DNA from: Tepidiforma thermophila
GTDB lineage: Bacteria > Chloroflexota > Dehalococcoidia > Tepidiformales > Tepidiformaceae
NCBI RefSeq assembly: GCF_002563855.1
Contig: NZ_PDJQ01000001.1
Location: forward strand, 1,488,001 to 1,552,000
Direction: 5' to 3'
Length of the DNA: 64,000 bases
Shown: positions 1 to 64,000 of the stretch, piece by piece
How the letters are laid out: the number at the start of each line of letters is the position of its first letter
Position numbering within the stretch: position 1 is the stretch's first letter
Position numbers and translations under genes: made by a program
The notes under the pieces: generated by a model
Seen by the model: the letters and a program-made list of their open reading frames with translations, nothing else
What the model was told of the DNA's origin: nothing
Database searches by the model: none

Positions 1-2
1 TG

Positions 3-575
3 GAAGCCGTCGCCCGCGAGTGGTCCGCGCCGCCTGCCTTTGTCATGCTCGGGCTCCCTCGCGATGACGTACCCCCGCCCTGGGCAGCCGTTACCTGGTA
101 CGAGGTCGTCGAAGCCCTCGAAGGCGACCCCGACCCCATCGCAGCCCAGTTCCGCCAGTTCATCCTCGAAGACATCCTGGGCCTCGGCGAAGTCCCCCTC
201 GATGAGGCGCTCACCACGAATCGCCTCCACGCCCTCATCGGTGCCGCCCTCCGCATGCGCTTCGGCCCCGCCGTCCGCTACGTGGCGAGCGCCTCCCGGC
301 CAGTCGGCGGCCACTACCGCTACTTCGGGACCACCTTCGCCCTCCCCGGCGGCGACATGACCTGCTGGGTTGGGCTGGTCAATGAAACGGTCCCCCTCGG
401 CGAGCACTACCACCTCATGCTCGCCAGCAAAGACCGCCCCCTGCTCTTCCCGGTCCAGCAGCCCCGCGCCACCGGCGACTGGAAGTGGCCCTACTGGACC
501 GGCGCAGGGCGAGTCGTCCGCCCCATCACCGGTGTCCAGGTCGAGGGCCTCCTCGAGCGGCTCGGCGCCCCCTGA
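3..575 (+). CDS. Hypothetical protein, 5' end outside window
   Basis: The reading frame is open from the first bases of the window, so the start codon lies upstream; an internal ATG at 45 is not favoured because coding-like sequence precedes it. The visible 190 residues have no signal peptide or membrane segment. They are rich in Trp, Tyr and Pro near the end and contain a Gly-Gly-His-Tyr-Arg-Tyr stretch followed by alternating hydrophobic strands, which suggests a compact alpha/beta soluble domain. I do not recognise the family. It is convergent with the acyl-CoA dehydrogenase gene, 9 bp away. A nuclease-like fold was considered but no catalytic motif is visible. Confidence 0.7.
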   Translation, partial: EAVAREWSAPPAFVMLGLPRDDVPPPWAAVTWYEVVEALEGDPDPIAAQFRQFILEDILGLGEVPLDEALTTNRLHALIGAALRMRFGPAVRYVASASRPVGGHYRYFGTTFALPGGDMTCWVGLVNETVPLGEHYHLMLASKDRPLLFPVQQPRATGDWKWPYWTGAGRVVRPITGVQVEGLLERLGAP

Positions 576-584
576 TCGGGCAGG

Positions 585-1817
585 CTACAGCAGGTCACCC
601 CCGCAGGCCGGTGCCGTCGTCCCGTGCTCGCGGTACGCCTTGATCACGTTCCGCCCCGTCGTCCAGCGGTGCACCTCGTCCGGCCCGTCGACCAGCCGCT
701 GCGAGCGGATCGACGTATACCAGCGTGCCAGCGGCGTATCGAGGCTGTACCCGAGCGCCCCATGCAGCTGGATCGCCGTGTCGACCACCTTGTGCACCAT
801 ATTCGCCAGGAACACCTTGGCGATGCCGTTCTCGTGCCGGATGTCCAGCCCCTTCTCCGCCTTGTAGGCGATGTGGAGGAGCATCAGCCGCGCGATGTAC
901 AGCTCGCTCGCGCAATCCGCCAGCATCCACTGCACCCCCTGCCGGTCGGCCAGCAGCCGCCCAAACGTTTCGCGCTGGGTCACGTGCGCCACCGCCATGT
1001 CGAGCGCGCGCTGCGCCATCGCCACGTTGTGCATCCCGTGGCGGAGCCGCCCGTACGCCAGCCGGTGCTGCCCCATAGTAAAGCCGTTCCCTTGCCCGCC
1101 GAGCAGGTTCTCATGCGGCACCACGAGGTTTTCGATCTTCACTTCGGCGTGCCCGCCGCCGAGGATGTGCGTCAGTGGACCCTCGACCGCCATCGTCGGG
1201 ATGTCGCGGATGATCCGGTAGCCCGGGTTCGGCAGCTCCACGATGAATGTGCTGAACTGCTGATGCCGCGGCGCATCCGGGTCCGTCTTCGCCATCACCA
1301 CCGCGATGTCGGCCACGCTCGCCGCGCTCGAAAACCACTTTTCGCCGTTAAGAATCCAGTTGTCGCCGTCGCGGACGGCGGTCGTCTTCATCCCGGTCGC
1401 ATCGGAACCGGCCGCCCGCTCCGTCATCGAATAACACACCCGCTTCTCACCGTTCAGCAGCGGCTTCAGGAACTTCTCCTTCTGGTAGTCCGTGCCGTAG
1501 GTGAGGATGGTCAGCATCGTCGCGTCATCGGGACCCTGCGTGTTCAGCGCCAGCGCGCCAAGGTAGCTCTCGCCAAGCTCCATCTGCACCAGCGCGTTCG
1601 CCAGCGGCCCCAGCCCCATCCCGCCCCACTCCTTCGGGATGAATGGGCACCACAACCCCTGAGCCCGCGCTTTCTGGCGCAGCTCCGCCAGCACCTCCTT
1701 ATATGGCTCCCCATCGAGGAGCCGCTTCTCCGCAGGGATGCACTCGCTGTGCACGAACTCCCGCACCTTCTGGCGGATCGCCTTGGCGTCTTCTGGTATC
1801 TCGAAATCAACGGCCAT
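585..1817 (-). CDS. Acyl-CoA dehydrogenase family protein
   Basis: Soluble 410-residue flavoprotein predicted to oxidise an acyl-CoA thioester to the enoyl-CoA using FAD, passing electrons to ETF. The length and three-part layout (helical N-domain, central beta domain, helical C-domain) fit the family. The central signature MTERAAGSDATGM followed by NGEKWF lies around residues 130-160. The C-terminal GPDEVHR motif (about residue 377) is that of the ACAD10/11-like branch. The ATG at 1817 precedes MAVDFEIPEDAK, a typical N-terminus. The SDR gene lies upstream on the same strand with a 107-bp gap holding its own likely promoter. The substrate cannot be told from sequence. Confidence 0.9.
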   Translation of the reverse strand: MAVDFEIPEDAKAIRQKVREFVHSECIPAEKRLLDGEPYKEVLAELRQKARAQGLWCPFIPKEWGGMGLGPLANALVQMELGESYLGALALNTQGPDDATMLTILTYGTDYQKEKFLKPLLNGEKRVCYSMTERAAGSDATGMKTTAVRDGDNWILNGEKWFSSAASVADIAVVMAKTDPDAPRHQQFSTFIVELPNPGYRIIRDIPTMAVEGPLTHILGGGHAEVKIENLVVPHENLLGGQGNGFTMGQHRLAYGRLRHGMHNVAMAQRALDMAVAHVTQRETFGRLLADRQGVQWMLADCASELYIARLMLLHIAYKAEKGLDIRHENGIAKVFLANMVHKVVDTAIQLHGALGYSLDTPLARWYTSIRSQRLVDGPDEVHRWTTGRNVIKAYREHGTTAPACGGDLL

Positions 1818-1888
1818 CGCGCTGCACCTGCCCCCTTAGTCGTTCGGTCGCCGGGGAGCGGTCAGCCGCGGCCCGGCAAAGCCCGCCC

Positions 1889-1894
1889 ATCATA
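1889..1894 (-). promoter_or_regulatory. Candidate -10 box for the acyl-CoA dehydrogenase gene
   Basis: Read on the minus strand the hexamer is TATGAT, one mismatch from TATAAT, in an otherwise G+C-rich gap. It predicts a start of transcription near 1882 and a leader of about 65 nt. No good -35 is visible. Confidence 0.4.
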
Positions 1895-1924
1895 ACCGCT
1901 CCGCCACGCCGCCGCCGGGCAGCC

Positions 1925-2689
1925 CTAGATTCCGCTCCCGCCTGAAACGACCAGCAGCGACCCCGTCGTGTAGCTCGATGCGTCCGAAGCAAGGTAGAGC
2001 GCGGCCCCCACAATCTCGTGCGGCTCGCCCCCGCGCTGGAGCGGGATCGACGTCCGCGCCCGCTCCTTGAACGCCTCCATATCCCACGCCTTCGAAATAT
2101 CCGTCAGGAACGGCCCCGGAACGATGCAGTTCACCCGCACCTTCGGCGCAAACGCCCGCGCGAACCCAACCGTCATCGCGTTCAGCCCGGCCTTCGCCGC
2201 TGCATACGGGATCACGTCCGCCGTCGGGTGGAGCGAGGCCGTGCTCGATACCATGATGATCGAGCCGCCGTTCCCCTCGGCCATCCGTGTCCCCACCAGC
2301 GCCGTCAGGCGGAACGGCCCCTTCAGGTTCACGTCGAGCACCTTGTCATAAAGCGCTTCGGTCACGTTCGCCACGTGGTCGTAAATCGGCGACATCCCCG
2401 CATTGTTGACCAGCACGTCCACCCGTCCGAACTCGTCATAGGCAACCTGCGCCAGCCGCTCCACCTGCTGCCATTCACCAACGTGGCAGGCCACGGGAAG
2501 CGCCCGCCGGCCCGTCTCCCGCGTGACCTCTTCCGCCAGCCGCTCGCAGGCCTCCAGCTTCCGGCTCGCGATGACCACATCCGCACCGGCATGCGCAAAT
2601 GCCAGTACCATCTCCCGCCCGAGCCCCCGGCTCCCGCCGGTCACCAGCGCAACCTTTCCTTCCAGGCTGAACAGCTTCGCAATATCCAC
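1925..2689 (-). CDS. SDR family NAD(P)-dependent oxidoreductase
   Basis: Classical short-chain dehydrogenase/reductase of 254 residues. The cofactor-binding TGGSRGLG motif is at about residues 17-24, the NNAG motif near residue 92, and the catalytic Ser with YAAAK (Tyr-x3-Lys) near residues 150-165. It starts with GTG at 2689, preceded by GGAGG about 10 nt upstream, giving the usual N-terminus ahead of the Rossmann fold. It may act as a 3-hydroxyacyl-CoA or 3-oxoacyl-ACP reductase alongside the neighbouring acyl-CoA dehydrogenase, but the substrate is inference. Confidence 0.88.
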   Translation of the reverse strand: MDIAKLFSLEGKVALVTGGSRGLGREMVLAFAHAGADVVIASRKLEACERLAEEVTRETGRRALPVACHVGEWQQVERLAQVAYDEFGRVDVLVNNAGMSPIYDHVANVTEALYDKVLDVNLKGPFRLTALVGTRMAEGNGGSIIMVSSTASLHPTADVIPYAAAKAGLNAMTVGFARAFAPKVRVNCIVPGPFLTDISKAWDMEAFKERARTSIPLQRGGEPHEIVGAALYLASDASSYTTGSLLVVSGGSGI

Positions 2690-2845
2690 TGGCTCTGCTC
2701 CCTCCGCAGCAAAACGGTTTGCCGCGCAAGCCTACCGCATTCGCGCCCGGCCGCTCCCGTCGCAATCGCCACAAGACCGGCCAGTGGGTACCCTTAGCAG
2801 CGGAAGGGCCAACTCCTCCTCACACTCTCCCCGCGGAACGAAGAC

Positions 2846-4339
2846 ATGGCCAAAGTCGGCATCATGGAAACGGCCATCCGCGATGGCCACCAGTCGCTCC
2901 TCGCGACCCGCATGCGCACCGAGGACATGATCCCCGTCCTCGAGCTCATGGACTCCATCGGCTACCACTCCATCGAATGCTGGGGCGGCGCCACCTTCGA
3001 TACCTGCCTCCGCTTCCTGAAAGAGGACCCGTGGGAGCGTCTCCGCGAAATCAAGAAGCGGCTCAAGAAAACGCCCACCCAGATGCTGCTCCGCGGCCAA
3101 AACGCCGTCGGCTACCGCCACTACGCCGATGACGTCATCTACGAGTTCTGCGACCGGGCCGTCCAGAACGGCATGGACATCTTCCGCATCTTCGACGCCC
3201 TGAACGACACCCGGAACCTCGAAACCGCCTTCCGCGCCGTCAAGAAGGCCGGCGGCCACGTCCAGGGCGCCATCTGCTACACCACCTCGCCCGTCCATAC
3301 CGTCGAGTCCTTCGCAAAACTCGCCGACGAGATGATCGAAATGGGCGCCGACTCGATCGCCATCAAGGATATGGCCGGCCTCCTCACGCCCATGATGGCC
3401 AAAGCCCTCGTCGAGCGGATTCGGCAGAACCACCCCGACATCCTCATCCAGATGCACTGCCACGATACGGGCGGCTTCTCCGAAATGGCCTACCTCATGG
3501 GCGTACAGGCCGGGGCCAACGTCATCGACTGCGCCATCTCCCCACTCGCCGGCGGCACCAGCCAGCCCGCGACCGAAACGCTCGTCGCTGCCCTCGCCGA
3601 AGACCCGGAGCACGCCACCGGCCTCGATATGGAGAAGCTCCGCCAGCTCGCTGATTACTTCCGCGGCGTCCGCAAGAAGTACTGGAAGTTCGAGTCCGGC
3701 CTGCTTGGTGTCGACGCCGGCGTTATCTCCCACCAGGTCCCGGGCGGCATGATCTCCAACCTTGTCGGCCAGCTGCGCGAACAGGGCGCCGAGCACAAGC
3801 TCCCCGAAGTCCTCGAGGAAAACGCCCGCGTCCGCGCCGATCTCGGCTACCCGCCCCTGGTCACCCCCAGCTCGCAGATTGTCGGCACCCAGGCAGTCCT
3901 CAACGTCCTCACCGGCAAGCGCTACGCCACCGTCACCCGCGAGACCCGCAACCTCGCAAAGGGCATGTACGGCCGCACCACTGTGCCGATCGCGCCCGAC
4001 GTCCTCAAGCAGATCCTTGGCGACGAGCAGCCCATCGACCACCGGCCGGCTGACGACCTTGAGCCCGAGATGGAAAAGGCGAAGGCCGAAATCGCCGACC
4101 TCGCCGAAAGCATCGAAGACGTGCTCAGCTACGTCATGTTCCCCCAGGTTGCACGCGAATTCTTCCAGTGGCGGAAAGAGGGCGGCGGCCCCGAGCGCGA
4201 ACTCGTCGCTGCCGTCGTCGGCGCCATGACCATCTCCGAGAAGAAGCAGCAGGCCGCGTCCGCGTCCGCGCCTGTCATCGTCCCCAACGGCGACACCAGC
4301 AACTGGCGCTCCTTCGGGCGCCTCCGCCAGATGCGCTAA
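2846..4339 (+). CDS. Biotin-dependent carboxyltransferase subunit (oxaloacetate decarboxylase alpha / pyruvate carboxylase B / transcarboxylase 5S type)
   Basis: A 497-residue carboxyltransferase that moves carboxylate between carboxybiotin and a 2-oxo acid (pyruvate/oxaloacetate). The N-terminal TIM barrel carries RDGHQSL (metal/substrate loop, residues 12-18), the carbamylated-lysine region IAIKDMAGLL, and the metal-binding HCHDTGG. A C-terminal helical domain follows (about residues 300-470). The biotinyl domain found in single-chain homologues is absent; the next gene supplies it 13 bp downstream. No biotin carboxylase or membrane beta subunit lies in the window, so pyruvate carboxylase, transcarboxylase and decarboxylase roles cannot be separated. 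The start ATG at 2846 has only a weak Shine-Dalgarno. Confidence 0.88.
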   Translation: MAKVGIMETAIRDGHQSLLATRMRTEDMIPVLELMDSIGYHSIECWGGATFDTCLRFLKEDPWERLREIKKRLKKTPTQMLLRGQNAVGYRHYADDVIYEFCDRAVQNGMDIFRIFDALNDTRNLETAFRAVKKAGGHVQGAICYTTSPVHTVESFAKLADEMIEMGADSIAIKDMAGLLTPMMAKALVERIRQNHPDILIQMHCHDTGGFSEMAYLMGVQAGANVIDCAISPLAGGTSQPATETLVAALAEDPEHATGLDMEKLRQLADYFRGVRKKYWKFESGLLGVDAGVISHQVPGGMISNLVGQLREQGAEHKLPEVLEENARVRADLGYPPLVTPSSQIVGTQAVLNVLTGKRYATVTRETRNLAKGMYGRTTVPIAPDVLKQILGDEQPIDHRPADDLEPEMEKAKAEIADLAESIEDVLSYVMFPQVAREFFQWRKEGGGPERELVAAVVGAMTISEKKQQAASASAPVIVPNGDTSNWRSFGRLRQMR

Positions 4340-4352
4340 GGAGGAACCGCCA

Positions 4353-4871
4353 ATGGCCAAGGTCACCATCGGAGGCCGCACCTACGAGGTTGAAGTCCGC
4401 GGCGACCGTGTCATCGTCGACGGCCATGAATACCCGGTGACGGTCCGCGAAGACGCCGGGTACCTCACCGTCACTGCCGGCACCGTCCCGTATCGCGTCC
4501 AGCTTCCCCCGCCCGACCAGCGCCAGAGCGGTATGGAGGTCCAGGTCGATTACCGGCCCTTCAAGGTTGAATGGGAAGGCCGCCTCGGCGGTGGCCCCGC
4601 GCCCCGCGAGCGGGCCGCAGCGTCGGCCGCCGCTGGCGGCGGTGCGAAAGCTGCAGTCAAAGGCGCCGTCACGGCCCAGATCAGCGGCAAGGTCGTCCGT
4701 ATCAATGTGAAGCCCGGCCAGGTCGTCGCGAGGGGCGATGTCCTCCTTATCCTCGAAGCCATGAAGATGGAGAACGAAATCAAAGCGCCGGCCGACGGCA
4801 CCGTCAAAGAGGTCCCCGTTTCCGAAGGCGCCCGCGTCACCGAGGGCGACGTCCTGGTCGTCATCGAGTAG
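4353..4871 (+). CDS. Biotin carboxyl carrier protein
   Basis: Carrier of 172 residues for the upstream carboxyltransferase. Residues 1-75 form a small beta-rich domain, residues 80-102 an Ala/Gly linker, and residues 103-172 a biotinyl/lipoyl fold with EAMKMEN, in which Lys138 is the biotinylation site. An AAGGAGG-type ribosome-binding site sits just before the ATG, and the 13-bp gap from the previous gene indicates one operon. A hairpin follows the stop codon. The N-terminal domain beyond the minimal biotinyl fold resembles the extension seen in other two-subunit carboxylases; its role is not evident. Confidence 0.92.
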   Translation: MAKVTIGGRTYEVEVRGDRVIVDGHEYPVTVREDAGYLTVTAGTVPYRVQLPPPDQRQSGMEVQVDYRPFKVEWEGRLGGGPAPRERAAASAAAGGGAKAAVKGAVTAQISGKVVRINVKPGQVVARGDVLLILEAMKMENEIKAPADGTVKEVPVSEGARVTEGDVLVVIE

Positions 4872-4897
4872 CGCAATCCTGCACCGGCAAAACAGCA

Positions 4898-4931
4898 CCG
4901 GAGGGGCCGCGCATCGTCGTGGCCCCTCCGG
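4898..4931 (+). terminator. Terminator-like hairpin after the carrier gene
   Basis: Perfect 11-bp inverted repeat, CCGGAGGGGCC (4898-4908) and GGCCCCTCCGG (4921-4931), with a 12-nt loop and no T-run after it. It could end the carboxylase operon ahead of the tRNA, perhaps with help from Rho. Confidence 0.5.
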
Positions 4932-4942
4932 CGTTCCGGCCT

Positions 4943-4948
4943 GATAAT
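4943..4948 (+). promoter_or_regulatory. Candidate -10 box for tRNA-Lys
   Basis: GATAAT, one mismatch from consensus, ends 6 nt before the mature 5' end of the tRNA at 4955. Transcription may therefore start at or next to the first tRNA base, with little or no 5' leader to process. Confidence 0.45.
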
Positions 4949-4954
4949 GACTCT

Positions 4955-5029
4955 GGGCCCGTAGCTCAGCGGTAGAGCAGTGGACTTTTAATCCATTGGT
5001 CGAGAGTTCGAATCTCTCCGGGCCTACCA
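4955..5029 (+). tRNA. tRNA-Lys (anticodon TTT)
   Basis: Full cloverleaf: acceptor GGGCCCG pairs with CGGGCCT (first pair G-U), D arm GCTC/GAGC, anticodon stem GTGGA/TCCAT around the loop CTTTTAA (anticodon TTT), and T arm GAGAG-TTCGAAT-CTCTC. Discriminator A and an encoded CCA end the gene at 5029. It reads AAA/AAG. Confidence 0.97.
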
Positions 5030-5053
5030 GTGAGCAGCTGCCCTCCGGCCTGC

Positions 5054-6766
5054 CTACACCTCCTTCCCCTGTCCCTTGAGCCAGCGCTCCGCGCTTGCCG
5101 CGGTCTCGAAGCCGGCGAACTGCTCCAGCAACGCCTGCAGGATTTCGTCCCGTGCATCCCCGGCCTCGGGCGCCGAACCCCGCTGCGAGAAGTCCAGCTG
5201 GTCCAGCACCGCTAGCTTCCGCTTCAGCACGAACCACACAACTTCGTCGAACGTCCCCGGCGCCGAGACGTAGTACACGTTCACCATCCGGTTCTGGCCG
5301 ATCCGGTAGGCCCGGTCCTCCGCCTGCAGGTGGTTCGCCGGCACCCAGTCGAGGTCGTTGAAGAACACCTGCGTCGCCGCCGTCAGCGTAATGCCCGTCC
5401 CCGCCGCCAGGATGTTCCCGATGAACACCCGCACCTCCGGGTCGTTCTGGAACCGGTCAACCGCCTCCTGCCGCGCCTTCTGCGACGTGTCGCCCGTCAG
5501 CCGCACCGCAGCCGGCCCGAACTCGGCCTGCAGCGCGTCCGCTACCGCGTTGAACCCGGTGAAGACAATCGCCTTCTCGCCCTGCTCCAGGGCATCCCGG
5601 ACGAGCCTGGCCGTATGCTTCGCCTTGTCCTTCGCCACGGCGTGCCGCAGCTTCGTCATCACCGGCAGCAGTTCGTTCCAGCGGACGTTCCCGTGGTACT
5701 TCTGGCGCTGCTGCTGCGCCAGCCCAACGAACTGCTGCTCCAGGTCGCGGTACTTGTTCGGGTCGAGCGGGACCGGCACCTCGCTCCGCAGCTTCGGCGG
5801 CAGGTCGAGCACATCCTCCTTCCGCCGCGCCAGGATCGAACCCTCCGTCCGCGCCTTCAGCTCATCCAGGTTCGAAGCCCCGCTGAAATCCCAGCCGTAC
5901 CCGTCCCACTTCCCGTCGCAGTACCGCCTCCCGAACTCGATGTAGCTCACGCTGAGCGGGTGGTCGATCGCCCGCAGCAGGTTGAACAGCTCAATCGGCC
6001 GGTTCATCACCGGCGTGCCGGTCAACAGGTAGCAGTCCTCAATCCGCTCCGCGATCGCCAGCGCCGCCTTCGAGCGCGCCGCCGTCGCGTTCTTGATGTA
6101 GTGCGCCTCGTCGAAGATCACCCCCGACCACAGGTTCGCCACAATCTCCGGCCGCTTCCGCGCCAGGAGGTCGTAGTTGATGATTGTCCACCGCGCCGGG
6201 ATCACCGGGTCGGGCCCGTTGATAATCCGCACCTCCGCATCCGGGTACACCATCTGGATCTCGCGGCGCCAGTTGAGCTTCAGCGAAGCCGGGCAGACGA
6301 CCAGCAAGTTCCCGTCGGGCCGCCGCTCACCCAGTGCGATGATCGCCTGGCGCGTCTTCCCCAGGCCCATGTCGTCCGCGAGGATCGCCCCCCGCGACGA
6401 AGCAAGGAACCGAACCCCCTCCCGCTGGTGCGGGAAGAGCTCGGGGAACTTCACGATGATCTCCTCGGCATCCACCTGCCGGATCGCCGAGATGCCCACC
6501 AGCGACGCCAGCGCGCTCACGTCGGCCCCGGCCGCCTCCAGCGCCCGGTAGGCGTCTGGCGCCTTCCGCAGCGGGATCGTCCACTGCTGGTTCCGCCAGT
6601 CGTACCGCGCCACCTTCAGCGACCGCATCGCCTGGACCAGCGGCTTTACCTTCGGGACGAAAAGCGCAATGTCGTTCCGGCGAAGCCGGGCCCCCACCAC
6701 CGGCCGCTCTGCCGGCGCGGCGGCCTCGCTGCCGGCAGCTTCATTGGTCGTCTGCTCATCTGCCAT
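5054..6766 (-). CDS. SNF2/SMARCAL1-like DEAH-box ATPase
   Basis: Superfamily 2 ATPase of 570 residues. The first ~100 residues contain a HARP-like segment (VPKVKPLVQAMRSL then DWRNQQWTIPL), as in SMARCAL1 annealing helicases. Motif I DDMGLGKT is at 131-138, the DEAH box at 219-222, and the second RecA lobe ends with motif VI, EDRAYRIGQ. This predicts DNA translocation or fork remodelling on double-stranded DNA rather than classical unwinding. I chose the ATG at 6766 over an upstream in-frame codon at 6847 because GGAGG precedes it and the extra 27 residues are low-complexity Arg/Ser. It lies between two tRNA genes, beside an ADP-ribosylglycohydrolase. Confidence 0.88.
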   Translation of the reverse strand: MADEQTTNEAAGSEAAAPAERPVVGARLRRNDIALFVPKVKPLVQAMRSLKVARYDWRNQQWTIPLRKAPDAYRALEAAGADVSALASLVGISAIRQVDAEEIIVKFPELFPHQREGVRFLASSRGAILADDMGLGKTRQAIIALGERRPDGNLLVVCPASLKLNWRREIQMVYPDAEVRIINGPDPVIPARWTIINYDLLARKRPEIVANLWSGVIFDEAHYIKNATAARSKAALAIAERIEDCYLLTGTPVMNRPIELFNLLRAIDHPLSVSYIEFGRRYCDGKWDGYGWDFSGASNLDELKARTEGSILARRKEDVLDLPPKLRSEVPVPLDPNKYRDLEQQFVGLAQQQRQKYHGNVRWNELLPVMTKLRHAVAKDKAKHTARLVRDALEQGEKAIVFTGFNAVADALQAEFGPAAVRLTGDTSQKARQEAVDRFQNDPEVRVFIGNILAAGTGITLTAATQVFFNDLDWVPANHLQAEDRAYRIGQNRMVNVYYVSAPGTFDEVVWFVLKRKLAVLDQLDFSQRGSAPEAGDARDEILQALLEQFAGFETAASAERWLKGQGKEV

Positions 6767-6895
6767 CTGCGAACACCTCCGCGAGGATCTGGCCGCCCGC
6801 GCCGCGGTGCCACCCACCGGCGAACGACCGCGACGAGTGTGCGACATTGCCGCGACATCTCATGTCGTATCCGCCCCGGGTGTACGAACTCCCGA

Positions 6896-7816
6896 CTACC
6901 TGCCACCGTTCTGCGCCACCGCCGCCGCCAGCAGGTCATCCGCGAGCCGTTCGATGACGTCGCGCAACGCCAGCTGTTCTCTCCAGCGCCCCGGGATACT
7001 GTCCACGCCCCAGTACGCCCCAGCAAGCTGCCCCGTAATCGCCGCCGTCGTGTCAGCATCGTCGCCGAGGTTCACCGCCCGCAGGATCGCCTCCTCGAAC
7101 GAATCCGCGCCGGCGAAGGCCCACAGCGCCGCCTCCAGGCTCTCGACCACGTAGCCGCTCCCCCGGACCTCGGCCTCTGACTTGCTCAGGTAGCCGCCCC
7201 GGGCGATGGCCGCAATCGCCGGCTCCCCGGCAAACTCCTCGGCATCGCCCAGCAGCACGGCATCCTTCGGCGCCCCGGAGAGGGCGCGGCAGAGCATCCG
7301 CGCGAAAAGCCGGCACGCATCGATGCACTCCGCAGCGCCGTGCGTCGTCCGCGAACTCTCCGCTGCCAGCCGCTCGGCCTCGCGCGCGTCCGGATACCCG
7401 AAGAGCACCGCCGGCGCCAGCCGCATGAGCGAGCCGTTCCCCGCCGTTTGCGGGTCCGCGCTCCCCGCGAACGGGTCGCCCGTCGCTTCGAACCGCCGCA
7501 GCGCCGCACGCACCGTCAACCCAATGTCGAAGCAGCGCCCGTTGCTCGCGAGGTAGCCGCTATCCCGCCAGCGGCAGTACCGCCGCATCTGGTCGGCCGC
7601 GTCGAAGCCGCGGCAGCTCACCAGGCTCTCGGCCAGGCAGAGCGCCATCGACGTGTCGTCGGTCCACTCCCCCGGCTTCAGCCCGAACGGCCCGCCGCCG
7701 ACCATGTCGCGCACCGGCGCAAAGCTGCCGCGCGGCCGGAACTCCACCGTCGTCCCTACCGCATCGCCCGCTGCCAGCCCCAGCATCACCCCGCGGTAGC
7801 GGCTCTGTAGCTCCAT
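6896..7816 (-). CDS. ADP-ribosylglycohydrolase family protein
   Basis: DraG/ARH-type hydrolase of 306 residues that removes ADP-ribose from proteins or small molecules using two Mg ions. The metal ligands are visible as DDTSMAL (about residues 53-59) and the C-terminal GDDADTTA; the N-terminal RGVMLGLAAGDAVG motif is typical. The ATG at 7816 is preceded by AGGAGGG at good spacing, which rules out an upstream in-frame start at 7939. The gene ends 129 bp before the SNF2 gene on the same strand. The target is unknown; a stress or NAD-linked role is inference. Confidence 0.9.
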   Translation of the reverse strand: MELQSRYRGVMLGLAAGDAVGTTVEFRPRGSFAPVRDMVGGGPFGLKPGEWTDDTSMALCLAESLVSCRGFDAADQMRRYCRWRDSGYLASNGRCFDIGLTVRAALRRFEATGDPFAGSADPQTAGNGSLMRLAPAVLFGYPDAREAERLAAESSRTTHGAAECIDACRLFARMLCRALSGAPKDAVLLGDAEEFAGEPAIAAIARGGYLSKSEAEVRGSGYVVESLEAALWAFAGADSFEEAILRAVNLGDDADTTAAITGQLAGAYWGVDSIPGRWREQLALRDVIERLADDLLAAAVAQNGGR

Positions 7817-7961
7817 CGTTGCGCCCTCCTGTTGCCACGCGTCGCCGGCCCGGCCGGCCTCACGCAGCTCCCAGCATAGCCGCCTCCGCCCCCCGCGCGG
7901 CTCCCCGGGTGCAGCGCCAAGCGTGACGATTTGCGACACTACGAGTGTCAGGCGCGGTCAG

Positions 7962-8036
7962 GCCCCCGTAGCTCAGCGGATAGAGCAGTGGTTTCCTAAA
8001 CCATGTGCGCAGGTTCGATTCCTGCCGGGGGTACCA
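7962..8036 (+). tRNA. tRNA-Arg (anticodon CCT)
   Basis: Acceptor GCCCCCG pairs with CGGGGGT (terminal G-U). The D arm is GCTC/GAGC, the anticodon stem GTGGT/ACCAT around TTCCTAA (anticodon CCT at 7995-7997, reading AGG), and the T arm GCAGG-TTCGATT-CCTGC. Discriminator A and an encoded CCA complete the gene. Confidence 0.97.
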
Positions 8037-8093
8037 CTACCTTCGCACCTCCTCCCCGCGCTACCATCCTCCCACCATCCCGGAGGTGGCGCC

Positions 8094-8867
8094 GTGACCT
8101 ACCAGTACATCCTCGTCGACCGTAAAGGGCCCTACGTTACCATCACGATGAACCGCCCCGAGCGGCGCAATGCCCTCTCGCTCGGGCACCTCCGCGAACT
8201 CCGCGACGCCTTCCGGAACGTCGGCGAGTCCGATGCCCTCGGCGTCATCCTCGCCGGCAACGGGCCCGTCTTCTCAGCCGGCCACGACTTCTCCGAAATG
8301 GCGGGCGCCGGCCTCAAGGAGATGCGCGAACTCCTCTGGACCTGCACCGACCTGATGGAAACCATGCAGCGCATCCCCCAGGTTGTCATCGCCCGCGTCC
8401 ACGGCCTCGCCACCGCTGCCGGCTGCCAGCTCGTTGCCACCTGCGACCTCGCCGTCGCCTCCGAAGAAGCCGCCTTCGCAACCCCCGGCGGCAAAGGCGG
8501 CTGGTTCTGCCATACCCCGCTCGTGGCCGTCAGCCGCAGCATCGCCCGCAAGCACGCGCTCGAACTCGCCCTCACCGGCGACACCATCGATGCTCACACC
8601 GCCCTCCAGTGGGGCCTCGTCAATCGCGTCGTCCCCGCCGAGCTCCTCGAATCCGCAACCCTCGAACTCCTCCAGCGCGCCACCCGCGGCTCCGCCTTCT
8701 CCAAGGGCGTGGGAAAGCTCGGCTTCTACACCCAGGTCGAAATGAACCAGCACGACGCCTACGCCTACGCCGTCGAGCTCATGGCCGCCGCCTCCCAGTC
8801 CGAAGATGCCCAGGAAGGCATGCGCTCCTTCCTCGAAAAGCGCCCGCCTTCCTGGCGCAACCGCTGA
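8094..8867 (+). CDS. Enoyl-CoA hydratase/isomerase-family protein lacking both catalytic Glu (ECHDC3-like)
   Basis: Crotonase-fold protein of 257 residues beginning at GTG 8094, with GGAGG 7 nt upstream; open sequence extending back to 7923 overlaps the tRNA-Arg gene and is not coding. The oxyanion-hole regions are recognisable (FSAGHDFSEM and GLATAAGCQLVATCDLA). The two glutamates of enoyl-CoA hydratase are replaced: Gln stands in the GGCEL-like position and PG replaces PE. The pattern FATPGGKGG followed by a CxTP-like segment matches the ECHDC3 branch. It may be an isomerase, a hydrolase-like crotonase or a binding protein rather than a hydratase. It stands alone downstream of the tRNA. Confidence 0.85.
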   Translation: MTYQYILVDRKGPYVTITMNRPERRNALSLGHLRELRDAFRNVGESDALGVILAGNGPVFSAGHDFSEMAGAGLKEMRELLWTCTDLMETMQRIPQVVIARVHGLATAAGCQLVATCDLAVASEEAAFATPGGKGGWFCHTPLVAVSRSIARKHALELALTGDTIDAHTALQWGLVNRVVPAELLESATLELLQRATRGSAFSKGVGKLGFYTQVEMNQHDAYAYAVELMAAASQSEDAQEGMRSFLEKRPPSWRNR

Positions 8868-8923
8868 CACCCGCCGCCCCGCTCGCCACCGGCGCCCCCG
8901 CCCCGTAGCATCATCCCCGGCCT

Positions 8924-9577
8924 GTGCGACTCTTCCTCCTCCTGCTCGGTTTCGCTGCGCTCATCGCGGGGGCGGCCTGCGGCGCCTCCGGCCTCGCCTC
9001 CTTCCGCTCCCTCGACGAGGGCGACTACCTCCTCAGCGGCCCCGCCCGCCTGACCACCTCGACCGCCGGCTTCGTCGGCTCGACCGCCGAGCTCGCCGGG
9101 CGCAGCAGCGGCATCCGCAACAACTCGATTACCGTCCGCATCCGCGTAAGCGAGGGCAGGGGCCTCTTCCTCGGCATCGCACCCGCCGCTGCCGCCAACC
9201 CATACCTCGCAACGGCGCGCCGCGAACTTGTCGACAGCATCCGCTACGACCCGCTCGAGCTTCGCCGCACTGCGGTCGGCGCCGGAGACGCACTTGCCCC
9301 GCCCGCCAATGCCCTCGCATGGACCGCCAGCGTCTCCGGCGACGCCCCGCTCGACCTCACCTGGTCGGCGCAGAACGGCGACTACGTCTTCGTCATCCTG
9401 CGGGCCGATGGTCAACCCGGCGTCGATGCGACCGTCGAGTTCGGCACAAAATTCCGCTACCAGCGAGGCTACGCCATCGCCGGGATCGCCCTCGGCGCGC
9501 TCCTCGTTATCGTCGGCCTGCTGCTCGCGGTGGGCGCCCTCCGGCGCCGCTCACCTGCGCCCCCGGCAGACGGCTAA
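8924..9577 (+). CDS. Putative membrane-anchored extracytoplasmic protein
   Basis: Not recognised. The 217-residue product has an N-terminal hydrophobic segment (residues 3-20), which may be a signal anchor or a poor lipoprotein signal ending at Cys19. A roughly 160-residue beta-rich extracytoplasmic region follows, then a C-terminal membrane helix (about residues 184-207) with a basic RRR end. Both termini may therefore face the cytoplasm. GTG at 8924 is used; no Shine-Dalgarno is seen, and a TAGCAT hexamer ends 12 nt upstream. It is convergent with tyrS and the two stop codons overlap. Confidence 0.7.
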   Translation: MRLFLLLLGFAALIAGAACGASGLASFRSLDEGDYLLSGPARLTTSTAGFVGSTAELAGRSSGIRNNSITVRIRVSEGRGLFLGIAPAAAANPYLATARRELVDSIRYDPLELRRTAVGAGDALAPPANALAWTASVSGDAPLDLTWSAQNGDYVFVILRADGQPGVDATVEFGTKFRYQRGYAIAGIALGALLVIVGLLLAVGALRRRSPAPPADG

Positions 9578-10782
9578 ACGAGCCGGACCCACCGCCGCTT
9601 CCCGACCTGCACCACCGTCCCCGGCCGCGCCGGCGTCGTTGGCTCAACCACCAGACCGTCCACTGTCACGGCCCGCTGCTCGAACAGCCGCCGCGCCTCC
9701 CGCTTCGACGGAGCCGAACCGCTCGCGACCACGACGTCGAGCAGCAGTTCGCCCTCCCGCACCCGGTACTCGGGAATGTCCTCGGGCACCTCCTTCCGCT
9801 GCACCGTCCGCTCGAAGTGCTCCTGCGCCCGCTTCGCCGCCTCCTCACCCCAGAACTCCGTCACGATCGTCCGGGCGAGCAGCTTCTTCGTCTCCATCGG
9901 ACTCCGCTCGCCCGACCGCATCGCCGCCATGATCGCCTGCACCTCCGCCGGGTGGAGGTTCGTGCCCAGCGTAAAGTAGTGCTCAATCACCTCGTCCGGG
10001 ATGGACATCACCTTGCCGAACTGGATCTCCGGCGGGTCGTCCACACCGATGTGGTTCCCCTTCGACTTCGACATCCGCTCTTTGCCGTCCAGCCCCACGA
10101 GGATCGGCAGCGTGACCGGCACGTGCGGCCGCTGCCCCGCATCCTCCTGGATCTTCCGCCCCGCCATCAGGTTGAACAGCTGCTCCGTCCCGCCAACCTG
10201 CACATCGCAGGCGAGCGCATAGGCGTCGTATCCCTGCATCAGTGCGTACAGGAACTCGTGCAGGTAGACCGGGTCGCCCGCTTCCCACCGCAGCCGGAAA
10301 TTCTCCCGCCGCAGCATCTCCGCCACCGTGAACTTTGCCATTAGCTGGATGATGTCAGGCAACCTCAGCTGGCTCAGCCACTCCGAGTTGTGGCGCACCT
10401 CCGTCTTTTCGGGGTCGAGAATGCGGGCAGCCTGCTCGAAGTAGGTTGCCTCGTTCGCCTTGATCTGCTCAGGCGTTAGCATCGGACGCAGCTTGTTCTT
10501 GTCGCTCGGGTCGCCCACCAGTGCTGTGTAGTCGCCGATGAGGAAGATGCAGTGGTGCCCGAACTGCTGGAACTGCCGCAGCTTCCGCAGCGGAACGCAG
10601 TGCCCTAGCGTCAGCGAACTGGCCGTCGGGTCCACGCCGAGGTAAACCCGCAGCGGCCGGTCCTCCTCGAGCCGCTCCCGCAATTCTCGCTCCATCTGCT
10701 GTTTCAGCAGCGGGTCGCCGTAATCGACGCCGCTCATCAGGACTTCGAGCTGCTCGTCGACCGGGGCCATCGTCCTCGCCAT
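9574..10782 (-). CDS. tyrS: Tyrosyl-tRNA synthetase
   Basis: Class I aminoacyl-tRNA synthetase of 402 residues charging tRNA-Tyr. The HIGH-type motif appears as TLGHCVPL (about residues 55-62), the class signature as KMSKS-like RMSKSKG near residue 240, and the C-terminal S4 RNA-binding domain as SGSAPSKREARRL. The frame is open far upstream through ribF, but the protein starts at ATG 10782 (or 10770). It follows ribF by 29 bp and is probably co-transcribed with it. No T-box leader is seen. Confidence 0.95.
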   Translation of the reverse strand: MARTMAPVDEQLEVLMSGVDYGDPLLKQQMERELRERLEEDRPLRVYLGVDPTASSLTLGHCVPLRKLRQFQQFGHHCIFLIGDYTALVGDPSDKNKLRPMLTPEQIKANEATYFEQAARILDPEKTEVRHNSEWLSQLRLPDIIQLMAKFTVAEMLRRENFRLRWEAGDPVYLHEFLYALMQGYDAYALACDVQVGGTEQLFNLMAGRKIQEDAGQRPHVPVTLPILVGLDGKERMSKSKGNHIGVDDPPEIQFGKVMSIPDEVIEHYFTLGTNLHPAEVQAIMAAMRSGERSPMETKKLLARTIVTEFWGEEAAKRAQEHFERTVQRKEVPEDIPEYRVREGELLLDVVVASGSAPSKREARRLFEQRAVTVDGLVVEPTTPARPGTVVQVGKRRWVRLV

Positions 10783-10811
10783 GCGTGCGCGTCCAGTCTG
10801 CGTGGGAATGC

Positions 10812-11750
10812 TCAGGCGCCGGCAAGCAGCCGTCTCGCCTCCCGAACATCTTCCGCGATCTGCGCCTTGAGGGCATCGGCCGAGGCGAACTTCACTTCGC
10901 CCCGGATGCGCGCCACGATTTCGAGGTCCATCCGCTCCCCGTAGATGTCGCCCTCGAAGTCCAGCAGGTGCGTTTCGATCGACACATGCCCCGCGTCGAA
11001 GGTCGGCCGTCGCCCGATGTTCGTCGCGCCCATCAGCCGGTGCCCGGCCACGCTCGCCCGCGTCGCATACACGCCCAGCGCCGGCAGTGCACGGTCGGCT
11101 GCAACCGAGATGTTCGCCGTCGGGAACCCGATCGTCCGGCCCCGCTCGAATCCGCGCACAACCGGCCCCGAAAGCCGGTACGGCCGCCCCAGCAGCGCCG
11201 TCACCCGGTCCATATCGCCGGCCGCCAGCGCCGCCCGCACCGCCGTCGAACTGTACCGTTCGTGGTCGTGCATCAGCGGCTCCACCTGCACCACCTCGAA
11301 GCCCAGCTCTGCGCCCAGCCGCCGCATCCGCTCCACCGTGTCCTTCGGCGCACCCCGCCCGAACGCCGCATCCGGCCCCAGCACCATCAGCCGCATCCGG
11401 AGCAGCTCCACAAACGCCCCCGCCAGCTCCTCGGCAGTCACCTCCGAGACTTCGCTCGTGAAGGTCAAAGGGATGACCCAGTCGGCGCCCGCCGCCCGGA
11501 TCAGCTCCATCCGCTCCTCGAGCGACGTCAGGTAGCACGGCGGGACCTCCGGCCGCAGCACGGTCACCGGGTGCGGGTGAAGGGTCACCACCCCCGGCGA
11601 AAGCGCCCGCCTCCGGGCCTCCTCGCGCAGCCGGCCGAGCAGCCACTGGTGCCCGCGGTGCACCCCGTCGAGCACGCCGATCGTCAGAGCAGTCTCAGGC
11701 CCGGGGGCGCCCGCCGCCAGCTGCGCGCGGGTGAAGGAAGGGACTACCAT
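10812..11750 (-). CDS. ribF: Bifunctional riboflavin kinase / FAD synthetase
   Basis: Converts riboflavin to FMN and then FAD. The N-terminal nucleotidyltransferase domain carries GVLDGVHRGHQ (near residue 30) and a later ARMVGLGD-like GADWVIPL segment; the C-terminal flavokinase domain carries GRTIGFPTANI (about residue 197). At 312 residues it is normal for the family. ATG 11750 is chosen because a TAGGAT -10 hexamer ends exactly 7 nt upstream, and because the extra residues upstream are not family-like. It is divergent from the thioesterase gene. Confidence 0.95.
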   Translation of the reverse strand: MVVPSFTRAQLAAGAPGPETALTIGVLDGVHRGHQWLLGRLREEARRRALSPGVVTLHPHPVTVLRPEVPPCYLTSLEERMELIRAAGADWVIPLTFTSEVSEVTAEELAGAFVELLRMRLMVLGPDAAFGRGAPKDTVERMRRLGAELGFEVVQVEPLMHDHERYSSTAVRAALAAGDMDRVTALLGRPYRLSGPVVRGFERGRTIGFPTANISVAADRALPALGVYATRASVAGHRLMGATNIGRRPTFDAGHVSIETHLLDFEGDIYGERMDLEIVARIRGEVKFASADALKAQIAEDVREARRLLAGA

Positions 11751-11757
11751 CGCCCAC

Positions 11758-11763
11758 ATCCTA
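11758..11763 (-). promoter_or_regulatory. Leaderless-type -10 box of ribF
   Basis: TAGGAT on the minus strand, separated by 7 nt from the ribF ATG at 11750. This is the same spacing seen at several other starts in the window. Confidence 0.5.
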
Positions 11764-11890
11764 CTCCGCCGCCCCGTGACCGGCAGCCGGCGGCCCGCCT
11801 CCGTGGCTGCCGGCCGGTACTCCCGGGTCCCGGCTCCGTCGTGCATCCTTGCTGGCGCATCTGCCGCGCCCAGCAAGAGGAGGCTCCTCC

Positions 11891-12301
11891 ATGTCCAGCG
11901 ACCAGTCCGCCGTGCTCCAGCAGCGCATCCAGCCGTTCTTCCCCGGCGTCCTCGGCATCCGGCTCACGTCCGCGGAGCCCGACCGCGTGACCGCCGAGCT
12001 GACGGTCCGCGACGAGCTGTGCACCGTCCCGGGCATCTGCCACGGCGGCGTCCTCATGGCCTTCGCCGATACCCTCGGCGCCGTTGGCACGGTCCTCAAC
12101 CTCCCGCCCGATGCCGGCACAACCACCATCGAGTCGAAGACCAACTTCTTCGCCCCCGCCCTCGCGGGCACTACCATCACCGCCGAGTGCATTCCGCTCC
12201 ACCGCGGCCGCCGCACCCAGACCTGGCAGACGGCCATCCGGAACCCCGACGGCCGCCTCCTCGCGTTGGTCACCCAGACCCAGATGGTCCTCACGCCCTG
12301 A
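11891..12301 (+). CDS. PaaI-family hotdog thioesterase
   Basis: Single hotdog-fold acyl-CoA thioesterase of 136 residues. The signature HGGVLMAFADTLGA (about residues 46-59) marks the PaaI/YigI-type catalytic helix; the Asp in the helix is the expected general base or nucleophile. The ATG at 11891 is preceded by GAGGAGG at 7-8 nt. It probably trims stalled acyl- or aromatic-CoA thioesters in this acyl-CoA-rich genome; the substrate is inference. Confidence 0.88.
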   Translation: MSSDQSAVLQQRIQPFFPGVLGIRLTSAEPDRVTAELTVRDELCTVPGICHGGVLMAFADTLGAVGTVLNLPPDAGTTTIESKTNFFAPALAGTTITAECIPLHRGRRTQTWQTAIRNPDGRLLALVTQTQMVLTP

Positions 12302-12326
12302 CTGCCTGCGGTCGCCCGGCCGCGGC

Positions 12327-15300
12327 TTAGCCGAAATCGTGCGATTGCGGCCGCTCGATGAACCCCGGCAGCGGACACCGCCGGAACGACTCCGCCACGA
12401 TGTTCGGGAACCCGCTCTGCTCGTTGTCGACCCGCCCGCGCACGATCACGAACGGCTCCATCCGCACCAGCTCCGCCTGCCGCTCCTGCAGCCCGCGGTG
12501 CACCACCACGTTCGCCAGCCCAAACTCGTCTTCGAGCAGCATGAACATCACCCCGCTCGCCGTCACCGGCCGCTGGCGCGTCACCACCATTCCCGCAATC
12601 TCCACCACCATCCCCTGCGGGAGCCGGTTCGGGTTCCGCACCCCGCCGAGGTGGCGGCTCGTGATCATGCCCTCGTGCAGCAGCGGCCGCACCAGCGCCA
12701 TCGGGTGCCGCCCCGGGCTGAGCCCCAGCCGCTCGAAGTCCCATGCCAGCTCTTCCCAGCCCTCCAGCGGCGGCAGGCTCGCCATGTCCTGCTCCGTCGG
12801 CAGCGCCAGCGCAAGCTGCCTGGCGCGTGCTCCCGCGGCCGGGTGCGGCGGCTGCGGCATCCGCGCTTCCGTCAGCAGTCCCAGCTGCCAGAGCAGCTCC
12901 CGCCGCGCCAGCCCGAAGCACTCCAGCGCGCCCGCCTGGATCAGCATCTCTGCCTGCTCTCGCGTTATCCCCGTCCGCACCAGCAGGTCGCGGAGCGACC
13001 GGTACGGACCGTTCGCTTCCCGCTCCTCCACGATCCGTTCCGGCAGCGAACGGTAGTCCGGAAGACGCCGGTGCTGCCGCCGGTCCTGCCATCCCCCGCC
13101 GATGCCATTCACCTGCTGCAGCCCGAGCCGGATGTTCCCCTCCTCCGGCCATGCCCCGGCCCGCGAGCGGTTGACGCACGGCGGCAGCACCCGGATCCCG
13201 TGTCGCTCCGCATCCTGCGTCAGCACCTCGACCGGGTAGAAGCCCATCGGCTGCGCGTTGAAGAGCGCGCAGTAGTACTCCGCCGGGTAGTGCACCCGCA
13301 GCCACGCCGATTCGTATGCCAGCAGCGCGAACGCCACCGCATGGCTCTTCGGGAACCCGAACGCTGCGAACGCCGCCATCTTCTCGAACGCCACCTCCGC
13401 CGCCTCCCGGCTCACCCCCATCCGCGCCGCGCCGGCAAGGAACTCCTCCGCCAGCGCCTGCATCGCCTCCGATGAGCGCTTGCGGCTCATCGCCCGCCGC
13501 AGCCGGTCGGCCTGCCCCGGCGTGAAGCCCGCCACCGCGCAGGCAATCTGCAGCACCTGGTCCTGGTAGAGCACGTGCCCCAGCGTCTCGCCCAGGCAGT
13601 GCTCGAGCAGCGGCTTCAGCTCCGGGTGACCGTAATCCACCTCGATCGTCTCCCCCCGTGCGAGCCGCTCCCGGTACTCCATGTACGGCCGGAACGCCCC
13701 CGCCATAATCGGCCCCGGCCGGATGATCGCCACCTGCACCGCCAGGTCGTCCAGGTTCCGCGGCTGCGTGCGCGGCAGCGTCTGCACCTGCGCCCGGCTC
13801 TCGATCTGGAACACCCCCATCGTGTCCCCTTCCCGGATCGCCGCGTAAATCTCCGGGCTGTCGTGCGGGATCCGCCCCAGGTCCACCCGCACGCCGCGCT
13901 CCTCCTCGATGATGTCCAGGCACTCCCCCACTGCCGAGAGCATCCCCAGCGCAAGGAAGTCGATCTTCACGAACCGTGCGTCGTCGACCGAATCCTTGTC
14001 CCACTGGCACACATACCGCCCTTCCATCCGCGCCGGCTCCACCGGCACCACCGACGAAATCGGCTCCGCCGAGACCACCACACCCCCCACGTGTTGCCCG
14101 ATGTGCCGCGGGAAGCCCGAAACCTGCCCCGCCAGCTCCACCAGGTCGCGCCAGATCGGCGCATCCACCAGGTGCCGCAGCTCCGGCACCTTCCGCAGCT
14201 GCTCTGCCAGCCCCCGAGCGTCCGCGAACGGCCCCGCCAGCCGGTTGATCTTCGCCAGCACCGGCTCCGGCAGCCCCAGCGCCTTCCCCACATCCAGCAC
14301 CGCGCTCCGAAACCGGTAAGTCGGGAACGCCGCCACCAGCGCCGCGTGCTCCGGCCCGTACCGGTCATAGATCCGCTCCAGCAGCGCATCCCGGATGTCC
14401 CGCGGGAAGTCGAGGTCGATGTCCGGCAGCGAATGCAGCTCCTCGTTCAGGAACCGCTCCAGGTAGAGGTTGTTCCGCACCGGGTCGATGTGCGAAAGCC
14501 CGATCAGGTAGCACACGATCGAGCTCACCGACGACCCCCGTCCGCGCCCGACCGGCCGCTCATCCGGCGCCAGCCGCGGGTCGCGCCCGGGGAGCTCTGC
14601 CGCCACCTCGTTCACCAGCTGCAGGATGTCCCAGTACACGAGGAAGAACCCCGCAAGCCCGTGCCGCTCGATGAGCGCCAGCTCCCGCTCCAGCCGCTCC
14701 CGCGCCTCCGCCGCATACGGGTCCGAAGGCGGGTACTTCCGCCGGAACGCCCGCTCGCACACCCCGCGCAGGAAGCTGTCGAGCGTCGCACCCTCCGGCA
14801 CCGGGTAATCCGGCAGCCGGTAGGGCAGGTCGCGCGTCAGGTCGAACGTGCACCGCTCCGCCGTCGCAACCGTGTTCAACAGCGCGTCCGGCCGCCAGGC
14901 GAACCGCCGGGCCAGCTCCTCCGGGTGCTTCAGGTAGAACTCCGAATTCGGCCGCCGCTCCGTATGCGAAGTGTCCAGCGTCAGCCGGTGCCGAATCGCC
15001 ACCAGCACATCGTTCAGCCGGTGCCTGGTCCGCACGTGGTAGTGCGCGTTGTTCGTCGCAACCACCGGGATGCCGCACGCATCCGCTGTCCGCGCCAGCA
15101 CCGCATTCCGCCGCCGGTCGCCGTATACATCGTGGTCCTGCAGCTCAATCAGGTACCGGTCGCCGAACACGTCGCGGTAGCGGCCGGCCAGCTCCCGCGC
15201 CGCCCGCTCCTCGCCGGCCGCAGCCAGCCGCGCCAGCGCCGAATCCCGGCAGCCTGAGAGCACAATCAGTCCCGCGCCCTGTTCGAACAGCCACGTCTCC

Positions 15301-15650
15301 TCCACCTGCGGCGTGTCCTTCCCGTACGTCCGGTATCCCCGGCTCAGCAGCCGGCAGAGATTCCGGTATCCCTCCACGCTCTCCGCAAGCACCGTCAGGT
15401 GCGACGTTTCCGCGGTCGCACCCCCGGGCCCCGCCCCCCGCACCGTCACCTCGCACCCGGTGATCGCCTTCAGCCCCCGCGCCCGGGCCGCCTGCGCAAA
15501 CTCCATCGCCCCGTACAGGTTGTCGTGGTCCGTCAGCGCCAGCGCTGCGTACCCGAGGGCGAGCGCCCGGTCGATCAGCTCGTCCGTGGTGCTCGCCCCC
15601 TCCCGCAGCGACCAGCACGAATGCGCATGCAGCTCGGCGTACGCGGCCAC
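12327..15650 (-). CDS. dnaE2: Error-prone DNA polymerase III alpha subunit (DnaE2/ImuC type)
   Basis: C-family DNA polymerase of 1,107 residues, the usual DnaE2 length. The N-terminal PHP domain has AELHAHSCWS and ALTDHDNLYG, the palm has the metal-binding PDIDLDFPRD, and the C-terminal OB domain has MFMLLEDEFG then RGRVDN, as in DnaE2 rather than replicative DnaE1. DnaE2 performs damage-tolerant translesion synthesis, normally with ImuA/ImuB, which are not in this window. It starts with GTG at 15650; a LexA-type palindrome and a TATACT -10 lie immediately upstream, indicating SOS control and a leaderless transcript. Confidence 0.93.
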   Translation of the reverse strand: MAAYAELHAHSCWSLREGASTTDELIDRALALGYAALALTDHDNLYGAMEFAQAARARGLKAITGCEVTVRGAGPGGATAETSHLTVLAESVEGYRNLCRLLSRGYRTYGKDTPQVEETWLFEQGAGLIVLSGCRDSALARLAAAGEERAARELAGRYRDVFGDRYLIELQDHDVYGDRRRNAVLARTADACGIPVVATNNAHYHVRTRHRLNDVLVAIRHRLTLDTSHTERRPNSEFYLKHPEELARRFAWRPDALLNTVATAERCTFDLTRDLPYRLPDYPVPEGATLDSFLRGVCERAFRRKYPPSDPYAAEARERLERELALIERHGLAGFFLVYWDILQLVNEVAAELPGRDPRLAPDERPVGRGRGSSVSSIVCYLIGLSHIDPVRNNLYLERFLNEELHSLPDIDLDFPRDIRDALLERIYDRYGPEHAALVAAFPTYRFRSAVLDVGKALGLPEPVLAKINRLAGPFADARGLAEQLRKVPELRHLVDAPIWRDLVELAGQVSGFPRHIGQHVGGVVVSAEPISSVVPVEPARMEGRYVCQWDKDSVDDARFVKIDFLALGMLSAVGECLDIIEEERGVRVDLGRIPHDSPEIYAAIREGDTMGVFQIESRAQVQTLPRTQPRNLDDLAVQVAIIRPGPIMAGAFRPYMEYRERLARGETIEVDYGHPELKPLLEHCLGETLGHVLYQDQVLQIACAVAGFTPGQADRLRRAMSRKRSSEAMQALAEEFLAGAARMGVSREAAEVAFEKMAAFAAFGFPKSHAVAFALLAYESAWLRVHYPAEYYCALFNAQPMGFYPVEVLTQDAERHGIRVLPPCVNRSRAGAWPEEGNIRLGLQQVNGIGGGWQDRRQHRRLPDYRSLPERIVEEREANGPYRSLRDLLVRTGITREQAEMLIQAGALECFGLARRELLWQLGLLTEARMPQPPHPAAGARARQLALALPTEQDMASLPPLEGWEELAWDFERLGLSPGRHPMALVRPLLHEGMITSRHLGGVRNPNRLPQGMVVEIAGMVVTRQRPVTASGVMFMLLEDEFGLANVVVHRGLQERQAELVRMEPFVIVRGRVDNEQSGFPNIVAESFRRCPLPGFIERPQSHDFG

Positions 15651-15657
15651 GCCCGCC

Positions 15658-15663
15658 AGTATA
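15658..15663 (-). promoter_or_regulatory. -10 box of dnaE2
   Basis: TATACT on the minus strand, 7 nt before the GTG start at 15650, with no Shine-Dalgarno between. The predicted mRNA begins at or beside the start codon. Confidence 0.55.
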
Positions 15664-15676
15664 GAACAAACGTTCT
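15663..15676. promoter_or_regulatory. LexA/SOS box (GAAC-N4-GTTC) at the dnaE2 promoter
   Basis: Perfect palindrome AGAAC-AAAC-GTTCT abutting and partly overlapping the -10 hexamer of dnaE2. It matches the Gram-positive/Chloroflexi LexA core GAACNNNNGTTC. A repressor bound here would occlude the -10/spacer region. Confidence 0.75.
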
Positions 15677-15717
15677 TGAGTCGCAGTCGCCCTTCCCAAC
15701 CCCGCTGGCGCGATGCG

Positions 15718-17178
15718 CTAATTCCGCCCGTTCCCGAACAGCAGCGTGACCGTTTGCCCGCCCACCACGGTCGCCGTTTGCGGATTCGGCGTTGTCGGGA
15801 ACCAGCCCGTCTGCACCACCTCGGTCACGGTGTACTGCCCGGCTGGCAGGTTTACGCACACCCCGGGCGTCCCGGCTCCCCCGGTCGTAACTGACCCGAG
15901 CACCGTGCTCCCTTGGGCGATGGTGAATGTCCATCCCTGCAGGAACGGCTCATTCGTACCTTGCACCCCGTTCTGGTCCATGTCATAAAACTTCAGCACG
16001 CAGAGCGTCCCGTCGAGCGGGGTCGGGGTTGGCGTCGGTGTCGGCGTTAGCGTTGGTGTCGCCGTCGGGGTCGGTGTCTTCGTTGGTGTCGCCGTCGGCG
16101 TCGGCGTCTTGGTCGGCGTCGCCGTGGGGGTCGGTGTCTTCGTTGGTGTCGCTGTCGGCGTCGGCGTCTTCGTCGGGGTGGGCGTCTGCTTCGGCCCTAC
16201 CGTGCCGAATGCCGGGACCATCCCGGTCGGTGTCGGCGTCGCCGTTGGTGTCTGCTTCGGGCCGACCGTCGCAAACGCCGGCACCGTCCCCGCCGGCGTC
16301 GGCGTCCCGCCCGGCGGCACCACCGTAACCGGCAGCCCCCCGCCGATTCCTACCGTGCCCAGGGCCACTGGCGTCGGCGTGTTCGTTGGAGTGGGCGTGG
16401 GCGTCACCGAAGCCGGCTTGCATTTCCCGCTCGCGCCCGCCTGGAAAATCGTCTGGATCTCGTTCGCAGTCAGCGCCCGCTTGTAGAGCGAAAGCTCGTC
16501 CAGCTGGATGTCCGCACCGCCCGTGCTGACCTCGGCGGGAGCGTTCGTATCCAAATTCCCGGAAAACCACGTCGTGGCCGGTCCCGTCGCTACCTGCTGG
16601 CCGTCGACGTACCATCGCACGACGTTCGCTGTCCGGTCCACCGTCACGGCCAGGTGCCGCCATCCGCCGGTCGATATCGACCCGCTCGTTGGCGGCGGGC
16701 TGCTGTTGCTGCCGCTCTGCCGGAGGTACGCCTGGCCGTTCGCAGCGATAAGTCCGTACCCCGTCCCTGAGCTGTCCCGCTTTGCCAGGATCGTCGAAAT
16801 CGACGACACGGTGTTCCAGCGCAGCACCCAGGTCTCGATCGTGAAGTTCCCGGAGCCGACCTGCAGGTCCGCCTGCGACGCCGCCCATGCAAGGGTCATC
16901 GCCGGCCCGAGCTGCCATCCGCCCCCAACCTTTCCCGCTACAGGCACGTACGAGCCGCTCATGAATGCCAGGTCGTTCGGGAACCCCGCAATGTCGTGCG
17001 CAACGTTCCCCGACGTCTCATCGAACGGCCACCAGGCAACCAGGTCCGCCGGTGGCGGAACGCAGAAGGAGACCGGCGGACTGCCCCCGCCCCAGCACGC
17101 GCCCGCGGCGACTCCCGCCGCCACCAGCACGGCAGTCGCGGCCCGTGCGACCCCGGTTCGAAGAACACGCAGCAGCAT
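15718..17178 (-). CDS. Secreted LamG-domain protein with Thr-Pro repeat linker and B-type domain
   Basis: Exported surface protein of 486 residues. Residues 1-28 form a signal peptide ending at a possible lipoprotein Cys28. Residues 45-250 are a LamG/concanavalin-like jelly roll ([34 protein letters not shown]), a fold that binds glycans or proteins. Residues 255-387 are a Thr/Pro-rich stalk with two copies of a [14 protein letters not shown] unit and four copies of a 10-residue [10 protein letters not shown] unit. Residues 388-482 resemble an SdrD/Cna B-type domain ([15 protein letters not shown]). No C-terminal sorting signal is seen. A GGGAG-type ribosome-binding site precedes the ATG. Role in adhesion or cell-surface structure is inference. 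Confidence 0.85.
16018..16188 (-). repeat. In-frame 30-bp tandem repeats encoding a Thr-Pro stalk
   Basis: Encodes residues 331-387 of the LamG protein. The unit is 30 bp (10 residues, [10 protein letters not shown]), present about four times and followed by a shorter TP run. Repeats of this kind can change copy number by slippage without shifting the frame. Confidence 0.85.
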
Positions 17179-17194
17179 GCAACGTCTCCCACTC

Positions 17195-17227
17195 GTCGTA
17201 GTGCCGGACGCACCCAGGAACTACGAC
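17195..17227. promoter_or_regulatory. 8-bp inverted repeat upstream of the LamG gene
   Basis: GTCGTAGT (17195-17202) and ACTACGAC (17220-17227), perfect arms 17 nt apart, begin 17 bp ahead of the LamG start. It could be a dyad operator or an mRNA leader stem; no factor is suggested. Confidence 0.3.
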
Positions 17228-17301
17228 CTTCGGCAAGCAAAGTTCTTACATGCCCGGCTGGTTACAGCCCACATGCTCGCCGAGCCCGTGCCGGCCAGGG
17301 C

Positions 17302-18188
<887 letters not shown>

Positions 18189-18195
<7 letters not shown>

Positions 18196-19127
18196 GCCGC
18201 CCCCCTCGGCCGCACCCTCCGCCTCCCGTCCGGCAGGACTTCAATGCGACCCTCCCCGAGAATGACCCGCACCCGGTCATGAATCTCCAGCTCATCGAGA
18301 TACTCGCGCGGGATCTGGAGCCGTCCCGCCGCGTCGACCAGCACGTACTCCTCGTGCGAAACCTTTGCCTCCGTGCCTTCGAATCGCACCCGGCGATAAA
18401 TCTCGCTGCTCGTCCGGCCGTCGCGGATGGCCACTACCCGGTCCACCCGCGCCGCAATGTCGGGGTCGTGCGTCACAATCACAATGGTCGTTCCCAGTTC
18501 CTTGTTGAGCGTCCGGAACACCTCGTACACCGTGTCCGCGCCTACGGAGTCCAGCTCCCCGGTCGGCTCGTCAGCCAGCAGCAGCGGCGGATTGTTCGCC
18601 AGCGCCACCGCGATCGATACCCGTTGCTGCTCACCCCCTGAGAGCATCTCCGGCCGGTGGTGCAGCCGGTGCCCCATGAGCACCATCTCGAGCAGCCGGA
18701 CTGCCCGCTCCTGCGCCTCCCGCGGCGGCACCCCGTCCAGCACCATCGGCACCTCAACGTTCTGCACCGCGTCCAAATACGGCACGAGGTTCCTTCCCGT
18801 CTGCTGCCAAACGAAGCCAACCTGCCGCCGCCGGTACCGCACCATCTCCTTGCTCGACATGGTCAGGAGGTCCTGCCCGCCCACGTAACACCGCCCCGCC
18901 GAGGGCGTGTCCAGCCCGGCCAGGATGTTCAGCAGCGTGGACTTCCCCGAACCCGACGCGCCGACAATCGCCATGAACTCCCCGCGCCGTACCTTCAGGT
19001 CCAGCCCGCGCAGCGCTACCACCTCGAGGTTCGCCGTCTTGTATATCTTGAACAGGTCCTCACAGCGGATATACAGGTCGTCCCCTTCGGACCCCGGTTC
19101 AGTCGCGTACGTCGGCACCAGCTCCAT
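18189..19127 (-). CDS. ABC transporter ATP-binding protein with C-terminal AbrB-like domain
   Basis: Second ATPase of the cluster, 312 residues. Walker A GASGSGKST is at 56-64, the signature LSGGEQQ at 162-168, Walker B LLLADEP at 182-188 and the H-loop at 219-221. After residue 255 comes an extra unit, VDAAGRLQIP then LEIHDRVRV and GRIEVLPDG (about 260-300). This has the spacing of a SpoVT/AbrB swapped-hairpin domain, usually a DNA-binding or dimerisation fold. Its ATG directly follows the TAG of the permease gene with no gap. The AbrB assignment is by pattern and needs a profile search. Confidence 0.9.
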
Positions 19128-22100
19128 CTACACCTCCCCGATCCGCAACGCTCGGTGGACTGCCAGCCGCGAGTAGACCGCAGCCAGCGCCGTTATCGTC
19201 GCCGCGAACACGGCCGCCAGCGAAACGTACACCGTGAGCACGGCTGGCCAGCTCACCTGCGAAACGAGCGGCGGCACCGGCTCGCTGCCCGATTCGGTCA
19301 CGCCAAGATACCCGATCATCAGCCGGCCCAGCGGGAACCCAAGAACCGTGCCGACCGCTACCCCCGCCGCAATCACAAACAGCTGCTCGAAACTCACCAG
19401 CCCCAATACCTGTCGGCTTGAAAAGCCCATCGTCCGCAAAATGGCGAACTCCAGCGCCCGCGCCTGCGCCGCCATCGTCGCGTAGACCGCGAACCCCAGC
19501 CCGGTCAGCACCAGCACGGCCCCAAACGACAGGAACAGGATGCCTTCCCAGCTCGCGGCCACGAGCGGGTCGGCCTCCTGCGCTGCCCGCAGCGCGCGCC
19601 GGTCGAGCACCCCCTCCGCCTGCACCCCGCGCTCTGCCAGCGCCTCCCGCGTCATTGCCTTCGGGTCCGCACCCCGCAGCCACGCCTCGTTCGGGAAAAT
19701 GGCATCGGCCAGCCCGGGCACGCCCGCGGCCAGCTCCTGCAGCGCTGGCAGCGCCGCCACCAGCAGGTAGTCGCTCTTCCCCGGGTCATGCCCGGGGAAG
19801 TAGTCGAACCGCCCGGCCACCCGCGCCCGCACATACTGCCGATTCACATAAATGGTCAGTTCGTCGCCTGTATCCAGCCCTGCCCGCTCGAGAAACCGGG
19901 ATTCTGCCAGCACCGGCAGGGCGATGGCCGGCCGCGCCGCCCGGAAGCCGAACAGCGGCCCCTGTCCCTGCCCCCGCGTGAACGCAATGCGCGCGGCGTT
20001 GCCCCCGTCACGCCCGGCACCCGGTGCGAACGAGACCGCGCCCGGGTCCGCCTGCGCCTGCCCGGTAATCAGCTGCCACCGCTCGAACGAATCGAACGTC
20101 TCCACCGCTGTCCAGCCGTCCCCGTCCGGCACGCTCCACTGCACCCCGCCAAATACCATCACATCGTCGACAAGGATGATCGCCCGCTCCGCCACCGGCG
20201 GCGGCGAACCGGCCGTCCGGACGTACACCGCGTCGAGTTCCTTCGGCGCCGCCGTGCTGTACCGTGTCCCGGCCCCGAACCTCGCCTGCGACGGCTGTGC
20301 CAAATCCGCCACGAAAAACCGCCAGCTGTCGGTGGCCTCCCGGTCTGTCGGGACAAGCGTGTAGTCCCAGAACGTCCCGTTCGGGTCGCGCAGCCGCAGC
20401 CCGAGCCGCAGCTGGTTCTCCCCATACGGCACGCGCGCCCATACTCCGACCCACCGCGCACCAACCGGCACCTCCGGGCCCCGCGCCCGGCCAGAAACGT
20501 CGACTGCAAGCCGGCCGAGCAGTTCCCCAAGCCCTGCCTCCCCGAAGTCGTCCCTCCAGAACGCTACCTCCTCGAACTCGCCGGGAATGACGCCCAGCAC
20601 TTCGAGGCTTACCCCCTGGAACGCCGAGAGCATGTACGAACCCGTCAGCCGGCTTGCCGGCGAAACCGTCTCCGCCCCCGTCGCCTGCCGGACTCGCTCG
20701 ACGAACACCTCCTCCGGCACATTCGCCGGGTTCCGCACATCCGTCAGCCGCGACTCCGCCCCCGCCTCGTAGGCAGCCCGGTCGTCGTAGCCGCGCTCCA
20801 GCGTGGCCCGGTAGCCGGCGGCGAACATCCCCACTGCCGTCGCCAGCAGGAGCAGCAGGATCAGCCGGTTGTACTGCAGCGGGGCGCGGGTCATCCGCGT
20901 GAGGCCGAGTGCCACCGTTGCGCTCTCCCACCGCCGCCCGGCCCACGCGAATGCCCCCAGCGCAAGCGGAAACAGCCTCAGGAACACCAGCGCCACCATG
21001 ACCATGAACAGCGTCGGCGAAAGGAGCAGCAGCGGGTCCGCCGAGAGCTCCCCGAACAGCCGCTCGGTGACCAGCGAGCCGCGCTCCCGCAGCTGGTAGA
21101 ACACGAACGCCCCAGCGCCGATGAGCGCCAGGTCGAGGTAGTACTTCAGGAAGACCGGTTTGGTCTGTGGCCGCGCCAGGCTGTGCTTGTAATCGATCGT
21201 CGTTGAGCGCGAGGCCCGCCACGCCGGGACGAGCATTGCAGCAAACGCCAGCGCCGCGCCGGCCCCCGCCGCGAGGAATGCCGTCGCTGAGAGCGGCACC
21301 TCCAGCATGGCGTCGCCGCTCAGCGGCGCAAACGGCGGCGTGTAACCGAGCACCGCGATCGCCCCCGTCGCAAGGAAGGGCCCCGCCAGCGCACCGGCCC
21401 CGCAGATGAGCGCCGCCTCGATCCCGTACACCGCGACCACCTGCCCCGGGCTCCCGCCGCGCGAACGGAACAGCGCAATCTCGCCGTGCTGCCGCTCGAC
21501 CAGCATCGATGACACCATCACGAGGTAGTACAGCGCGATGCCGACGATTTGCAGCATGAGCGCAAACAGCGGCAGCCGCGTGAAAAACAGCTTCGATTGG
21601 TAGCTCCCGATCACCTCCGCCAGGCGCGTCTCGAACACCACGTTTGGTATCGCCTCCCGCAACACCAGCCCCAGCGCCCGCGTCCTCCCCTCTACCGCCC
21701 TCGCGTTGCGGGCATCGATTGCGCCAATGTCGACGAACCCGTAGGTCTCCAGCGTGCTGTCCATGTCCGGCAGGTACGGCGCCACCGTCTCCGCGACCGC
21801 CGCTTCGTCGACCCAGAACGGATAGGTATCCCACGACGTCTCGAGCGCGAAGCGGTCCGTCCGCCCGAACCAGTACGGCTCGTCGAGGTCGCGCGGCGCG
21901 ACGATCGCGGTCACGACAACGCGCACCGGAGCGACGTCCTCCCGCCAGAACGGATAGAGGTCGAACGCATCGCCGACCCGCACCCCGATGCGGTCCGCCG
22001 CTTCCTTCCCGATCGCTGCTTCCACCTCTGGTCGCGAATCTCCGGCGCCGGTCGGCAGGCGCGGCCACGCCCCCTCGACCACCTCCACGTGCTCGCGCAG

Positions 22101-22502
22101 GCCGTCGGCGAACTGGAAATGCCCGCGCGGGCGGTTCGCATCCTCCGGCACCGGGGCGCCGGGCTTCGCAATGTAGAACGTTGCGGTCCGCCCGAAGTGC
22201 ACAACCCCCTCGAGCACGCCTCCCAGGTACTGCTCCAGCAACACGTCCACCTGCTCGCGCCGCCGACGGTAGTCCTCCAGCGCTGGCCGGCCAGAGGTCA
22301 CGACGCGCACGTTCCGCTCCGTCGGCTCCGCGTTCCGCAGTGCGTACCGCAGGCCAAGGTCCCGGACCGCGTCAGAGTAGAGCACAACGCTCGCCATCAG
22401 CGCCGATGCCATCACGACGCCCACGAGCACCGTCGCCAGCAGCCGCCGGTTCGCCAGCGCGCGCCGCACCACCATCGCCAGGACGACGAATGCCGTTCGC
22501 AT
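19128..22502 (-). CDS. Large FtsX/MacB-type ABC permease (first paralogue)
   Basis: Membrane protein of 1,124 residues. An N-terminal helix is followed by a ~240-residue extracytoplasmic domain, then two FtsX-like helix bundles (one around the LMLQIVGIALYYLVMVSS segment, the other C-terminal). Between them sits a second large periplasmic region with a jelly-roll-like beta segment (WVGVWARVPYG then LRLGLRLRD). The ATG at 22502 gives a short basic start before the first helix; upstream in-frame codons add only low-complexity Arg. A TAGGTT hexamer ends 10 nt upstream. It likely moves lipids, lipoproteins or peptides across or out of the membrane with the two ATPases that follow. Confidence 0.88.
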   Translation of the reverse strand: MRTAFVVLAMVVRRALANRRLLATVLVGVVMASALMASVVLYSDAVRDLGLRYALRNAEPTERNVRVVTSGRPALEDYRRRREQVDVLLEQYLGGVLEGVVHFGRTATFYIAKPGAPVPEDANRPRGHFQFADGLREHVEVVEGAWPRLPTGAGDSRPEVEAAIGKEAADRIGVRVGDAFDLYPFWREDVAPVRVVVTAIVAPRDLDEPYWFGRTDRFALETSWDTYPFWVDEAAVAETVAPYLPDMDSTLETYGFVDIGAIDARNARAVEGRTRALGLVLREAIPNVVFETRLAEVIGSYQSKLFFTRLPLFALMLQIVGIALYYLVMVSSMLVERQHGEIALFRSRGGSPGQVVAVYGIEAALICGAGALAGPFLATGAIAVLGYTPPFAPLSGDAMLEVPLSATAFLAAGAGAALAFAAMLVPAWRASRSTTIDYKHSLARPQTKPVFLKYYLDLALIGAGAFVFYQLRERGSLVTERLFGELSADPLLLLSPTLFMVMVALVFLRLFPLALGAFAWAGRRWESATVALGLTRMTRAPLQYNRLILLLLLATAVGMFAAGYRATLERGYDDRAAYEAGAESRLTDVRNPANVPEEVFVERVRQATGAETVSPASRLTGSYMLSAFQGVSLEVLGVIPGEFEEVAFWRDDFGEAGLGELLGRLAVDVSGRARGPEVPVGARWVGVWARVPYGENQLRLGLRLRDPNGTFWDYTLVPTDREATDSWRFFVADLAQPSQARFGAGTRYSTAAPKELDAVYVRTAGSPPPVAERAIILVDDVMVFGGVQWSVPDGDGWTAVETFDSFERWQLITGQAQADPGAVSFAPGAGRDGGNAARIAFTRGQGQGPLFGFRAARPAIALPVLAESRFLERAGLDTGDELTIYVNRQYVRARVAGRFDYFPGHDPGKSDYLLVAALPALQELAAGVPGLADAIFPNEAWLRGADPKAMTREALAERGVQAEGVLDRRALRAAQEADPLVAASWEGILFLSFGAVLVLTGLGFAVYATMAAQARALEFAILRTMGFSSRQVLGLVSFEQLFVIAAGVAVGTVLGFPLGRLMIGYLGVTESGSEPVPPLVSQVSWPAVLTVYVSLAAVFAATITALAAVYSRLAVHRALRIGEV

Positions 22503-22569
22503 CTCGGCCCGAAACCTACCGGACTTGGTGCGCCCTCGCAAAGCGGCGCCGCCCGGCCCGCCGCTCGTG

Positions 22570-22575
22570 TACAGT
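22570..22575 (+). promoter_or_regulatory. Leaderless-type -10 box of the second permease
   Basis: TACAGT, 7 nt before ATG 22583, with no Shine-Dalgarno. It lies in the 80-bp divergent gap shared with the other permease. Confidence 0.45.
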
Positions 22576-22582
22576 TCCCGCG

Positions 22583-25500
22583 ATGCGGAACGCACTCGCA
22601 ACCTGGCGGCTCTTCTCACGGCGCTCCGGCCGAAACTGGCGCCTCCTTGCGGTGCTCGCCCTCGGCATGCTGATGGCCGCGTCCCTGCTCGCCGCCGCCC
22701 CCATCTACGCCCGCACCATGGCCGACCTCGGCCTTACGTTCACCGTCCGTGACCGCCTCGGCGAGGCGCCCGGCAACCGCGTCACCTTTCCCTGGGTGCC
22801 GCTCGGCACGCCCGAGGGCGCCGCCCTCCGCGAGGCCGTCGAACGCCGCATTGACCAGCGCATCGGCTGGTTCTCACCGTCGCAGTCACGGGTCCTGGTC
22901 GGCCCGCGCTTCTTCGTCGCCCTCCCCGGCGAATCGCTCAACCCCCAGGCGCCGATCGGTCAGCTCCAGTCGCTCACCGGCTACGAAGAGCACGTCACGG
23001 TCCTCGAAGGCGTCCTCCCGCGTCCCTCCGCGCCCGGCCGGGCCATCGAAGTCGCAATCTCGCGCGATGCTGCCCGCGCCGCCCGGCTCGCCGTCGGCCA
23101 GCGCATCGCCCTCGTCGAAGACTTCGACACCTGTGCCCGGGAAATCCCGCGAGAAGACCGACCTCCGCCCCCGCCTTGCACGCCAACCGCAGGCGTCACC
23201 TACACCCTGGAGGCCGTCATCACCGCCATCGTCGAGCCCCGTCTCGCCGATGACTCCTTCTGGGTCGTCCCGGTCGGCCAGTTCTTCACCCCGTATCGCC
23301 TGCTTCCCGGGAACGGCCCCGTCGTCCCCATGTTCGTCCCTGAGGAGACCCTCCTCGAGGGCTTTGGAGCCGTCTTCCCCGCCTACGGCGCCGCGACCGC
23401 CTGGCACACCTACGCCCGCCCGGAATCCCTCTCCCGCCTCACATTCGACCGCGCCCGCGATGACCTTTCCGCCCTCTATTACGACCTCGAACCGCTCGGC
23501 GGCGCCAGTTTCAGCCCGCTCGGCAATGTGCTCCGCGAGTACGGCCGCTCCCAAACCTACCAGCAGACGCCGCTCACCATCCTCCTGCTCGAAATCACGG
23601 CTGTTGCCATCTTCTACGTCATTCTCGTCTCGCTGGTCATCGTCGAGCACCTGTCCGATGAAGTCGCCCTCCTCCGCAGCCGCGGCGCAACCGTCCTGCA
23701 GATCGGCATCATCACCCTCGCCGAGGGGCTCATCATCGGCGCGCCCATCCTCCTCGCTGCCCCGCTGGTGGCCGCCGCAGGAACCGCCCTCCTGGGGCTC
23801 ACGCCCACCTTCGAGCCCGTCAACGGCGGTGCGCTCCTGCCCGTCTCCGTGCCGCCGGTCGCCTTCGCCTACGCCGCTGCCGGCGTGGGTGTCTCCATCG
23901 CCGCCCTGCTCGCGCCGTCGCTGCTTGCTGCCCGCACGTCGGCTGTCGCCCGCCGGCGCGAAGAGGCCCGTCCCGGGCGCCCGCTCGCCCAGCGGTACTA
24001 CCTCGATGTTGCGCTTGCGGCGGTGGCAGCACTCCTGCTCTGGGAACTTCGGGAGCGGGGGAGCGTCTTTCAGCCTTCGCCCACCGGAGGCGTCACCTCC
24101 GACCCCCTCCTGCTCGCCTCGCCCGCCCTCCTGGTGGCCGCCGCTGCCGCCCTGCTGCTCCGGCTCTACCCCATCGCGACCCGGCTCCTGGCCCGCCTGC
24201 TCGGCCGCGAAGCCTCCGCACCCGTCGTCCTCGGACTCTGGCAGGTCGCCCGAAACCCCGGCCACTCAGCCCGCCTCGCCCTCCTGCTCGCTCTCGCTAT
24301 CGCCGTCGGTACCTTCGCCGCCAGTTACGCAACCACCGCCTCCGCCACCTTCGAGGAGCGCGCCCGCTTCCAGGCCGGCGCCGGCCTCCGCGCCGTCTCC
24401 ACCGGCAGCGCCGACCTCGGCCAGGACGGCGCCGCCGCCGACGCACTCCTGCGCGAAAGGACTGGTGTCCCGCTGGCGTCAGCCGTCCTCCGCCTGCCTG
24501 CCGGGCCCGCGGCCGCCGGGCTGAGCGGCCGCACGTTCCAGGCACTCGGCGTCAACCCCGACGATGCCCCGCTCCTCCTCTGGTTCCGCGACGACTTCGC
24601 CGCACGCCCGCTCCGCGACCTCATGGCCGCCCTCGGCCCGCCCGAGCCGCTCCGCGGCATCCAGCTCCCGCCGGGCACCACGGCGATCTCGGTCGATGTT
24701 CGTGCCTCCTCCACCCCGAACCAGATGACCCTCTGGGCACGCGTCCGCGACGCCGCCGGGTACCACCAGCTCATCGAGTTCGGCACCATCGAACCCGGCG
24801 ACTGGCGGACCCTCAGTGCACCCATTGCCCGCGCCTACGAGGGCCAGCTGCCCGAACCGCTCATCCTCGCCGGCCTCGTCATCACCGAACCGGGCAACCG
24901 CTTCAACACCCTCGAACTCACCATCCAGTTCGACAACCTGACCGCAACCACCACCGCCGGCGTCGCCACGGTCCTCGACACGTTCGATGGTCCCAATCCC
25001 GGCTGGACGCCGTTCCCGGCGCGCCTGAACGTGCCCGACGTCTTTGAGCTCGCAGCCGGTGATTCCCGCCCCGGCCAGGTCGGCCGTCTCCGCCGTGCGC
25101 CGGGCCAGAGTACCGAGATCTGGGGCCTCGTTCGCACCCAGTCGTACGTTCCCCTCCCGGTCATCGCGACACGCTCCTTCGTCGACGCAACCGGGCTCGC
25201 GGTCGGAGCCGCGGGGATGGTCGCAGTCGCCAACGTCACCGTGCCGATTCGCGTCGTCGGCGAGGTCGAAGCCTTCCCCACCCTCCCGTCCGCGGCCGGA
25301 CCCGGCATCGTGTTCAACCGCGACCAGCTCATCAGCTGGCTCGGGCTGGCGGGCTCGTCGGCGCCCCGCGGCTTCAACGAGGCGTGGCTCGAGCCGCCCG
25401 GCGGCGCCGATGTCGCTGCGCTCGAGCAGGTCCTTCGCGGCGAGCCGTTCAGCTTTGGCCTCGTCACCAACCGCGACCGCGAACTCGCCCGCCTCCAGCG

Positions 25501-25939
25501 GAACCCGCTCATCTCCGCCGGCGGGGCCGGTATCCTCTACCTCTCCTTCGGCGCTGTCCTCCTGCTCGTCGCAGTTGCGCTCCTCGTCTCGCTCTGGCTC
25601 GTCGTCCGGCGGCGGCGAACCCAGTTCGCCGTCCTCCGCTCGCTCGGCCTTTCGCGGGGCGGCGTTGCCCGCGTCCTCGCCGTCGAATACGCGTTCGTCG
25701 CTGTCGTCGGCGTCCTCGCAGGGACGATGCTCGGCCGGCAGGTCGCTGCCCGCATGCTCTCCTTCCTCGACGTCGACGAAGCCGGGCGTCGCGCCGAGCC
25801 CTCCTACCTCCTCCGCACCGACTGGCTGCTCGTCTCCGGCAGCCTCGCCGCGGTCGGGCTCGCATTCCTCCTTGCGCTCGTCGTCGCCGTGCGCCTCATC
25901 GCCCGGACCTCCGACGCCCAGGCGCTCCGCACCGAATAG
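22583..25939 (+). CDS. Large FtsX/MacB-type ABC permease (second paralogue)
   Basis: Membrane protein of 1,118 residues, clearly related to the divergent neighbour: same N-terminal helix plus periplasmic domain, same helix bundle (ITAVAIFYVILVSLVIV), and the same internal beta segment (ISVDVRASS, QMTLWARVRD). Four C-terminal helices include a VALLVSLWLVVRRRR turn. The frame is open upstream to 21644, but this overlaps the other permease antisense; ATG 22583 is the family-like start. It has no ATPase of its own nearby and probably pairs with the first permease and the two ATPases in one heteromeric complex. Confidence 0.88.
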   Translation: MRNALATWRLFSRRSGRNWRLLAVLALGMLMAASLLAAAPIYARTMADLGLTFTVRDRLGEAPGNRVTFPWVPLGTPEGAALREAVERRIDQRIGWFSPSQSRVLVGPRFFVALPGESLNPQAPIGQLQSLTGYEEHVTVLEGVLPRPSAPGRAIEVAISRDAARAARLAVGQRIALVEDFDTCAREIPREDRPPPPPCTPTAGVTYTLEAVITAIVEPRLADDSFWVVPVGQFFTPYRLLPGNGPVVPMFVPEETLLEGFGAVFPAYGAATAWHTYARPESLSRLTFDRARDDLSALYYDLEPLGGASFSPLGNVLREYGRSQTYQQTPLTILLLEITAVAIFYVILVSLVIVEHLSDEVALLRSRGATVLQIGIITLAEGLIIGAPILLAAPLVAAAGTALLGLTPTFEPVNGGALLPVSVPPVAFAYAAAGVGVSIAALLAPSLLAARTSAVARRREEARPGRPLAQRYYLDVALAAVAALLLWELRERGSVFQPSPTGGVTSDPLLLASPALLVAAAAALLLRLYPIATRLLARLLGREASAPVVLGLWQVARNPGHSARLALLLALAIAVGTFAASYATTASATFEERARFQAGAGLRAVSTGSADLGQDGAAADALLRERTGVPLASAVLRLPAGPAAAGLSGRTFQALGVNPDDAPLLLWFRDDFAARPLRDLMAALGPPEPLRGIQLPPGTTAISVDVRASSTPNQMTLWARVRDAAGYHQLIEFGTIEPGDWRTLSAPIARAYEGQLPEPLILAGLVITEPGNRFNTLELTIQFDNLTATTTAGVATVLDTFDGPNPGWTPFPARLNVPDVFELAAGDSRPGQVGRLRRAPGQSTEIWGLVRTQSYVPLPVIATRSFVDATGLAVGAAGMVAVANVTVPIRVVGEVEAFPTLPSAAGPGIVFNRDQLISWLGLAGSSAPRGFNEAWLEPPGGADVAALEQVLRGEPFSFGLVTNRDRELARLQRNPLISAGGAGILYLSFGAVLLLVAVALLVSLWLVVRRRRTQFAVLRSLGLSRGGVARVLAVEYAFVAVVGVLAGTMLGRQVAARMLSFLDVDEAGRRAEPSYLLRTDWLLVSGSLAAVGLAFLLALVVAVRLIARTSDAQALRTE

Positions 25940-25942
25940 CCG

Positions 25943-26617
25943 CTACTCCCCGCGCATCACCAGCAGGCCCCGGCCCGGGTCGGGCCGCCCGTCGCGGTCC
26001 AACAGCACGCCCACCCGGTCGCCCGGCCGAATGTCGTCAACCTCCACCTCCCGAACGCGGAACACCGGTGCGCCTTCCCCAGGCCAGGCGGTTGCCTCGC
26101 CGGCCCCGGTCCGGATGACCGCGCGACCCTCCTCGACCCGTACCACCGTTCCCACGACCATCGGCAACGCGAACCGTTCCCCGAGCGCCTCGTGCCCGCC
26201 GAACGGCCCCGCCGGCCCGGGGCTGCCGGGGTCGCCCACGATGATCGCCCGGATTGCAGCGTTCCGCACCTCGTTCGGCACCCCGATGATGGCGATCGCC
26301 GCGCCGGTTTGCACAGCGTCCGCATCAGCGGGTTCGAGCCGCCACGCGCGCGTTTCCGCCCCGACCGGAAGCTCCGACACACTTCCGCCTGAGACGACCA
26401 GCCGTCCCGGCTCGACCCGCTCGACCGTGAAAGTCGCATAGGCCGCGATCCGCGGTAGCTGCATGGCCCCGGGCGTTGGCGGAGCGTCTCCGCTCCCGGT
26501 CTGCCGGGCCGCTGCAACGACCGCCGCGAGCGCAGCCAGCACAAACACCGCGGCCCCGACCGGCAGCACCAGCTGCCGCACTGCCGCGAAACTGGCCCGG
26601 GTGCTGCTCCGTTCCAC
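25943..26617 (-). CDS. Single-pass membrane protein with extracytoplasmic beta domain
   Basis: Not recognised. The product has 224 residues: a short basic N-tail, one membrane helix (about residues 14-36), a Gly/Pro linker, then ~180 residues of repeated short beta strands with Val-rich VERVEPGRLVV and VVRVEEGRAVI units. The two units look like an internal duplication of a small barrel (DUF5666-like by impression only). GTG at 26617 is the likely start. It is convergent with the second permease, stop codons 3 bp apart. Confidence 0.65.
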   Translation of the reverse strand: MERSSTRASFAAVRQLVLPVGAAVFVLAALAAVVAAARQTGSGDAPPTPGAMQLPRIAAYATFTVERVEPGRLVVSGGSVSELPVGAETRAWRLEPADADAVQTGAAIAIIGVPNEVRNAAIRAIIVGDPGSPGPAGPFGGHEALGERFALPMVVGTVVRVEEGRAVIRTGAGEATAWPGEGAPVFRVREVEVDDIRPGDRVGVLLDRDGRPDPGRGLLVMRGE

Positions 26618-26645
26618 CCCCGCTACCCTGGACGACCCGCGCCGC

Positions 26646-27152
26646 CTACGCTTCCTCGATCGTTACCCGGGTAATCGTCACCGGGTTTACGGGCCGGTCC
26701 TGCGGACCCCGCGGCGCCGTCGCAATAGCATCCAGCACCTCTTCACCGCCCGTCAGCTGCCCGAAGATGGTGTAGTTCGGCGGCAGCGGGTAGTCCGCAT
26801 GCATGATGAAAAACTGGCTGCCGTTCGTGTTCGGCCCCGCGTTCGCCATCGCGATGGTGCCCCGCAGGTATGGCCGGGTCACCGGCTCATCCTCGAACCG
26901 GTAGCCCGGGCCGCCCCGTCCTGTTCCGGTCGGGTCGCCGCCCTGGATAACGAACCCCGGGATGACCCGGTGGAAAATGACCCCGTCGTAAAACCCCTGC
27001 CGCGCGAGGAAGACAAAGTTGTTCACCGTCTTCGGCGCCTCCGCCGGGAAGAACTCCGCCGTCATCGTCCCTGCCGTCGTCTCGATCGTCGCCCGGTACG
27101 TCTTCGCCGGGTCGATCACCATCGCCGGCGGCTGTGCCCACTGTTTCGCCAT
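26646..27152 (-). CDS. Peptidyl-prolyl cis-trans isomerase, cyclophilin type
   Basis: Cytoplasmic cyclophilin of 168 residues that speeds proline isomerisation during folding. Family motifs are visible in order: FHRVIPGFVIQGGDP (catalytic Arg in FHR), GTIAMANAGPNTNGSQFFI, and the later LPPNYTIFGQL. No signal peptide is present. The start is ATG 27152 (MAKQW), with AGGAGG 8 nt upstream; a TTG two codons earlier is not needed. Confidence 0.95.
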   Translation of the reverse strand: MAKQWAQPPAMVIDPAKTYRATIETTAGTMTAEFFPAEAPKTVNNFVFLARQGFYDGVIFHRVIPGFVIQGGDPTGTGRGGPGYRFEDEPVTRPYLRGTIAMANAGPNTNGSQFFIMHADYPLPPNYTIFGQLTGGEEVLDAIATAPRGPQDRPVNPVTITRVTIEEA

Positions 27153-27360
27153 CGCCAAACCTCCTCAGCGTTTCCTCAAGCCTACGTCAGTCTCGCCCGT
27201 TCGGCTTCCTTCCCCAGGGTCGGGGCACGAAACTGGGCTCACCCACCCGTTCGAAACATCCGCGGCGGCCGCCAGCCTCTACGCCGCCTTCGATGTCCAG
27301 GCCGGCCGCGCGGCCGCGGACATCTACCGCTTCGTCTGCGGCTGAACAACAGACCTCGCC

Positions 27361-27954
27361 TCAGACCCGCTGCTCCCGGACCCCCTGGGGCACCAGCGCG
27401 TCGCTGACGCTCCCCAGCCACTCCTGGATCCAGGGCTCCTCCGCCCGGTGGGGCAGCGCCCGGAGGATGTCCCGGGTGTGGGTCGGGTCGTGGATCGCCA
27501 CTCCCCAGAGCAGCCCGCCGAACCGCACCCTCGAGGGCGGAATGCCGAGTGCCTTCCGGTCGCCCCCGTAGAGGATCTCCTGGTCGAGATGGGCATCAGT
27601 GAACTCCGCCACCGCCCGCAGCAGCCGCTCCCGGTGCGTCGCCGCCTCGGCCAGCAGCTCCTCGATGCCGCGCTCCGCCCGCGACCGCACCGCCGCCTCG
27701 TTCCAGTCGTCGATATCGAACGGGTTCGGGATCGGCGTATCCGGCAGCGGCGCCTGCCGCCCAACCATCGCCGCAAACCGCGGCACAATCAGCCCATCGA
27801 TCGTGCACAGGTGGGCGATGTAGTCCTTCACCGTCCAGTGGCTTCCCGGCACGGTACGCTGCAGCTCCTCCGGAGTGAGCTGGCGGCAAAGGTGCTCAAA
27901 CTGCCGGCGATGCCGGTTGAACTCGTCGATGACGAGCTGGACGCGCATGTTCAT
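27361..27954 (-). CDS. DinB-like four-helix metalloprotein
   Basis: DinB/YfiT-superfamily protein of 197 residues. The helical layout and histidines of the metal triad are seen: HWTVKDYIAHL around residues 39-49 and HDPTH near residue 165. Members include thiol transferases (bacillithiol or mycothiol S-transferases) and uncharacterised stress proteins. The ATG at 27954 has GGAGG 9 nt upstream. The thiol cofactor, if any, is unknown. Confidence 0.8.
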   Translation of the reverse strand: MNMRVQLVIDEFNRHRRQFEHLCRQLTPEELQRTVPGSHWTVKDYIAHLCTIDGLIVPRFAAMVGRQAPLPDTPIPNPFDIDDWNEAAVRSRAERGIEELLAEAATHRERLLRAVAEFTDAHLDQEILYGGDRKALGIPPSRVRFGGLLWGVAIHDPTHTRDILRALPHRAEEPWIQEWLGSVSDALVPQGVREQRV

Positions 27955-28043
27955 TCGTCGTTCCTCCCGGCTCCGGACTCTACCGGCCCCCGCCAGCGGC
28001 CGCCAGTTCGCCTCCGCCCTCGGTCCGTGGAACAATTGCCGGC

Positions 28044-29288
28044 GTGGCCCCTCAGCCCGTCCTTCTCCGCAACGTCGCCGTCTTCGATGACGTCGCCCGC
28101 ACGTTCCGGCGGGGCCTGTCCGTTTTCTGCCGTGAGGGCCGCATCGACCGCATCCTCGCCGAACCGCTGTCGGACGTCCCTGCTGGGGCGCTCGTCATCG
28201 ACGGGCAGGGCCGCTTCCTCGTACCGGGCCTCATCGACTGCCATGTCCACCTCACCTCCGGTGGCGACCCCAACGAACTGGCCGCCATCCGCACCGAGCC
28301 CCTCGCCATCCGCGCCTGGAAGGCCGAGCGCAACGCCGCAGCAACCGTCCGCGCCGGCGTGACCACGGTCCGCGACCTCGGTGCAGCCGACCACCTCAAC
28401 ATCCACCTGGCGCGAGCCGTCGATGCCGGCCTGCTCGAAGGTCCGCGCATCCTCGCCGCTGGCTACGGCGTCACGATGACCGGCGGCCACGGCCACGGCT
28501 TCATCGCCGTCGAAGCCGACGGCCCCGACGACGTTCGCAAGAAGGTCCGCGAGCAGCTCCGCGCAGGTGCCGCGGCAATCAAGCTCTTCGCCAGCGGCGG
28601 CGTCATGACCCCAGGGGTCGACCCCCGCTCGCCGAGCTTCACCCTCGAAGAGCTCCGCGCCGGCGTCGAAGAGGCGCACAAGGCCTTCCGCGTCGTCGGC
28701 GCCCACGCCCAGGCCACCGATGGCATCAAGAACGCCATCCTCGCCGGGGTCGACTCCATCGAGCACGGTGTCTGGCTCGATGAAGAAGCCGTCGCCATGA
28801 TGGTTGAGCGCGGGACGTACCTTGTTGCGACCCTCACCGCCCCCTGGCAGATCGCCCACCGCGGCGTCGAAGCCGGCGTCCCGGCCTACATGGTCGAAAA
28901 AGGATGGCAGGTCCTCGAATCCCACGAGCAGAGCTTCCGCGCGGCTGTCCGCGCCGGTGTCCGCATCGCCATGGGCACCGACCAGGGCACGCCGTTCAAC
29001 CGCCCTGGCGAAAATGCCCAGGAGCTCCTGCGCATGGCTCGCCTCGGGCTCTCGAATGCCGCTGCCCTGCTCTCCGCAACCGCCTGGGCCGCCGACCTCC
29101 TCCGTCTCGCCGACCGCACCGGCCGCATCCGCGAAGGGCTCGATGCCGACCTCCTCCTGCTCGACCGCGACCCCCTCGTCGACCTCGCTGCGCTCGCCGA
29201 GCCCGATGCCATCCGTGTAATCCTCGCCCGCGGCACGATCATCCGTGCCGCCCTTCCCCTCACTACCCCCGAACCGGAGGCGCCATGA
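28044..29288 (+). CDS. Amidohydrolase family protein (imidazolonepropionase/prolidase-like)
   Basis: Metal-dependent hydrolase of 414 residues with a TIM barrel. The metal ligands are visible: HVH in GLIDCHVHLTSGG (about residue 68), a carbamylated-Lys-type region AIKLFASGG, His in VGAHAQATDG, His in DSIEHGVW, and the final Asp in GTDQGTP. The pattern is typical of Xaa-Pro dipeptidase-like or imidazolone-type amidohydrolases acting on cyclic amides or peptides. It starts at GTG 28044; an AACAAT hexamer ends 7 nt upstream. Its stop overlaps the next start (ATGA). Confidence 0.88.
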   Translation: MAPQPVLLRNVAVFDDVARTFRRGLSVFCREGRIDRILAEPLSDVPAGALVIDGQGRFLVPGLIDCHVHLTSGGDPNELAAIRTEPLAIRAWKAERNAAATVRAGVTTVRDLGAADHLNIHLARAVDAGLLEGPRILAAGYGVTMTGGHGHGFIAVEADGPDDVRKKVREQLRAGAAAIKLFASGGVMTPGVDPRSPSFTLEELRAGVEEAHKAFRVVGAHAQATDGIKNAILAGVDSIEHGVWLDEEAVAMMVERGTYLVATLTAPWQIAHRGVEAGVPAYMVEKGWQVLESHEQSFRAAVRAGVRIAMGTDQGTPFNRPGENAQELLRMARLGLSNAAALLSATAWAADLLRLADRTGRIREGLDADLLLLDRDPLVDLAALAEPDAIRVILARGTIIRAALPLTTPEPEAP

Positions 29289-30046
29289 GCCAGTTCCAGA
29301 AGATCCTCGCACGCATCCAGCGCCGTGAAGGCCCGTCGATCGGCTTCGGCCGCGTCACGCGCGAGCAGCCCCGCGCCATGGCGCTTGTCGCTACCGTCCG
29401 CACTGCCGCCGAGGCCCGGGCCGCACTCGATGCCGGCGCCGATGCCGTCATCTTCCAGGCCGGCTCCGCCTCGCTCGCCGCCGCCCAGCTCCGCGAAATC
29501 GCCGGCCCGAAAGTCGCCGCCGGCGTCTCCCTGCCCGTCCTCTCTGTCGCCGAAGCCGAGGCGCTCCGCGAGGCCGGCTGCGATTTTGTCATCAGCCCGC
29601 TCGAAACCACCGACTCCGCCGCCGTCGACGTCGAGAAGATGGGCCATCTCGTCGCTGCCGGTGAATCCATCGAAGACAACACCCTCCGCGCCCTCGGCCC
29701 ACTCGGCCTCGACGGCCTCTTCGTCCAGCGCGCCCACGGCCCCATGAAGCTCTCCGAGCAGCTCGGCCTCGTCCGCCTTTCCTCGTTCTCGAATACCGGC
29801 CTCGTCGTCACCGTCGACCTCGCCGCCTCGGCCGCCGACCTGCGCGTCCTCCGCGACTCCGGCGTCGTCGCCGTCGTCGCGCCCGAAGGCGCCAGCCCGG
29901 CCGACCTCGCTGCCCTCAACGAACGCCTCCGCTCCGTCCCGCCGCCCCGCAAGCCGCGCACCGATTCGACCCAGGTCGCCCTCGTCCCATCGCTCATCGG
30001 CGGGCACGGCCACGAGGAGGAAGAGGACGACGACGAGGAGGACTAG
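29285..30046 (+). CDS. Unknown alpha/beta (barrel-like) protein with acidic tail
   Basis: Not recognised. The product has 253 residues. Residues 30-220 alternate short hydrophobic strands and Ala-rich helices (ALVATVRTAAEA, ADAVIFQAGS, GLVVTVDLAAS), as in a TIM-barrel phosphate-binding protein, perhaps of the thiamine-phosphate-synthase or KDPG-aldolase fold. The C-terminus ends in a Gly/His then Glu/Asp run (GGHGHEEEE...), a possible metal-binding or disordered tail. The ATG overlaps the amidohydrolase stop by 4 bp, so the two are translationally coupled; an enoyl-CoA hydratase gene follows one base after the stop. Confidence 0.8.
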   Translation: MSQFQKILARIQRREGPSIGFGRVTREQPRAMALVATVRTAAEARAALDAGADAVIFQAGSASLAAAQLREIAGPKVAAGVSLPVLSVAEAEALREAGCDFVISPLETTDSAAVDVEKMGHLVAAGESIEDNTLRALGPLGLDGLFVQRAHGPMKLSEQLGLVRLSSFSNTGLVVTVDLAASAADLRVLRDSGVVAVVAPEGASPADLAALNERLRSVPPPRKPRTDSTQVALVPSLIGGHGHEEEEDDDEED

Positions 30047-30047
30047 C

Positions 30048-30825
30048 GTGCCGCAGATTTCCGTCGAACGCTCCGGCAATGTCGCGACCATCACCATCAC
30101 GAACCCGCCGCACGGGTTCATGGATGCCGCGACCGTCGCCGAACTCGATGCCGCCACCGCTGAACTCGACGCCGACCCGGCCGTCCGCGCCATCGTCATC
30201 ACCGGCGGCGTCCCCGGCGTCTTCATCCGCCACTACTCCGTCCGCGAGCTGGAAACGCTCGCCCGCCAGCTCCGCGAACGGGGCGTCGCCGTCGACCCCG
30301 CCCGGCCGGTCCCCCCGCGCGACATCGACCGCGTCTTCGGATGGCTCGAAGCGACGTCCCGTCCGGTCATCGCGGCCATCAACGGCTTCGCTATGGGGGG
30401 CGGGTTTGAACTCGCACTCTCGTGCGACCTGCGCATCGCCGAAGAAGGCCAGTACGAGGTCGGCCTGCCCGAAGTGCGCCTCGGCATCCTCCCCGGCGCC
30501 GGCGGAACCCAGAAGCTTCCCGCGCTCGTCGGCACAGCCCGCGCCCTCGAAATGACCCTCCGCGGCCGCACCGTCGGTCCCGCCGAAGCGCATCGCCTCG
30601 GGCTGGTCCACGAGCTGGTCCCGGCGGGCCGCGCCCTCGAGCGGGCACACCAGCTCGCCGCCGAAATCGCTGCCCTGCCGGCGCGCGCCGTCGCCCATAT
30701 CAAGCGGCTGGTGCGCACCGCCGGTGCCGTCCCCCGCGACGAAGGGCTCGCCCTCGAACGCACCCTCTTCCTCGACCTCCTCCTCTCCGACGAGGCGCTC
30801 GAACGCATGACGCGGATGAACGCCG

Positions 30826-30851
<26 letters not shown>
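30048..30851 (+). CDS. Enoyl-CoA hydratase/isomerase
   Basis: Crotonase of 267 residues that hydrates or isomerises enoyl-CoA in acyl-CoA breakdown. Unlike the homologue at 8094, both catalytic glutamates are kept: GGGFELALSCDLR and LPEVRLGILPGAGGTQ. It starts with GTG, preceded by a GAGGAGG run that is also the end of the previous gene. Its last 26 bp overlap the start of mutY. Confidence 0.92.
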
Positions 30852-33918
<3,067 letters not shown>

Positions 33919-33919
<1 letters not shown>

Positions 33920-34833
33920 TAGTCATCGACCTCGAAGTGCGTCAGCTCCCGGAACTGCCGGTACCGCTGCTCCACCTCGTCCCGTTCCAGCGTCAGCAGA
34001 CGCGATGGCCCGAAGCCTTCAACGCAGAACGACGCCACCGTTGACCCGTAGATGATCGCCCGCCGAATCTCACGCTGGTTTACCGTGGCTACCGAATCGA
34101 GGTAGCCCAGGAACCCGCCGGCGAACGCATCTCCCGCCCCGGTCGGGTCAACAACCTCCTCAAGCGGGTAGCCGGGCGCCACGAAGTAGTCCTCCCCGCT
34201 GATGTACGCCGCCCCATATTCCCCCAGCTTGATAATCACCGCCTTCGTTCCCCCCTCAAGGAGCGCCCTTCCCGCCTTCGCGATGCTCGGCGTACCGGCC
34301 AGCTCCCGCGCCTCGCTCTCATTGATAGACACGAAGTCGGCTGCCCGGATCGCCTTCAATAGCTCATCCCGGGCTCCGTCAATGAAGAATTTGATCGTGT
34401 CGACCATGCGCGCCCGCGCCCCTGGCACCATCGCCATGAGCCGATGCTGCAGCACCGGGTCGCCCGCCGCCGCAAACAGCGCGCTCGAATCGTCCCACCC
34501 GGCCGGCAGCTTCGGAGCCCAGTTCGCGTTCACGCCCAGCACCGTGTACAGCGTGTCGCGGCTGTTCATGTCGTAGTGATACCGCCCGCCCCACCGGCTC
34601 GTCTCACCGCCAGGTACCACCTCCAGCCCGGCAAGGTCGATGCCAGGCCGCTCAAGCGCCTTTCGCATCTCCTCCGGGAAGTCCTCGCCGACCGCCGCCA
34701 GCAGCCGCACCTCGGTGAAGAGTGATGCCGCGAGCGCCGCGCACGTCGCCGATCCCCCGAGCGAGCCCTCCCGCCGCTCGAACGGCGTCTCGATCTCGTC
34801 GATCGCCACCCACCCGGCAACGAGCAGGCTCAT
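33919..34833 (-). CDS. PfkB-family sugar/nucleoside kinase
   Basis: Ribokinase-fold kinase of 304 residues. The C-terminal signature DPTGAGDAFAGGFLGYL contains the catalytic Asp and anion hole; the N-terminal GGSATCAALAASLF helix is a variant of the first PfkB signature. ATG 34833 is preceded by GGAGG at 6 nt and overlaps the mtnP stop by 4 bp. In this operon an adenosine kinase, recycling the adenosine released by AhcY, is the most economical reading; kinases for methylthioribose or another pentose are alternatives. Sequence alone does not decide. Confidence 0.88.
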
Positions 34834-35708
34834 GCCCCGCCTCCGAGCCACCGCGCAAGGATCGGAGCCAGGCGCTCACGAACGTCTGCCGGTACGGCCT
34901 CGCGCCGACCAACGATAGCCGCATCCAGCGCCGTCGCGCATGGGCACCCCTGCCGCTCAGGCAGCCGCTGCACCAGCAGGCGGACCGCCTCCTGGCTCAC
35001 CGCCACGTTCCGTTGCAGTGTCGCGAACACCGTCGCAGCATCGACCGCCTCCTCGGCCTCATGCCAGCAATCGTAATCCGTCACACAGGCGAGCGTCGCG
35101 TAGCAAAGCTCAGCCTCGCGCGCCAGCTTCGCCTCGGGCAGCGCCGTCATGCCGATGAGATCTGCGCCCCATGCCCGGTGCAGCTCGCTTTCGGCCCGTG
35201 TCGAGAACGCCGGGCCCTGCATCACCACGTAGACGCCGCCGTCGTGCACCGTCGCCCCGGCCGCCCTCGCGGCCTCCAGCGCCGCCGCGCGCATCCGCCC
35301 GCAGAATGGCTCCGCGAAGCTGATGTGCGCCACCAGCCCGTCGCCGAAGAACGTCGAGGGCCGGCCCCAGGTCCGGTCGATGAGCTGCGACGGCACCACC
35401 AGGTGCCCTGGGACCATCGACTCCCGCAGGCTCCCGACTGCCGACACCGAAATCACCCGCTCGACACTGAGCGACTTCAGCGCCCAGAAGTTCGCCCGTT
35501 GCGGCAGCTCCGAAGGCAGGATCGTGTGCTGCCGCCCGTGCCGGGCAAGGAACGCGACCCGCGTTCCCTCCAGCGTACCGATGCGGATCCGGTCGCTCGG
35601 CGCACCGAACGGCGTCGCGACCTCCACCTCCTCGATGTCCGTCAGCCCGGGCATCTCGTAAAAGCCGGACCCGCCGATGACTGCCAGCGGAATTTTCTCT
35701 GTTGTCAT
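34830..35708 (-). CDS. mtnP: S-methyl-5'-thioadenosine phosphorylase
   Basis: Phosphorolyses methylthioadenosine to adenine and 5-methylthioribose-1-phosphate. The 292-residue product has GGSGFYEMPG at the start, the phosphate-binding RHGRQHTILPSELPQRAN, and the family-specific MTALPEAKLAREAELCYA followed by TDYDCW. A small change is seen in the nucleoside site (GPAFSTRAES where GPRFSTRAES is usual). ATG 35708 overlaps the mtnA stop (ATGA). Confidence 0.94.
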   Translation of the reverse strand: MTTEKIPLAVIGGSGFYEMPGLTDIEEVEVATPFGAPSDRIRIGTLEGTRVAFLARHGRQHTILPSELPQRANFWALKSLSVERVISVSAVGSLRESMVPGHLVVPSQLIDRTWGRPSTFFGDGLVAHISFAEPFCGRMRAAALEAARAAGATVHDGGVYVVMQGPAFSTRAESELHRAWGADLIGMTALPEAKLAREAELCYATLACVTDYDCWHEAEEAVDAATVFATLQRNVAVSQEAVRLLVQRLPERQGCPCATALDAAIVGRREAVPADVRERLAPILARWLGGGA

Positions 35709-36742
35709 GTGCCAAACCCCGAAGCTGCGTGCTCGAACAGCGCCCGGAGCCCCGGCCCGTACGGCGGCCTGGCGATGCCCCGCTCCGTGATGATCGCCGC
35801 GATCAACCCGCCAGGCGTCACGTCGAACGCAGGGTTCCACGCCTCGATGCCCCCCGGGCTCCAGCGCTGGCCGCGAAATCCCCCGACCTCCTCCGCGCTG
35901 CGGAACTCAATCGGGATCGCCGAGCCATCCGCGCACCCCGGGTCGACCGTGCTCACCGGCGCGGCGATGAAAAACGGAACCCCTGCGTGCGCAGCCGCCA
36001 GCGCCAGCCCGAGCGTGCCGACCTTGTTCGCTGTGTCACCGTTCAGCGCAATCCGGTCCGCTCCGGTCACTACCGCGGACACCCTCCCGGAGGTGATGAG
36101 TGCCGCAGCCGCCGTGTCCGGCAGCAGCACGGCCGGGATGCCGGACTTCACAAGCTCCCACGTCGTCAGGCGCGCCCCCTGGAGCAGCGGACGCGTCTCC
36201 GTCACGTAGCAGCGCGCCAGCCGCCCCGCAGCAAAGGCCGCCCTGATCACACCCAGCGCCGTCCCGATGCCTCCGGTGGCGAGCGTCCCGGTGTTGCAGT
36301 GGGTGAGCACGTCGCCCGGCGGAAGCACGGCCAGCCCGTTCCGCGCAATCGCCTCGTCTTCGGCCTGGCGCCGGGCCAGGTATTCCGCACAGAATGTCCA
36401 CGCTGCCGCCGCGCGCTCCTCCGGTGCCCGGCCCAGCACCGCTGCTGCGCAGGCCGCCGCACCCGTTGCCAGCTCAACTGCGGTGGGCCTCACCCGCCCG
36501 ATGCGCGCTGCCGCCTCCCGGATCGCCGCGTCGCCGGGGTCCCGCTCGGCCGCAATCGCTACCCCGGCCGCCCCGCACAGCCCCAGCAGGGGCGCTCCCC
36601 GCACACGCAGGCTCCGGATCGCCTCCTCCAGCGTCTCGAGGTCACCGATTTCCAGCCAGTGCTCCTCCTGCGGCAACAGCGTCTGGTCCAGCACCCGCAG
36701 CGTCGGCCGCTCGAACGCAACGACCGCGACCGGCGCACGCAC
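35705..36742 (-). CDS. mtnA: S-methyl-5-thioribose-1-phosphate isomerase
   Basis: Isomerises methylthioribose-1-phosphate to methylthioribulose-1-phosphate. Family marks are RGAPLLGLCGAAGVA (about residues 47-61), the catalytic Cys in THCNTGTLATGG and the catalytic Asp in GADRIALNGDTANKVGT. GTG 36742 is the start: it begins one base after the apt stop, has GAGGA upstream, and gives 345 residues, normal for the family; the longer open frame into apt is not coding. The later methionine-salvage enzymes (mtnB, mtnC, mtnD) are not in the window. Confidence 0.94.
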   Translation of the reverse strand: MRAPVAVVAFERPTLRVLDQTLLPQEEHWLEIGDLETLEEAIRSLRVRGAPLLGLCGAAGVAIAAERDPGDAAIREAAARIGRVRPTAVELATGAAACAAAVLGRAPEERAAAAWTFCAEYLARRQAEDEAIARNGLAVLPPGDVLTHCNTGTLATGGIGTALGVIRAAFAAGRLARCYVTETRPLLQGARLTTWELVKSGIPAVLLPDTAAAALITSGRVSAVVTGADRIALNGDTANKVGTLGLALAAAHAGVPFFIAAPVSTVDPGCADGSAIPIEFRSAEEVGGFRGQRWSPGGIEAWNPAFDVTPGGLIAAIITERGIARPPYGPGLRALFEHAASGFGT

Positions 36743-36743
36743 C

Positions 36744-37265
36744 TCACGCTTCCTCGAAGGAAAGCAGCGCGTCGACCCGGTACGCCCCAAGCCGCTCGCG
36801 CCCGCCCAGCCCGCGGAGCTCGATGAGGAACCCGGCCCCGGCCACGTGCCCGCCAACCAGTTCGACCAGCTTCGCCGCTGCGAGTGCTGTCCCGCCGGTC
36901 GCCAGCACGTCATCCACAATGTACGCCGCCGTCCCGGCTTCCAGCGCGTCCTGGTGGATATCCAGCCGCGATTCGCCATACTCCAGCGCGTACTCGACCG
37001 TCAGCCGTGCGGCCGGCAGTTTCCCCTCCTTCCGAATCGGCACGAACGGCAGCCCCAGCCGGTCCGCGATCGGTGCGCCGAACAGAAAGCCTCGCGACTC
37101 AATCCCCACGATCGCCCCCGGCTGAACGGCTTCCGCAGCCGCAGCCATCGCATCGATGGCTGCGCGGAAGGCGGCGGCGTTCCCCAGCAGGGGCGTGATG
37201 TCGCGGAACAGGATCCCCGGCCGCGGAAAATCCGGGATGGTGCGGATGTAACCCTGCAGCTCCAC
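36744..37265 (-). CDS. apt: Adenine phosphoribosyltransferase
   Basis: Converts adenine plus PRPP to AMP, recycling the adenine made by MtnP. The 173-residue form begins at GTG 37265 (VELQGYIRTIPDFPRPG), the normal APT N-terminus; the PRPP loop is AYIVDDVLATGGT and the adenine site is GIESRGFLFG. A TAGAAT hexamer ends 7 nt before this GTG, with no Shine-Dalgarno. A longer form from ATG 37316 is possible: it has a perfect AAGGAGGTG but 12 nt away, and would add 17 basic residues. It heads the six-gene operon. Confidence 0.93.
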   Translation of the reverse strand: MELQGYIRTIPDFPRPGILFRDITPLLGNAAAFRAAIDAMAAAAEAVQPGAIVGIESRGFLFGAPIADRLGLPFVPIRKEGKLPAARLTVEYALEYGESRLDIHQDALEAGTAAYIVDDVLATGGTALAAAKLVELVGGHVAGAGFLIELRGLGGRERLGAYRVDALLSFEEA

Positions 37266-37272
37266 GCCCGTG

Positions 37273-37278
37273 ATTCTA
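37273..37278 (-). promoter_or_regulatory. Leaderless-type -10 box of apt
   Basis: TAGAAT on the minus strand, 7 nt before GTG 37265; five of six bases match TATAAT. No convincing -35. Confidence 0.5.
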
Positions 37279-37676
37279 CGACACGCCGGCCGCGCCCCCC
37301 GCGAGCTTCGCGCCATCCCGCGGGCGCACCTCCTTCGCCCCGGTCTTTACCGAATGCCCGCGGGGCGCTGCTCCCCCGTCACCTCTGCCGCTCATTGCGC
37401 CATCCTCTTGGTGAAGGAATCTACGCGTGTCCGGCTCCCGCGCCCTGCACCACTGCATCGTCACCGCGCCCCGGAGGTTGACGCGGACACTGCTCCGTCG
37501 GCCTGGCGCCCGGAGATGCACCCGTGCCGCCATGCCTTGGCCGCGAGCGCCCGGGCTGGTGCCCCCGGGCCCGTGAAGGCCGCTAGCGCGCCCAGGAGCC
37601 CCGCAGGATCGCCCCGTTTGCCGCCCTGTGGCGCATTCCGGCGCCGACGGCGGCCAAAACATGAATTTTGCTGCAG

Positions 37677-37682
37677 TAGGAT
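37677..37682 (+). promoter_or_regulatory. Leaderless-type -10 box of the 37690 gene
   Basis: TAGGAT, 7 nt before ATG 37690; identical hexamer and spacing to the ribF start. Confidence 0.5.
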
Positions 37683-37689
37683 GTGACGC

Positions 37690-37986
37690 ATGCCCCCTCG
37701 CCGCGCCAACCCCTTCGCCCGCGAACACCAGCACTGGCTGACCCTGGCAGCCTCCGCGGCCTCTGTCGCGGCGTTTGCCATCGGCTGGGCGGCGTACGGA
37801 AGCTGGACCGGCAACGCCGGCGGCAACGACGACCCGGGCCCTCCCCCGGCCGCGGTGCCACCATCACCGGTGGGCGCCGCGACCTCCGCGCCATCGCCGA
37901 CGGCCGTCGCCGCAGGCGGTACGCCGCCGGGTGCCACAGAGACGGCTCCAGCTCCCGCACCAACCCGGAAGTCGAGGGCCAGCTGA
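37690..37986 (+). CDS. Small single-pass membrane protein with Pro/Ala-rich tail
   Basis: Not recognised. The 98-residue product has a basic N-terminus (RRANPFAREHQHW), one membrane helix (residues 17-38), then a Gly/Asn/Asp turn and a ~50-residue Pro/Ala/Thr-rich extracytoplasmic tail ending in RKSRAS. Codon use is like its neighbours. The stop overlaps the next start (TGATG), so it is probably a partner of the haem membrane protein that follows. Confidence 0.65.
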   Translation: MPPRRANPFAREHQHWLTLAASAASVAAFAIGWAAYGSWTGNAGGNDDPGPPPAAVPPSPVGAATSAPSPTAVAAGGTPPGATETAPAPAPTRKSRAS

Positions 37987-38633
37987 TGACACGCTGGCTC
38001 ACGATTGCACTCTCGCTCGGCCTGATCGCCGCTGTTGGCGTCGCCCGCGAATGGGAGCTGGGAGGCGAAACCGCCACCTGGGACGCCGCAAGGGCCTCCG
38101 CATGGGCAGCCTACGTGCTCCTCTGGGCCGCTGTCTTCACCGGGGTCGGCGTCAGCCTCAAGTACCACCCCGGCATCGAGGCCCAGGTCCCTGTGCTCGA
38201 ACTTCACCGCGTGACCGGGTCCCTCGCCCTCGCCTACACCATCGTCCACGCCGGCGCCCTGGTCCTCGACCGGTACATCGCGTTCGACCCCTGGGATGCC
38301 CTCGTTCCCCTTACAGCCCCGTACCGCCCGCTGGCCGTCGCCGCCGGCGTCGTCGCCGCCTGGCTGCTCGCTGCCGTTGTGCTCTCGACCTGGTTCGCCG
38401 GGTTCCTCCCGCGCAGAGCCTGGCACCTCATCCACCGTGCAGGCTATGCTGCGTTCGCGCTCGGGCTCGTGCACGGCATCGCGGCCGGAAGCGATACGGA
38501 ACACTGGGTCACCCACGTGGTCTACACCGCGTCAGCGGGCTCCCTGCTCGGAGCAGCGTATCTTCGGTTCCTCGCCCGGGACTGGGTCGCGGCCCATCGC
38601 GCCCGCCCGGCTTCACGCCAGCACAGCGCATGA
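37986..38633 (+). CDS. Ferric-reductase-like transmembrane haem protein
   Basis: Integral membrane protein of 215 residues with about six helices. Haem-ligand histidines are placed as in ferric-reductase/NADPH-oxidase-like domains and MsrQ: LHRVTGSLALAYTIVHAG (two His 13 apart) and HLIHRAGYAAFALGLVHG. It has no fused FAD/NAD domain. Predicted to pass electrons across the membrane, perhaps from quinol. ATGA overlap with the next gene. Confidence 0.82.
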   Translation: MTRWLTIALSLGLIAAVGVAREWELGGETATWDAARASAWAAYVLLWAAVFTGVGVSLKYHPGIEAQVPVLELHRVTGSLALAYTIVHAGALVLDRYIAFDPWDALVPLTAPYRPLAVAAGVVAAWLLAAVVLSTWFAGFLPRRAWHLIHRAGYAAFALGLVHGIAAGSDTEHWVTHVVYTASAGSLLGAAYLRFLARDWVAAHRARPASRQHSA

Positions 38634-38836
38634 GCCCTGAAGAAACGCTCTTCTACATTGGTGTCGCGGCCTACCTCCTGCCGCCGGCGTTCATCCTTGG
38701 ACTCGTCGCCCGGGCCCGGCACCGGTCAATCGCGTTCATCGGGTTCGCAGTTCTCGGCTGGATCGGGCTTGCGATTGGCCTCGCCCTCCTGCTTGCGCTC
38801 CCGGCTCGCACGCCTCCAGCCCGCCCGTTCAGGTGA
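38630..38836 (+). CDS. Small two-helix membrane protein
   Basis: The 68-residue product starts at ATG 38630, overlapping the previous stop by 4 bp. Two membrane helices (about residues 7-26 and 34-57) are separated by a basic RARHRS turn. It resembles superinfection-immunity/YqaE-like mini membrane proteins only in layout; function unknown. Its end overlaps the M3 peptidase gene by 8 bp on the other strand. Confidence 0.65.
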   Translation: MSPEETLFYIGVAAYLLPPAFILGLVARARHRSIAFIGFAVLGWIGLAIGLALLLALPARTPPARPFR

Positions 38837-40805
38837 GCCCAAGGCCCCGCAGGAACGCCTCGTTGCTCGGCTCCCGTCCGAGAAACTCCCGCACCAGCAC
38901 CTGGCCGTCGACCGAACCGCCGCGCTCGAGGATCGTCCTCCGGTACCGCCTTCCGACCTCCGCGCTCAGCGGCCCGGCCGCCTCGAACAGCGTGTACATG
39001 TCGTCGCCGAACACATGCGACCAGAGATAGCCGTAGTACCCCGCGTCGTAGCCGAACAGGTGCCCGAACCCCGACTGGAAGTGCGTCCCCGGCGTGTACG
39101 GGAATCCTGTGATCGGGTGCAGCTCCTCCACCAGCCTCGTCGAGTCGCCATCGAACCCGGGCGAGTGGTACCGCAGGTCCAGCGTCGCGAAGAAAATCTG
39201 TCGGGCCGCCATAATCCCGCTGTTCAGGTTCTTGGCGGCCACCATCGCGTCGACCAGGTGCCGCGGCAGCGGCTCGCCCGTCTGCCAGTGCCGCGAAAAC
39301 GAGGCCAGCACCTCCGGCTCCCAGCACCAGTGCTCCAGCATCTGGCTCGGGGCCTCGACGAAATCCCGCTCCGTTTGCGTCCCGCTAAATCGCGCCCGCT
39401 CGGCCCGCGTAAGCGTCTGGTGCATGATGTGCCCGAACTCGTGGAAGAACGTGACCACCTCGCTGTGCCGCAACAGCGACGGCTGCGTCGCCGATGGCTT
39501 CGTAAAGTTCGCCACAATCGCGCTGACCGGCTTCTGGTAGCTCCCGTCCCGCAGCCGCCGGCCCCGCCGCAGCGTGAATGCCGCCGCATGCCCGTACTTG
39601 TTCGGCCGCGGGAACAGGTCCATGTAGAACCGCGCGAACGGCGGCCCGCCCTCTGCGTCGCTGATGTCGAACGCCCGCACCTCCGGGTGCCAGCGCGGCG
39701 CCGTTGTGTTCTCCGCAAACCGCACGCCCAGCACCTGCTGGTACACCGCAAATAGCCCATCGACCACCGCGTCGAGCGGGAAGTACTGCGCGACCTCGAA
39801 GTCGTCGAATGCGTACCGGGACTTCAGCTGCTCGTTGTGCCAGTACCGCCAGTCCCAAATCTCGACCCGGTCCGAGCCCGTCCGCTCCTTCGCGAACGCC
39901 CGCATCTCCGCAAGGTCGCGCTCCGCCTTGACGGCGACCTTCGCACGGAGGTCCGCGAGGAACTCCTCCACCGCCTGCCGGGTGCCGGCCATCCGCGTCT
40001 CCGTCCGGTAGTCGGCCCACGAGGCATAGCCCAACAGCTCCGCCGCCTCCTGCCGAAGGCGGAGCGCCCGCTCCAGCAGCTCAACGTTCTGGCGCCCGCC
40101 CTTCCGCTGGTCCTTCTCGAAGAGCTGCCTCCGCAGTTCGCTGTCCGGGCAGTTCGCCATAAACGGCTGGATCTCCGGGTAGTCCAGCGACACGCGGTAG
40201 TAAACAACTCCGTCCCGCTCAACGGTCCGGAGCCGTTCGACCCACGCTTCCGGCATCCCCGCGAGCTGCTCCCGCGTCACTTCGATGCCGTCCTCGTAGT
40301 CGTCGATGTTGTTCCGGAACTGGATGCCGATGACCGCCAGCTCGTCCATGAGCTGCCGGACGCGCTCCCGCTGCTCCCGCGGCAGCCCAAAACCGTTTCG
40401 CCGGTAGTCGCGCAGCTCGAACGCGAGGTACCGTGCGTCCTCGCCCGTCAGCGCTTGCGCCTCGTCGCTCTCCGCGAACTGCCGCACCGCCTCGTACAGG
40501 TCCTCCCGGAACGCAAGCCCGACGAGATATCGGTCCAGCCGCTCATCCCATTCGCGCGCCGCCACCCGCAGGCTGTCGTCGGCCGAAACGTACGCGAGGA
40601 ACGCATACGCACCGGACGCCAGCGCTACCGGCTCGGTCGCATCTTCGAGCGCGAGCATCGTGTTGGCATAGGTCCGCTCGCCCGGCGCCAGCCGCACGAT
40701 CGCACCGACCCCCGCGTCGCAGGCGTCAATCGCCTGCTGGCAGGCCGCTCCCAGCTCCTCCGGCGTCAGCCGCTCCCAGTCCACGAGGTCGAGGTCGCTT
40801 CCCAT
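38829..40805 (-). CDS. M3-family metallopeptidase (oligopeptidase)
   Basis: Zinc oligopeptidase of 658 residues related to thimet oligopeptidase/peptidyl-dipeptidase. Zinc site HEFGH in FFHEFGHIMHQTL (about residue 463) with the third ligand Glu in EAPSQMLEHW about 25 residues on, and the substrate-binding HPITGFPYTPGTHFQSGFGH segment nearer the C-terminus. No signal peptide; it probably degrades cytoplasmic peptides. It begins 7 bp after the TPP-enzyme gene stops and is likely co-transcribed. Confidence 0.93.
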   Translation of the reverse strand: MGSDLDLVDWERLTPEELGAACQQAIDACDAGVGAIVRLAPGERTYANTMLALEDATEPVALASGAYAFLAYVSADDSLRVAAREWDERLDRYLVGLAFREDLYEAVRQFAESDEAQALTGEDARYLAFELRDYRRNGFGLPREQRERVRQLMDELAVIGIQFRNNIDDYEDGIEVTREQLAGMPEAWVERLRTVERDGVVYYRVSLDYPEIQPFMANCPDSELRRQLFEKDQRKGGRQNVELLERALRLRQEAAELLGYASWADYRTETRMAGTRQAVEEFLADLRAKVAVKAERDLAEMRAFAKERTGSDRVEIWDWRYWHNEQLKSRYAFDDFEVAQYFPLDAVVDGLFAVYQQVLGVRFAENTTAPRWHPEVRAFDISDAEGGPPFARFYMDLFPRPNKYGHAAAFTLRRGRRLRDGSYQKPVSAIVANFTKPSATQPSLLRHSEVVTFFHEFGHIMHQTLTRAERARFSGTQTERDFVEAPSQMLEHWCWEPEVLASFSRHWQTGEPLPRHLVDAMVAAKNLNSGIMAARQIFFATLDLRYHSPGFDGDSTRLVEELHPITGFPYTPGTHFQSGFGHLFGYDAGYYGYLWSHVFGDDMYTLFEAAGPLSAEVGRRYRRTILERGGSVDGQVLVREFLGREPSNEAFLRGLGLT

Positions 40806-40812
40806 CGCGGTC

Positions 40813-42468
40813 CTATCGGGTCAGCCACGCGAACTGCTGCGGCTTTCGCTGGCTCCGCGCGCTGATCATGATGTTCACAATTGCCGGCTTGTCGCAGGCG
40901 AGCGCGGCCTCCAGCGCAGGCCGGAGCTCCGAGGGCTGGGTCACGAAAAAGCCCTTCCCGCCGTAGATCTCGGCCATCTTTTCATAATGCGCGTTCGGGG
41001 TGTACGCGCTCGGCGGCACCCGCGTCGGGTCGAGCTCGTCCGGCCCGCCCCCGATGCCGTTGTTGTTGATGATGATGAACACAATGTTGTTCAGCCCGTA
41101 TCGCGCCGCCGTCTCGACCTCCATCCCGCTGAAGCCGAACGCCGAGTCGCCTTCGATGCAGAACACCCGCTTGTCCGGGTGAACCGCAGCCGCCGCAATC
41201 GCCTGCCCGACGCCGACGCCCATCGTCCCGAATGAGCCGGCATCCAGCCGGTGCCGCGGGTAGAAGTTCGGCATCAGCGTCCGCCCGATGTCCATCGTGT
41301 TCGCACCTTCGTTGACGATGATTGCGTCGCGCGGGATGTACTCCCGGATATCGCGGTACACCCGGTAGTACCCCATCGGCACCGACTCGTCGGCCATCAT
41401 CTCCGCCACGGTGGCTGCGTTCTCTTCGATCTTCTTCCGCAGGCCGGTCCACCACGTGGTCTCCGCCGGGTACTGCCAGGGCGCCCGGGTCAGCGCCTCG
41501 TTCATCTGACCGACAATCGCCTTCGCGTCGCCGACCAGCGCCACCTCAGCCGGCACGTTATTCCCGATCTCCTCTGCAGCGATATCCACCTGGATAACGC
41601 GCACCTTCGGGTCGAACCGTGGCGGCAGGCCAAAGTGCAGGATCCAGTTCAGCCGCGCACCGAGCAGGAGCACTACGTCCGCGTTCTGCAGCGCGAACGA
41701 CCGCGCCGGCGAAATCGCCAGCGGGTGGTCGTCCGGCACGACCCCCTTGCCCATCGGCGTCGGCAGGAACGGCAGCTGCGTCGCATCGATGAACTTCCGC
41801 ACCTCCTCCTCGGCCCGCGCGTACGCCGCTCCCTTGCCCACGATGACCAGCGGCCGCTCTGCGGACTTCAGCGCCTCGAGCGCCCGCTCGATGTTCTCCC
41901 ATGGCGCCAGGGTCCGCGGCGGGTCCGGGCAGCGCGGCGGGAAATGGACCTCGCTCTCGTCGACACTCCCAGTAATCAGGTCCCCCGGCAGGTCGAGGTA
42001 CGCCGCGCCCGGCCGCCCGTAGATGGTCGCCCGCACCGCCTGCTCGACGAAGAACGGAATTCGTCGCGTGCTGTCCGGCCGGGCCGCGTACTTCGCGTAC
42101 GGCCGCGCCGTCTCGATCTGCGGCGCCTCCTGGAATGCGCCCTGCCCGTTCTGGTACGAATCGTTCGCTCCGCCGATAAGGATCATCGGCCAGCAGTTCG
42201 CCCAGGCATTCGCCATCCCCGCGATCCCGTGCACCATCCCCGGCCCCGACACCGCGAGGCAGACGCCTGGCCGCCCGGTCAGGTAGCCGATCGCCGCCGC
42301 CGCATAGCTCGCAGCCTGCTCGTTCCGGAACCCGAAGAACTTGATGCCTTCGCGCTGTGCATGGACCGCAATCGGCACCACCGGGATGCCGACCACTCCG
42401 AACATGTACTCCACGCCCTGCTGTTTCAGCGCCTTCGCCACGATCTGGGCCCCTGTCAGCTCGGCCAT
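40813..42468 (-). CDS. 2-Hydroxyacyl-CoA lyase / oxalyl-CoA decarboxylase-family TPP enzyme
   Basis: Thiamine-diphosphate enzyme of 551 residues. The N-terminal Pyr domain has GVVGIPVVPIA and the catalytic Glu in FRNEQAA, followed by AIGYLTGRPGVCLAVSGPG, wording close to 2-hydroxyacyl-CoA lyase. The PP domain has the GDSAFGFSGMEVETA...NNNG diphosphate/Mg motif. The C-terminus ends in KPQQFAWLTR, matching the active-site lid of the HACL/OXC branch rather than acetolactate synthase. It predicts cleavage of 2-hydroxyacyl-CoA to formyl-CoA and an aldehyde, or oxalyl-CoA decarboxylation. GAGGTG lies 8 nt before the ATG. Confidence 0.88.
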   Translation of the reverse strand: MAELTGAQIVAKALKQQGVEYMFGVVGIPVVPIAVHAQREGIKFFGFRNEQAASYAAAAIGYLTGRPGVCLAVSGPGMVHGIAGMANAWANCWPMILIGGANDSYQNGQGAFQEAPQIETARPYAKYAARPDSTRRIPFFVEQAVRATIYGRPGAAYLDLPGDLITGSVDESEVHFPPRCPDPPRTLAPWENIERALEALKSAERPLVIVGKGAAYARAEEEVRKFIDATQLPFLPTPMGKGVVPDDHPLAISPARSFALQNADVVLLLGARLNWILHFGLPPRFDPKVRVIQVDIAAEEIGNNVPAEVALVGDAKAIVGQMNEALTRAPWQYPAETTWWTGLRKKIEENAATVAEMMADESVPMGYYRVYRDIREYIPRDAIIVNEGANTMDIGRTLMPNFYPRHRLDAGSFGTMGVGVGQAIAAAAVHPDKRVFCIEGDSAFGFSGMEVETAARYGLNNIVFIIINNNGIGGGPDELDPTRVPPSAYTPNAHYEKMAEIYGGKGFFVTQPSELRPALEAALACDKPAIVNIMISARSQRKPQQFAWLTR

Positions 42469-42504
42469 CGCAACGTCACCTCGTGTTCCAATCTCGTGCC
42501 GGCA

Positions 42505-42510
42505 ACTCTA
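42505..42510 (-). promoter_or_regulatory. Candidate -10 box of the TPP-enzyme/M3-peptidase operon
   Basis: TAGAGT on the minus strand, giving a predicted leader of about 30 nt that contains a Shine-Dalgarno. It contrasts with the leaderless spacing of the divergent tlyA start. Confidence 0.4.
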
Positions 42511-42546
42511 CGGGAACCCGCTCCCACCGTACACGCCGCCGCGGTG

Positions 42547-42552
42547 TAGCCT
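42547..42552 (+). promoter_or_regulatory. Leaderless-type -10 box of tlyA
   Basis: TAGCCT, 6 nt before GTG 42559, with no Shine-Dalgarno. Confidence 0.45.
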
Positions 42553-42558
42553 CTGAAC

Positions 42559-43296
42559 GTGGCCCGCGTCCGTGCCGACCTCCTCCTCGTCCAGCGCGGC
42601 CTCGCCGAATCCCGCGAGCAGGCCCGCCAGCTGATCATGGCCGGCCGGGTCCGCACCGGCACCCGCACGCTCGTAAAGCCCGCCGAACCGCTCGACCCTG
42701 CCGCGCCGCTCGAGGTGGTCGAACCGCTCCGCTACGTCTCCCGCGGCGGCCTCAAGCTCGAGGCCGCCCTCCGGGAATTCGGCATCGACCCCGCTGGCAC
42801 CACCTGCCTCGACCTCGGTGCATCAACCGGCGGCTTCACCGACTGCCTCCTCCAGCACGGCGCCGCCCGCGTCATCGCCATCGATGTCGGGCGCGGCCAG
42901 CTCCACCGCCGGCTCCGCGAAGACCCGCGGGTCATCCTCCTCGAAGGCGTGAACGCGCGCGACCTCCCGCCGCTCCCGCCGGTCGACCTCGTCGTCGCCG
43001 ACCTCTCCTTCATCTCCCTCCAAAAGGTCCTCCCCTCGGTGGCGGCGCGCGTTCCGCCGGGGACCCCCGTGATCGCCCTCCTCAAGCCCCAGTTCGAAGC
43101 TGGCCCCGCCGACGTCCCTCCAGGCGGCGTCATCCGCGACCCGGCCGTGCTCGACCGCGTCCGCGAGCGCTTCCTCGCCTGGGCGGCCGCCCACGGCTGG
43201 GCAACCTGTGGCATCATTCCATCGCCCATTCGCGGGGGCGACGGCAACACCGAATTCCTTGTACTGCTGCGCACCCCGCCCGCCGGAGTTGCCTGA
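42559..43296 (+). CDS. tlyA: TlyA-family 2'-O-ribose rRNA methyltransferase
   Basis: Methylates cytidines in rRNA, as in the TlyA/hemolysin A family. The 245-residue product has an S4 RNA-binding domain (residues 1-60, RADLLLVQRGLAESREQARQ) and an FtsJ-like methyltransferase with SAM motif CLDLGASTGGFTDCLL and the KDKE-type residues around it. It heads the tlyA-nadK-recN operon, whose genes overlap end to start. Confidence 0.93.
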   Translation: MARVRADLLLVQRGLAESREQARQLIMAGRVRTGTRTLVKPAEPLDPAAPLEVVEPLRYVSRGGLKLEAALREFGIDPAGTTCLDLGASTGGFTDCLLQHGAARVIAIDVGRGQLHRRLREDPRVILLEGVNARDLPPLPPVDLVVADLSFISLQKVLPSVAARVPPGTPVIALLKPQFEAGPADVPPGGVIRDPAVLDRVRERFLAWAAAHGWATCGIIPSPIRGGDGNTEFLVLLRTPPAGVA

Positions 43297-44150
43297 TGCT
43301 GCGCCGCGCCGTCATCTTCCATGCCCCCCGGAGCGAAGGCGCGCTCGCCTTTGCCCGCCAGGTCGCGCAGGAGTTCGGCCGTCGCGGCATCGATGCCGGC
43401 GTCTTCGATGCCTGGGGCCCGCCCCCGTGCGATGCCATCACCGCCTCCGACCTGATCGTCTGCGTCGGCGGCGACGGCACCGTCCTCCGCACTGCTCGCA
43501 TTGTCATCCCGCACGCCACGCCGATCCTCGGCGTCAATATGGGCCGCCTCGGCTTCCTCACCGACATGAGCCCGCGCGACTTCTTCAACGCCATCGAGCG
43601 AATCATCGCCGCCGACTGGCGCCTCGAAGAGCGGATCATGGTCCACGCCGACGTCATGGCCGATGGCGCCGCCCTCCACTCCTTCGATGGCCTGAACGAC
43701 ATCGTTGTCAGCCGCCGCTCGCCCGGGCGTCCCGTCTACGTCGACGTCCACATCGATGGCGCCCGCCTCGCCATCTTTCGCTGCGACGGCATCATCGTCG
43801 CCACGCCAACGGGTTCCACCGGCTACTCGCTGAGCGCGGGCGGCCCCATCCTCGCCCCCACCGAGCACCACCTCGTCCTGACCCCGGTCTCGGCCCACCT
43901 CGCCCTCGGCCGGTCGCTCGTGCTCCAGCCGGATTCAACCATCGAAATGGCCGTCACCAGCGAACAGGGCGCCATCCTCAGCATCGACGGCCAGGAGGAC
44001 GAGCCGGTCGCCGCAGGCGTGCGCATCGTCGTCCGTCAGAGCCCCCATGTCACCCGCTTCGTGCGCTTCCGTGAGCCGTCCAGCTTCTACGCCGAACTCG
44101 CCGAAAAGCTCGAAATGCAGCTCTCCAGCACCATGAACCCCAGTGCTTGA
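43296..44150 (+). CDS. nadK: NAD kinase
   Basis: Phosphorylates NAD to NADP. The 284-residue product has the GGDGT motif (VCVGGDGTVLR, about residues 56-66), the NMGRLGFLTD loop and the TPTGSTGYSLSAGGP motif. ATG 43296 overlaps the tlyA stop (TGATG); the open frame further upstream is antisense noise over tlyA. Confidence 0.95.
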   Translation: MLRRAVIFHAPRSEGALAFARQVAQEFGRRGIDAGVFDAWGPPPCDAITASDLIVCVGGDGTVLRTARIVIPHATPILGVNMGRLGFLTDMSPRDFFNAIERIIAADWRLEERIMVHADVMADGAALHSFDGLNDIVVSRRSPGRPVYVDVHIDGARLAIFRCDGIIVATPTGSTGYSLSAGGPILAPTEHHLVLTPVSAHLALGRSLVLQPDSTIEMAVTSEQGAILSIDGQEDEPVAAGVRIVVRQSPHVTRFVRFREPSSFYAELAEKLEMQLSSTMNPSA

Positions 44151-45831
44151 ACAGCTCGAAATCACCTCCTTCGCCGTTGCCCGCAACGTCGCCATCGACC
44201 TCGGCCCCGGGCTGACCGTCTTCACCGGCGAAACCGGGGCCGGCAAGTCGCTGGTCGTCGATGCCATCGCCTTCGCCTTCGGCGCGCGAATGGGCCGCGA
44301 GGTCATCGCCGCCGGCGCCGACCGCGCGACCGTCCGCGCCGCGCTCCGCCTCGGATGGCCGACGGTCATCGAACGCACACTCACCCTCGGTGGGCGCTCG
44401 ACCTACCGCATCGACGGCCAGCCTGCCCGCTACGAAGACGTCCGCGCCCTCGCCGAGGGCTTCCTCGATATCCACGGCCAGTCCGAGCAGCTCGCCATCC
44501 TCCGGCCGGCGGTCCAGCTTGCCGCGCTCGACGAGTTTGCCGGCCTCCAGGCCGACCGCACAGCGCTCGCCTCTACCGTCCGCGAGCTCCGCGAGGTCCG
44601 CCGAAAGCTCGCCTCCCTCCGCTCCGATGCCCGCGAGCGCGAGCGGCTCATCGAGCGCCTCTCTTTCGAAGTTGCCGAGATTGACGCCGCCGCGCCCGTC
44701 CCCGGTGAAGACGAATCGCTCCGCGCCGAGCAGGCGCGCCTCGGCAACGCCGCCCGCCTGCGCGAGGGAGCCGAACGCGCGCTCGCCGCCCTTGATGAAC
44801 CGGCAATCGGCGAGGTGCTTTCCGCCGTGCGCGTCATCGCCGGCCGCGACCCCGGCGCTGCCGACCTTGCCGACCTCGCCGGCATCCTCGAAACCGCCAG
44901 CATGGACCTCCGCCGCGCCCTCCGCGCCTACCGCGATGCGCTCGATGAAGACCCGGAGCGGCTCGCCGCCGTCACCGAACGCCTCGACCTGCTCGCGCGG
45001 CTCCAGCGCAAATACGGCGACACCATCGCCGCCGTCCTCGCCTACCGAGACACTGCAGCCCGCCAGCTCGCCGACCTCACCGGGGCCGGCGCCTCGCTCG
45101 AGGAGCTCGAGGCCGCCGAATCCCGCCTCCTCGAGACGCTCGGCCGCCAGGCTGCCGACCTCTCGATACGCCGGAGAGCCGCCGCCGGTGCGCTTGTCGG
45201 TGCCATCGCTGCCGAGCTGGACCTCCTCGGCATGACCGGCGCCCGCCTGGCCGTCGCCTTCACCTGCGATGACGACCCGGCCGGGCCGCTCGTCGCCCTC
45301 CCTGACTACGAGGTCGTCGCCGGCGCCGCGGACGAAGCCGCCGCGCCCTCGCCGGAACCGGCCCCCCGCGCCTTCACCGAGGCCGGCGTCGACCGCGTCG
45401 AGTTCCTCGCCTCCTTCAACCCCGGCGAACCCCCGCGGCCCCTCGGCACCGTCGCCAGCGGCGGCGAAACCTCCCGCTTCCTCCTCGCCCTCACGGTTGC
45501 CCTCGGCCAGGCTACCGAGGGCCGGCTCGAAGTCCTCGACGAAGTCGACGAAGGCGTCGGCGGCCGGACCGGCGCGGTCGTCGGGCGCGCCCTGCGGCGC
45601 CTCGCCGCGCGGCACCAGGTCCTCTGTATCACCCACCTCCCGCAGGTAGCCGCCGCTGCCGACCGCCACTTCGTCGTCGAAAAGCGCACCGACGGGCGCC
45701 ACACCTGGTCCGAGGTCCGCGAGGTTGCCGGGGAGGCCCGCCGGGCCGAGCTTGCTGCCATGCTCGGTGGCGTTACTCCCGCCAATCTTGCTGCCGCCGA
45801 CGAACTCCTCGGCTCAGCCGCCGCGTCCTGA
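44143..45831 (+). CDS. recN: DNA repair protein RecN
   Basis: SMC-like ATPase of 562 residues for double-strand-break repair. Walker A is GETGAGKSLVVD near the N-terminus, a long Arg/Glu-rich coiled-coil region spans about residues 150-380, and the signature VASGGETSRF is followed by Walker B LEVLDEVDEGVGG. It starts at GTG 44143, overlapping the nadK stop by 8 bp. The TlyA-NadK-RecN order is a common bacterial arrangement. No LexA box is visible before it, so it would follow the operon promoter. Confidence 0.95.
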   Translation: MLEQLEITSFAVARNVAIDLGPGLTVFTGETGAGKSLVVDAIAFAFGARMGREVIAAGADRATVRAALRLGWPTVIERTLTLGGRSTYRIDGQPARYEDVRALAEGFLDIHGQSEQLAILRPAVQLAALDEFAGLQADRTALASTVRELREVRRKLASLRSDARERERLIERLSFEVAEIDAAAPVPGEDESLRAEQARLGNAARLREGAERALAALDEPAIGEVLSAVRVIAGRDPGAADLADLAGILETASMDLRRALRAYRDALDEDPERLAAVTERLDLLARLQRKYGDTIAAVLAYRDTAARQLADLTGAGASLEELEAAESRLLETLGRQAADLSIRRRAAAGALVGAIAAELDLLGMTGARLAVAFTCDDDPAGPLVALPDYEVVAGAADEAAAPSPEPAPRAFTEAGVDRVEFLASFNPGEPPRPLGTVASGGETSRFLLALTVALGQATEGRLEVLDEVDEGVGGRTGAVVGRALRRLAARHQVLCITHLPQVAAAADRHFVVEKRTDGRHTWSEVREVAGEARRAELAAMLGGVTPANLAAADELLGSAAAS

Positions 45832-46008
45832 GCGCTCTCCCAGGCGCTGCCGCAGTGTAACCACCCGGCGCACCGCTTCGCGCATCGCGTAGCCGGGCTC
45901 GCCGGCCGCCCGCTCGGCCTGCAGCGCCACCACGATAGCCTCCAGCGCCGCCACAATCTCACGGAGGACCTCCCGCCCGTCCGGTCCCTCGAATACGCCG
46001 CTATCCAT
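45814..46008 (-). CDS. Possible small helical protein
   Basis: Short frame of 64 residues with host-like G/C-ending codons. Predicted as one or two amphipathic helices (REVLREIVAALEAIVVALQ). It overlaps the recN end by 18 bp in antisense. No Shine-Dalgarno is clear. The layout is loosely like an exonuclease VII small subunit but no xseA is near. It may be spurious. Confidence 0.4.
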   Translation of the reverse strand: MDSGVFEGPDGREVLREIVAALEAIVVALQAERAAGEPGYAMREAVRRVVTLRQRLGERSGRGG

Positions 46009-46086
46009 GGCCCCAGTCTCACCGCACCCGGCCGAACGGCACAGGGCCGAAGCCGTGACGGCCCGGTGGAGGTTTCGGCTCCCCGC

Positions 46087-46719
46087 TCAGGCGTCCTTCC
46101 GGAAGTGCGAGGTCGCCAGCTCGTCGGCGTAGGCATTCCAGCGCGACGTCGCATGCCCGCGCACCCACGCCACCCGCACCAGCGGAAGCTGCTGCTTCAG
46201 CGCCCACGCCCGCTGCACAAGGTCGAGGTTCATCACCGGCCCGTCCTTCCGCTTCCACCCGCGGGCCTCCCACCCCTTCGCCCACTCATTGAGCGTCCGC
46301 ACCACCAGCTGGCTGTCCGAATAGACCGTGATCGGCTCGTCCCGCGGCGCCATCTCCAGCCCCGCAATCATCGCGGTCCACTCCATCCGGTTGTTCGTCG
46401 TCGCGGGTTCGAAACCGTGCCGCTCCTCGATGACCCGTCCGTCCCGGACGTAGACCGCGCCCCAGCCGCCGGGTCCCGGGTTCCCCTGGCAGGCGCCGTC
46501 GGTGAAGATGCCCGTCTGGGGGTCCTCCTCGGGTGCAGCTTCGGGAGGTCGGGAGGCCGCCGCGGCCGGTCTCGAACCGTCCCCGGCTGCCGCGGTTCCG
46601 CGCTTGGAGCGCCTGCGGCACGCGAGGCACAGCCGCGGCTGCCAGTTGGGGTACTTCGCCCGGACTGAGGCCGGGAGCGTGAACGGCTCGCCGCATGCCT
46701 CGCACCGGTACGTGGTCAT
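46087..46719 (-). CDS. rnhA: Ribonuclease HI with N-terminal zinc ribbon
   Basis: Cuts RNA in RNA-DNA hybrids. The 210-residue product begins with a CxxC...CxxC zinc-ribbon-like unit (CEACGEPF and CLACRRR, residues 6-37), an Ala/Pro linker, and then an RNase HI domain. The catalytic acids are FTDGAC, MEWTA, YSDSQLV and a final Asp in WNAYADELA. Start at ATG 46719 is set by a TAGAGT hexamer ending 7 nt upstream; the GTG two codons earlier would be too close to it. Confidence 0.88.
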   Translation of the reverse strand: MTTYRCEACGEPFTLPASVRAKYPNWQPRLCLACRRRSKRGTAAAGDGSRPAAAASRPPEAAPEEDPQTGIFTDGACQGNPGPGGWGAVYVRDGRVIEERHGFEPATTNNRMEWTAMIAGLEMAPRDEPITVYSDSQLVVRTLNEWAKGWEARGWKRKDGPVMNLDLVQRAWALKQQLPLVRVAWVRGHATSRWNAYADELATSHFRKDA

Positions 46720-46726
46720 CGCCACG

Positions 46727-46732
46727 ACTCTA
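46727..46732 (-). promoter_or_regulatory. Leaderless-type -10 box of the RNase HI gene
   Basis: TAGAGT on the minus strand, 7 nt before ATG 46719. Confidence 0.5.
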
Positions 46733-46796
46733 GAAGCCCGCGGGCTTCCGGACTACGCCTGCTGCAATCCGGCAGCTCATCCCCCGGGAGGTGTCC

Positions 46797-47567
46797 ATGG
46801 CCGGCAGGCTTAACGGCAGGGTCGCCATTGTCACTGGCGCCGGCTCCCAGACCGAAGGCATCGGCAACGGACGCGCTACGGCCGTGCTCTTCGCCCGCGA
46901 AGGCGCCCGTGTCCTGCTGGTCGACCGCCGCCTCGAGGCTGCCGAGCTCACCGCTCGCCTCATCGCCGAGGAGCACGGCGAGGCCGAGCCCTTTGCCGCC
47001 GACGTCACCAGCGAAGCCGCCTGCCGGGCCATGGTCGAACGCGCCCTCGGGCGCTGGGGCCGCCTCGACATCCTCGTCAACAACGTCGGCATCGGCATCG
47101 CCAAGCGCATCACCGAGGTCACGCTCGAAGAGTGGGAGCTCCAGATGCGAGTCAATGTCACCAGCATGGCTCTTGCCAGCAAGCACGCCATCCCGGCAAT
47201 GCTCGCCACCGCGGGCGGCGGCGCAATCGTCAACATCTCCTCGATTGCCTCGCAGCGCGGACGCGGTCTGGCCCCGTATGCCGCATCCAAGGGCGCCGTC
47301 GAGGCCTTGACCCGCGCCATGGCCGCCGACCACGGCCGCGACGGCATCCGCGTCAACGCCATCGCGCCCGGCCCCGCCTACACGCCCATGGTTTCCGCCC
47401 GCGGCATGCCGGAATCAGTCCGCGAGGCGCGCCGCAAGTCAACCGCGCTTGGCATCGAAGGCACCGCCTGGGATATCGCATGGGCCGCCGTCTACCTCGC
47501 CTCTGACGAGGCCCGGTGGGTCACCGGAGTCGTCCTCCCGGTCGATGGCGGCGTCCTCGTGAACTGA
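46797..47567 (+). CDS. SDR family oxidoreductase
   Basis: Classical short-chain dehydrogenase of 256 residues. The cofactor loop is TGAGSQTEGIGNG (longer than the usual TGxxxGxG, as in some dehydrogenases acting on hydroxy acids or steroids), then NNVG and the catalytic Ser with YAASK. ATG 46797 has GGGAGG 5 nt upstream. Substrate unknown. Confidence 0.88.
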   Translation: MAGRLNGRVAIVTGAGSQTEGIGNGRATAVLFAREGARVLLVDRRLEAAELTARLIAEEHGEAEPFAADVTSEAACRAMVERALGRWGRLDILVNNVGIGIAKRITEVTLEEWELQMRVNVTSMALASKHAIPAMLATAGGGAIVNISSIASQRGRGLAPYAASKGAVEALTRAMAADHGRDGIRVNAIAPGPAYTPMVSARGMPESVREARRKSTALGIEGTAWDIAWAAVYLASDEARWVTGVVLPVDGGVLVN

Positions 47568-47606
47568 CCCCTGCGCGTTGCCGTTCCGACGGTCGAACTT
47601 CCCGGT

Positions 47607-49856
47607 ATGAAGACTCGCGTCCTCGCGCTGCTGGTCGCCGTGTGTGCTGCCGCGGCCGGGCTCGTTGGTGCTCCACCGGCCTCCGCGCAGCAGGCGCAGG
47701 GGCTCGTCTCCGCCTCCGAAACGGTCTATCGCCTCGATACGCCCGCCGGCACGGTCCGCGTCCACGTCCGCGTCGAGTTCCTCAACCAGTCGCAGAACGG
47801 CATCACCGCCGTTCCTCTCTACATCCTCCCCCACGCGAGCGACCTTGCCATTACCCGCGACGGCGCTCCCGTCCAGTTCACGCTTGACCCAGGCGACGAA
47901 GCGGCGAAACGCACCGCCATCGCCACCGTCGCACTCCCGGAACCCCTCCAGCCGAAACGGCGCCTCACCCTCGAAGCCGCCTACACCCTCCCCAATACCT
48001 CCGGTCCCCTCATGACGCTCGAGCCCGGCCTCATTGAAGTGCCGTTCATCGGACAGGGGCCGGGTTCGTGGGTCTTCGTCGATGTCCCGAAGTCCGGTGA
48101 CAACGTCCTCGACCCCGGCTGCCTCGTCGGCAAAGACCAGCCGTCCGAGGTGAAGAACGCCGGCCTCCAGCGCTGGGTCTGCGGCAACGTCTTCCTCATC
48201 GCCCTTTCGGCCGACGACCCCGATATCCTCGAGCGCTGCGCCGCCCTCGACGAACGTTGCCGCCAGCGGTTCGACCCCGGCGTTTTTTCCGCCTTCGCCC
48301 TGTCGGTCACCGACGAGACCCGCCGCGGCGTCCTTTCCGAGCCGGTAACCATGCCCGAAGGCCGCCAGGTCACGATGACCCTGAAGTTCTTCCGCCGCGA
48401 TGCCGACTGGGCGGCCCGGCAGTTCGCCGTCGCAAAGCAGGCCTTCCCCGTCCTCGAATCGCTCTTTGGCTTCAAGTACCCCTATACCGACGTCACGATG
48501 CGGCAGTCCTACCACATTGCCGCTTACGGCATCGCGGGTGTCGCCTTCTCCGGCGTCGGGCAGGTGCTCCTCTCGCACGAAACCGGCGGCATCGACGACG
48601 AGGTCACCATCCACGAGCTCGCCCACCAGTGGGCCGGCAACACCCAGCTCGCCCGCCCCTTCCTCTGGGAGGGACTCGCCGAATGGGCCACCCGGGTCGT
48701 CGCTCCGCAGCTCGGCGTGGCCGTCCGCCCCACGGACTGGAAGTCGTATGGCATCAACGAGCCGCTCGCAACCTGGGGTTCGACCGCCGTCGGCGGCCCG
48801 GCCGCCTACTGGTACGGCCGCTCCGGCGATTTCTGGTTCGCCTACGAAGAAGCAATCGGCGGCCGCCAGAATATGACCGCCGTCCTCTCCCGCATCGATG
48901 ACGAGCCCGCCCTCTGGCGCCTCAAAGAGGGCTGGTTCATGGACCAGGGCGAATTCCTCTCCGACCGCAACCTCGACCAGCTCTTCCTCGACTGGGTCTT
49001 TGTTCCTGAAACGGCAAAGCCGCTGCTCGCCGAGCGCCGCGCCGCCCACGACCTTGTCCGCGGGCTCCGCGGCCGCGCAGCCGAGGCCGGGCTCGGTTCC
49101 GGCATCCCCTCCGACATCTACAACAACCTGATCGCCTGGGTCTTCGGTCCGATCGCCGCCCAGGTCGCCCAGGCCGACACCATCATCGCTGCCTACCGCT
49201 CCGCCACTGAACTCGCCGCCGGGGCAGGCCTGGCGACCCCCGACGCCGTCGCCATATCGTGGGGCCGCGCACGGCTCTCCGAAACCGCCCGCCTGGTCGA
49301 GGACCAGCGCCAGGCCGTTATCGCCATCCAGGCCGCCGAATCCCAGCTCGCCGGCGAACCCGCCGATTCGCCCTTCCGCCAGGCCATCACGAAGGCCCGC
49401 GAGCTGTACGAACAGGGCGACTTCACCGGCGCGCGCGCCGCGGCCTCCGCGGGTGTCACCGGCCGCGTCAACGCCGACGCCGCGGCGAAACTCATCGCCC
49501 TCGCGAAGGAGAAGCAGGCGTCCTTCAGCCCCGGTTTCTTTGGCCGCGTCGGCATGCTCTTCGCCGACCCGGGGGCGAAGCTGCGCGCCGCCGAGGACGC
49601 CCTCGCTGCCGGCGACGGCACCCGCGCCCTGGAGCTCGCCCGCCAGGCCTACGACACCTGGGATGGCGCCGAAGCGCGCGGCATGCAGCGGCTCGCGCTG
49701 CTCACGTCGGTCATGGCGGCCCTGAGTTTCGGCGTCTGGGTTCTCCTCAAGCGCCTCGAACAGCCGCCCCCCGTCAAACCGCTCGGCAAGGGCCACTACC
49801 TCGAAGCCGAAGGCCGCCGCGGCAGCTGGCGCGACTGGGAAAACACCCCCGAGTAA
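47607..49856 (+). CDS. Exported M1-family (aminopeptidase-like) metallopeptidase
   Basis: Membrane-tethered peptidase of 749 residues. Signal peptide residues 1-28 (ending ASAQQ). An N-terminal beta domain (about 30-230) precedes the catalytic region with the zinc site HELAHQWAG (about residue 338) and the third ligand in EGLAEWAT 18-19 residues later. A helical region follows, then a single C-terminal membrane helix (about 700-720, ALLTSVMAALSFGVWVLL). The usual GAMEN exopeptidase motif is not visible, so exopeptidase activity is uncertain. A GAACTT hexamer ends 6 nt before the ATG. Confidence 0.87.
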   Translation: MKTRVLALLVAVCAAAAGLVGAPPASAQQAQGLVSASETVYRLDTPAGTVRVHVRVEFLNQSQNGITAVPLYILPHASDLAITRDGAPVQFTLDPGDEAAKRTAIATVALPEPLQPKRRLTLEAAYTLPNTSGPLMTLEPGLIEVPFIGQGPGSWVFVDVPKSGDNVLDPGCLVGKDQPSEVKNAGLQRWVCGNVFLIALSADDPDILERCAALDERCRQRFDPGVFSAFALSVTDETRRGVLSEPVTMPEGRQVTMTLKFFRRDADWAARQFAVAKQAFPVLESLFGFKYPYTDVTMRQSYHIAAYGIAGVAFSGVGQVLLSHETGGIDDEVTIHELAHQWAGNTQLARPFLWEGLAEWATRVVAPQLGVAVRPTDWKSYGINEPLATWGSTAVGGPAAYWYGRSGDFWFAYEEAIGGRQNMTAVLSRIDDEPALWRLKEGWFMDQGEFLSDRNLDQLFLDWVFVPETAKPLLAERRAAHDLVRGLRGRAAEAGLGSGIPSDIYNNLIAWVFGPIAAQVAQADTIIAAYRSATELAAGAGLATPDAVAISWGRARLSETARLVEDQRQAVIAIQAAESQLAGEPADSPFRQAITKARELYEQGDFTGARAAASAGVTGRVNADAAAKLIALAKEKQASFSPGFFGRVGMLFADPGAKLRAAEDALAAGDGTRALELARQAYDTWDGAEARGMQRLALLTSVMAALSFGVWVLLKRLEQPPPVKPLGKGHYLEAEGRRGSWRDWENTPE

Positions 49857-49888
49857 GCCCCACCCTTCTCGCCTGTTCGTGCTCCCGG

Positions 49889-49894
49889 TACAGT
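49889..49894 (+). promoter_or_regulatory. Leaderless-type -10 box of the flavoprotein gene
   Basis: TACAGT, 7 nt before GTG 49902; same hexamer and spacing as the second FtsX-type permease. Confidence 0.5.
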
Positions 49895-49901
49895 CCAAAC
49901 T

Positions 49902-51074
49902 GTGCCAGCCCAGTTCGATGCCATCGTAGTCGGCGCCGGGCCTGCCGGGAGCACCGCCGCACGCGAACTCGCCGCCGCGGGCGCGCGGGTCCTCGTCCTC
50001 GATAAGGCCGAATTCCCCCGTTACAAGGCCTGCGGCGGCGGCATCCCCCGCCGCACTTCCCGGCTCCTTCCGTTCCCCATCGACCCCGTCGTCGAAGACG
50101 AGGTGGCCCTCCTCGACATCTCCCTCCACGGCCGCTGCCGGTTCGTCCGCGACTCCGGCGAGCCGTTCGCCGCAATGGTTATGCGCGAGCGATTTGACAC
50201 CCTCCTTCTCGACTACGCGCGCCGGGCCGGCGCCGAATTCCGCCCCCGCGCGGCCATCCGCGCGCTCGAACCGGACCCCACAGGCGTGACCGCCCGCGCC
50301 GAAGACGGCTTTTCCGCCCGCGCTGAAATACTCATCGCCGCCGACGGCGCCCACTCGCCGGTCGGCCGGATGGCCGGCCTCGGGACCGATCTGGCCGAGT
50401 GCGCCGCCTACGAGGTCGAAGTGCGTGCACCTGCAGCCCGGGTCCGCGCCAACCGCGCCACAGCGTTCATCGACCTGGGCTACCGCCCCTGGGGCTACGC
50501 GTGGCTCTTCCCAAAGGCCGAAGTCCTCTCCATCGGCATCGTCCTGCCCCCCGGACAGGCCGGTGAGATGAAGTCTCACGTCGCCGCCTACCTCCGCCGC
50601 CTCGGGCTCGACGGCGCGCCTGTCGACATCGCCCGCGGCCACAAAATTCGCTTCCGTCGCGGCCGCGAGCGCATCGCGTCCGAACGGGTACTCCTCGCCG
50701 GCGACGCCGCCGGCCTCGCCGACGAGTTCACTCAGGAGGGCATCTCCTACGCCATCGAGTCCGGGCGCATCGCTGCCCGCGCCGTCCTGCGGTCGCTCTC
50801 CTCGGGAGTACCGCTCCAGCGCTACCAGGACGACATTGACCGCGAGATCATGCCCGAGCTCCGCGCCGCCCGGGTGATTGCCCACATGTTCTACGGCATG
50901 CTCGGCCGATACCCCGGCCCCTGGATGCGCGCCACCCGCGCCATCCCGTACCTCTGGAGCGCCTTCTTCGCCGTCCAGCGCGGCGAATCCACCTACGCCC
51001 GCGAAGCTGCCCGCGTCCCGCTCCTTCCCGGCATCGCGGCCCGCCGCCTCGCCCGCCAGGACCGCGCCCGCTGA
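49902..51074 (+). CDS. Geranylgeranyl-reductase-family FAD oxidoreductase
   Basis: FAD-dependent reductase of 390 residues. The dinucleotide-binding motif VVGAGPAGSTAA is at residues 8-19, followed by the family KACGGGIPRR, and the second FAD motif GDAAGLADEFTQEGI near residue 265. Such enzymes saturate isoprenoid double bonds or act on menaquinone side chains. It is the first of a coupled pair with nth (TGATG overlap). The substrate is inference. Confidence 0.9.
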   Translation: MPAQFDAIVVGAGPAGSTAARELAAAGARVLVLDKAEFPRYKACGGGIPRRTSRLLPFPIDPVVEDEVALLDISLHGRCRFVRDSGEPFAAMVMRERFDTLLLDYARRAGAEFRPRAAIRALEPDPTGVTARAEDGFSARAEILIAADGAHSPVGRMAGLGTDLAECAAYEVEVRAPAARVRANRATAFIDLGYRPWGYAWLFPKAEVLSIGIVLPPGQAGEMKSHVAAYLRRLGLDGAPVDIARGHKIRFRRGRERIASERVLLAGDAAGLADEFTQEGISYAIESGRIAARAVLRSLSSGVPLQRYQDDIDREIMPELRAARVIAHMFYGMLGRYPGPWMRATRAIPYLWSAFFAVQRGESTYAREAARVPLLPGIAARRLARQDRAR

Positions 51075-51742
51075 TGGACCCCCGCGGCATCATCGCGCGC
51101 CTCGCGCCGGTCTACGGCATGCCCGTCCTCCAGCCGAGCGGCGACCCCCTCGCCGAGCTGGTCCTCACCATCCTCAGCCAGAACACCTCCGATACCAACA
51201 GCGGGCGCGCGTTCATCGCCCTGATGCGCAGCTTCCCGTCCTGGAAAGCCATCGCTGAGGCGCCGCTCGAGGAGGTGGTGCACGCGATCCAGCCCGGCGG
51301 GCTCGCCCGCCAGAAGGCCCCCCGCATCCAGGCCGCTCTGCGCGCCGTCGAGGCACGCTCGCCCGATTTCGACCTCGGCTTCCTCCGGGACCTCCCGCTC
51401 GAAGAGGCCCGCGCCTGGCTTCGTGCCCTCCCGGGGGTCGGACCCAAGACGGCCGCGTGCGTCCTCCTGTTCGCGCTCGGCCGCCCGGCGTTGCCCGTCG
51501 ATACCCACGTCGAACGCGTCGCCAAGCGCCTCGGCCTCGTCCCTCCGTCTGCGACCGCCGACCGTGCCCACGACCTCCTCGAAGCGCTCGTCGATCCCGC
51601 TGACTACTACCCGTTCCACATGCTCCTCATCAAGCATGGGCGCCGCACCTGCTCGGCCCGCCGGCCTGCCTGCGAGCGCTGCCCGCTCATCGAGTGTCCC
51701 GCGCGCACGGCCGCCGTTGAGGACCCGGCTGCGCCCGCGTAG
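51074..51742 (+). CDS. nth: Endonuclease III-family DNA glycosylase/lyase
   Basis: Base-excision repair enzyme of 222 residues for oxidised pyrimidines. Helix-hairpin-helix LPGVGPKTAACVLL carries the catalytic Lys; the catalytic Asp is in VDTHVERV. The 4Fe-4S loop near the C-terminus is Cys-x6-Cys-x2-Cys-x5-Cys (CSARRPACERC...). It is distinct from MutY at 30826. The last base of the flavoprotein stop is the first base of this ATG. Confidence 0.92.
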   Translation: MDPRGIIARLAPVYGMPVLQPSGDPLAELVLTILSQNTSDTNSGRAFIALMRSFPSWKAIAEAPLEEVVHAIQPGGLARQKAPRIQAALRAVEARSPDFDLGFLRDLPLEEARAWLRALPGVGPKTAACVLLFALGRPALPVDTHVERVAKRLGLVPPSATADRAHDLLEALVDPADYYPFHMLLIKHGRRTCSARRPACERCPLIECPARTAAVEDPAAPA

Positions 51743-51745
51743 AGT
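51740..51745 (+). promoter_or_regulatory. Leaderless-type -10 box of the MFS gene
   Basis: TAGAGT, 7 nt before GTG 51753; its first three bases are also the stop codon of nth. Confidence 0.4.
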
Positions 51746-51752
51746 CCGACCC

Positions 51753-53207
51753 GTGGAGTACCGCTGGCGCGTCCTGGCTGCCGTTGCCTTCGGCACCTAC
51801 ATGGCCACGATGGACTTCTCCATCGTCAACGTTGCGCTCCCCACCCTCGCCCGCGAGTTTGACCGCTCCCCCGATACCGTCGTCTGGGCCGCCCTCGTGT
51901 CCAGCCTTGTTGTCACCGGACTCACGCTCACCGCCGGCCGCGCCGGCGACCTCTACGGCCGGAAACGGGTCTACATCGTCGGCTGGGCCATCTTCACCAT
52001 CGGCATGGCCCTCGCCAGCATCGCCCAGACCTTCGAACAGCTCGTGGCAATGCGGTTCATCCAGTCTGTCGGGGTGGCCCTCGCCATCGCCAACGGCAAC
52101 GCCATCGTCAGCGAAGCCTTTCCCCCGGAGCAGCGGGGCCAGGCGCTCGGCACCACGGGAGCCGTCGTCGGCGCCGGCCTCATGTCCGGCCCGATCCTCG
52201 GCGGCCTCATCCTCGAAGCCTTCTCCTGGCACGCCATCTTCGCCCTCCGCGTGCCGATTGGCATCGTCGCGCTCCTGCTCGCATGGCTGGTCATCCGCCC
52301 CTCCGCGCCCGCAGCCGCCGTCAGCGGTCGCCGCATGGACGTGCCCGGCGCCCTCGCCCTGTTCATCACCCTCAGCGCCTTCCTCGTCGCGGTCAACCGC
52401 GGACAGGCCTGGGGCTGGACCTCCGCCCCAATTCTCGGCCTCGGAGCTGCCGGGGTGGTCGCTTTCGTTGCCTTCCTCCGGGTCGAGGCGCGCACGCCCA
52501 GCCCCGTCGTTGCGCTTTCCCTTTTTCGCATACGGGCCTACTCGGTCGGTGTCAGCAGCCTGGCCCTCAACTTCGCCGGCCAGTCCGCCGTCACCTTCCT
52601 CCTGCCGTTCTACCTCCAGGAGGTCAAAGGCTACTCCACCGGGCGGGTCGGGCTCATCGTTGCCACCGTTCCCCTCATGATGCTGCTCCTTTCGCCGCTC
52701 AGCGGCCGAATCAGCGACCGCCACCGCGTCACGCACCAGGCCACGCTCGGCATCGCCCTCGTGTCGCTCGGGCTCCTCTCGCTCGCCACCATCACCGCCG
52801 AAACCTCCGCGCTCGGCATCGTCGCGCGGCTCGCCATCGTCGGCATCGGCACCTCGATCTTCATGTCGCCGAACAGCGCCACCATCATGAACAGCGTGCC
52901 GCCTGACCGGCTCGGCACCGCCTCGGCGAGCGTCGCGACGGCCCGCAACATCGGCAACGCGGTCGGCCTCGCGCTCGCCAGCGCGGTCCTTGTCGCGGTC
53001 GCCACGGCCTCCGCAGGCTACCGCCCTGAGCGCATTGCCGACCTGCCCGAAGCAGCCATCGTCGCCGGCGTCCGTGCGGCCTTCCTCGTCGCCGGGTTCG
53101 CCGCAGCGGCCGCCATCGTCGCATCCCTCTTCCGCGGCGAGCGCCGCGCACCGCTCGCATCATCGCCCGTCGCCCTCCGCGACCCGCTCGAGAAATCCGC
53201 ACCCTGA
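51753..53207 (+). CDS. MFS drug-exporter-like transporter (DHA2/EmrB family)
   Basis: Proton-antiport exporter of 484 residues with about 14 membrane helices. The N-terminal helix carries MDFSIVNVALP (motif D1 of the DHA2 group), the cytoplasmic loop motif GRAGDLYGRKRVY, and motif C appears as GAVVGAGLMSGPILGG. GTG 51753 is chosen because it precedes the first helix and follows a -10-like hexamer at 7 nt; the longer open frame overlaps nth. Substrate unknown. Confidence 0.9.
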   Translation: MEYRWRVLAAVAFGTYMATMDFSIVNVALPTLAREFDRSPDTVVWAALVSSLVVTGLTLTAGRAGDLYGRKRVYIVGWAIFTIGMALASIAQTFEQLVAMRFIQSVGVALAIANGNAIVSEAFPPEQRGQALGTTGAVVGAGLMSGPILGGLILEAFSWHAIFALRVPIGIVALLLAWLVIRPSAPAAAVSGRRMDVPGALALFITLSAFLVAVNRGQAWGWTSAPILGLGAAGVVAFVAFLRVEARTPSPVVALSLFRIRAYSVGVSSLALNFAGQSAVTFLLPFYLQEVKGYSTGRVGLIVATVPLMMLLLSPLSGRISDRHRVTHQATLGIALVSLGLLSLATITAETSALGIVARLAIVGIGTSIFMSPNSATIMNSVPPDRLGTASASVATARNIGNAVGLALASAVLVAVATASAGYRPERIADLPEAAIVAGVRAAFLVAGFAAAAAIVASLFRGERRAPLASSPVALRDPLEKSAP

Positions 53208-53222
53208 AGCACTGGAGGTCCC

Positions 53223-53999
53223 ATGGAACGCCGTTTTGAAGGGAAAGTCGCCGTGATCACTGGCGCAGCCGGTGGGATCGGCCGCGCCGCCGTCGAGCGC
53301 TTCGCGCAGGAGGGCGCCAGCATCGTCGCGGTGGACCTGCCCGGCACCGCGCTCGACGAAGTCGCCGCCGCTGCCGAAGCCATGGGTGCGCGCGCCGTCG
53401 CCGTCCCCGCCGATGTCACCCGCTCGGCCGATGTCGAACGGTACGTCGCCGCCGCCCGCGACCGCTTCGGACGCATCGATGCCTTCTTCAACAACGCCGG
53501 CATCGAGGGCTGGATTGGGCCCATGCTGAACTACCCCGAGGACCAGTTCGACCGCGTGCTCGCGGTCAACGTCAAAGGCGTCTGGCTCGGCATGAAGTAC
53601 GTCGCCCCGGTCATGGCCGCGAACGGCGGCGGGGTCATTGTCAACACCGCCTCGGTCGCCGGCCTGAGCGGCACGCCGGGCATCATCGCTTACGGTGCGA
53701 GCAAGCACGCCGTCGTCGGGATGACGAAAACTGCTGCTCTTGAGCTTGCCCCCATGCGCATCCGGGTCTGCGCCGTCTGTCCGTCGCCGATTGAAACGCG
53801 CATGATGCGCGCCCTCGAACGCGGCATCAACCCCGACGAGCCCGAAGCGGTCCACCAGCAGCTCGCAGCCACCAACCCGCTCGGGCGCTACGGCGAACCC
53901 TCAGAAGTTGCTGCCCTCGTCGCCTTCCTCTGCAGCAGCGACGCCAGCTACCTCACCGGGACGATTATCCCCGTTGACGGCGGCCGCATGGCCCGCTGA
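53223..53999 (+). CDS. SDR family oxidoreductase
   Basis: Classical short-chain dehydrogenase of 258 residues. TGAAGGIG cofactor motif, NNAG, and catalytic Ser plus YGASK are present, with the PIETRMM helix region after. GGAGG lies 5 nt before the ATG; the gene follows the MFS gene by 15 bp and may share its transcript. Confidence 0.9.
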   Translation: MERRFEGKVAVITGAAGGIGRAAVERFAQEGASIVAVDLPGTALDEVAAAAEAMGARAVAVPADVTRSADVERYVAAARDRFGRIDAFFNNAGIEGWIGPMLNYPEDQFDRVLAVNVKGVWLGMKYVAPVMAANGGGVIVNTASVAGLSGTPGIIAYGASKHAVVGMTKTAALELAPMRIRVCAVCPSPIETRMMRALERGINPDEPEAVHQQLAATNPLGRYGEPSEVAALVAFLCSSDASYLTGTIIPVDGGRMAR

Positions 54000-54035
54000 C
54001 TGGAGAACTGGCCCTCCGCCGCCGATTCTCCCGGT

Positions 54036-54986
54036 GTGAAGGGCGCGGGACCGGCCATCGAGTGCGAGGCAGTCTCCCGTCGTTTCGGGGAGCGCCTCGC
54101 CCTCGATCGCCTCACCCTCTCCGTCGAACGCGGCGAAGTCCTCGGCCTGCTCGGCCCGAACGGCTCGGGCAAAACAACCACCCTCCGCATCCTCGCCACC
54201 CTCCTCCAGCCCCACGCCGGCACCGCTCGCATCCTCTCGTGGGATGTCGCCCGCCAGCCGATGGAGGTGCGCCGCAGCATCGGCGTCATGCCCGAGCGTC
54301 CCAGCCTCTACGACCGCCAGACCGTCGAGGCCAACGTCCGTTTCTGGGCCGAAGCCCACCAGCTGCCCGACGCCGCAATTGCCGTCGCGCGCGCCCTCGC
54401 CTTCGCCGGCGTCGCCGACCGTCGCGAGGACCTCGTCGGCAGTCTCTCGAAAGGGCTGAAGCAGCGCGTCGCCCTCGCCCGCGCGATTGTCCACCGGCCT
54501 CCCGTGCTGTTGCTGGATGAGCCCTCGAGCGGTCTCGACCCCTCTGCGGCCGCGGCCATGGAGGGGCTCATCCGCGACCTCGCCCGCGAGGGGACCGCAG
54601 TCCTGCTGAACACGCACCGGCTCGCCGAAGCCGAGCGCCTCTGCGACCGCGTCGCCATCCTCCGCGAAGGCCGCCTCCTCCAGCTGGGGACGCCCCTGCA
54701 GGTCCGCGCTGCCCTCCTCGGCCACATCGTCGAAGTCGAACTCGCCGGCGTCGTGGATGCGCCCGTCCGTCGCGCCGTAGAGTCCTTCCCCGCAGTCCGT
54801 GAAGTCTGGTGGGGTGCCTCGGCCCTCCGCTGCCGCCTGCTCAACGCCGAGCGCGACACCCCCGACCTCGTTGCCCGGCTCGTCAGCGCCGGCGCCCGGA
54901 TCGTCGCCGTCCGCCCCGCCGGCGACCTCGAACGGGCCTACCTCGAACTGATGAGCCAGCCGCTCCCCGGGAGCCTCGCCGCATGA
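54036..54986 (+). CDS. ABC-2-type exporter ATP-binding protein
   Basis: ATPase of 316 residues. Walker A GPNGSGKTT, the Q-loop region VMPERPSLYD, signature LSKGLKQR and Walker B LLLDEPSSG are in order, followed by an ~80-residue C-terminal DUF4162-like domain. It starts at GTG 54036; a GATTCT hexamer ends 6 nt before, with no Shine-Dalgarno. It pairs with the permease gene that overlaps its end by 4 bp. Confidence 0.92.
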   Translation: MKGAGPAIECEAVSRRFGERLALDRLTLSVERGEVLGLLGPNGSGKTTTLRILATLLQPHAGTARILSWDVARQPMEVRRSIGVMPERPSLYDRQTVEANVRFWAEAHQLPDAAIAVARALAFAGVADRREDLVGSLSKGLKQRVALARAIVHRPPVLLLDEPSSGLDPSAAAAMEGLIRDLAREGTAVLLNTHRLAEAERLCDRVAILREGRLLQLGTPLQVRAALLGHIVEVELAGVVDAPVRRAVESFPAVREVWWGASALRCRLLNAERDTPDLVARLVSAGARIVAVRPAGDLERAYLELMSQPLPGSLAA

Positions 54987-55717
54987 GCCTGCTGACCATC
55001 CAGCCGCCCGTCCGCGCCCTCGCCCGCAAAGAGCTCCGCGAACTCCGCCGCCACCGCATGATCGTCCTGACCGCCACCATCCTGCCGGTCGCCTTCCTGG
55101 TGCTCCCCGTGCTCAACCTGCTCTTCTACGACCCAGCGCGGGCGATCGGCGGCCCCGACTTCGCCGTCGGACAGGCGATGTTCTGCTTCTTCCTGGCACC
55201 GGTCATCATGCCTGCAACCATGGCCGCCTACAGCATCATCGGCGAGCGCGACCAGGGCACGCTCGAACCGCTCCTCACCCTCCCCCTCTCCGACCGGCAG
55301 CTCCTCGCCGGCAAGGTTATCGCCATCCTCCTCCCGACCCTCGCCGCCTCCTTCGGCATCTTCATCCTGTACATGGCCATTGTGGCCGCAATCGTCGAAC
55401 CGCCCGTTCGCGGGCCGGCGCTCGACCCGGCCTGGCCGCTCGGCATGCTCCTTGCGGCCCCGCTCCTCGCGCTCTTCTCGACCATGACCGGGCTCTTCTT
55501 CTCCGCCCGCTCGAAGGACGTGCGCATCGCCGAGCACCTGAGTGGGCTCATCCTCCTCCCGTCGATGCTCCCGGTTCTTCTCGTCGTCACGCGGACCATC
55601 GAACCATCGCTCCTCACGTGGCTGACCATGGCGGTGGTACTCGCTGCCATCGACGCTGGACTCTGGCGGTTGGTTGTGCGCGCCTTCGACCGGGAGCGCG
55701 CCATCAGCACCATCTGA
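54983..55717 (+). CDS. ABC-2-type exporter permease
   Basis: Membrane permease of 244 residues with six predicted helices, including a first helix ILPVAFLVLPVLNLLFY and the family motif GERDQGTLEPLLTLPLSDRQLLAGK between helices 2 and 3. ATG 54983 overlaps the ATPase stop (ATGA). Together they form a two-gene exporter, probably for a drug, lipid or peptide; the substrate is not evident. Confidence 0.9.
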   Translation: MSLLTIQPPVRALARKELRELRRHRMIVLTATILPVAFLVLPVLNLLFYDPARAIGGPDFAVGQAMFCFFLAPVIMPATMAAYSIIGERDQGTLEPLLTLPLSDRQLLAGKVIAILLPTLAASFGIFILYMAIVAAIVEPPVRGPALDPAWPLGMLLAAPLLALFSTMTGLFFSARSKDVRIAEHLSGLILLPSMLPVLLVVTRTIEPSLLTWLTMAVVLAAIDAGLWRLVVRAFDRERAISTI

Positions 55718-55784
55718 CCCCCGGCTCCCGTCCGCCGGCGGCCTTTCCGGCACGACGGCTCCCCGCCATGTTGGCTGAGGTCGC

Positions 55785-56282
55785 CTATCTCCCCCGCACC
55801 ACCAGGACCGGCCGCCCGCTGTCGCGGATCACCTCCTCGGCAACACTCCCTGCCAGAAGGTGAGAGAGCCCGGAACGCCCGTGGGTGGCCATCGCGATCA
55901 CGTCGACGTCCAGCTCGTTCGCCAGCTCGATGATCGCCTTCGCCGTGTGGTGCGACCACTCGATGTGGACGTGGGTGTCCGTCCCGGGCAGCTCCCGCCT
56001 GGCAACCTCCTCGAGCTTCTCACGCCATTCGATCGACTTCCGGGCGATCGCTTCCCCGTGGCTCTCAATGAGCCGCGGGGCCGGGATCCGGATGGTTGCG
56101 GTCCCAACCGCCGCCCCGAGCGGCTCCGTGACCGGCCGCTCCATGCGTCCCCGCACGGCCTGGGGGTCCAGCACCGTGACCAGGTGCAGTGCGATCCCGG
56201 GCGCCATCTCCGCCAGGCGGCGCACCGCCGGCATGATCGCCAGGGCCGTCTCGCTGCCGTCGAGGGGAACCAGTGCACGCAT
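55785..56282 (-). CDS. Universal stress protein (UspA family)
   Basis: Single-domain nucleotide-binding stress protein of 165 residues. It begins MRALVPLDGSE (the conserved strand 1 and Asp) and ends with the ATP-binding GRSGLSHLLAGSVAEEV. ATG 56282 has GGAGGAAGGA upstream; the longer frame upstream is not family-like. Two 14-bp palindromes lie in the 278-bp gap upstream, suggesting regulation by a CRP/FNR-type factor. Confidence 0.93.
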   Translation of the reverse strand: MRALVPLDGSETALAIMPAVRRLAEMAPGIALHLVTVLDPQAVRGRMERPVTEPLGAAVGTATIRIPAPRLIESHGEAIARKSIEWREKLEEVARRELPGTDTHVHIEWSHHTAKAIIELANELDVDVIAMATHGRSGLSHLLAGSVAEEVIRDSGRPVLVVRGR

Positions 56283-56377
56283 CGTCCTTCCTCCGTGTGC
56301 CGACTGCCGGGATTCTGCCCCCCAGGGGCAGGCCTGCCGATGGCCATTCGGCCCCATCGCCGCGGTCCAGCGGCACC

Positions 56378-56391
56378 AAATGTCAACATTT
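56378..56391. promoter_or_regulatory. Palindrome AAATGT-CA-ACATTT upstream of the stress-protein gene
   Basis: Perfect 6-2-6 dyad in an A+T-rich patch of an otherwise very G+C-rich gap, about 96 bp before the stress-protein start; its centre overlaps a TTGACA read on the minus strand. Size and half-sites (TGT...ACA) recall CRP/FNR-family sites. Confidence 0.45.
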
Positions 56392-56436
56392 CGTTATTTC
56401 GGCAAATTTCGTGCCTCACCCGCTTGCGCCAGGGGC

Positions 56437-56450
56437 TTAGCAGGTGCTAA
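56437..56450. promoter_or_regulatory. Palindrome TTAGCA-GG-TGCTAA
   Basis: Second perfect 6-2-6 dyad, 59 bp from the first and 111 bp before the His-rich membrane-protein gene. The sequence differs from the first, so a second regulator is likely if it is functional. Confidence 0.4.
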
Positions 56451-56546
56451 ACAACAGGTGGGTCGCGCTGGATGTCGTGTCCGCTCCACACATCCACCGG
56501 CCCTATTTTTATGCCTCCGCGCGCTGGCCCACACGGCCCCCGCTGC

Positions 56547-56552
56547 TACACT
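56547..56552 (+). promoter_or_regulatory. Extended -10 box of the 56561 gene
   Basis: TACACT preceded by TGC (an extended -10, TGN-TANNNT), 8 nt before ATG 56561; no Shine-Dalgarno. Confidence 0.5.
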
Positions 56553-56560
56553 CCACACCG

Positions 56561-56908
56561 ATGAAGACGCGCGTCATCTCCGCCACCCTCGTCGCCCTCC
56601 TCCTCGCCACTGCGCTCGTCGTCCCGGCAGCCGCGGATGATGGCCACGGTTCGCCCGACCCAATGGTCCAGTCTGGCGGCGCCGGCGTTGACGTCCTCCC
56701 GGTCGTCCTGTGGTCCCTGGCCGGTGTCGCGGTCTTCTCCGTGGTCCTCGGTGTCCTCTACCTGCTGAAAAGGCAGGTGGGCGGCTTCCCCGAGAATCCC
56801 GAATGGGTCGCCCCGATCTCCATCATGCGTTCACGCGACCTGCCGGCCGATGACGACGCCCACGGTCACGGCGACGCCCACGGCGGCCACGCCGCCCCGG
56901 CGCACTGA
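56561..56908 (+). CDS. Small exported/membrane protein with His-rich tail
   Basis: Not recognised. The 115-residue product has a cleavable signal peptide (residues 1-25, ending PAAA-DD), a short HGSPDP stretch, one membrane helix (about 47-68, LPVVLWSLAGVAVFSVVLGVLYLL) with a basic KRQ end, and a cytoplasmic tail that turns into a His/Gly/Asp-rich run (HGHGDAHGGHAAPAH). The tail could bind Zn, Ni or Cu. It stands alone, followed by a hairpin terminator and convergent with rplA. Confidence 0.7.
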   Translation: MKTRVISATLVALLLATALVVPAAADDGHGSPDPMVQSGGAGVDVLPVVLWSLAGVAVFSVVLGVLYLLKRQVGGFPENPEWVAPISIMRSRDLPADDDAHGHGDAHGGHAAPAH

Positions 56909-56934
56909 CGAGCCGCCCGGAAGCACACGGTACA

Positions 56935-56959
56935 GGCCCCGGCCAACATGGCCGGGGCC
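56935..56959 (+). terminator. Hairpin terminator between the 56561 gene and rplA
   Basis: Perfect 10-bp stem GGCCCCGGCC/GGCCGGGGCC with loop AACAT, then TCGTCTTT. The short T-run fits the plus-strand gene; the stem could also serve the convergent rplA transcript. Confidence 0.65.
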
Positions 56960-56999
56960 TCGTCTTTGAAGGCGCTCCCGCCCGGGGTTCCCCTCCGGT

Positions 57000-57713
57000 C
57001 TACGTCAGCTTCAGCGACAACGTCTGCGCAAGGTCGAGGTGAATTCCCGGCCCCATCGTCGTCGTCAGCGTCGCACTCCGGATGTACTGCCCCTTCGCCT
57101 CCTTCGGCTTGGCAGCATTCACCGCCTCGATCACGGCAGCCATATTCTCCTTCAGCTTCTCGTCCTCAAAGCTCACCTTGCCGAGCGGCACGTGGATGTT
57201 CGCGAGGCGGTCAAGCCGGAATTCGACACGGCCCTGCTTCGCTTCCTGGACCGACTTGGCGATGTCCTCCGCGCCGACAACCGTCCCCGAGCGCGGGTTC
57301 GGCATCAGGCCGCGCGGGCCGAGGATGCGGCCGAGCCGCCCCACCTTGCCCATCATCTCGCGGGTCGCAATCGCGACGTCGAAGTCGAGGAATCCGCCCT
57401 CGATCTGCTTGATGAGGTCATCGCTCCCGACATAATCCGCACCCGCCTCGCGCGCTGCCGCCGCGGCTTCCCCTTCGGCAAACACCAGCACGCGCATCAC
57501 CTTGCCGAGCCCATGCGGCAGCACCGTCGAGCCGCGGATCTGCTGCTCAGCATGGCGCGGGTCCAGGCCCGTCTTGATGTGGAGCTCCACCGTCTCGTCG
57601 AAGCGTGCCGGGTGGATCTCCTTCGCCAGGGCAATCGCTTCGTCAACACCGTAAAACCGCGACTTGTCGACCTTGGCGGCGGCTTCGCGGTACCGCTTCC
57701 CGTGCTTCGGCAT
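57000..57713 (-). CDS. rplA: 50S ribosomal protein L1
   Basis: L1 stalk protein of 237 residues; it binds 23S rRNA and, in many bacteria, its own mRNA to repress rplK-rplA. Signatures [11 protein letters not shown] at the start, the [11 protein letters not shown]-like [11 protein letters not shown], and [11 protein letters not shown] are visible. ATG 57713 overlaps the rplK stop by one base. rplJ and rplL, which normally follow, are absent here. Confidence 0.97.
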
Positions 57714-58138
57714 TAGTCGACCACCTCGATGCCCATGCTCCGCGCCGTCCCTTCGATGATGCGCATCGCCTCTTCGATGGAGTTCGCATTCAGGTCCGGC
57801 AGCTTGGTCTCCGCAATCTTGCGGATGTCCTCCACGGTCACCCGGCCCACTTTGTTGAGCCGCGGATTGCCGCTCCCTTTCTCAATGCCCGCGGCCCGCC
57901 GGAGCAAATCGGCCGCCGGCGGCGTCTTCAGCACGAAGGTGAACGAGCGGTCCTCGTAGACCGTCAGCTGGGCCGGGATGATCAGCCCGATCTTGTCCTG
58001 CGTCCGAGCGTTGTACTCTTTGCAGAACTCCATGATGTTCACGCCGTGCTGGCCCAGCGCAGGGCCGACCGGCGGCGCCGGGTTCGCCTTCCCGGCGGGC
58101 AGCTGCAGTGTCAACACTGCCCGGACTTTCTTCGCCAA
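57713..58138 (-). CDS. rplK: 50S ribosomal protein L11
   Basis: L11 of the GTPase centre, 141 residues, the standard length. Start is TTG 58138, with AAGGAG 6 nt upstream, giving [18 protein letters not shown]; the N-terminal [23 protein letters not shown] motif and C-terminal rRNA-binding SMGIEVVD end are typical. A frame open to 58207 is not needed. Its promoter is at 58214-58242. Confidence 0.97.
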
Positions 58139-58213
58139 CGGAGTCTCCTTGTGTTCAAGCGGCGCAGGTCGCGCCTCCACGAGTCCCGCCCCTGCAGAGC
58201 GGGCCAACTACCA

Positions 58214-58242
58214 AGTATCGCGCCGTCCCGCCTCTCGAACAA
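58214..58242 (-). promoter_or_regulatory. rplK-rplA promoter
   Basis: On the minus strand, -35 TTGTTC (58237-58242), a 17-bp spacer and -10 GATACT (58214-58219). The predicted start near 58207 leaves a ~70-nt leader containing a GGCGC/GCGCC stem, which could hold an L1 control site. Confidence 0.6.
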
Positions 58243-58277
58243 TCACCCGTCCCGTGCCCCGACCGTCCTTCGCGCGC

Positions 58278-58314
58278 GGCAAACCGTTTGCCGTCGGTAA
58301 ACCTCGATTTACCG
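58278..58314. promoter_or_regulatory. Tandem palindromes in the rplK/ABC divergent region
   Basis: GGCAAAC-C-GTTTGCC (58278-58292) and CGGTAAA-N6-TTTACCG (58295-58314), both perfect. The left halves share GGYAAACC, repeated 18 bp apart. They lie between the rplK promoter and the -10 of the binding-protein gene, placed for a repressor or activator of either. Confidence 0.5.
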
Positions 58315-58325
58315 GAAAGACAGCT

Positions 58326-58365
58326 TCCCCGAATCGCCCTCGTGCGTATACTCCCCGAATCGCCC
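58326..58365 (+). promoter_or_regulatory. ABC-importer promoter flanked by a 14-bp direct repeat
   Basis: TCCCCGAATCGCCC occurs at 58326-58339 and again at 58352-58365, 26 bp apart start to start, flanking a TATACT -10 (58347-58352). The second copy begins on the last base of the -10. Predicted leader about 79 nt. Confidence 0.5.
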
Positions 58366-58437
58366 ATCCGTGTTCGATAGGCCCGATGAGCGCTATCGAC
58401 GCGGGGCGACACCAGCAAGGGGGGATTCTTCATCTCA

Positions 58438-60249
58438 ATGTCCGACAACTACTGGACCAGAAAGCTGGCCCGCCAGGGCATCAGCCGGCGCCGTGTCCTC
58501 GGCGGCGCCGCAACCGCAGGCATCGGAGCGGCAGCCCTCGGCCTCGTCGGCTGCGGCGACGATGACGACGATACCGGCAGCGGCTCCTCGACCGCGCCCG
58601 CCGGTACCGGGTCGCCCGCCGCAAGCCCGACCTCGGCGGCGCAGACCCCGCAGAAGGGCGGCGTCGCCCGCTTCGTCTCCGCCAACAACACGTGGGACAC
58701 CTTCGACGTCGATCGCAGCCGCTTCTCGCCGGTCGCCTGGCTCATGGGCATGACCAACCTTGGGGTCACCCAGTGGAAGAGCTTCACCAAAGCCGAGCTC
58801 GAAGGCGGCCTCGCTGAGAAGTGGGAGCAGCCCGACCCCAACACCATCGTCTTCACCATCCGCTCCAACGTCTTCTGGCACGATAAGCCGCCCGTGAACG
58901 GCCGCCAGGCGAACGCCGAAGACGTCGCCTTCTTCATCAACCGCAACAAGAACGGCAAGCTCCTCGACGGCACCGACGACCCCAACTTCTACCGCAAGTC
59001 GGCCTTCCAAAATGTCGATAAGGTCGAAGTCGTCGACAGCAAGACCGTCCGCGTGACCTTCTCGAAGCCCGACCCCTTCTTCCTCACAACCCTCGCCGGC
59101 TCCTACGCCAAGGTCCAGGCCCCTGAAGCCGTCCGCGCCTTCGAAAAGGACTACGCCAACATGAAGGCCGACCTCGTCATCGGGACCGGCGCATTTGTGC
59201 TGAAGAAGTGGTCCGCCGAGGGCGACTCCGAATGGGTCCGCCATGAGAAGTTCCACACCCAGGTCAACTGGGATGGCGTCAAGTGGCTCCCGCTCTTCAC
59301 CGACCAGTCGGCCCAGCAGGCTGCCTTCGAGCAGAAGCAGCTCGATGCCTTCACCCCAACCCAGAACCAGGTCATCCACGACCTCCTCAAGCGGTACGAA
59401 GGCCAAATCCACGAGGTCAAAATCTTCAGCGGCAACCCCCAGGCCGGCACCTACTACGGCGGCGCCGCCCCGTGGAACAACCCGAACCTCATCGGCGCCA
59501 TCTTCCGCGCCTTCGACCGCCGCGCCATCATCCAATCGCTCCTCCAGGGCAAGGCCGTCCTCTCGGGGAACGTCCCGCCGACCCAGGCGGCCTTCGCCAT
59601 CACCGAGAAAGAGCTCATCACCTACCCCGGCTACCTTGAGGACCGCGCGAAGGAAGAGGCCGAGGCGAAGAAGATGTGGGAAGCCGGCGGCGGTCCCGCC
59701 CTTGGGGACATCATCGTCGACATCCCCGACATCTGGGAGGGCCTCTACTCCGGCGGCGCCGCCCTCATCACCAACCAGCTCAAGAAGGTGCTGGGCAACA
59801 ACTTCGTTGCCAAGATCGAGCCCTACGCAACCATCACCGGCAAGATCGTCAAGCAGGAGTACGGCAACGGGAAGAACAACATCTGGTTCGGCTGGATCAC
59901 CGAGGTGTCCGATCCCGAGCCCACGCTCCTGAACTACCTCCAGTACAACTCGAGCCAGCCGCAGTTCCAGCAGTTCGGCGTCAAGATCGACAAGGTCGAC
60001 CAGCTCACCGCCCAGGCCGTGGTCGAGTTCGACATCGCCAAGCGCCAGGAGCTCTCCAAAGAGGTCATGCGCGAGCTCATCAAGAACTACGGCGCCGGCA
60101 TCCCGTACACCCTGGTCGCCGTCAACTCGTCCCTCCGCTGGAACTACCTCAAGTACCCTGAGGCCGTGGCCTTCGTCCAGCAGCACCAGTACGGCACTCA
60201 GTGGTGGTTCGACCAGACCGACCCGACCTGGCAGGGCCGGCCGGCCTAG
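58438..60249 (+). CDS. Oligopeptide-type ABC transporter substrate-binding lipoprotein (SBP family 5)
   Basis: Extracellular binding protein of 603 residues for peptides or similar solutes. It has a twin-arginine signal (SRRRVLGG, residues 16-23) and a lipobox ending at Cys39 (GLVGC), so it is exported folded by Tat and lipidated. An Asp-rich spacer and Pro/Thr linker lead to the family-5 domain (GGVARFVSA..., WEQPDPNTIVFTIRSNVFWHDKPPVNG). The ribosome-binding run AGGGGGGA is 12 nt before the ATG. Two permease genes follow; no ATPase gene is in the window. Confidence 0.93.
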   Translation: MSDNYWTRKLARQGISRRRVLGGAATAGIGAAALGLVGCGDDDDDTGSGSSTAPAGTGSPAASPTSAAQTPQKGGVARFVSANNTWDTFDVDRSRFSPVAWLMGMTNLGVTQWKSFTKAELEGGLAEKWEQPDPNTIVFTIRSNVFWHDKPPVNGRQANAEDVAFFINRNKNGKLLDGTDDPNFYRKSAFQNVDKVEVVDSKTVRVTFSKPDPFFLTTLAGSYAKVQAPEAVRAFEKDYANMKADLVIGTGAFVLKKWSAEGDSEWVRHEKFHTQVNWDGVKWLPLFTDQSAQQAAFEQKQLDAFTPTQNQVIHDLLKRYEGQIHEVKIFSGNPQAGTYYGGAAPWNNPNLIGAIFRAFDRRAIIQSLLQGKAVLSGNVPPTQAAFAITEKELITYPGYLEDRAKEEAEAKKMWEAGGGPALGDIIVDIPDIWEGLYSGGAALITNQLKKVLGNNFVAKIEPYATITGKIVKQEYGNGKNNIWFGWITEVSDPEPTLLNYLQYNSSQPQFQQFGVKIDKVDQLTAQAVVEFDIAKRQELSKEVMRELIKNYGAGIPYTLVAVNSSLRWNYLKYPEAVAFVQQHQYGTQWWFDQTDPTWQGRPA

Positions 60250-60265
60250 CAACAACTCGCTCCGC

Positions 60266-60304
60266 TGCGGGCCGAGACGCGGTACAATCCGCGCTCGGCC
60301 CGCA
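60266..60304 (+). promoter_or_regulatory. Long hairpin with a -10 sequence in its loop
   Basis: Perfect 11-bp stem TGCGGGCCGAG/CTCGGCCCGCA, extended inside by CGCG/CGCG with one bulged A. The 8-nt loop contains TACAAT. There is no T-run. It lies 16 bp after the binding-protein stop and may shield that mRNA's 3' end, giving more binding protein than permease, and/or mark an internal promoter. Confidence 0.55.
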
Positions 60305-60338
60305 GTGCACGTTCACAGGGAGAAGGGGGACACCGAGA

Positions 60339-61310
60339 GTGAGGACGTACATTCTCCGCCGGGTAGTGGTGAATATCCCGGTCATCTGGCTCGTCGCCAC
60401 GCTCGTCTTTTTCGCCACAAGCGTTCTGCCCGGCGATTTCGTGGCCCAGCGCATCGCTGCCCAGGACCCGACCTCGACCGACCCGGCGCTCCGCCAGGCG
60501 CAGATCGACGCCGTCCGCAAAGACCTCGGCCTCGATAAGCCGGTTGTCCAGCGCTACTTCATCTACCTCGGGAACCTCCTCCGCGGCGACTTCGGCATCT
60601 CCTACCAGACGCGCGAGTCCGCCCTCCAGGGCATGAAAGAGGGATTGCCGTACTCCCTCCAGCTGGCGCTCATGTCGCTCGCAATCTCCATCCTCACCTC
60701 CATCCCTATCGGCATCATCTCGGCCATCCGCCAGGACTCCATCGTCGATTACGTCCTGCGCGTCTTTGCCATCCTCGTCCTCGCCATGCCCAACTTCTGG
60801 ATTGCAACCATGGCGCTCCTCTACGTCATACGGTGGAGCCTCTGGGAGGTGCCCATCAGCACCGCCCCCTTGCTCTGGGAAGACCCCGCTGCCAGTCTGC
60901 GCCTCTTCATCATCCCCGCCGTCGTCGGCGGGCTCGCCTCCGGCGCGGGCGTCATGCGCCTCCTCCGCTCCCAAATGCTCGAAGTGCTCCGCCAGGACTA
61001 CATCCGCACCGCCTGGGCCAAAGGCCTCCGCGAACGCGTCGTCATCATCCGCCACGCGCTCAAAAACGCCCTGGTTCCCGTCGTGACCGTGCTCGGTCTC
61101 TCTTTTGCGGGGCTCCTCTCCGGCAACGTCGTCTTTGAGAACCTGTTTGCCATCCCTGGGGTCGGCAGGCGCATTCTCGCAGCCATCGTCGCCCGCGACG
61201 TGCCCGTTGTGCAGGCCTTCGTCCTCGTCATCGCCACCTTCGTCGTCTTCGTCAACCTCGCGATCGACCTCCTCTACGGTGTCCTCGATCCGCGCATCCG
61301 GTACTCCTAG
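60339..61310 (+). CDS. ABC transporter permease (DppB/OppB type)
   Basis: Membrane permease of 323 residues with six helices. Typical N-terminus (RTYILRRVVVNIPVIWLVATLVFF), the long first periplasmic loop with LGLDKPVVQRY and RGDFGISYQT, and the cytoplasmic EAA-type loop (RTAWAKGLRERVVIIRHAL). GTG 60339 with a GGGGG ribosome-binding run is the start; the open frame upstream is not family-like. Confidence 0.93.
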   Translation: MRTYILRRVVVNIPVIWLVATLVFFATSVLPGDFVAQRIAAQDPTSTDPALRQAQIDAVRKDLGLDKPVVQRYFIYLGNLLRGDFGISYQTRESALQGMKEGLPYSLQLALMSLAISILTSIPIGIISAIRQDSIVDYVLRVFAILVLAMPNFWIATMALLYVIRWSLWEVPISTAPLLWEDPAASLRLFIIPAVVGGLASGAGVMRLLRSQMLEVLRQDYIRTAWAKGLRERVVIIRHALKNALVPVVTVLGLSFAGLLSGNVVFENLFAIPGVGRRILAAIVARDVPVVQAFVLVIATFVVFVNLAIDLLYGVLDPRIRYS

Positions 61311-61321
61311 GAGAAGCTGCC

Positions 61322-62362
61322 ATGGCCCAGGAACAGGCAATCCTCGATCGCCCCGGCACCCTCGGTATGCCGCGCAGCCTCAGCGACCGCCCGATGCTCG
61401 TTCGGGCGCTCGTCCATATCGGCCGCTTCTTCCGCTATAAGCCCCTCGGCGGCGTGGGGGTCTTCATCATTGCCCTCTGTGTCTTCGCCGCCCTCTTTGC
61501 CGACGTCGTCGACCGCTACGACCCGGAGGCGATCTTCAAAGCTCCCAACCCGGAGTACGATCCCGAGCTCGCCGAAAAGGCGCTCATTGACCCCACCGTC
61601 CGCCTGCAGTACCCGCCCGAAAAACTCGAAAAAAACGACATCCCCATCAAGTTCGGCGGCCCCACCGCCGACCACTGGCTCGGTACCGATGGACTTGGCC
61701 GCGACCTCTACTCGCGTATCGTCCATGGTTCGCGCACGGCCCTCTACGTCGGCCTCGGCGCTGCCCTCATCGCCACGATTAGCGGAACCATCGTCGGTCT
61801 CGCCAGTGCCTACTTCGGCGGCTTCGTCGATTTCTTCATCCAGCGCATCGTCGATACGCTCCAGGCCTTCCCGCCGCTCGTCCTGCTCCTGCTGTTTGGC
61901 CAGGTCGTCGCAAACCCCACACTCACCGTGAACACCATTGCGCTCGGCATCTTAGGCACCGCCAGTTCCGCCCGTGTTGTGCGAAGTGCCGTGCTTGCCG
62001 TGCGCGAAGAGGTCTACGTGCTTGCCGCCCGCACCATCGGCGCCAGCGACCTCCGCGTGATGATGCGGCACATCTTCCCCAACATCACGGCGCCGATCAT
62101 CGTCACGTTCACCAGCTCGATCGGCATCTACATCCTCGTCGAAGCCACGCTCGCCTTCCTCGGGCTGGGCGACCCAACGCGCATCTCCTGGGGCAAGATG
62201 GTCGAGGAAGGCCGTCGGAACGGTCCGTCCGACCCCTGGATGGCCTTCATCGTCGGCATGGCCCTGACAATGGTCGTTCTCGGCTTCAACCTGGCGGGAG
62301 ACGCACTTCGCGACGTCCTCGACCCGCGCCTCCGGGGCCGCGGAGGCCGCGCCGGCTTCTAA
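61322..62362 (+). CDS. ABC transporter permease (DppC/OppC type)
   Basis: Partner permease of 346 residues. After a cytoplasmic N-tail and the first helix comes an unusually long periplasmic insertion (about residues 65-115) before the HWLGTDGLGRDLYSRIVHGSR motif that normally follows directly. The EAA loop is RTIGASDLRVMMRHIFPN. GGAG precedes the ATG, 11 bp after the DppB-like stop. Confidence 0.92.
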   Translation: MAQEQAILDRPGTLGMPRSLSDRPMLVRALVHIGRFFRYKPLGGVGVFIIALCVFAALFADVVDRYDPEAIFKAPNPEYDPELAEKALIDPTVRLQYPPEKLEKNDIPIKFGGPTADHWLGTDGLGRDLYSRIVHGSRTALYVGLGAALIATISGTIVGLASAYFGGFVDFFIQRIVDTLQAFPPLVLLLLFGQVVANPTLTVNTIALGILGTASSARVVRSAVLAVREEVYVLAARTIGASDLRVMMRHIFPNITAPIIVTFTSSIGIYILVEATLAFLGLGDPTRISWGKMVEEGRRNGPSDPWMAFIVGMALTMVVLGFNLAGDALRDVLDPRLRGRGGRAGF

Positions 62363-62482
62363 CAGGCCGGTCGCGATCTCCCGGCGGTGGCGCCCGCGCA
62401 GTGGATGCCGCAACGCCCTCCCGGGGCCTCACCCGGCGCCCTTCCGGCGCAAACCCCCTCCTGGCGCAGAGTCGCACACATC

Positions 62483-62521
62483 AAAAAAGCAACCGCCCCG
62501 GCCGATTCCGGCCGGGGCGGT
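62483..62521 (-). terminator. Strong Rho-independent terminator after nusG
   Basis: On the minus strand, a 12-bp stem ACCGCCCCGGCC/GGCCGGGGCGGT (62492-62521) with loop GGAATC is followed by TGC and TTTTTT (62483-62488). It ends the tuf-rpmG-secE-nusG side before the opposing ABC genes. Confidence 0.85.
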
Positions 62522-62569
62522 CTGGCGTGCTACAGACGGCGGCCCACAAGGGGCACCGTGCGCTCTCGC

Positions 62570-63250
62570 TTAGACCCGTTCCACCTGGAGGAAGTCCAGC
62601 TCCACCGGGGTCTCCCTCCCGAACATGTTGACGATGACCTTCACGCGGCCCTTTTCCGTGTTGATCTCGTCCACAACGCCAACGAAATCCTCGAACGGGC
62701 CGTCAACGATGCGCACCGACTGTCCCGGCTGGAAGGCCACCCGGACGCGCGGCTGCTCCATGCGCATCGCGCGGAGGATATGGTTCACCTCCTCCTGCGA
62801 CAGCGGCACCGGCCGCGTGCCCGAGCTGACGAACCCCGTCACGCCGGTCGTATTGCGAATGAGGTGCCACGCTGCATCCGAAGCGGGGTCGCCCTCTTTT
62901 AGCTCAATGGTCTGCACCAGCACATAGCCGGGGTAGAGCTTCCGCTTCACGGTCCGCCGCTGGCCGTCGCGGATTTCAATTTCATCCTCCGTAGGGACAA
63001 CCACATGGAAGATCTTGTCGCCGGCGTCCATGCGCTCCACCGTCGCTTTGATGGCGTTGCGCACCTTGTTCTCGTGCCCGCTGTACGTGTGCACGAAGTA
63101 CCACTTCCGCCCGGGCGCGTTGATCTCCTCGTCGGTGAGCTGCTCCTGCTCGAGTTCGTCCTCAGTCTTGCGGCGCCGCGCCGGCCGCTTCGCGGGCTGG
63201 CTGGGACTGATGCCGGAGAGCGCAGTAATCGGCTTCTGTTCGTCGGTCAT
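62570..63250 (-). CDS. nusG: Transcription termination/antitermination protein NusG
   Basis: RNA-polymerase-binding elongation factor of 226 residues. A ~45-residue charged N-terminal extension (RRRKTEDELEQEQLTDEE) precedes the NGN domain (WYFVHTYSGHENKVRNAI, KRKLYPGYVLV) and the C-terminal KOW domain (GQSVRIVDGPFEDFVGVVDEIN). It starts 2 bp after secE. Confidence 0.96.
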   Translation of the reverse strand: MTDEQKPITALSGISPSQPAKRPARRRKTEDELEQEQLTDEEINAPGRKWYFVHTYSGHENKVRNAIKATVERMDAGDKIFHVVVPTEDEIEIRDGQRRTVKRKLYPGYVLVQTIELKEGDPASDAAWHLIRNTTGVTGFVSSGTRPVPLSQEEVNHILRAMRMEQPRVRVAFQPGQSVRIVDGPFEDFVGVVDEINTEKGRVKVIVNMFGRETPVELDFLQVERV

Positions 63251-63252
63251 CG

Positions 63253-63600
63253 TTAGAAGAACAGCCTCTCGATGATCCAGCCGAAGAGCAGGTCCACCGC
63301 TCCCAGGAACAGCCCCATCACCACCGCAACGATGGCGACCACAATCGTCAGGTAGCGCGTCTCCTGGAACGACGGCCAGGTCACCTTCCGCAGCTCGGCA
63401 ATAATATCGGCGACGAAGCGCGGCTGGAGCCGCTTCAAAAACCCAAACGGGCTGCGCTTCGGCGTCTCAGGCCGCGCGATAGGCCCTGGCGCCGCCGGGG
63501 GCCGCGGAAGCGACGGCCGGGTAGCCGGGCGCGGGCTTTCGGCTGGCTGGGAATCGCCCGGCGCTGCGGTCGCCGCGCGCCGGCGTTGTGCTCGTGCCAT
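63253..63600 (-). CDS. secE: Preprotein translocase subunit SecE
   Basis: Single-pass translocase subunit. Residues 1-50 are a Pro/Ala/Arg-rich extension, then the conserved amphipathic helix ELRKVTWPSFQE and one membrane helix (about 83-105). At 115 residues it is longer than the 60-residue Gram-positive form because of the N-tail. Confidence 0.93.
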   Translation of the reverse strand: MARAQRRRAATAAPGDSQPAESPRPATRPSLPRPPAAPGPIARPETPKRSPFGFLKRLQPRFVADIIAELRKVTWPSFQETRYLTIVVAIVAVVMGLFLGAVDLLFGWIIERLFF

Positions 63601-63605
63601 GGACG

Positions 63606-63773
63606 TTACCGCGTCTCCCTGAAGAGGACGTGCTTCCGCAGCCCTGGGTGGTACTTCTTGAGCTCAAGCCGGCCCGAATCGTTCCGGCGGTTCTTCTGGG
63701 TCGTGTACCGGTACACCGGCCCCTCCGTGCTCTGGAGGTGGATGATAATCCGGTCCCCCTTGTTCTTCGCCAT
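63606..63773 (-). CDS. rpmG: 50S ribosomal protein L33
   Basis: Translates to 55 residues ([15 protein letters not shown]..., [31 protein letters not shown]). The CxxC zinc pairs of zinc-binding L33 are absent, so this is a zinc-free form. AGGAGGGAG precedes the ATG. It lies between tuf and secE, 5 bp from secE. Confidence 0.95.
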
Positions 63774-63805
63774 ATGGCTTCTCCCTCCTGCCCAAAGGCC
63801 CGCCC

Positions 63806-64000
<195 letters not shown>

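Follow-up and report, generated by a model that had tools for sequence, protein, structure and literature searches.

A conserved candidate operator and an mRNA leader hairpin at an importer promoter divergent from rplK in Tepidiforma

Opp/Dpp/Nik-type ABC importer operons combine an SBP_bac_5 solute-binding protein with two BPD_transp_1 permeases, a combination also present in the DNA analysed here. Two other described systems resemble parts of the region upstream of this importer. The TetR-family protein TTHB023/PfmR of Thermus thermophilus recognizes the operator 5'-TACCGACCGNTNGGTN-3' (Agari et al., as quoted in an excerpt of PMC7022988), a short palindrome with inverted half-sites of the TACCG..CGGT type, and the sites covered in that excerpt map to promoters of fatty-acid genes (PMC7022988). 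The 5'-terminal stabilising stem-loops of Escherichia coli ompA and papA and Bacillus subtilis aprE (titles cited in PMC3997798) lie at the extreme 5' position of the mRNA and keep structure over sequence. On gene regulation in Tepidiforma, bacteria of hot springs, the open-access literature gave us little. Searches of that literature on Tepidiforma, Chloroflexota importer regulation and TTACCG-type palindromes returned no description of the site or motif reported below among the matches listed, and no paper on GGTAAA/TTTACC operators; within the portion of PMC10284905 covered by a term search there was one peptide passage, and no promoter, operon or ABC transporter.

The window, the whole 64,000-nucleotide stretch that was analysed, belongs to a Tepidiforma thermophila genome of 2,743,337 bases in a single contig. 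Its 230-bp gap at 58208–58437 has minus-strand rplK (Ribosomal_L11) and then rplA on one side, and the SBP_bac_5 protein and two BPD_transp_1 permeases on the plus-strand side. The mechanically listed rplK ORF starts earlier, at 58207, than the start codon we read from the sequence. The coding features beside the gap are:

58136 to 58138, minus strand: probable rplK start codon (TTG), with an AAGGAG Shine-Dalgarno sequence 6 bases 5' and the L11 domains downstream
58438 to 60249, plus strand: SBP_bac_5 solute-binding protein (Pfam PF00496, E 6e-39)
60339 to 61310, plus strand: permease 1, BPD_transp_1, Opp/Nik B type (profile searches from 60201 and 60345; start codon at 60339 chosen by eye)
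61322 to 62362, plus strand: permease 2, BPD_transp_1, Opp/Nik C type (profile searches)

By eye, the solute-binding protein carries a Tat-like RR motif and a lipobox; against the PDB it shows a distant likeness to dipeptide-, oligopeptide- and heme-binding proteins. Tepidiforma flava and two Tepidiforma sp. assemblies are among the named records nearest to the importer (89–90% identity). In NCBIfam, the permeases fall among Opp/Nik types, with no cut-off reached. Inspection of 60339–62570 by eye revealed no ATPase gene ahead of an opposite-strand NusG-like ORF, and since none follows the operon before that ORF, the importer may borrow its ATPase from elsewhere. DNA of the gap was matched in 6 of 41 genomes, all Tepidiforma, and in none outside the genus. 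Our comparison set comprises six Tepidiforma genomes, the window's own and five of the same genus, which by similarity amount to about four independent lineages.

The initial annotation had singled out this gap for two perfect palindromes sharing GGYAAACC and a 14-bp direct repeat flanking a TATACT −10. These elements are placed as follows, palindrome 1 starting one base to the left of its earlier placement:

58277 to 58293, no strand: palindrome 1, CGGCAAAC-C-GTTTGCCG, arms of 8 and spacer of 1, perfect solely in the window genome
58295 to 58314, no strand: palindrome 2, the proposed operator, CGGTAAA-CCTCGA-TTTACCG, arms of 7 and spacer of 6
58326 to 58339, plus strand: direct repeat copy 1, TCCCCGAATCGCCC, inside the −35/−10 spacer
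58347 to 58352, plus strand: importer −10, TATACT, invariant at 6 of 6 columns
58352 to 58365, plus strand: direct repeat copy 2, TCCCCGAATCGCCC, in which TCGCCC forms the 5' side of the leader hairpin

The palindromes do have GGYAAACC in common and the 14-bp copies do flank TATACT (58347–58352), an arrangement beyond chance. Of 3000 dinucleotide shuffles of the gap (58208–58437), 2 contained a non-overlapping palindrome pair (arms of 7 or more) within 40 bp, and 7 contained a direct repeat of 12 bp or longer within 60 bp; both criteria were set post hoc, the repeats having already been seen, and the counts indicate an unusual sequence rather than function. Such palindrome pairs occur at three places in the 64-kb window; the other two begin at 50219 and 58076 and both lie within ORFs, the latter inside rplK. 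The pattern CGGYAAAN{0,8}TTTRCCG matched solely palindromes 1 and 2 in the 2.74-Mb genome, with one place for the reversed control. Repeated 14-mers within 60 bp occur at two places in the window, the second being a tract at 16051–16170 of short tandem-like repeats, GTTGGTGTCGCCGT and others recurring within 60 bp.

Phylogenetic footprinting within the genus, which had been proposed as a check, supports palindrome 2. Together with its right flank, it is a single-copy, genus-conserved element at a fixed promoter distance, operator-like in its sequence. Five of the six Tepidiforma genomes have a single exact GGTAAA-N6-TTTACC, always at the importer promoter; allowing one mismatch gives 10 places in six genomes (vs. 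2 for the reversed control), adding one place per genome in the five with an exact match. In the six-genome alignment, 14 of 20 columns are invariant in palindrome 2, 7 of 17 in palindrome 1 and 6 of 6 in TATACT. The arms of palindrome 2 pair at 7 of 7 positions in four genomes, at 6 of 7 in G002 and at 4 of 7 in G005, where the left arm is lost; in G001, G003 and G004 they read CCGGTAAA-N6-TTTACCGG, with arms of at least 8 bp. Five genomes retain the left arm despite a change in the spacer triplet, which is CCT in G000 and G004 and AGG in the other four. In all six genomes there is almost no change in the right arm or in the 15 bp that follow it, and TTTACCGGAARGAYRRCTTCC, which adjoins palindrome 2, has one match per genome in 6 of 6, at this place, even at up to 3 mismatches. 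The distance to TATACT is 39 bp from TTTACC (6 of 6) and 51 bp from GGTAAA (5 of 5). The conserved stretch extends to the importer −35:

58305 to 58330, plus strand: most conserved block, CGATTTACCGGAARGAYRRCTTCCCC, with 58307 to 58330 invariant at 20 of 24 columns (six genomes aligned)
58325 to 58330, plus strand: putative importer −35, TTCCCC, weak (matches TTGACA at 3 of 6 positions), with a 16-bp spacer to the −10, conserved in six genomes

Palindrome 1 and the direct repeat, which had likewise been taken for operator elements, are each perfect in one of the six genomes. Palindrome 1 pairs at 8 of 8 positions in the window and at 4–5 of 8 in the other five genomes; the copies of the direct repeat are identical at 14 of 14 positions in the window and at 9–12 of 14 elsewhere, and copy 2 also supplies the 5' side of the conserved leader hairpin. 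On these grounds the direct repeat is not supported as an operator element, and it is unlikely that palindromes 1 and 2, with spacers of 1 and 6, are twin sites for one dimer. The distal region of G004 and G005 contains tandem repeats of 18 bp and 17 bp, suggesting duplicated half-sites of this kind as the source of palindrome 1. The repeats that matter are probably palindrome 2 and its flank, and not palindrome 1 or the direct repeat.

A separate promoter lies on the rplK side of the gap:

58214 to 58242, minus strand: putative rplK promoter, TTGTTC-17-GATACT, with GATACT at the aligned place in six genomes

TTGYYC-17-GATACT is found in all six Tepidiforma genomes. The rplK −10, read as AGTATC in plus-strand sequence, is 133, 133, 134, 134, 135 and 151 bp away from TATACT, the last in G005; the rplK side of the gap undergoes small length changes, with 16–18 extra bases in G005. 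Because its distances to the importer TATACT are fixed and the rplK-side distance varies, the conserved element travels with the importer promoter, and the effect on rplK that had been raised as a possibility is unsupported. Scanning 58100–58500 for sigma-70 promoters and terminators gave no match. Homologous promoters such as L075, L079 and L130 read TTGACA-16-TATACT and, by eye, are without the conserved block. Activated promoters combine a weak −35 with a conserved upstream block; as the importer −35 is weak and the conserved block touches it, the sequence leads us to lean slightly towards activation over repression.

Downstream of TATACT, the transcript is predicted to begin with a hairpin:

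58360 to 58409, plus strand: 5'-terminal leader hairpin, outer pairs 58360–58365 with 58404–58409, with covariation in six orthologues

Leaders able to form a hairpin directly follow TATACT in all six Tepidiforma genomes. In the alignment of the orthologues, from which the structure had itself been predicted, 94.8% of pair cells pair (slid controls, 38–51%), and five cells show compensatory change, a number reached by 0 of 500 shuffles. Both partners have changed in three pairs (11 of 500 shuffles), the number of further pair types is nothing out of the ordinary (163 of 500), and 8 of the 16 pairs are invariant. Over 60 nt, the window folds with z −2.8 and the five orthologues with z between −1.4 and −4.4; the longer leader 58354–58440 folds unexceptionally (z −1.4, 21 of 200 shuffles as good). 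Over 48 nt, no more than 3.3% of shuffles equal the folding of any of the 11 Tepidiforma leaders, and strong hairpins are also present in a paralogous importer (five genomes) and in the rplK-linked copy of G024. A criterion based on 5'-hairpin shape was abandoned as non-discriminating (21–52% of shuffles pass and 8 of 24 leaders fail); the window and G004 leaders fail it, their hairpins exceeding the 48-nt cut, and the energy comparison is the sole informative measure of leader folding. Among more distant SBP_5 leaders, L050, L071, L072, L073, L075, L078, L079, L127 and L142 show no significant excess folding; L130 is an exception (shuffle fraction 0.020), L081 is borderline (0.053), and L070 reaches 0.033 in 48-nt shuffles but z −0.6 over 60 nt. 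We claim the hairpin for Tepidiforma and the rplK-linked copy of G024, and less firmly for G046.

An Rfam search of 57900–58700 gave four weak matches, all far below the gathering score, and the leader sequences are too divergent for a covariance model. The leader of the second SBP_5 gene (L124, L125, L045, L048, L055) opens with a strong stem unlike the window hairpin in sequence, with 15 consecutive pairs in G001 and G003. A pattern of this paralogue hairpin, TCTATNGCNGCTATAG, marks the paralogue in five Tepidiforma genomes and its homologues in G046 and G012, other matches being no more numerous than in the control. With a transcription start at about 58358–58359, as predicted from TATACT, the conserved hairpin of the window would open a few bases into the transcript, and by analogy with ompA-type leaders its likeliest role would be protection of the 5' end of the mRNA.

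Among 24 family rplK loci (1.5 kb flanks, some reaching contig ends), an importer is divergent to rplK in 7, namely the six Tepidiforma genomes and G024. The same linkage occurs in G046, outside those 24, giving eight genomes in two genera, as G046 and G024 belong to another genus. Relative to TATACT, G046 has GGTAAG at −50 (−51 in the window) and G024 has CTTACC at −34, with no comparable palindrome in the rplK-linked promoter of G024. Since the left arm is lost in G005 and G024 is without such a palindrome, the palindrome 2 site, as judged from these sequences, is not universal.

For a wider comparison, 68 SBP_5 upstream regions were examined and reduced to 36 by removal of 19 without a Shine-Dalgarno-like sequence and 13 near-duplicates. 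The most over-represented 7-mer was GTATACT (14 vs. 0.23 expected). CGGTAAA, outranked solely by promoter-core 7-mers, was present in 8 of 36 regions (0.67 expected), three of the eight being Tepidiforma orthologues. GGTAAR or its complement, a motif picked after the window had been seen, lies upstream in 6 of 14 TATACT promoters (1 of 5000 shuffles), and in 3 of 11 when rplK-linked promoters are excluded (118 of 5000); GGTAAA, CGGTAA and CGGTTC tie as the commonest hexamers, at 4 of 14 each. The number of GGTAAA-N(30-60)-GTATACT matches in the family is uninformative (9 vs. 7 for the reversed control); 7 of the 9 are at SBP_5 promoters, and their location alone favours the motif.

One-mismatch matches to palindrome 2 led to a Peripla_BP_6 importer gene. 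Its promoter (L205–L209, L216) in G001, G002, G003 and G005 has YTTACC-N4-GGTAAR just upstream of TTGACC-18-TAGGAT, and the palindrome of G000 and G004, TTACC-N4-GGTAA, is located in the transcribed leader near the ribosome-binding site. On its sequence, this is site turnover at an orthologous gene. In G001 the gene (L216, L225) is matched in two overlapping pieces in different frames, by frameshift or assembly error.

Across 38 family genomes the related form TTACCNNNNGGTAA was counted at 68 places (reversed control, 20), and in the six Tepidiforma genomes at 19 (control, 3); 23 of the 38 genomes carry the motif, and nine genomes of genus g13 have 0 places. We viewed 60 fetched loci, five further places and one inside L297, leaving out two in G013; by a crude ORF scan, 18 of the 60 loci have a long ORF across the site, and some sites may be chance. 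Pfam searches on 20 flanking proteins chosen by eye identified seven SBP_bac_5, two SBP_bac_3 and one Peripla_BP_6 protein, three acyl-CoA dehydrogenases, and an AMP-binding (acyl-CoA ligase-like) enzyme, a P450, an ABC exporter, an Mrp-type ATPase and a dihydroorotate dehydrogenase, with no Pfam match for two of the 20. Judged by look-alike starts, the divergent Mrp/PyrD pair, acyl-CoA dehydrogenases and P450s recur across several genomes. The TTACCG-N2-CGGTAA sites thus define a candidate importer/acyl-CoA regulon, at loci such as L278–L282 (window genome), L264, L310, L314, L268, L317, L315 and L291. A conserved protein of ~347 aa (start LDLSWLNL or similar) stands beside TTACC-N4-GGTAA in five genomes (L281, L290, L256, L262, L313) and has a faint likeness to R2-like oxidases, far below the cut-off. 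The broader TTACC-N(2-10)-GGTAA with a loose −10 showed no enrichment in 24 family genomes (44 vs. 47 for the control among the matches listed), with noise elsewhere.

No exact TTACCG-N2-CGGTAA is present in the importer promoter, nor the two-base-centre consensus. Palindrome 2 is CGGTAA-N8-TTACCG, its half-sites in the opposite order to a standard dimer site. A matrix built from 49 distinct sites of 59 of the 60 loci (L279, with its site inside long ORFs, was left out) was applied to the promoter:

58284 to 58303, plus strand: best family-motif match in the importer promoter, score 8.6 (maximum 26.4), p 0.03

This match joins palindrome 1's right half to palindrome 2's left half. The corresponding place scores best in G004, G001 and G003 too (11.1, p 0.003–0.013) and, weakly, in G002 (p 0.13); in G005 it does not. 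At p 0.05 the matrix matched 7 of 36 SBP_5 regions (30 permuted matrices: mean 2.4, maximum 8, one control at 7 or above), and at p 0.02 it matched 4 of 36 (mean 0.9, two controls equal). Membership of the window in the family motif is suggestive, not proof.

On balance, 58277–58365 is likely to be the upstream control region and start site of the importer promoter, with palindrome 2 and its right flank (58295–58330) as the operator of a putative dimeric regulator and a stem-loop in the mRNA. The direct basis for this reading is conservation, uniqueness, fixed spacing and hairpin covariation, from which protein binding, its sign, the transcription start and the function of the hairpin are inferred. 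Most likely, a dimeric transcription factor would bind GGTAAA-N6-TTTACC, centred ~54 bp upstream of the presumed transcription start. The operator would adjoin the weak −35 of TTCCCC-16-TATACT, and the factor would adjust importer transcription to nutrient supply. The distal part with palindrome 1 would evolve fast, partly via 17–18 bp tandem duplications, and the transcript would most likely open with a stem-loop protecting the mRNA or tuning translation. With its own promoter, rplK is probably not a target. The earlier proposal of a dedicated importer regulator holds insofar as palindrome 2 is operator-like and its exact arrangement occurs solely here in the six genomes; "dedicated" is unproven, as GGTAA/TTACC half-sites also precede other family importer genes.

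Several observations bear on other readings. Counting against an operator, the invariant block extends beyond the palindrome and lacks its symmetry, and RNA polymerase might bind it as a promoter element. The block would then be the upstream part of a core promoter with a non-standard −35 and polymerase contacts, the palindromes being incidental and no regulator involved. The most conserved stretch does run into the −35, G005 has lost the left arm and other SBP_5 promoters are without the palindrome; we nevertheless think this rather improbable, as several family homologues use TTGACA-16-TATACT without the block (by eye), both arms lie upstream of the −35, and five of the six genomes retain the left arm though neighbouring bases change. 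Control of rplK (ribosomal protein operon), or of both genes, would suit repeats lying between two promoters whose divergent linkage extends to eight genomes and two genera, but the fixed importer −10 spacing, the variable rplK side with its 16–18 added bases in G005, and the poor conservation of 58238–58267 beside the rplK promoter (4–5 invariant columns per 20) make it highly improbable. Also very unlikely is that the downstream hairpin acts as DNA, an operator formed by a second palindrome across the start site, and not as RNA: the start site does carry a long inverted repeat, half of its 16 pairs are invariant and the paralogue arms are near-identical within the genus, but the apical part and the sequence differ between lineages and paralogues with pairing kept, which suits RNA better.

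A further reading, which we consider less likely than not, is that the regulator of TTACCG-N2-CGGTAA (TetR-like by form) binds here through degenerate or rearranged half-sites, at 58284–58303 and/or at the CGGTAA and TTACCG of palindrome 2, and that the importer belongs to the wider importer/acyl-CoA regulon. The family-wide enrichment of TTACCNNNNGGTAA before seven SBP_5, two SBP_3, Peripla_BP_6 and acyl-CoA genes, the excess of CGGTAAA upstream of SBP_5 genes and the recurrence of 58284–58303 as the best matrix place in G004, G001 and G003 argue for it. Against it, the window match is weak, the 7 of 36 SBP_5 regions at p 0.05 stay within the permuted-matrix maximum, the reversed half-sites of palindrome 2 imply a different dimer geometry, three of the eight CGGTAAA regions are Tepidiforma orthologues, and the broader motif is unenriched. 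More speculatively, and to our minds improbably, such a regulon of this Dehalococcoidia family, read via CGGTAA half-sites, would couple peptide/amino-acid uptake (SBP_5, SBP_3 and Peripla_BP_6 importers) to acyl-CoA breakdown, with the rplK-linked operator rebuilt from TTACCG-N2-CGGTAA to CGGTAA-N8-TTACCG; if true, this would be turnover of operator geometry at an orthologous promoter, that of the rplK-linked importer. The operator itself would be an ordinary kind of genetic switch; the possible importer/acyl-CoA regulon is the more interesting lead. A conserved candidate operator, with a sister motif before importer and acyl-CoA genes, offers a concrete handle on regulator and regulon.

Set beside the known systems, the importer differs from Opp/Dpp/Nik-type operons in matching no NCBIfam entry at cut-off and in the ATPase gene, none having been noticed by eye behind the permeases. 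Its leader hairpin differs from the ompA, papA and aprE stem-loops in that the transcription start is inferred and the stabilising effect putative. Compared with the TTHB023/PfmR operator, CGGTAA-N8-TTACCG of the window has its half-sites in reversed order and matches TTACCG-N2-CGGTAA weakly, and the candidate targets of the motif here include importers.
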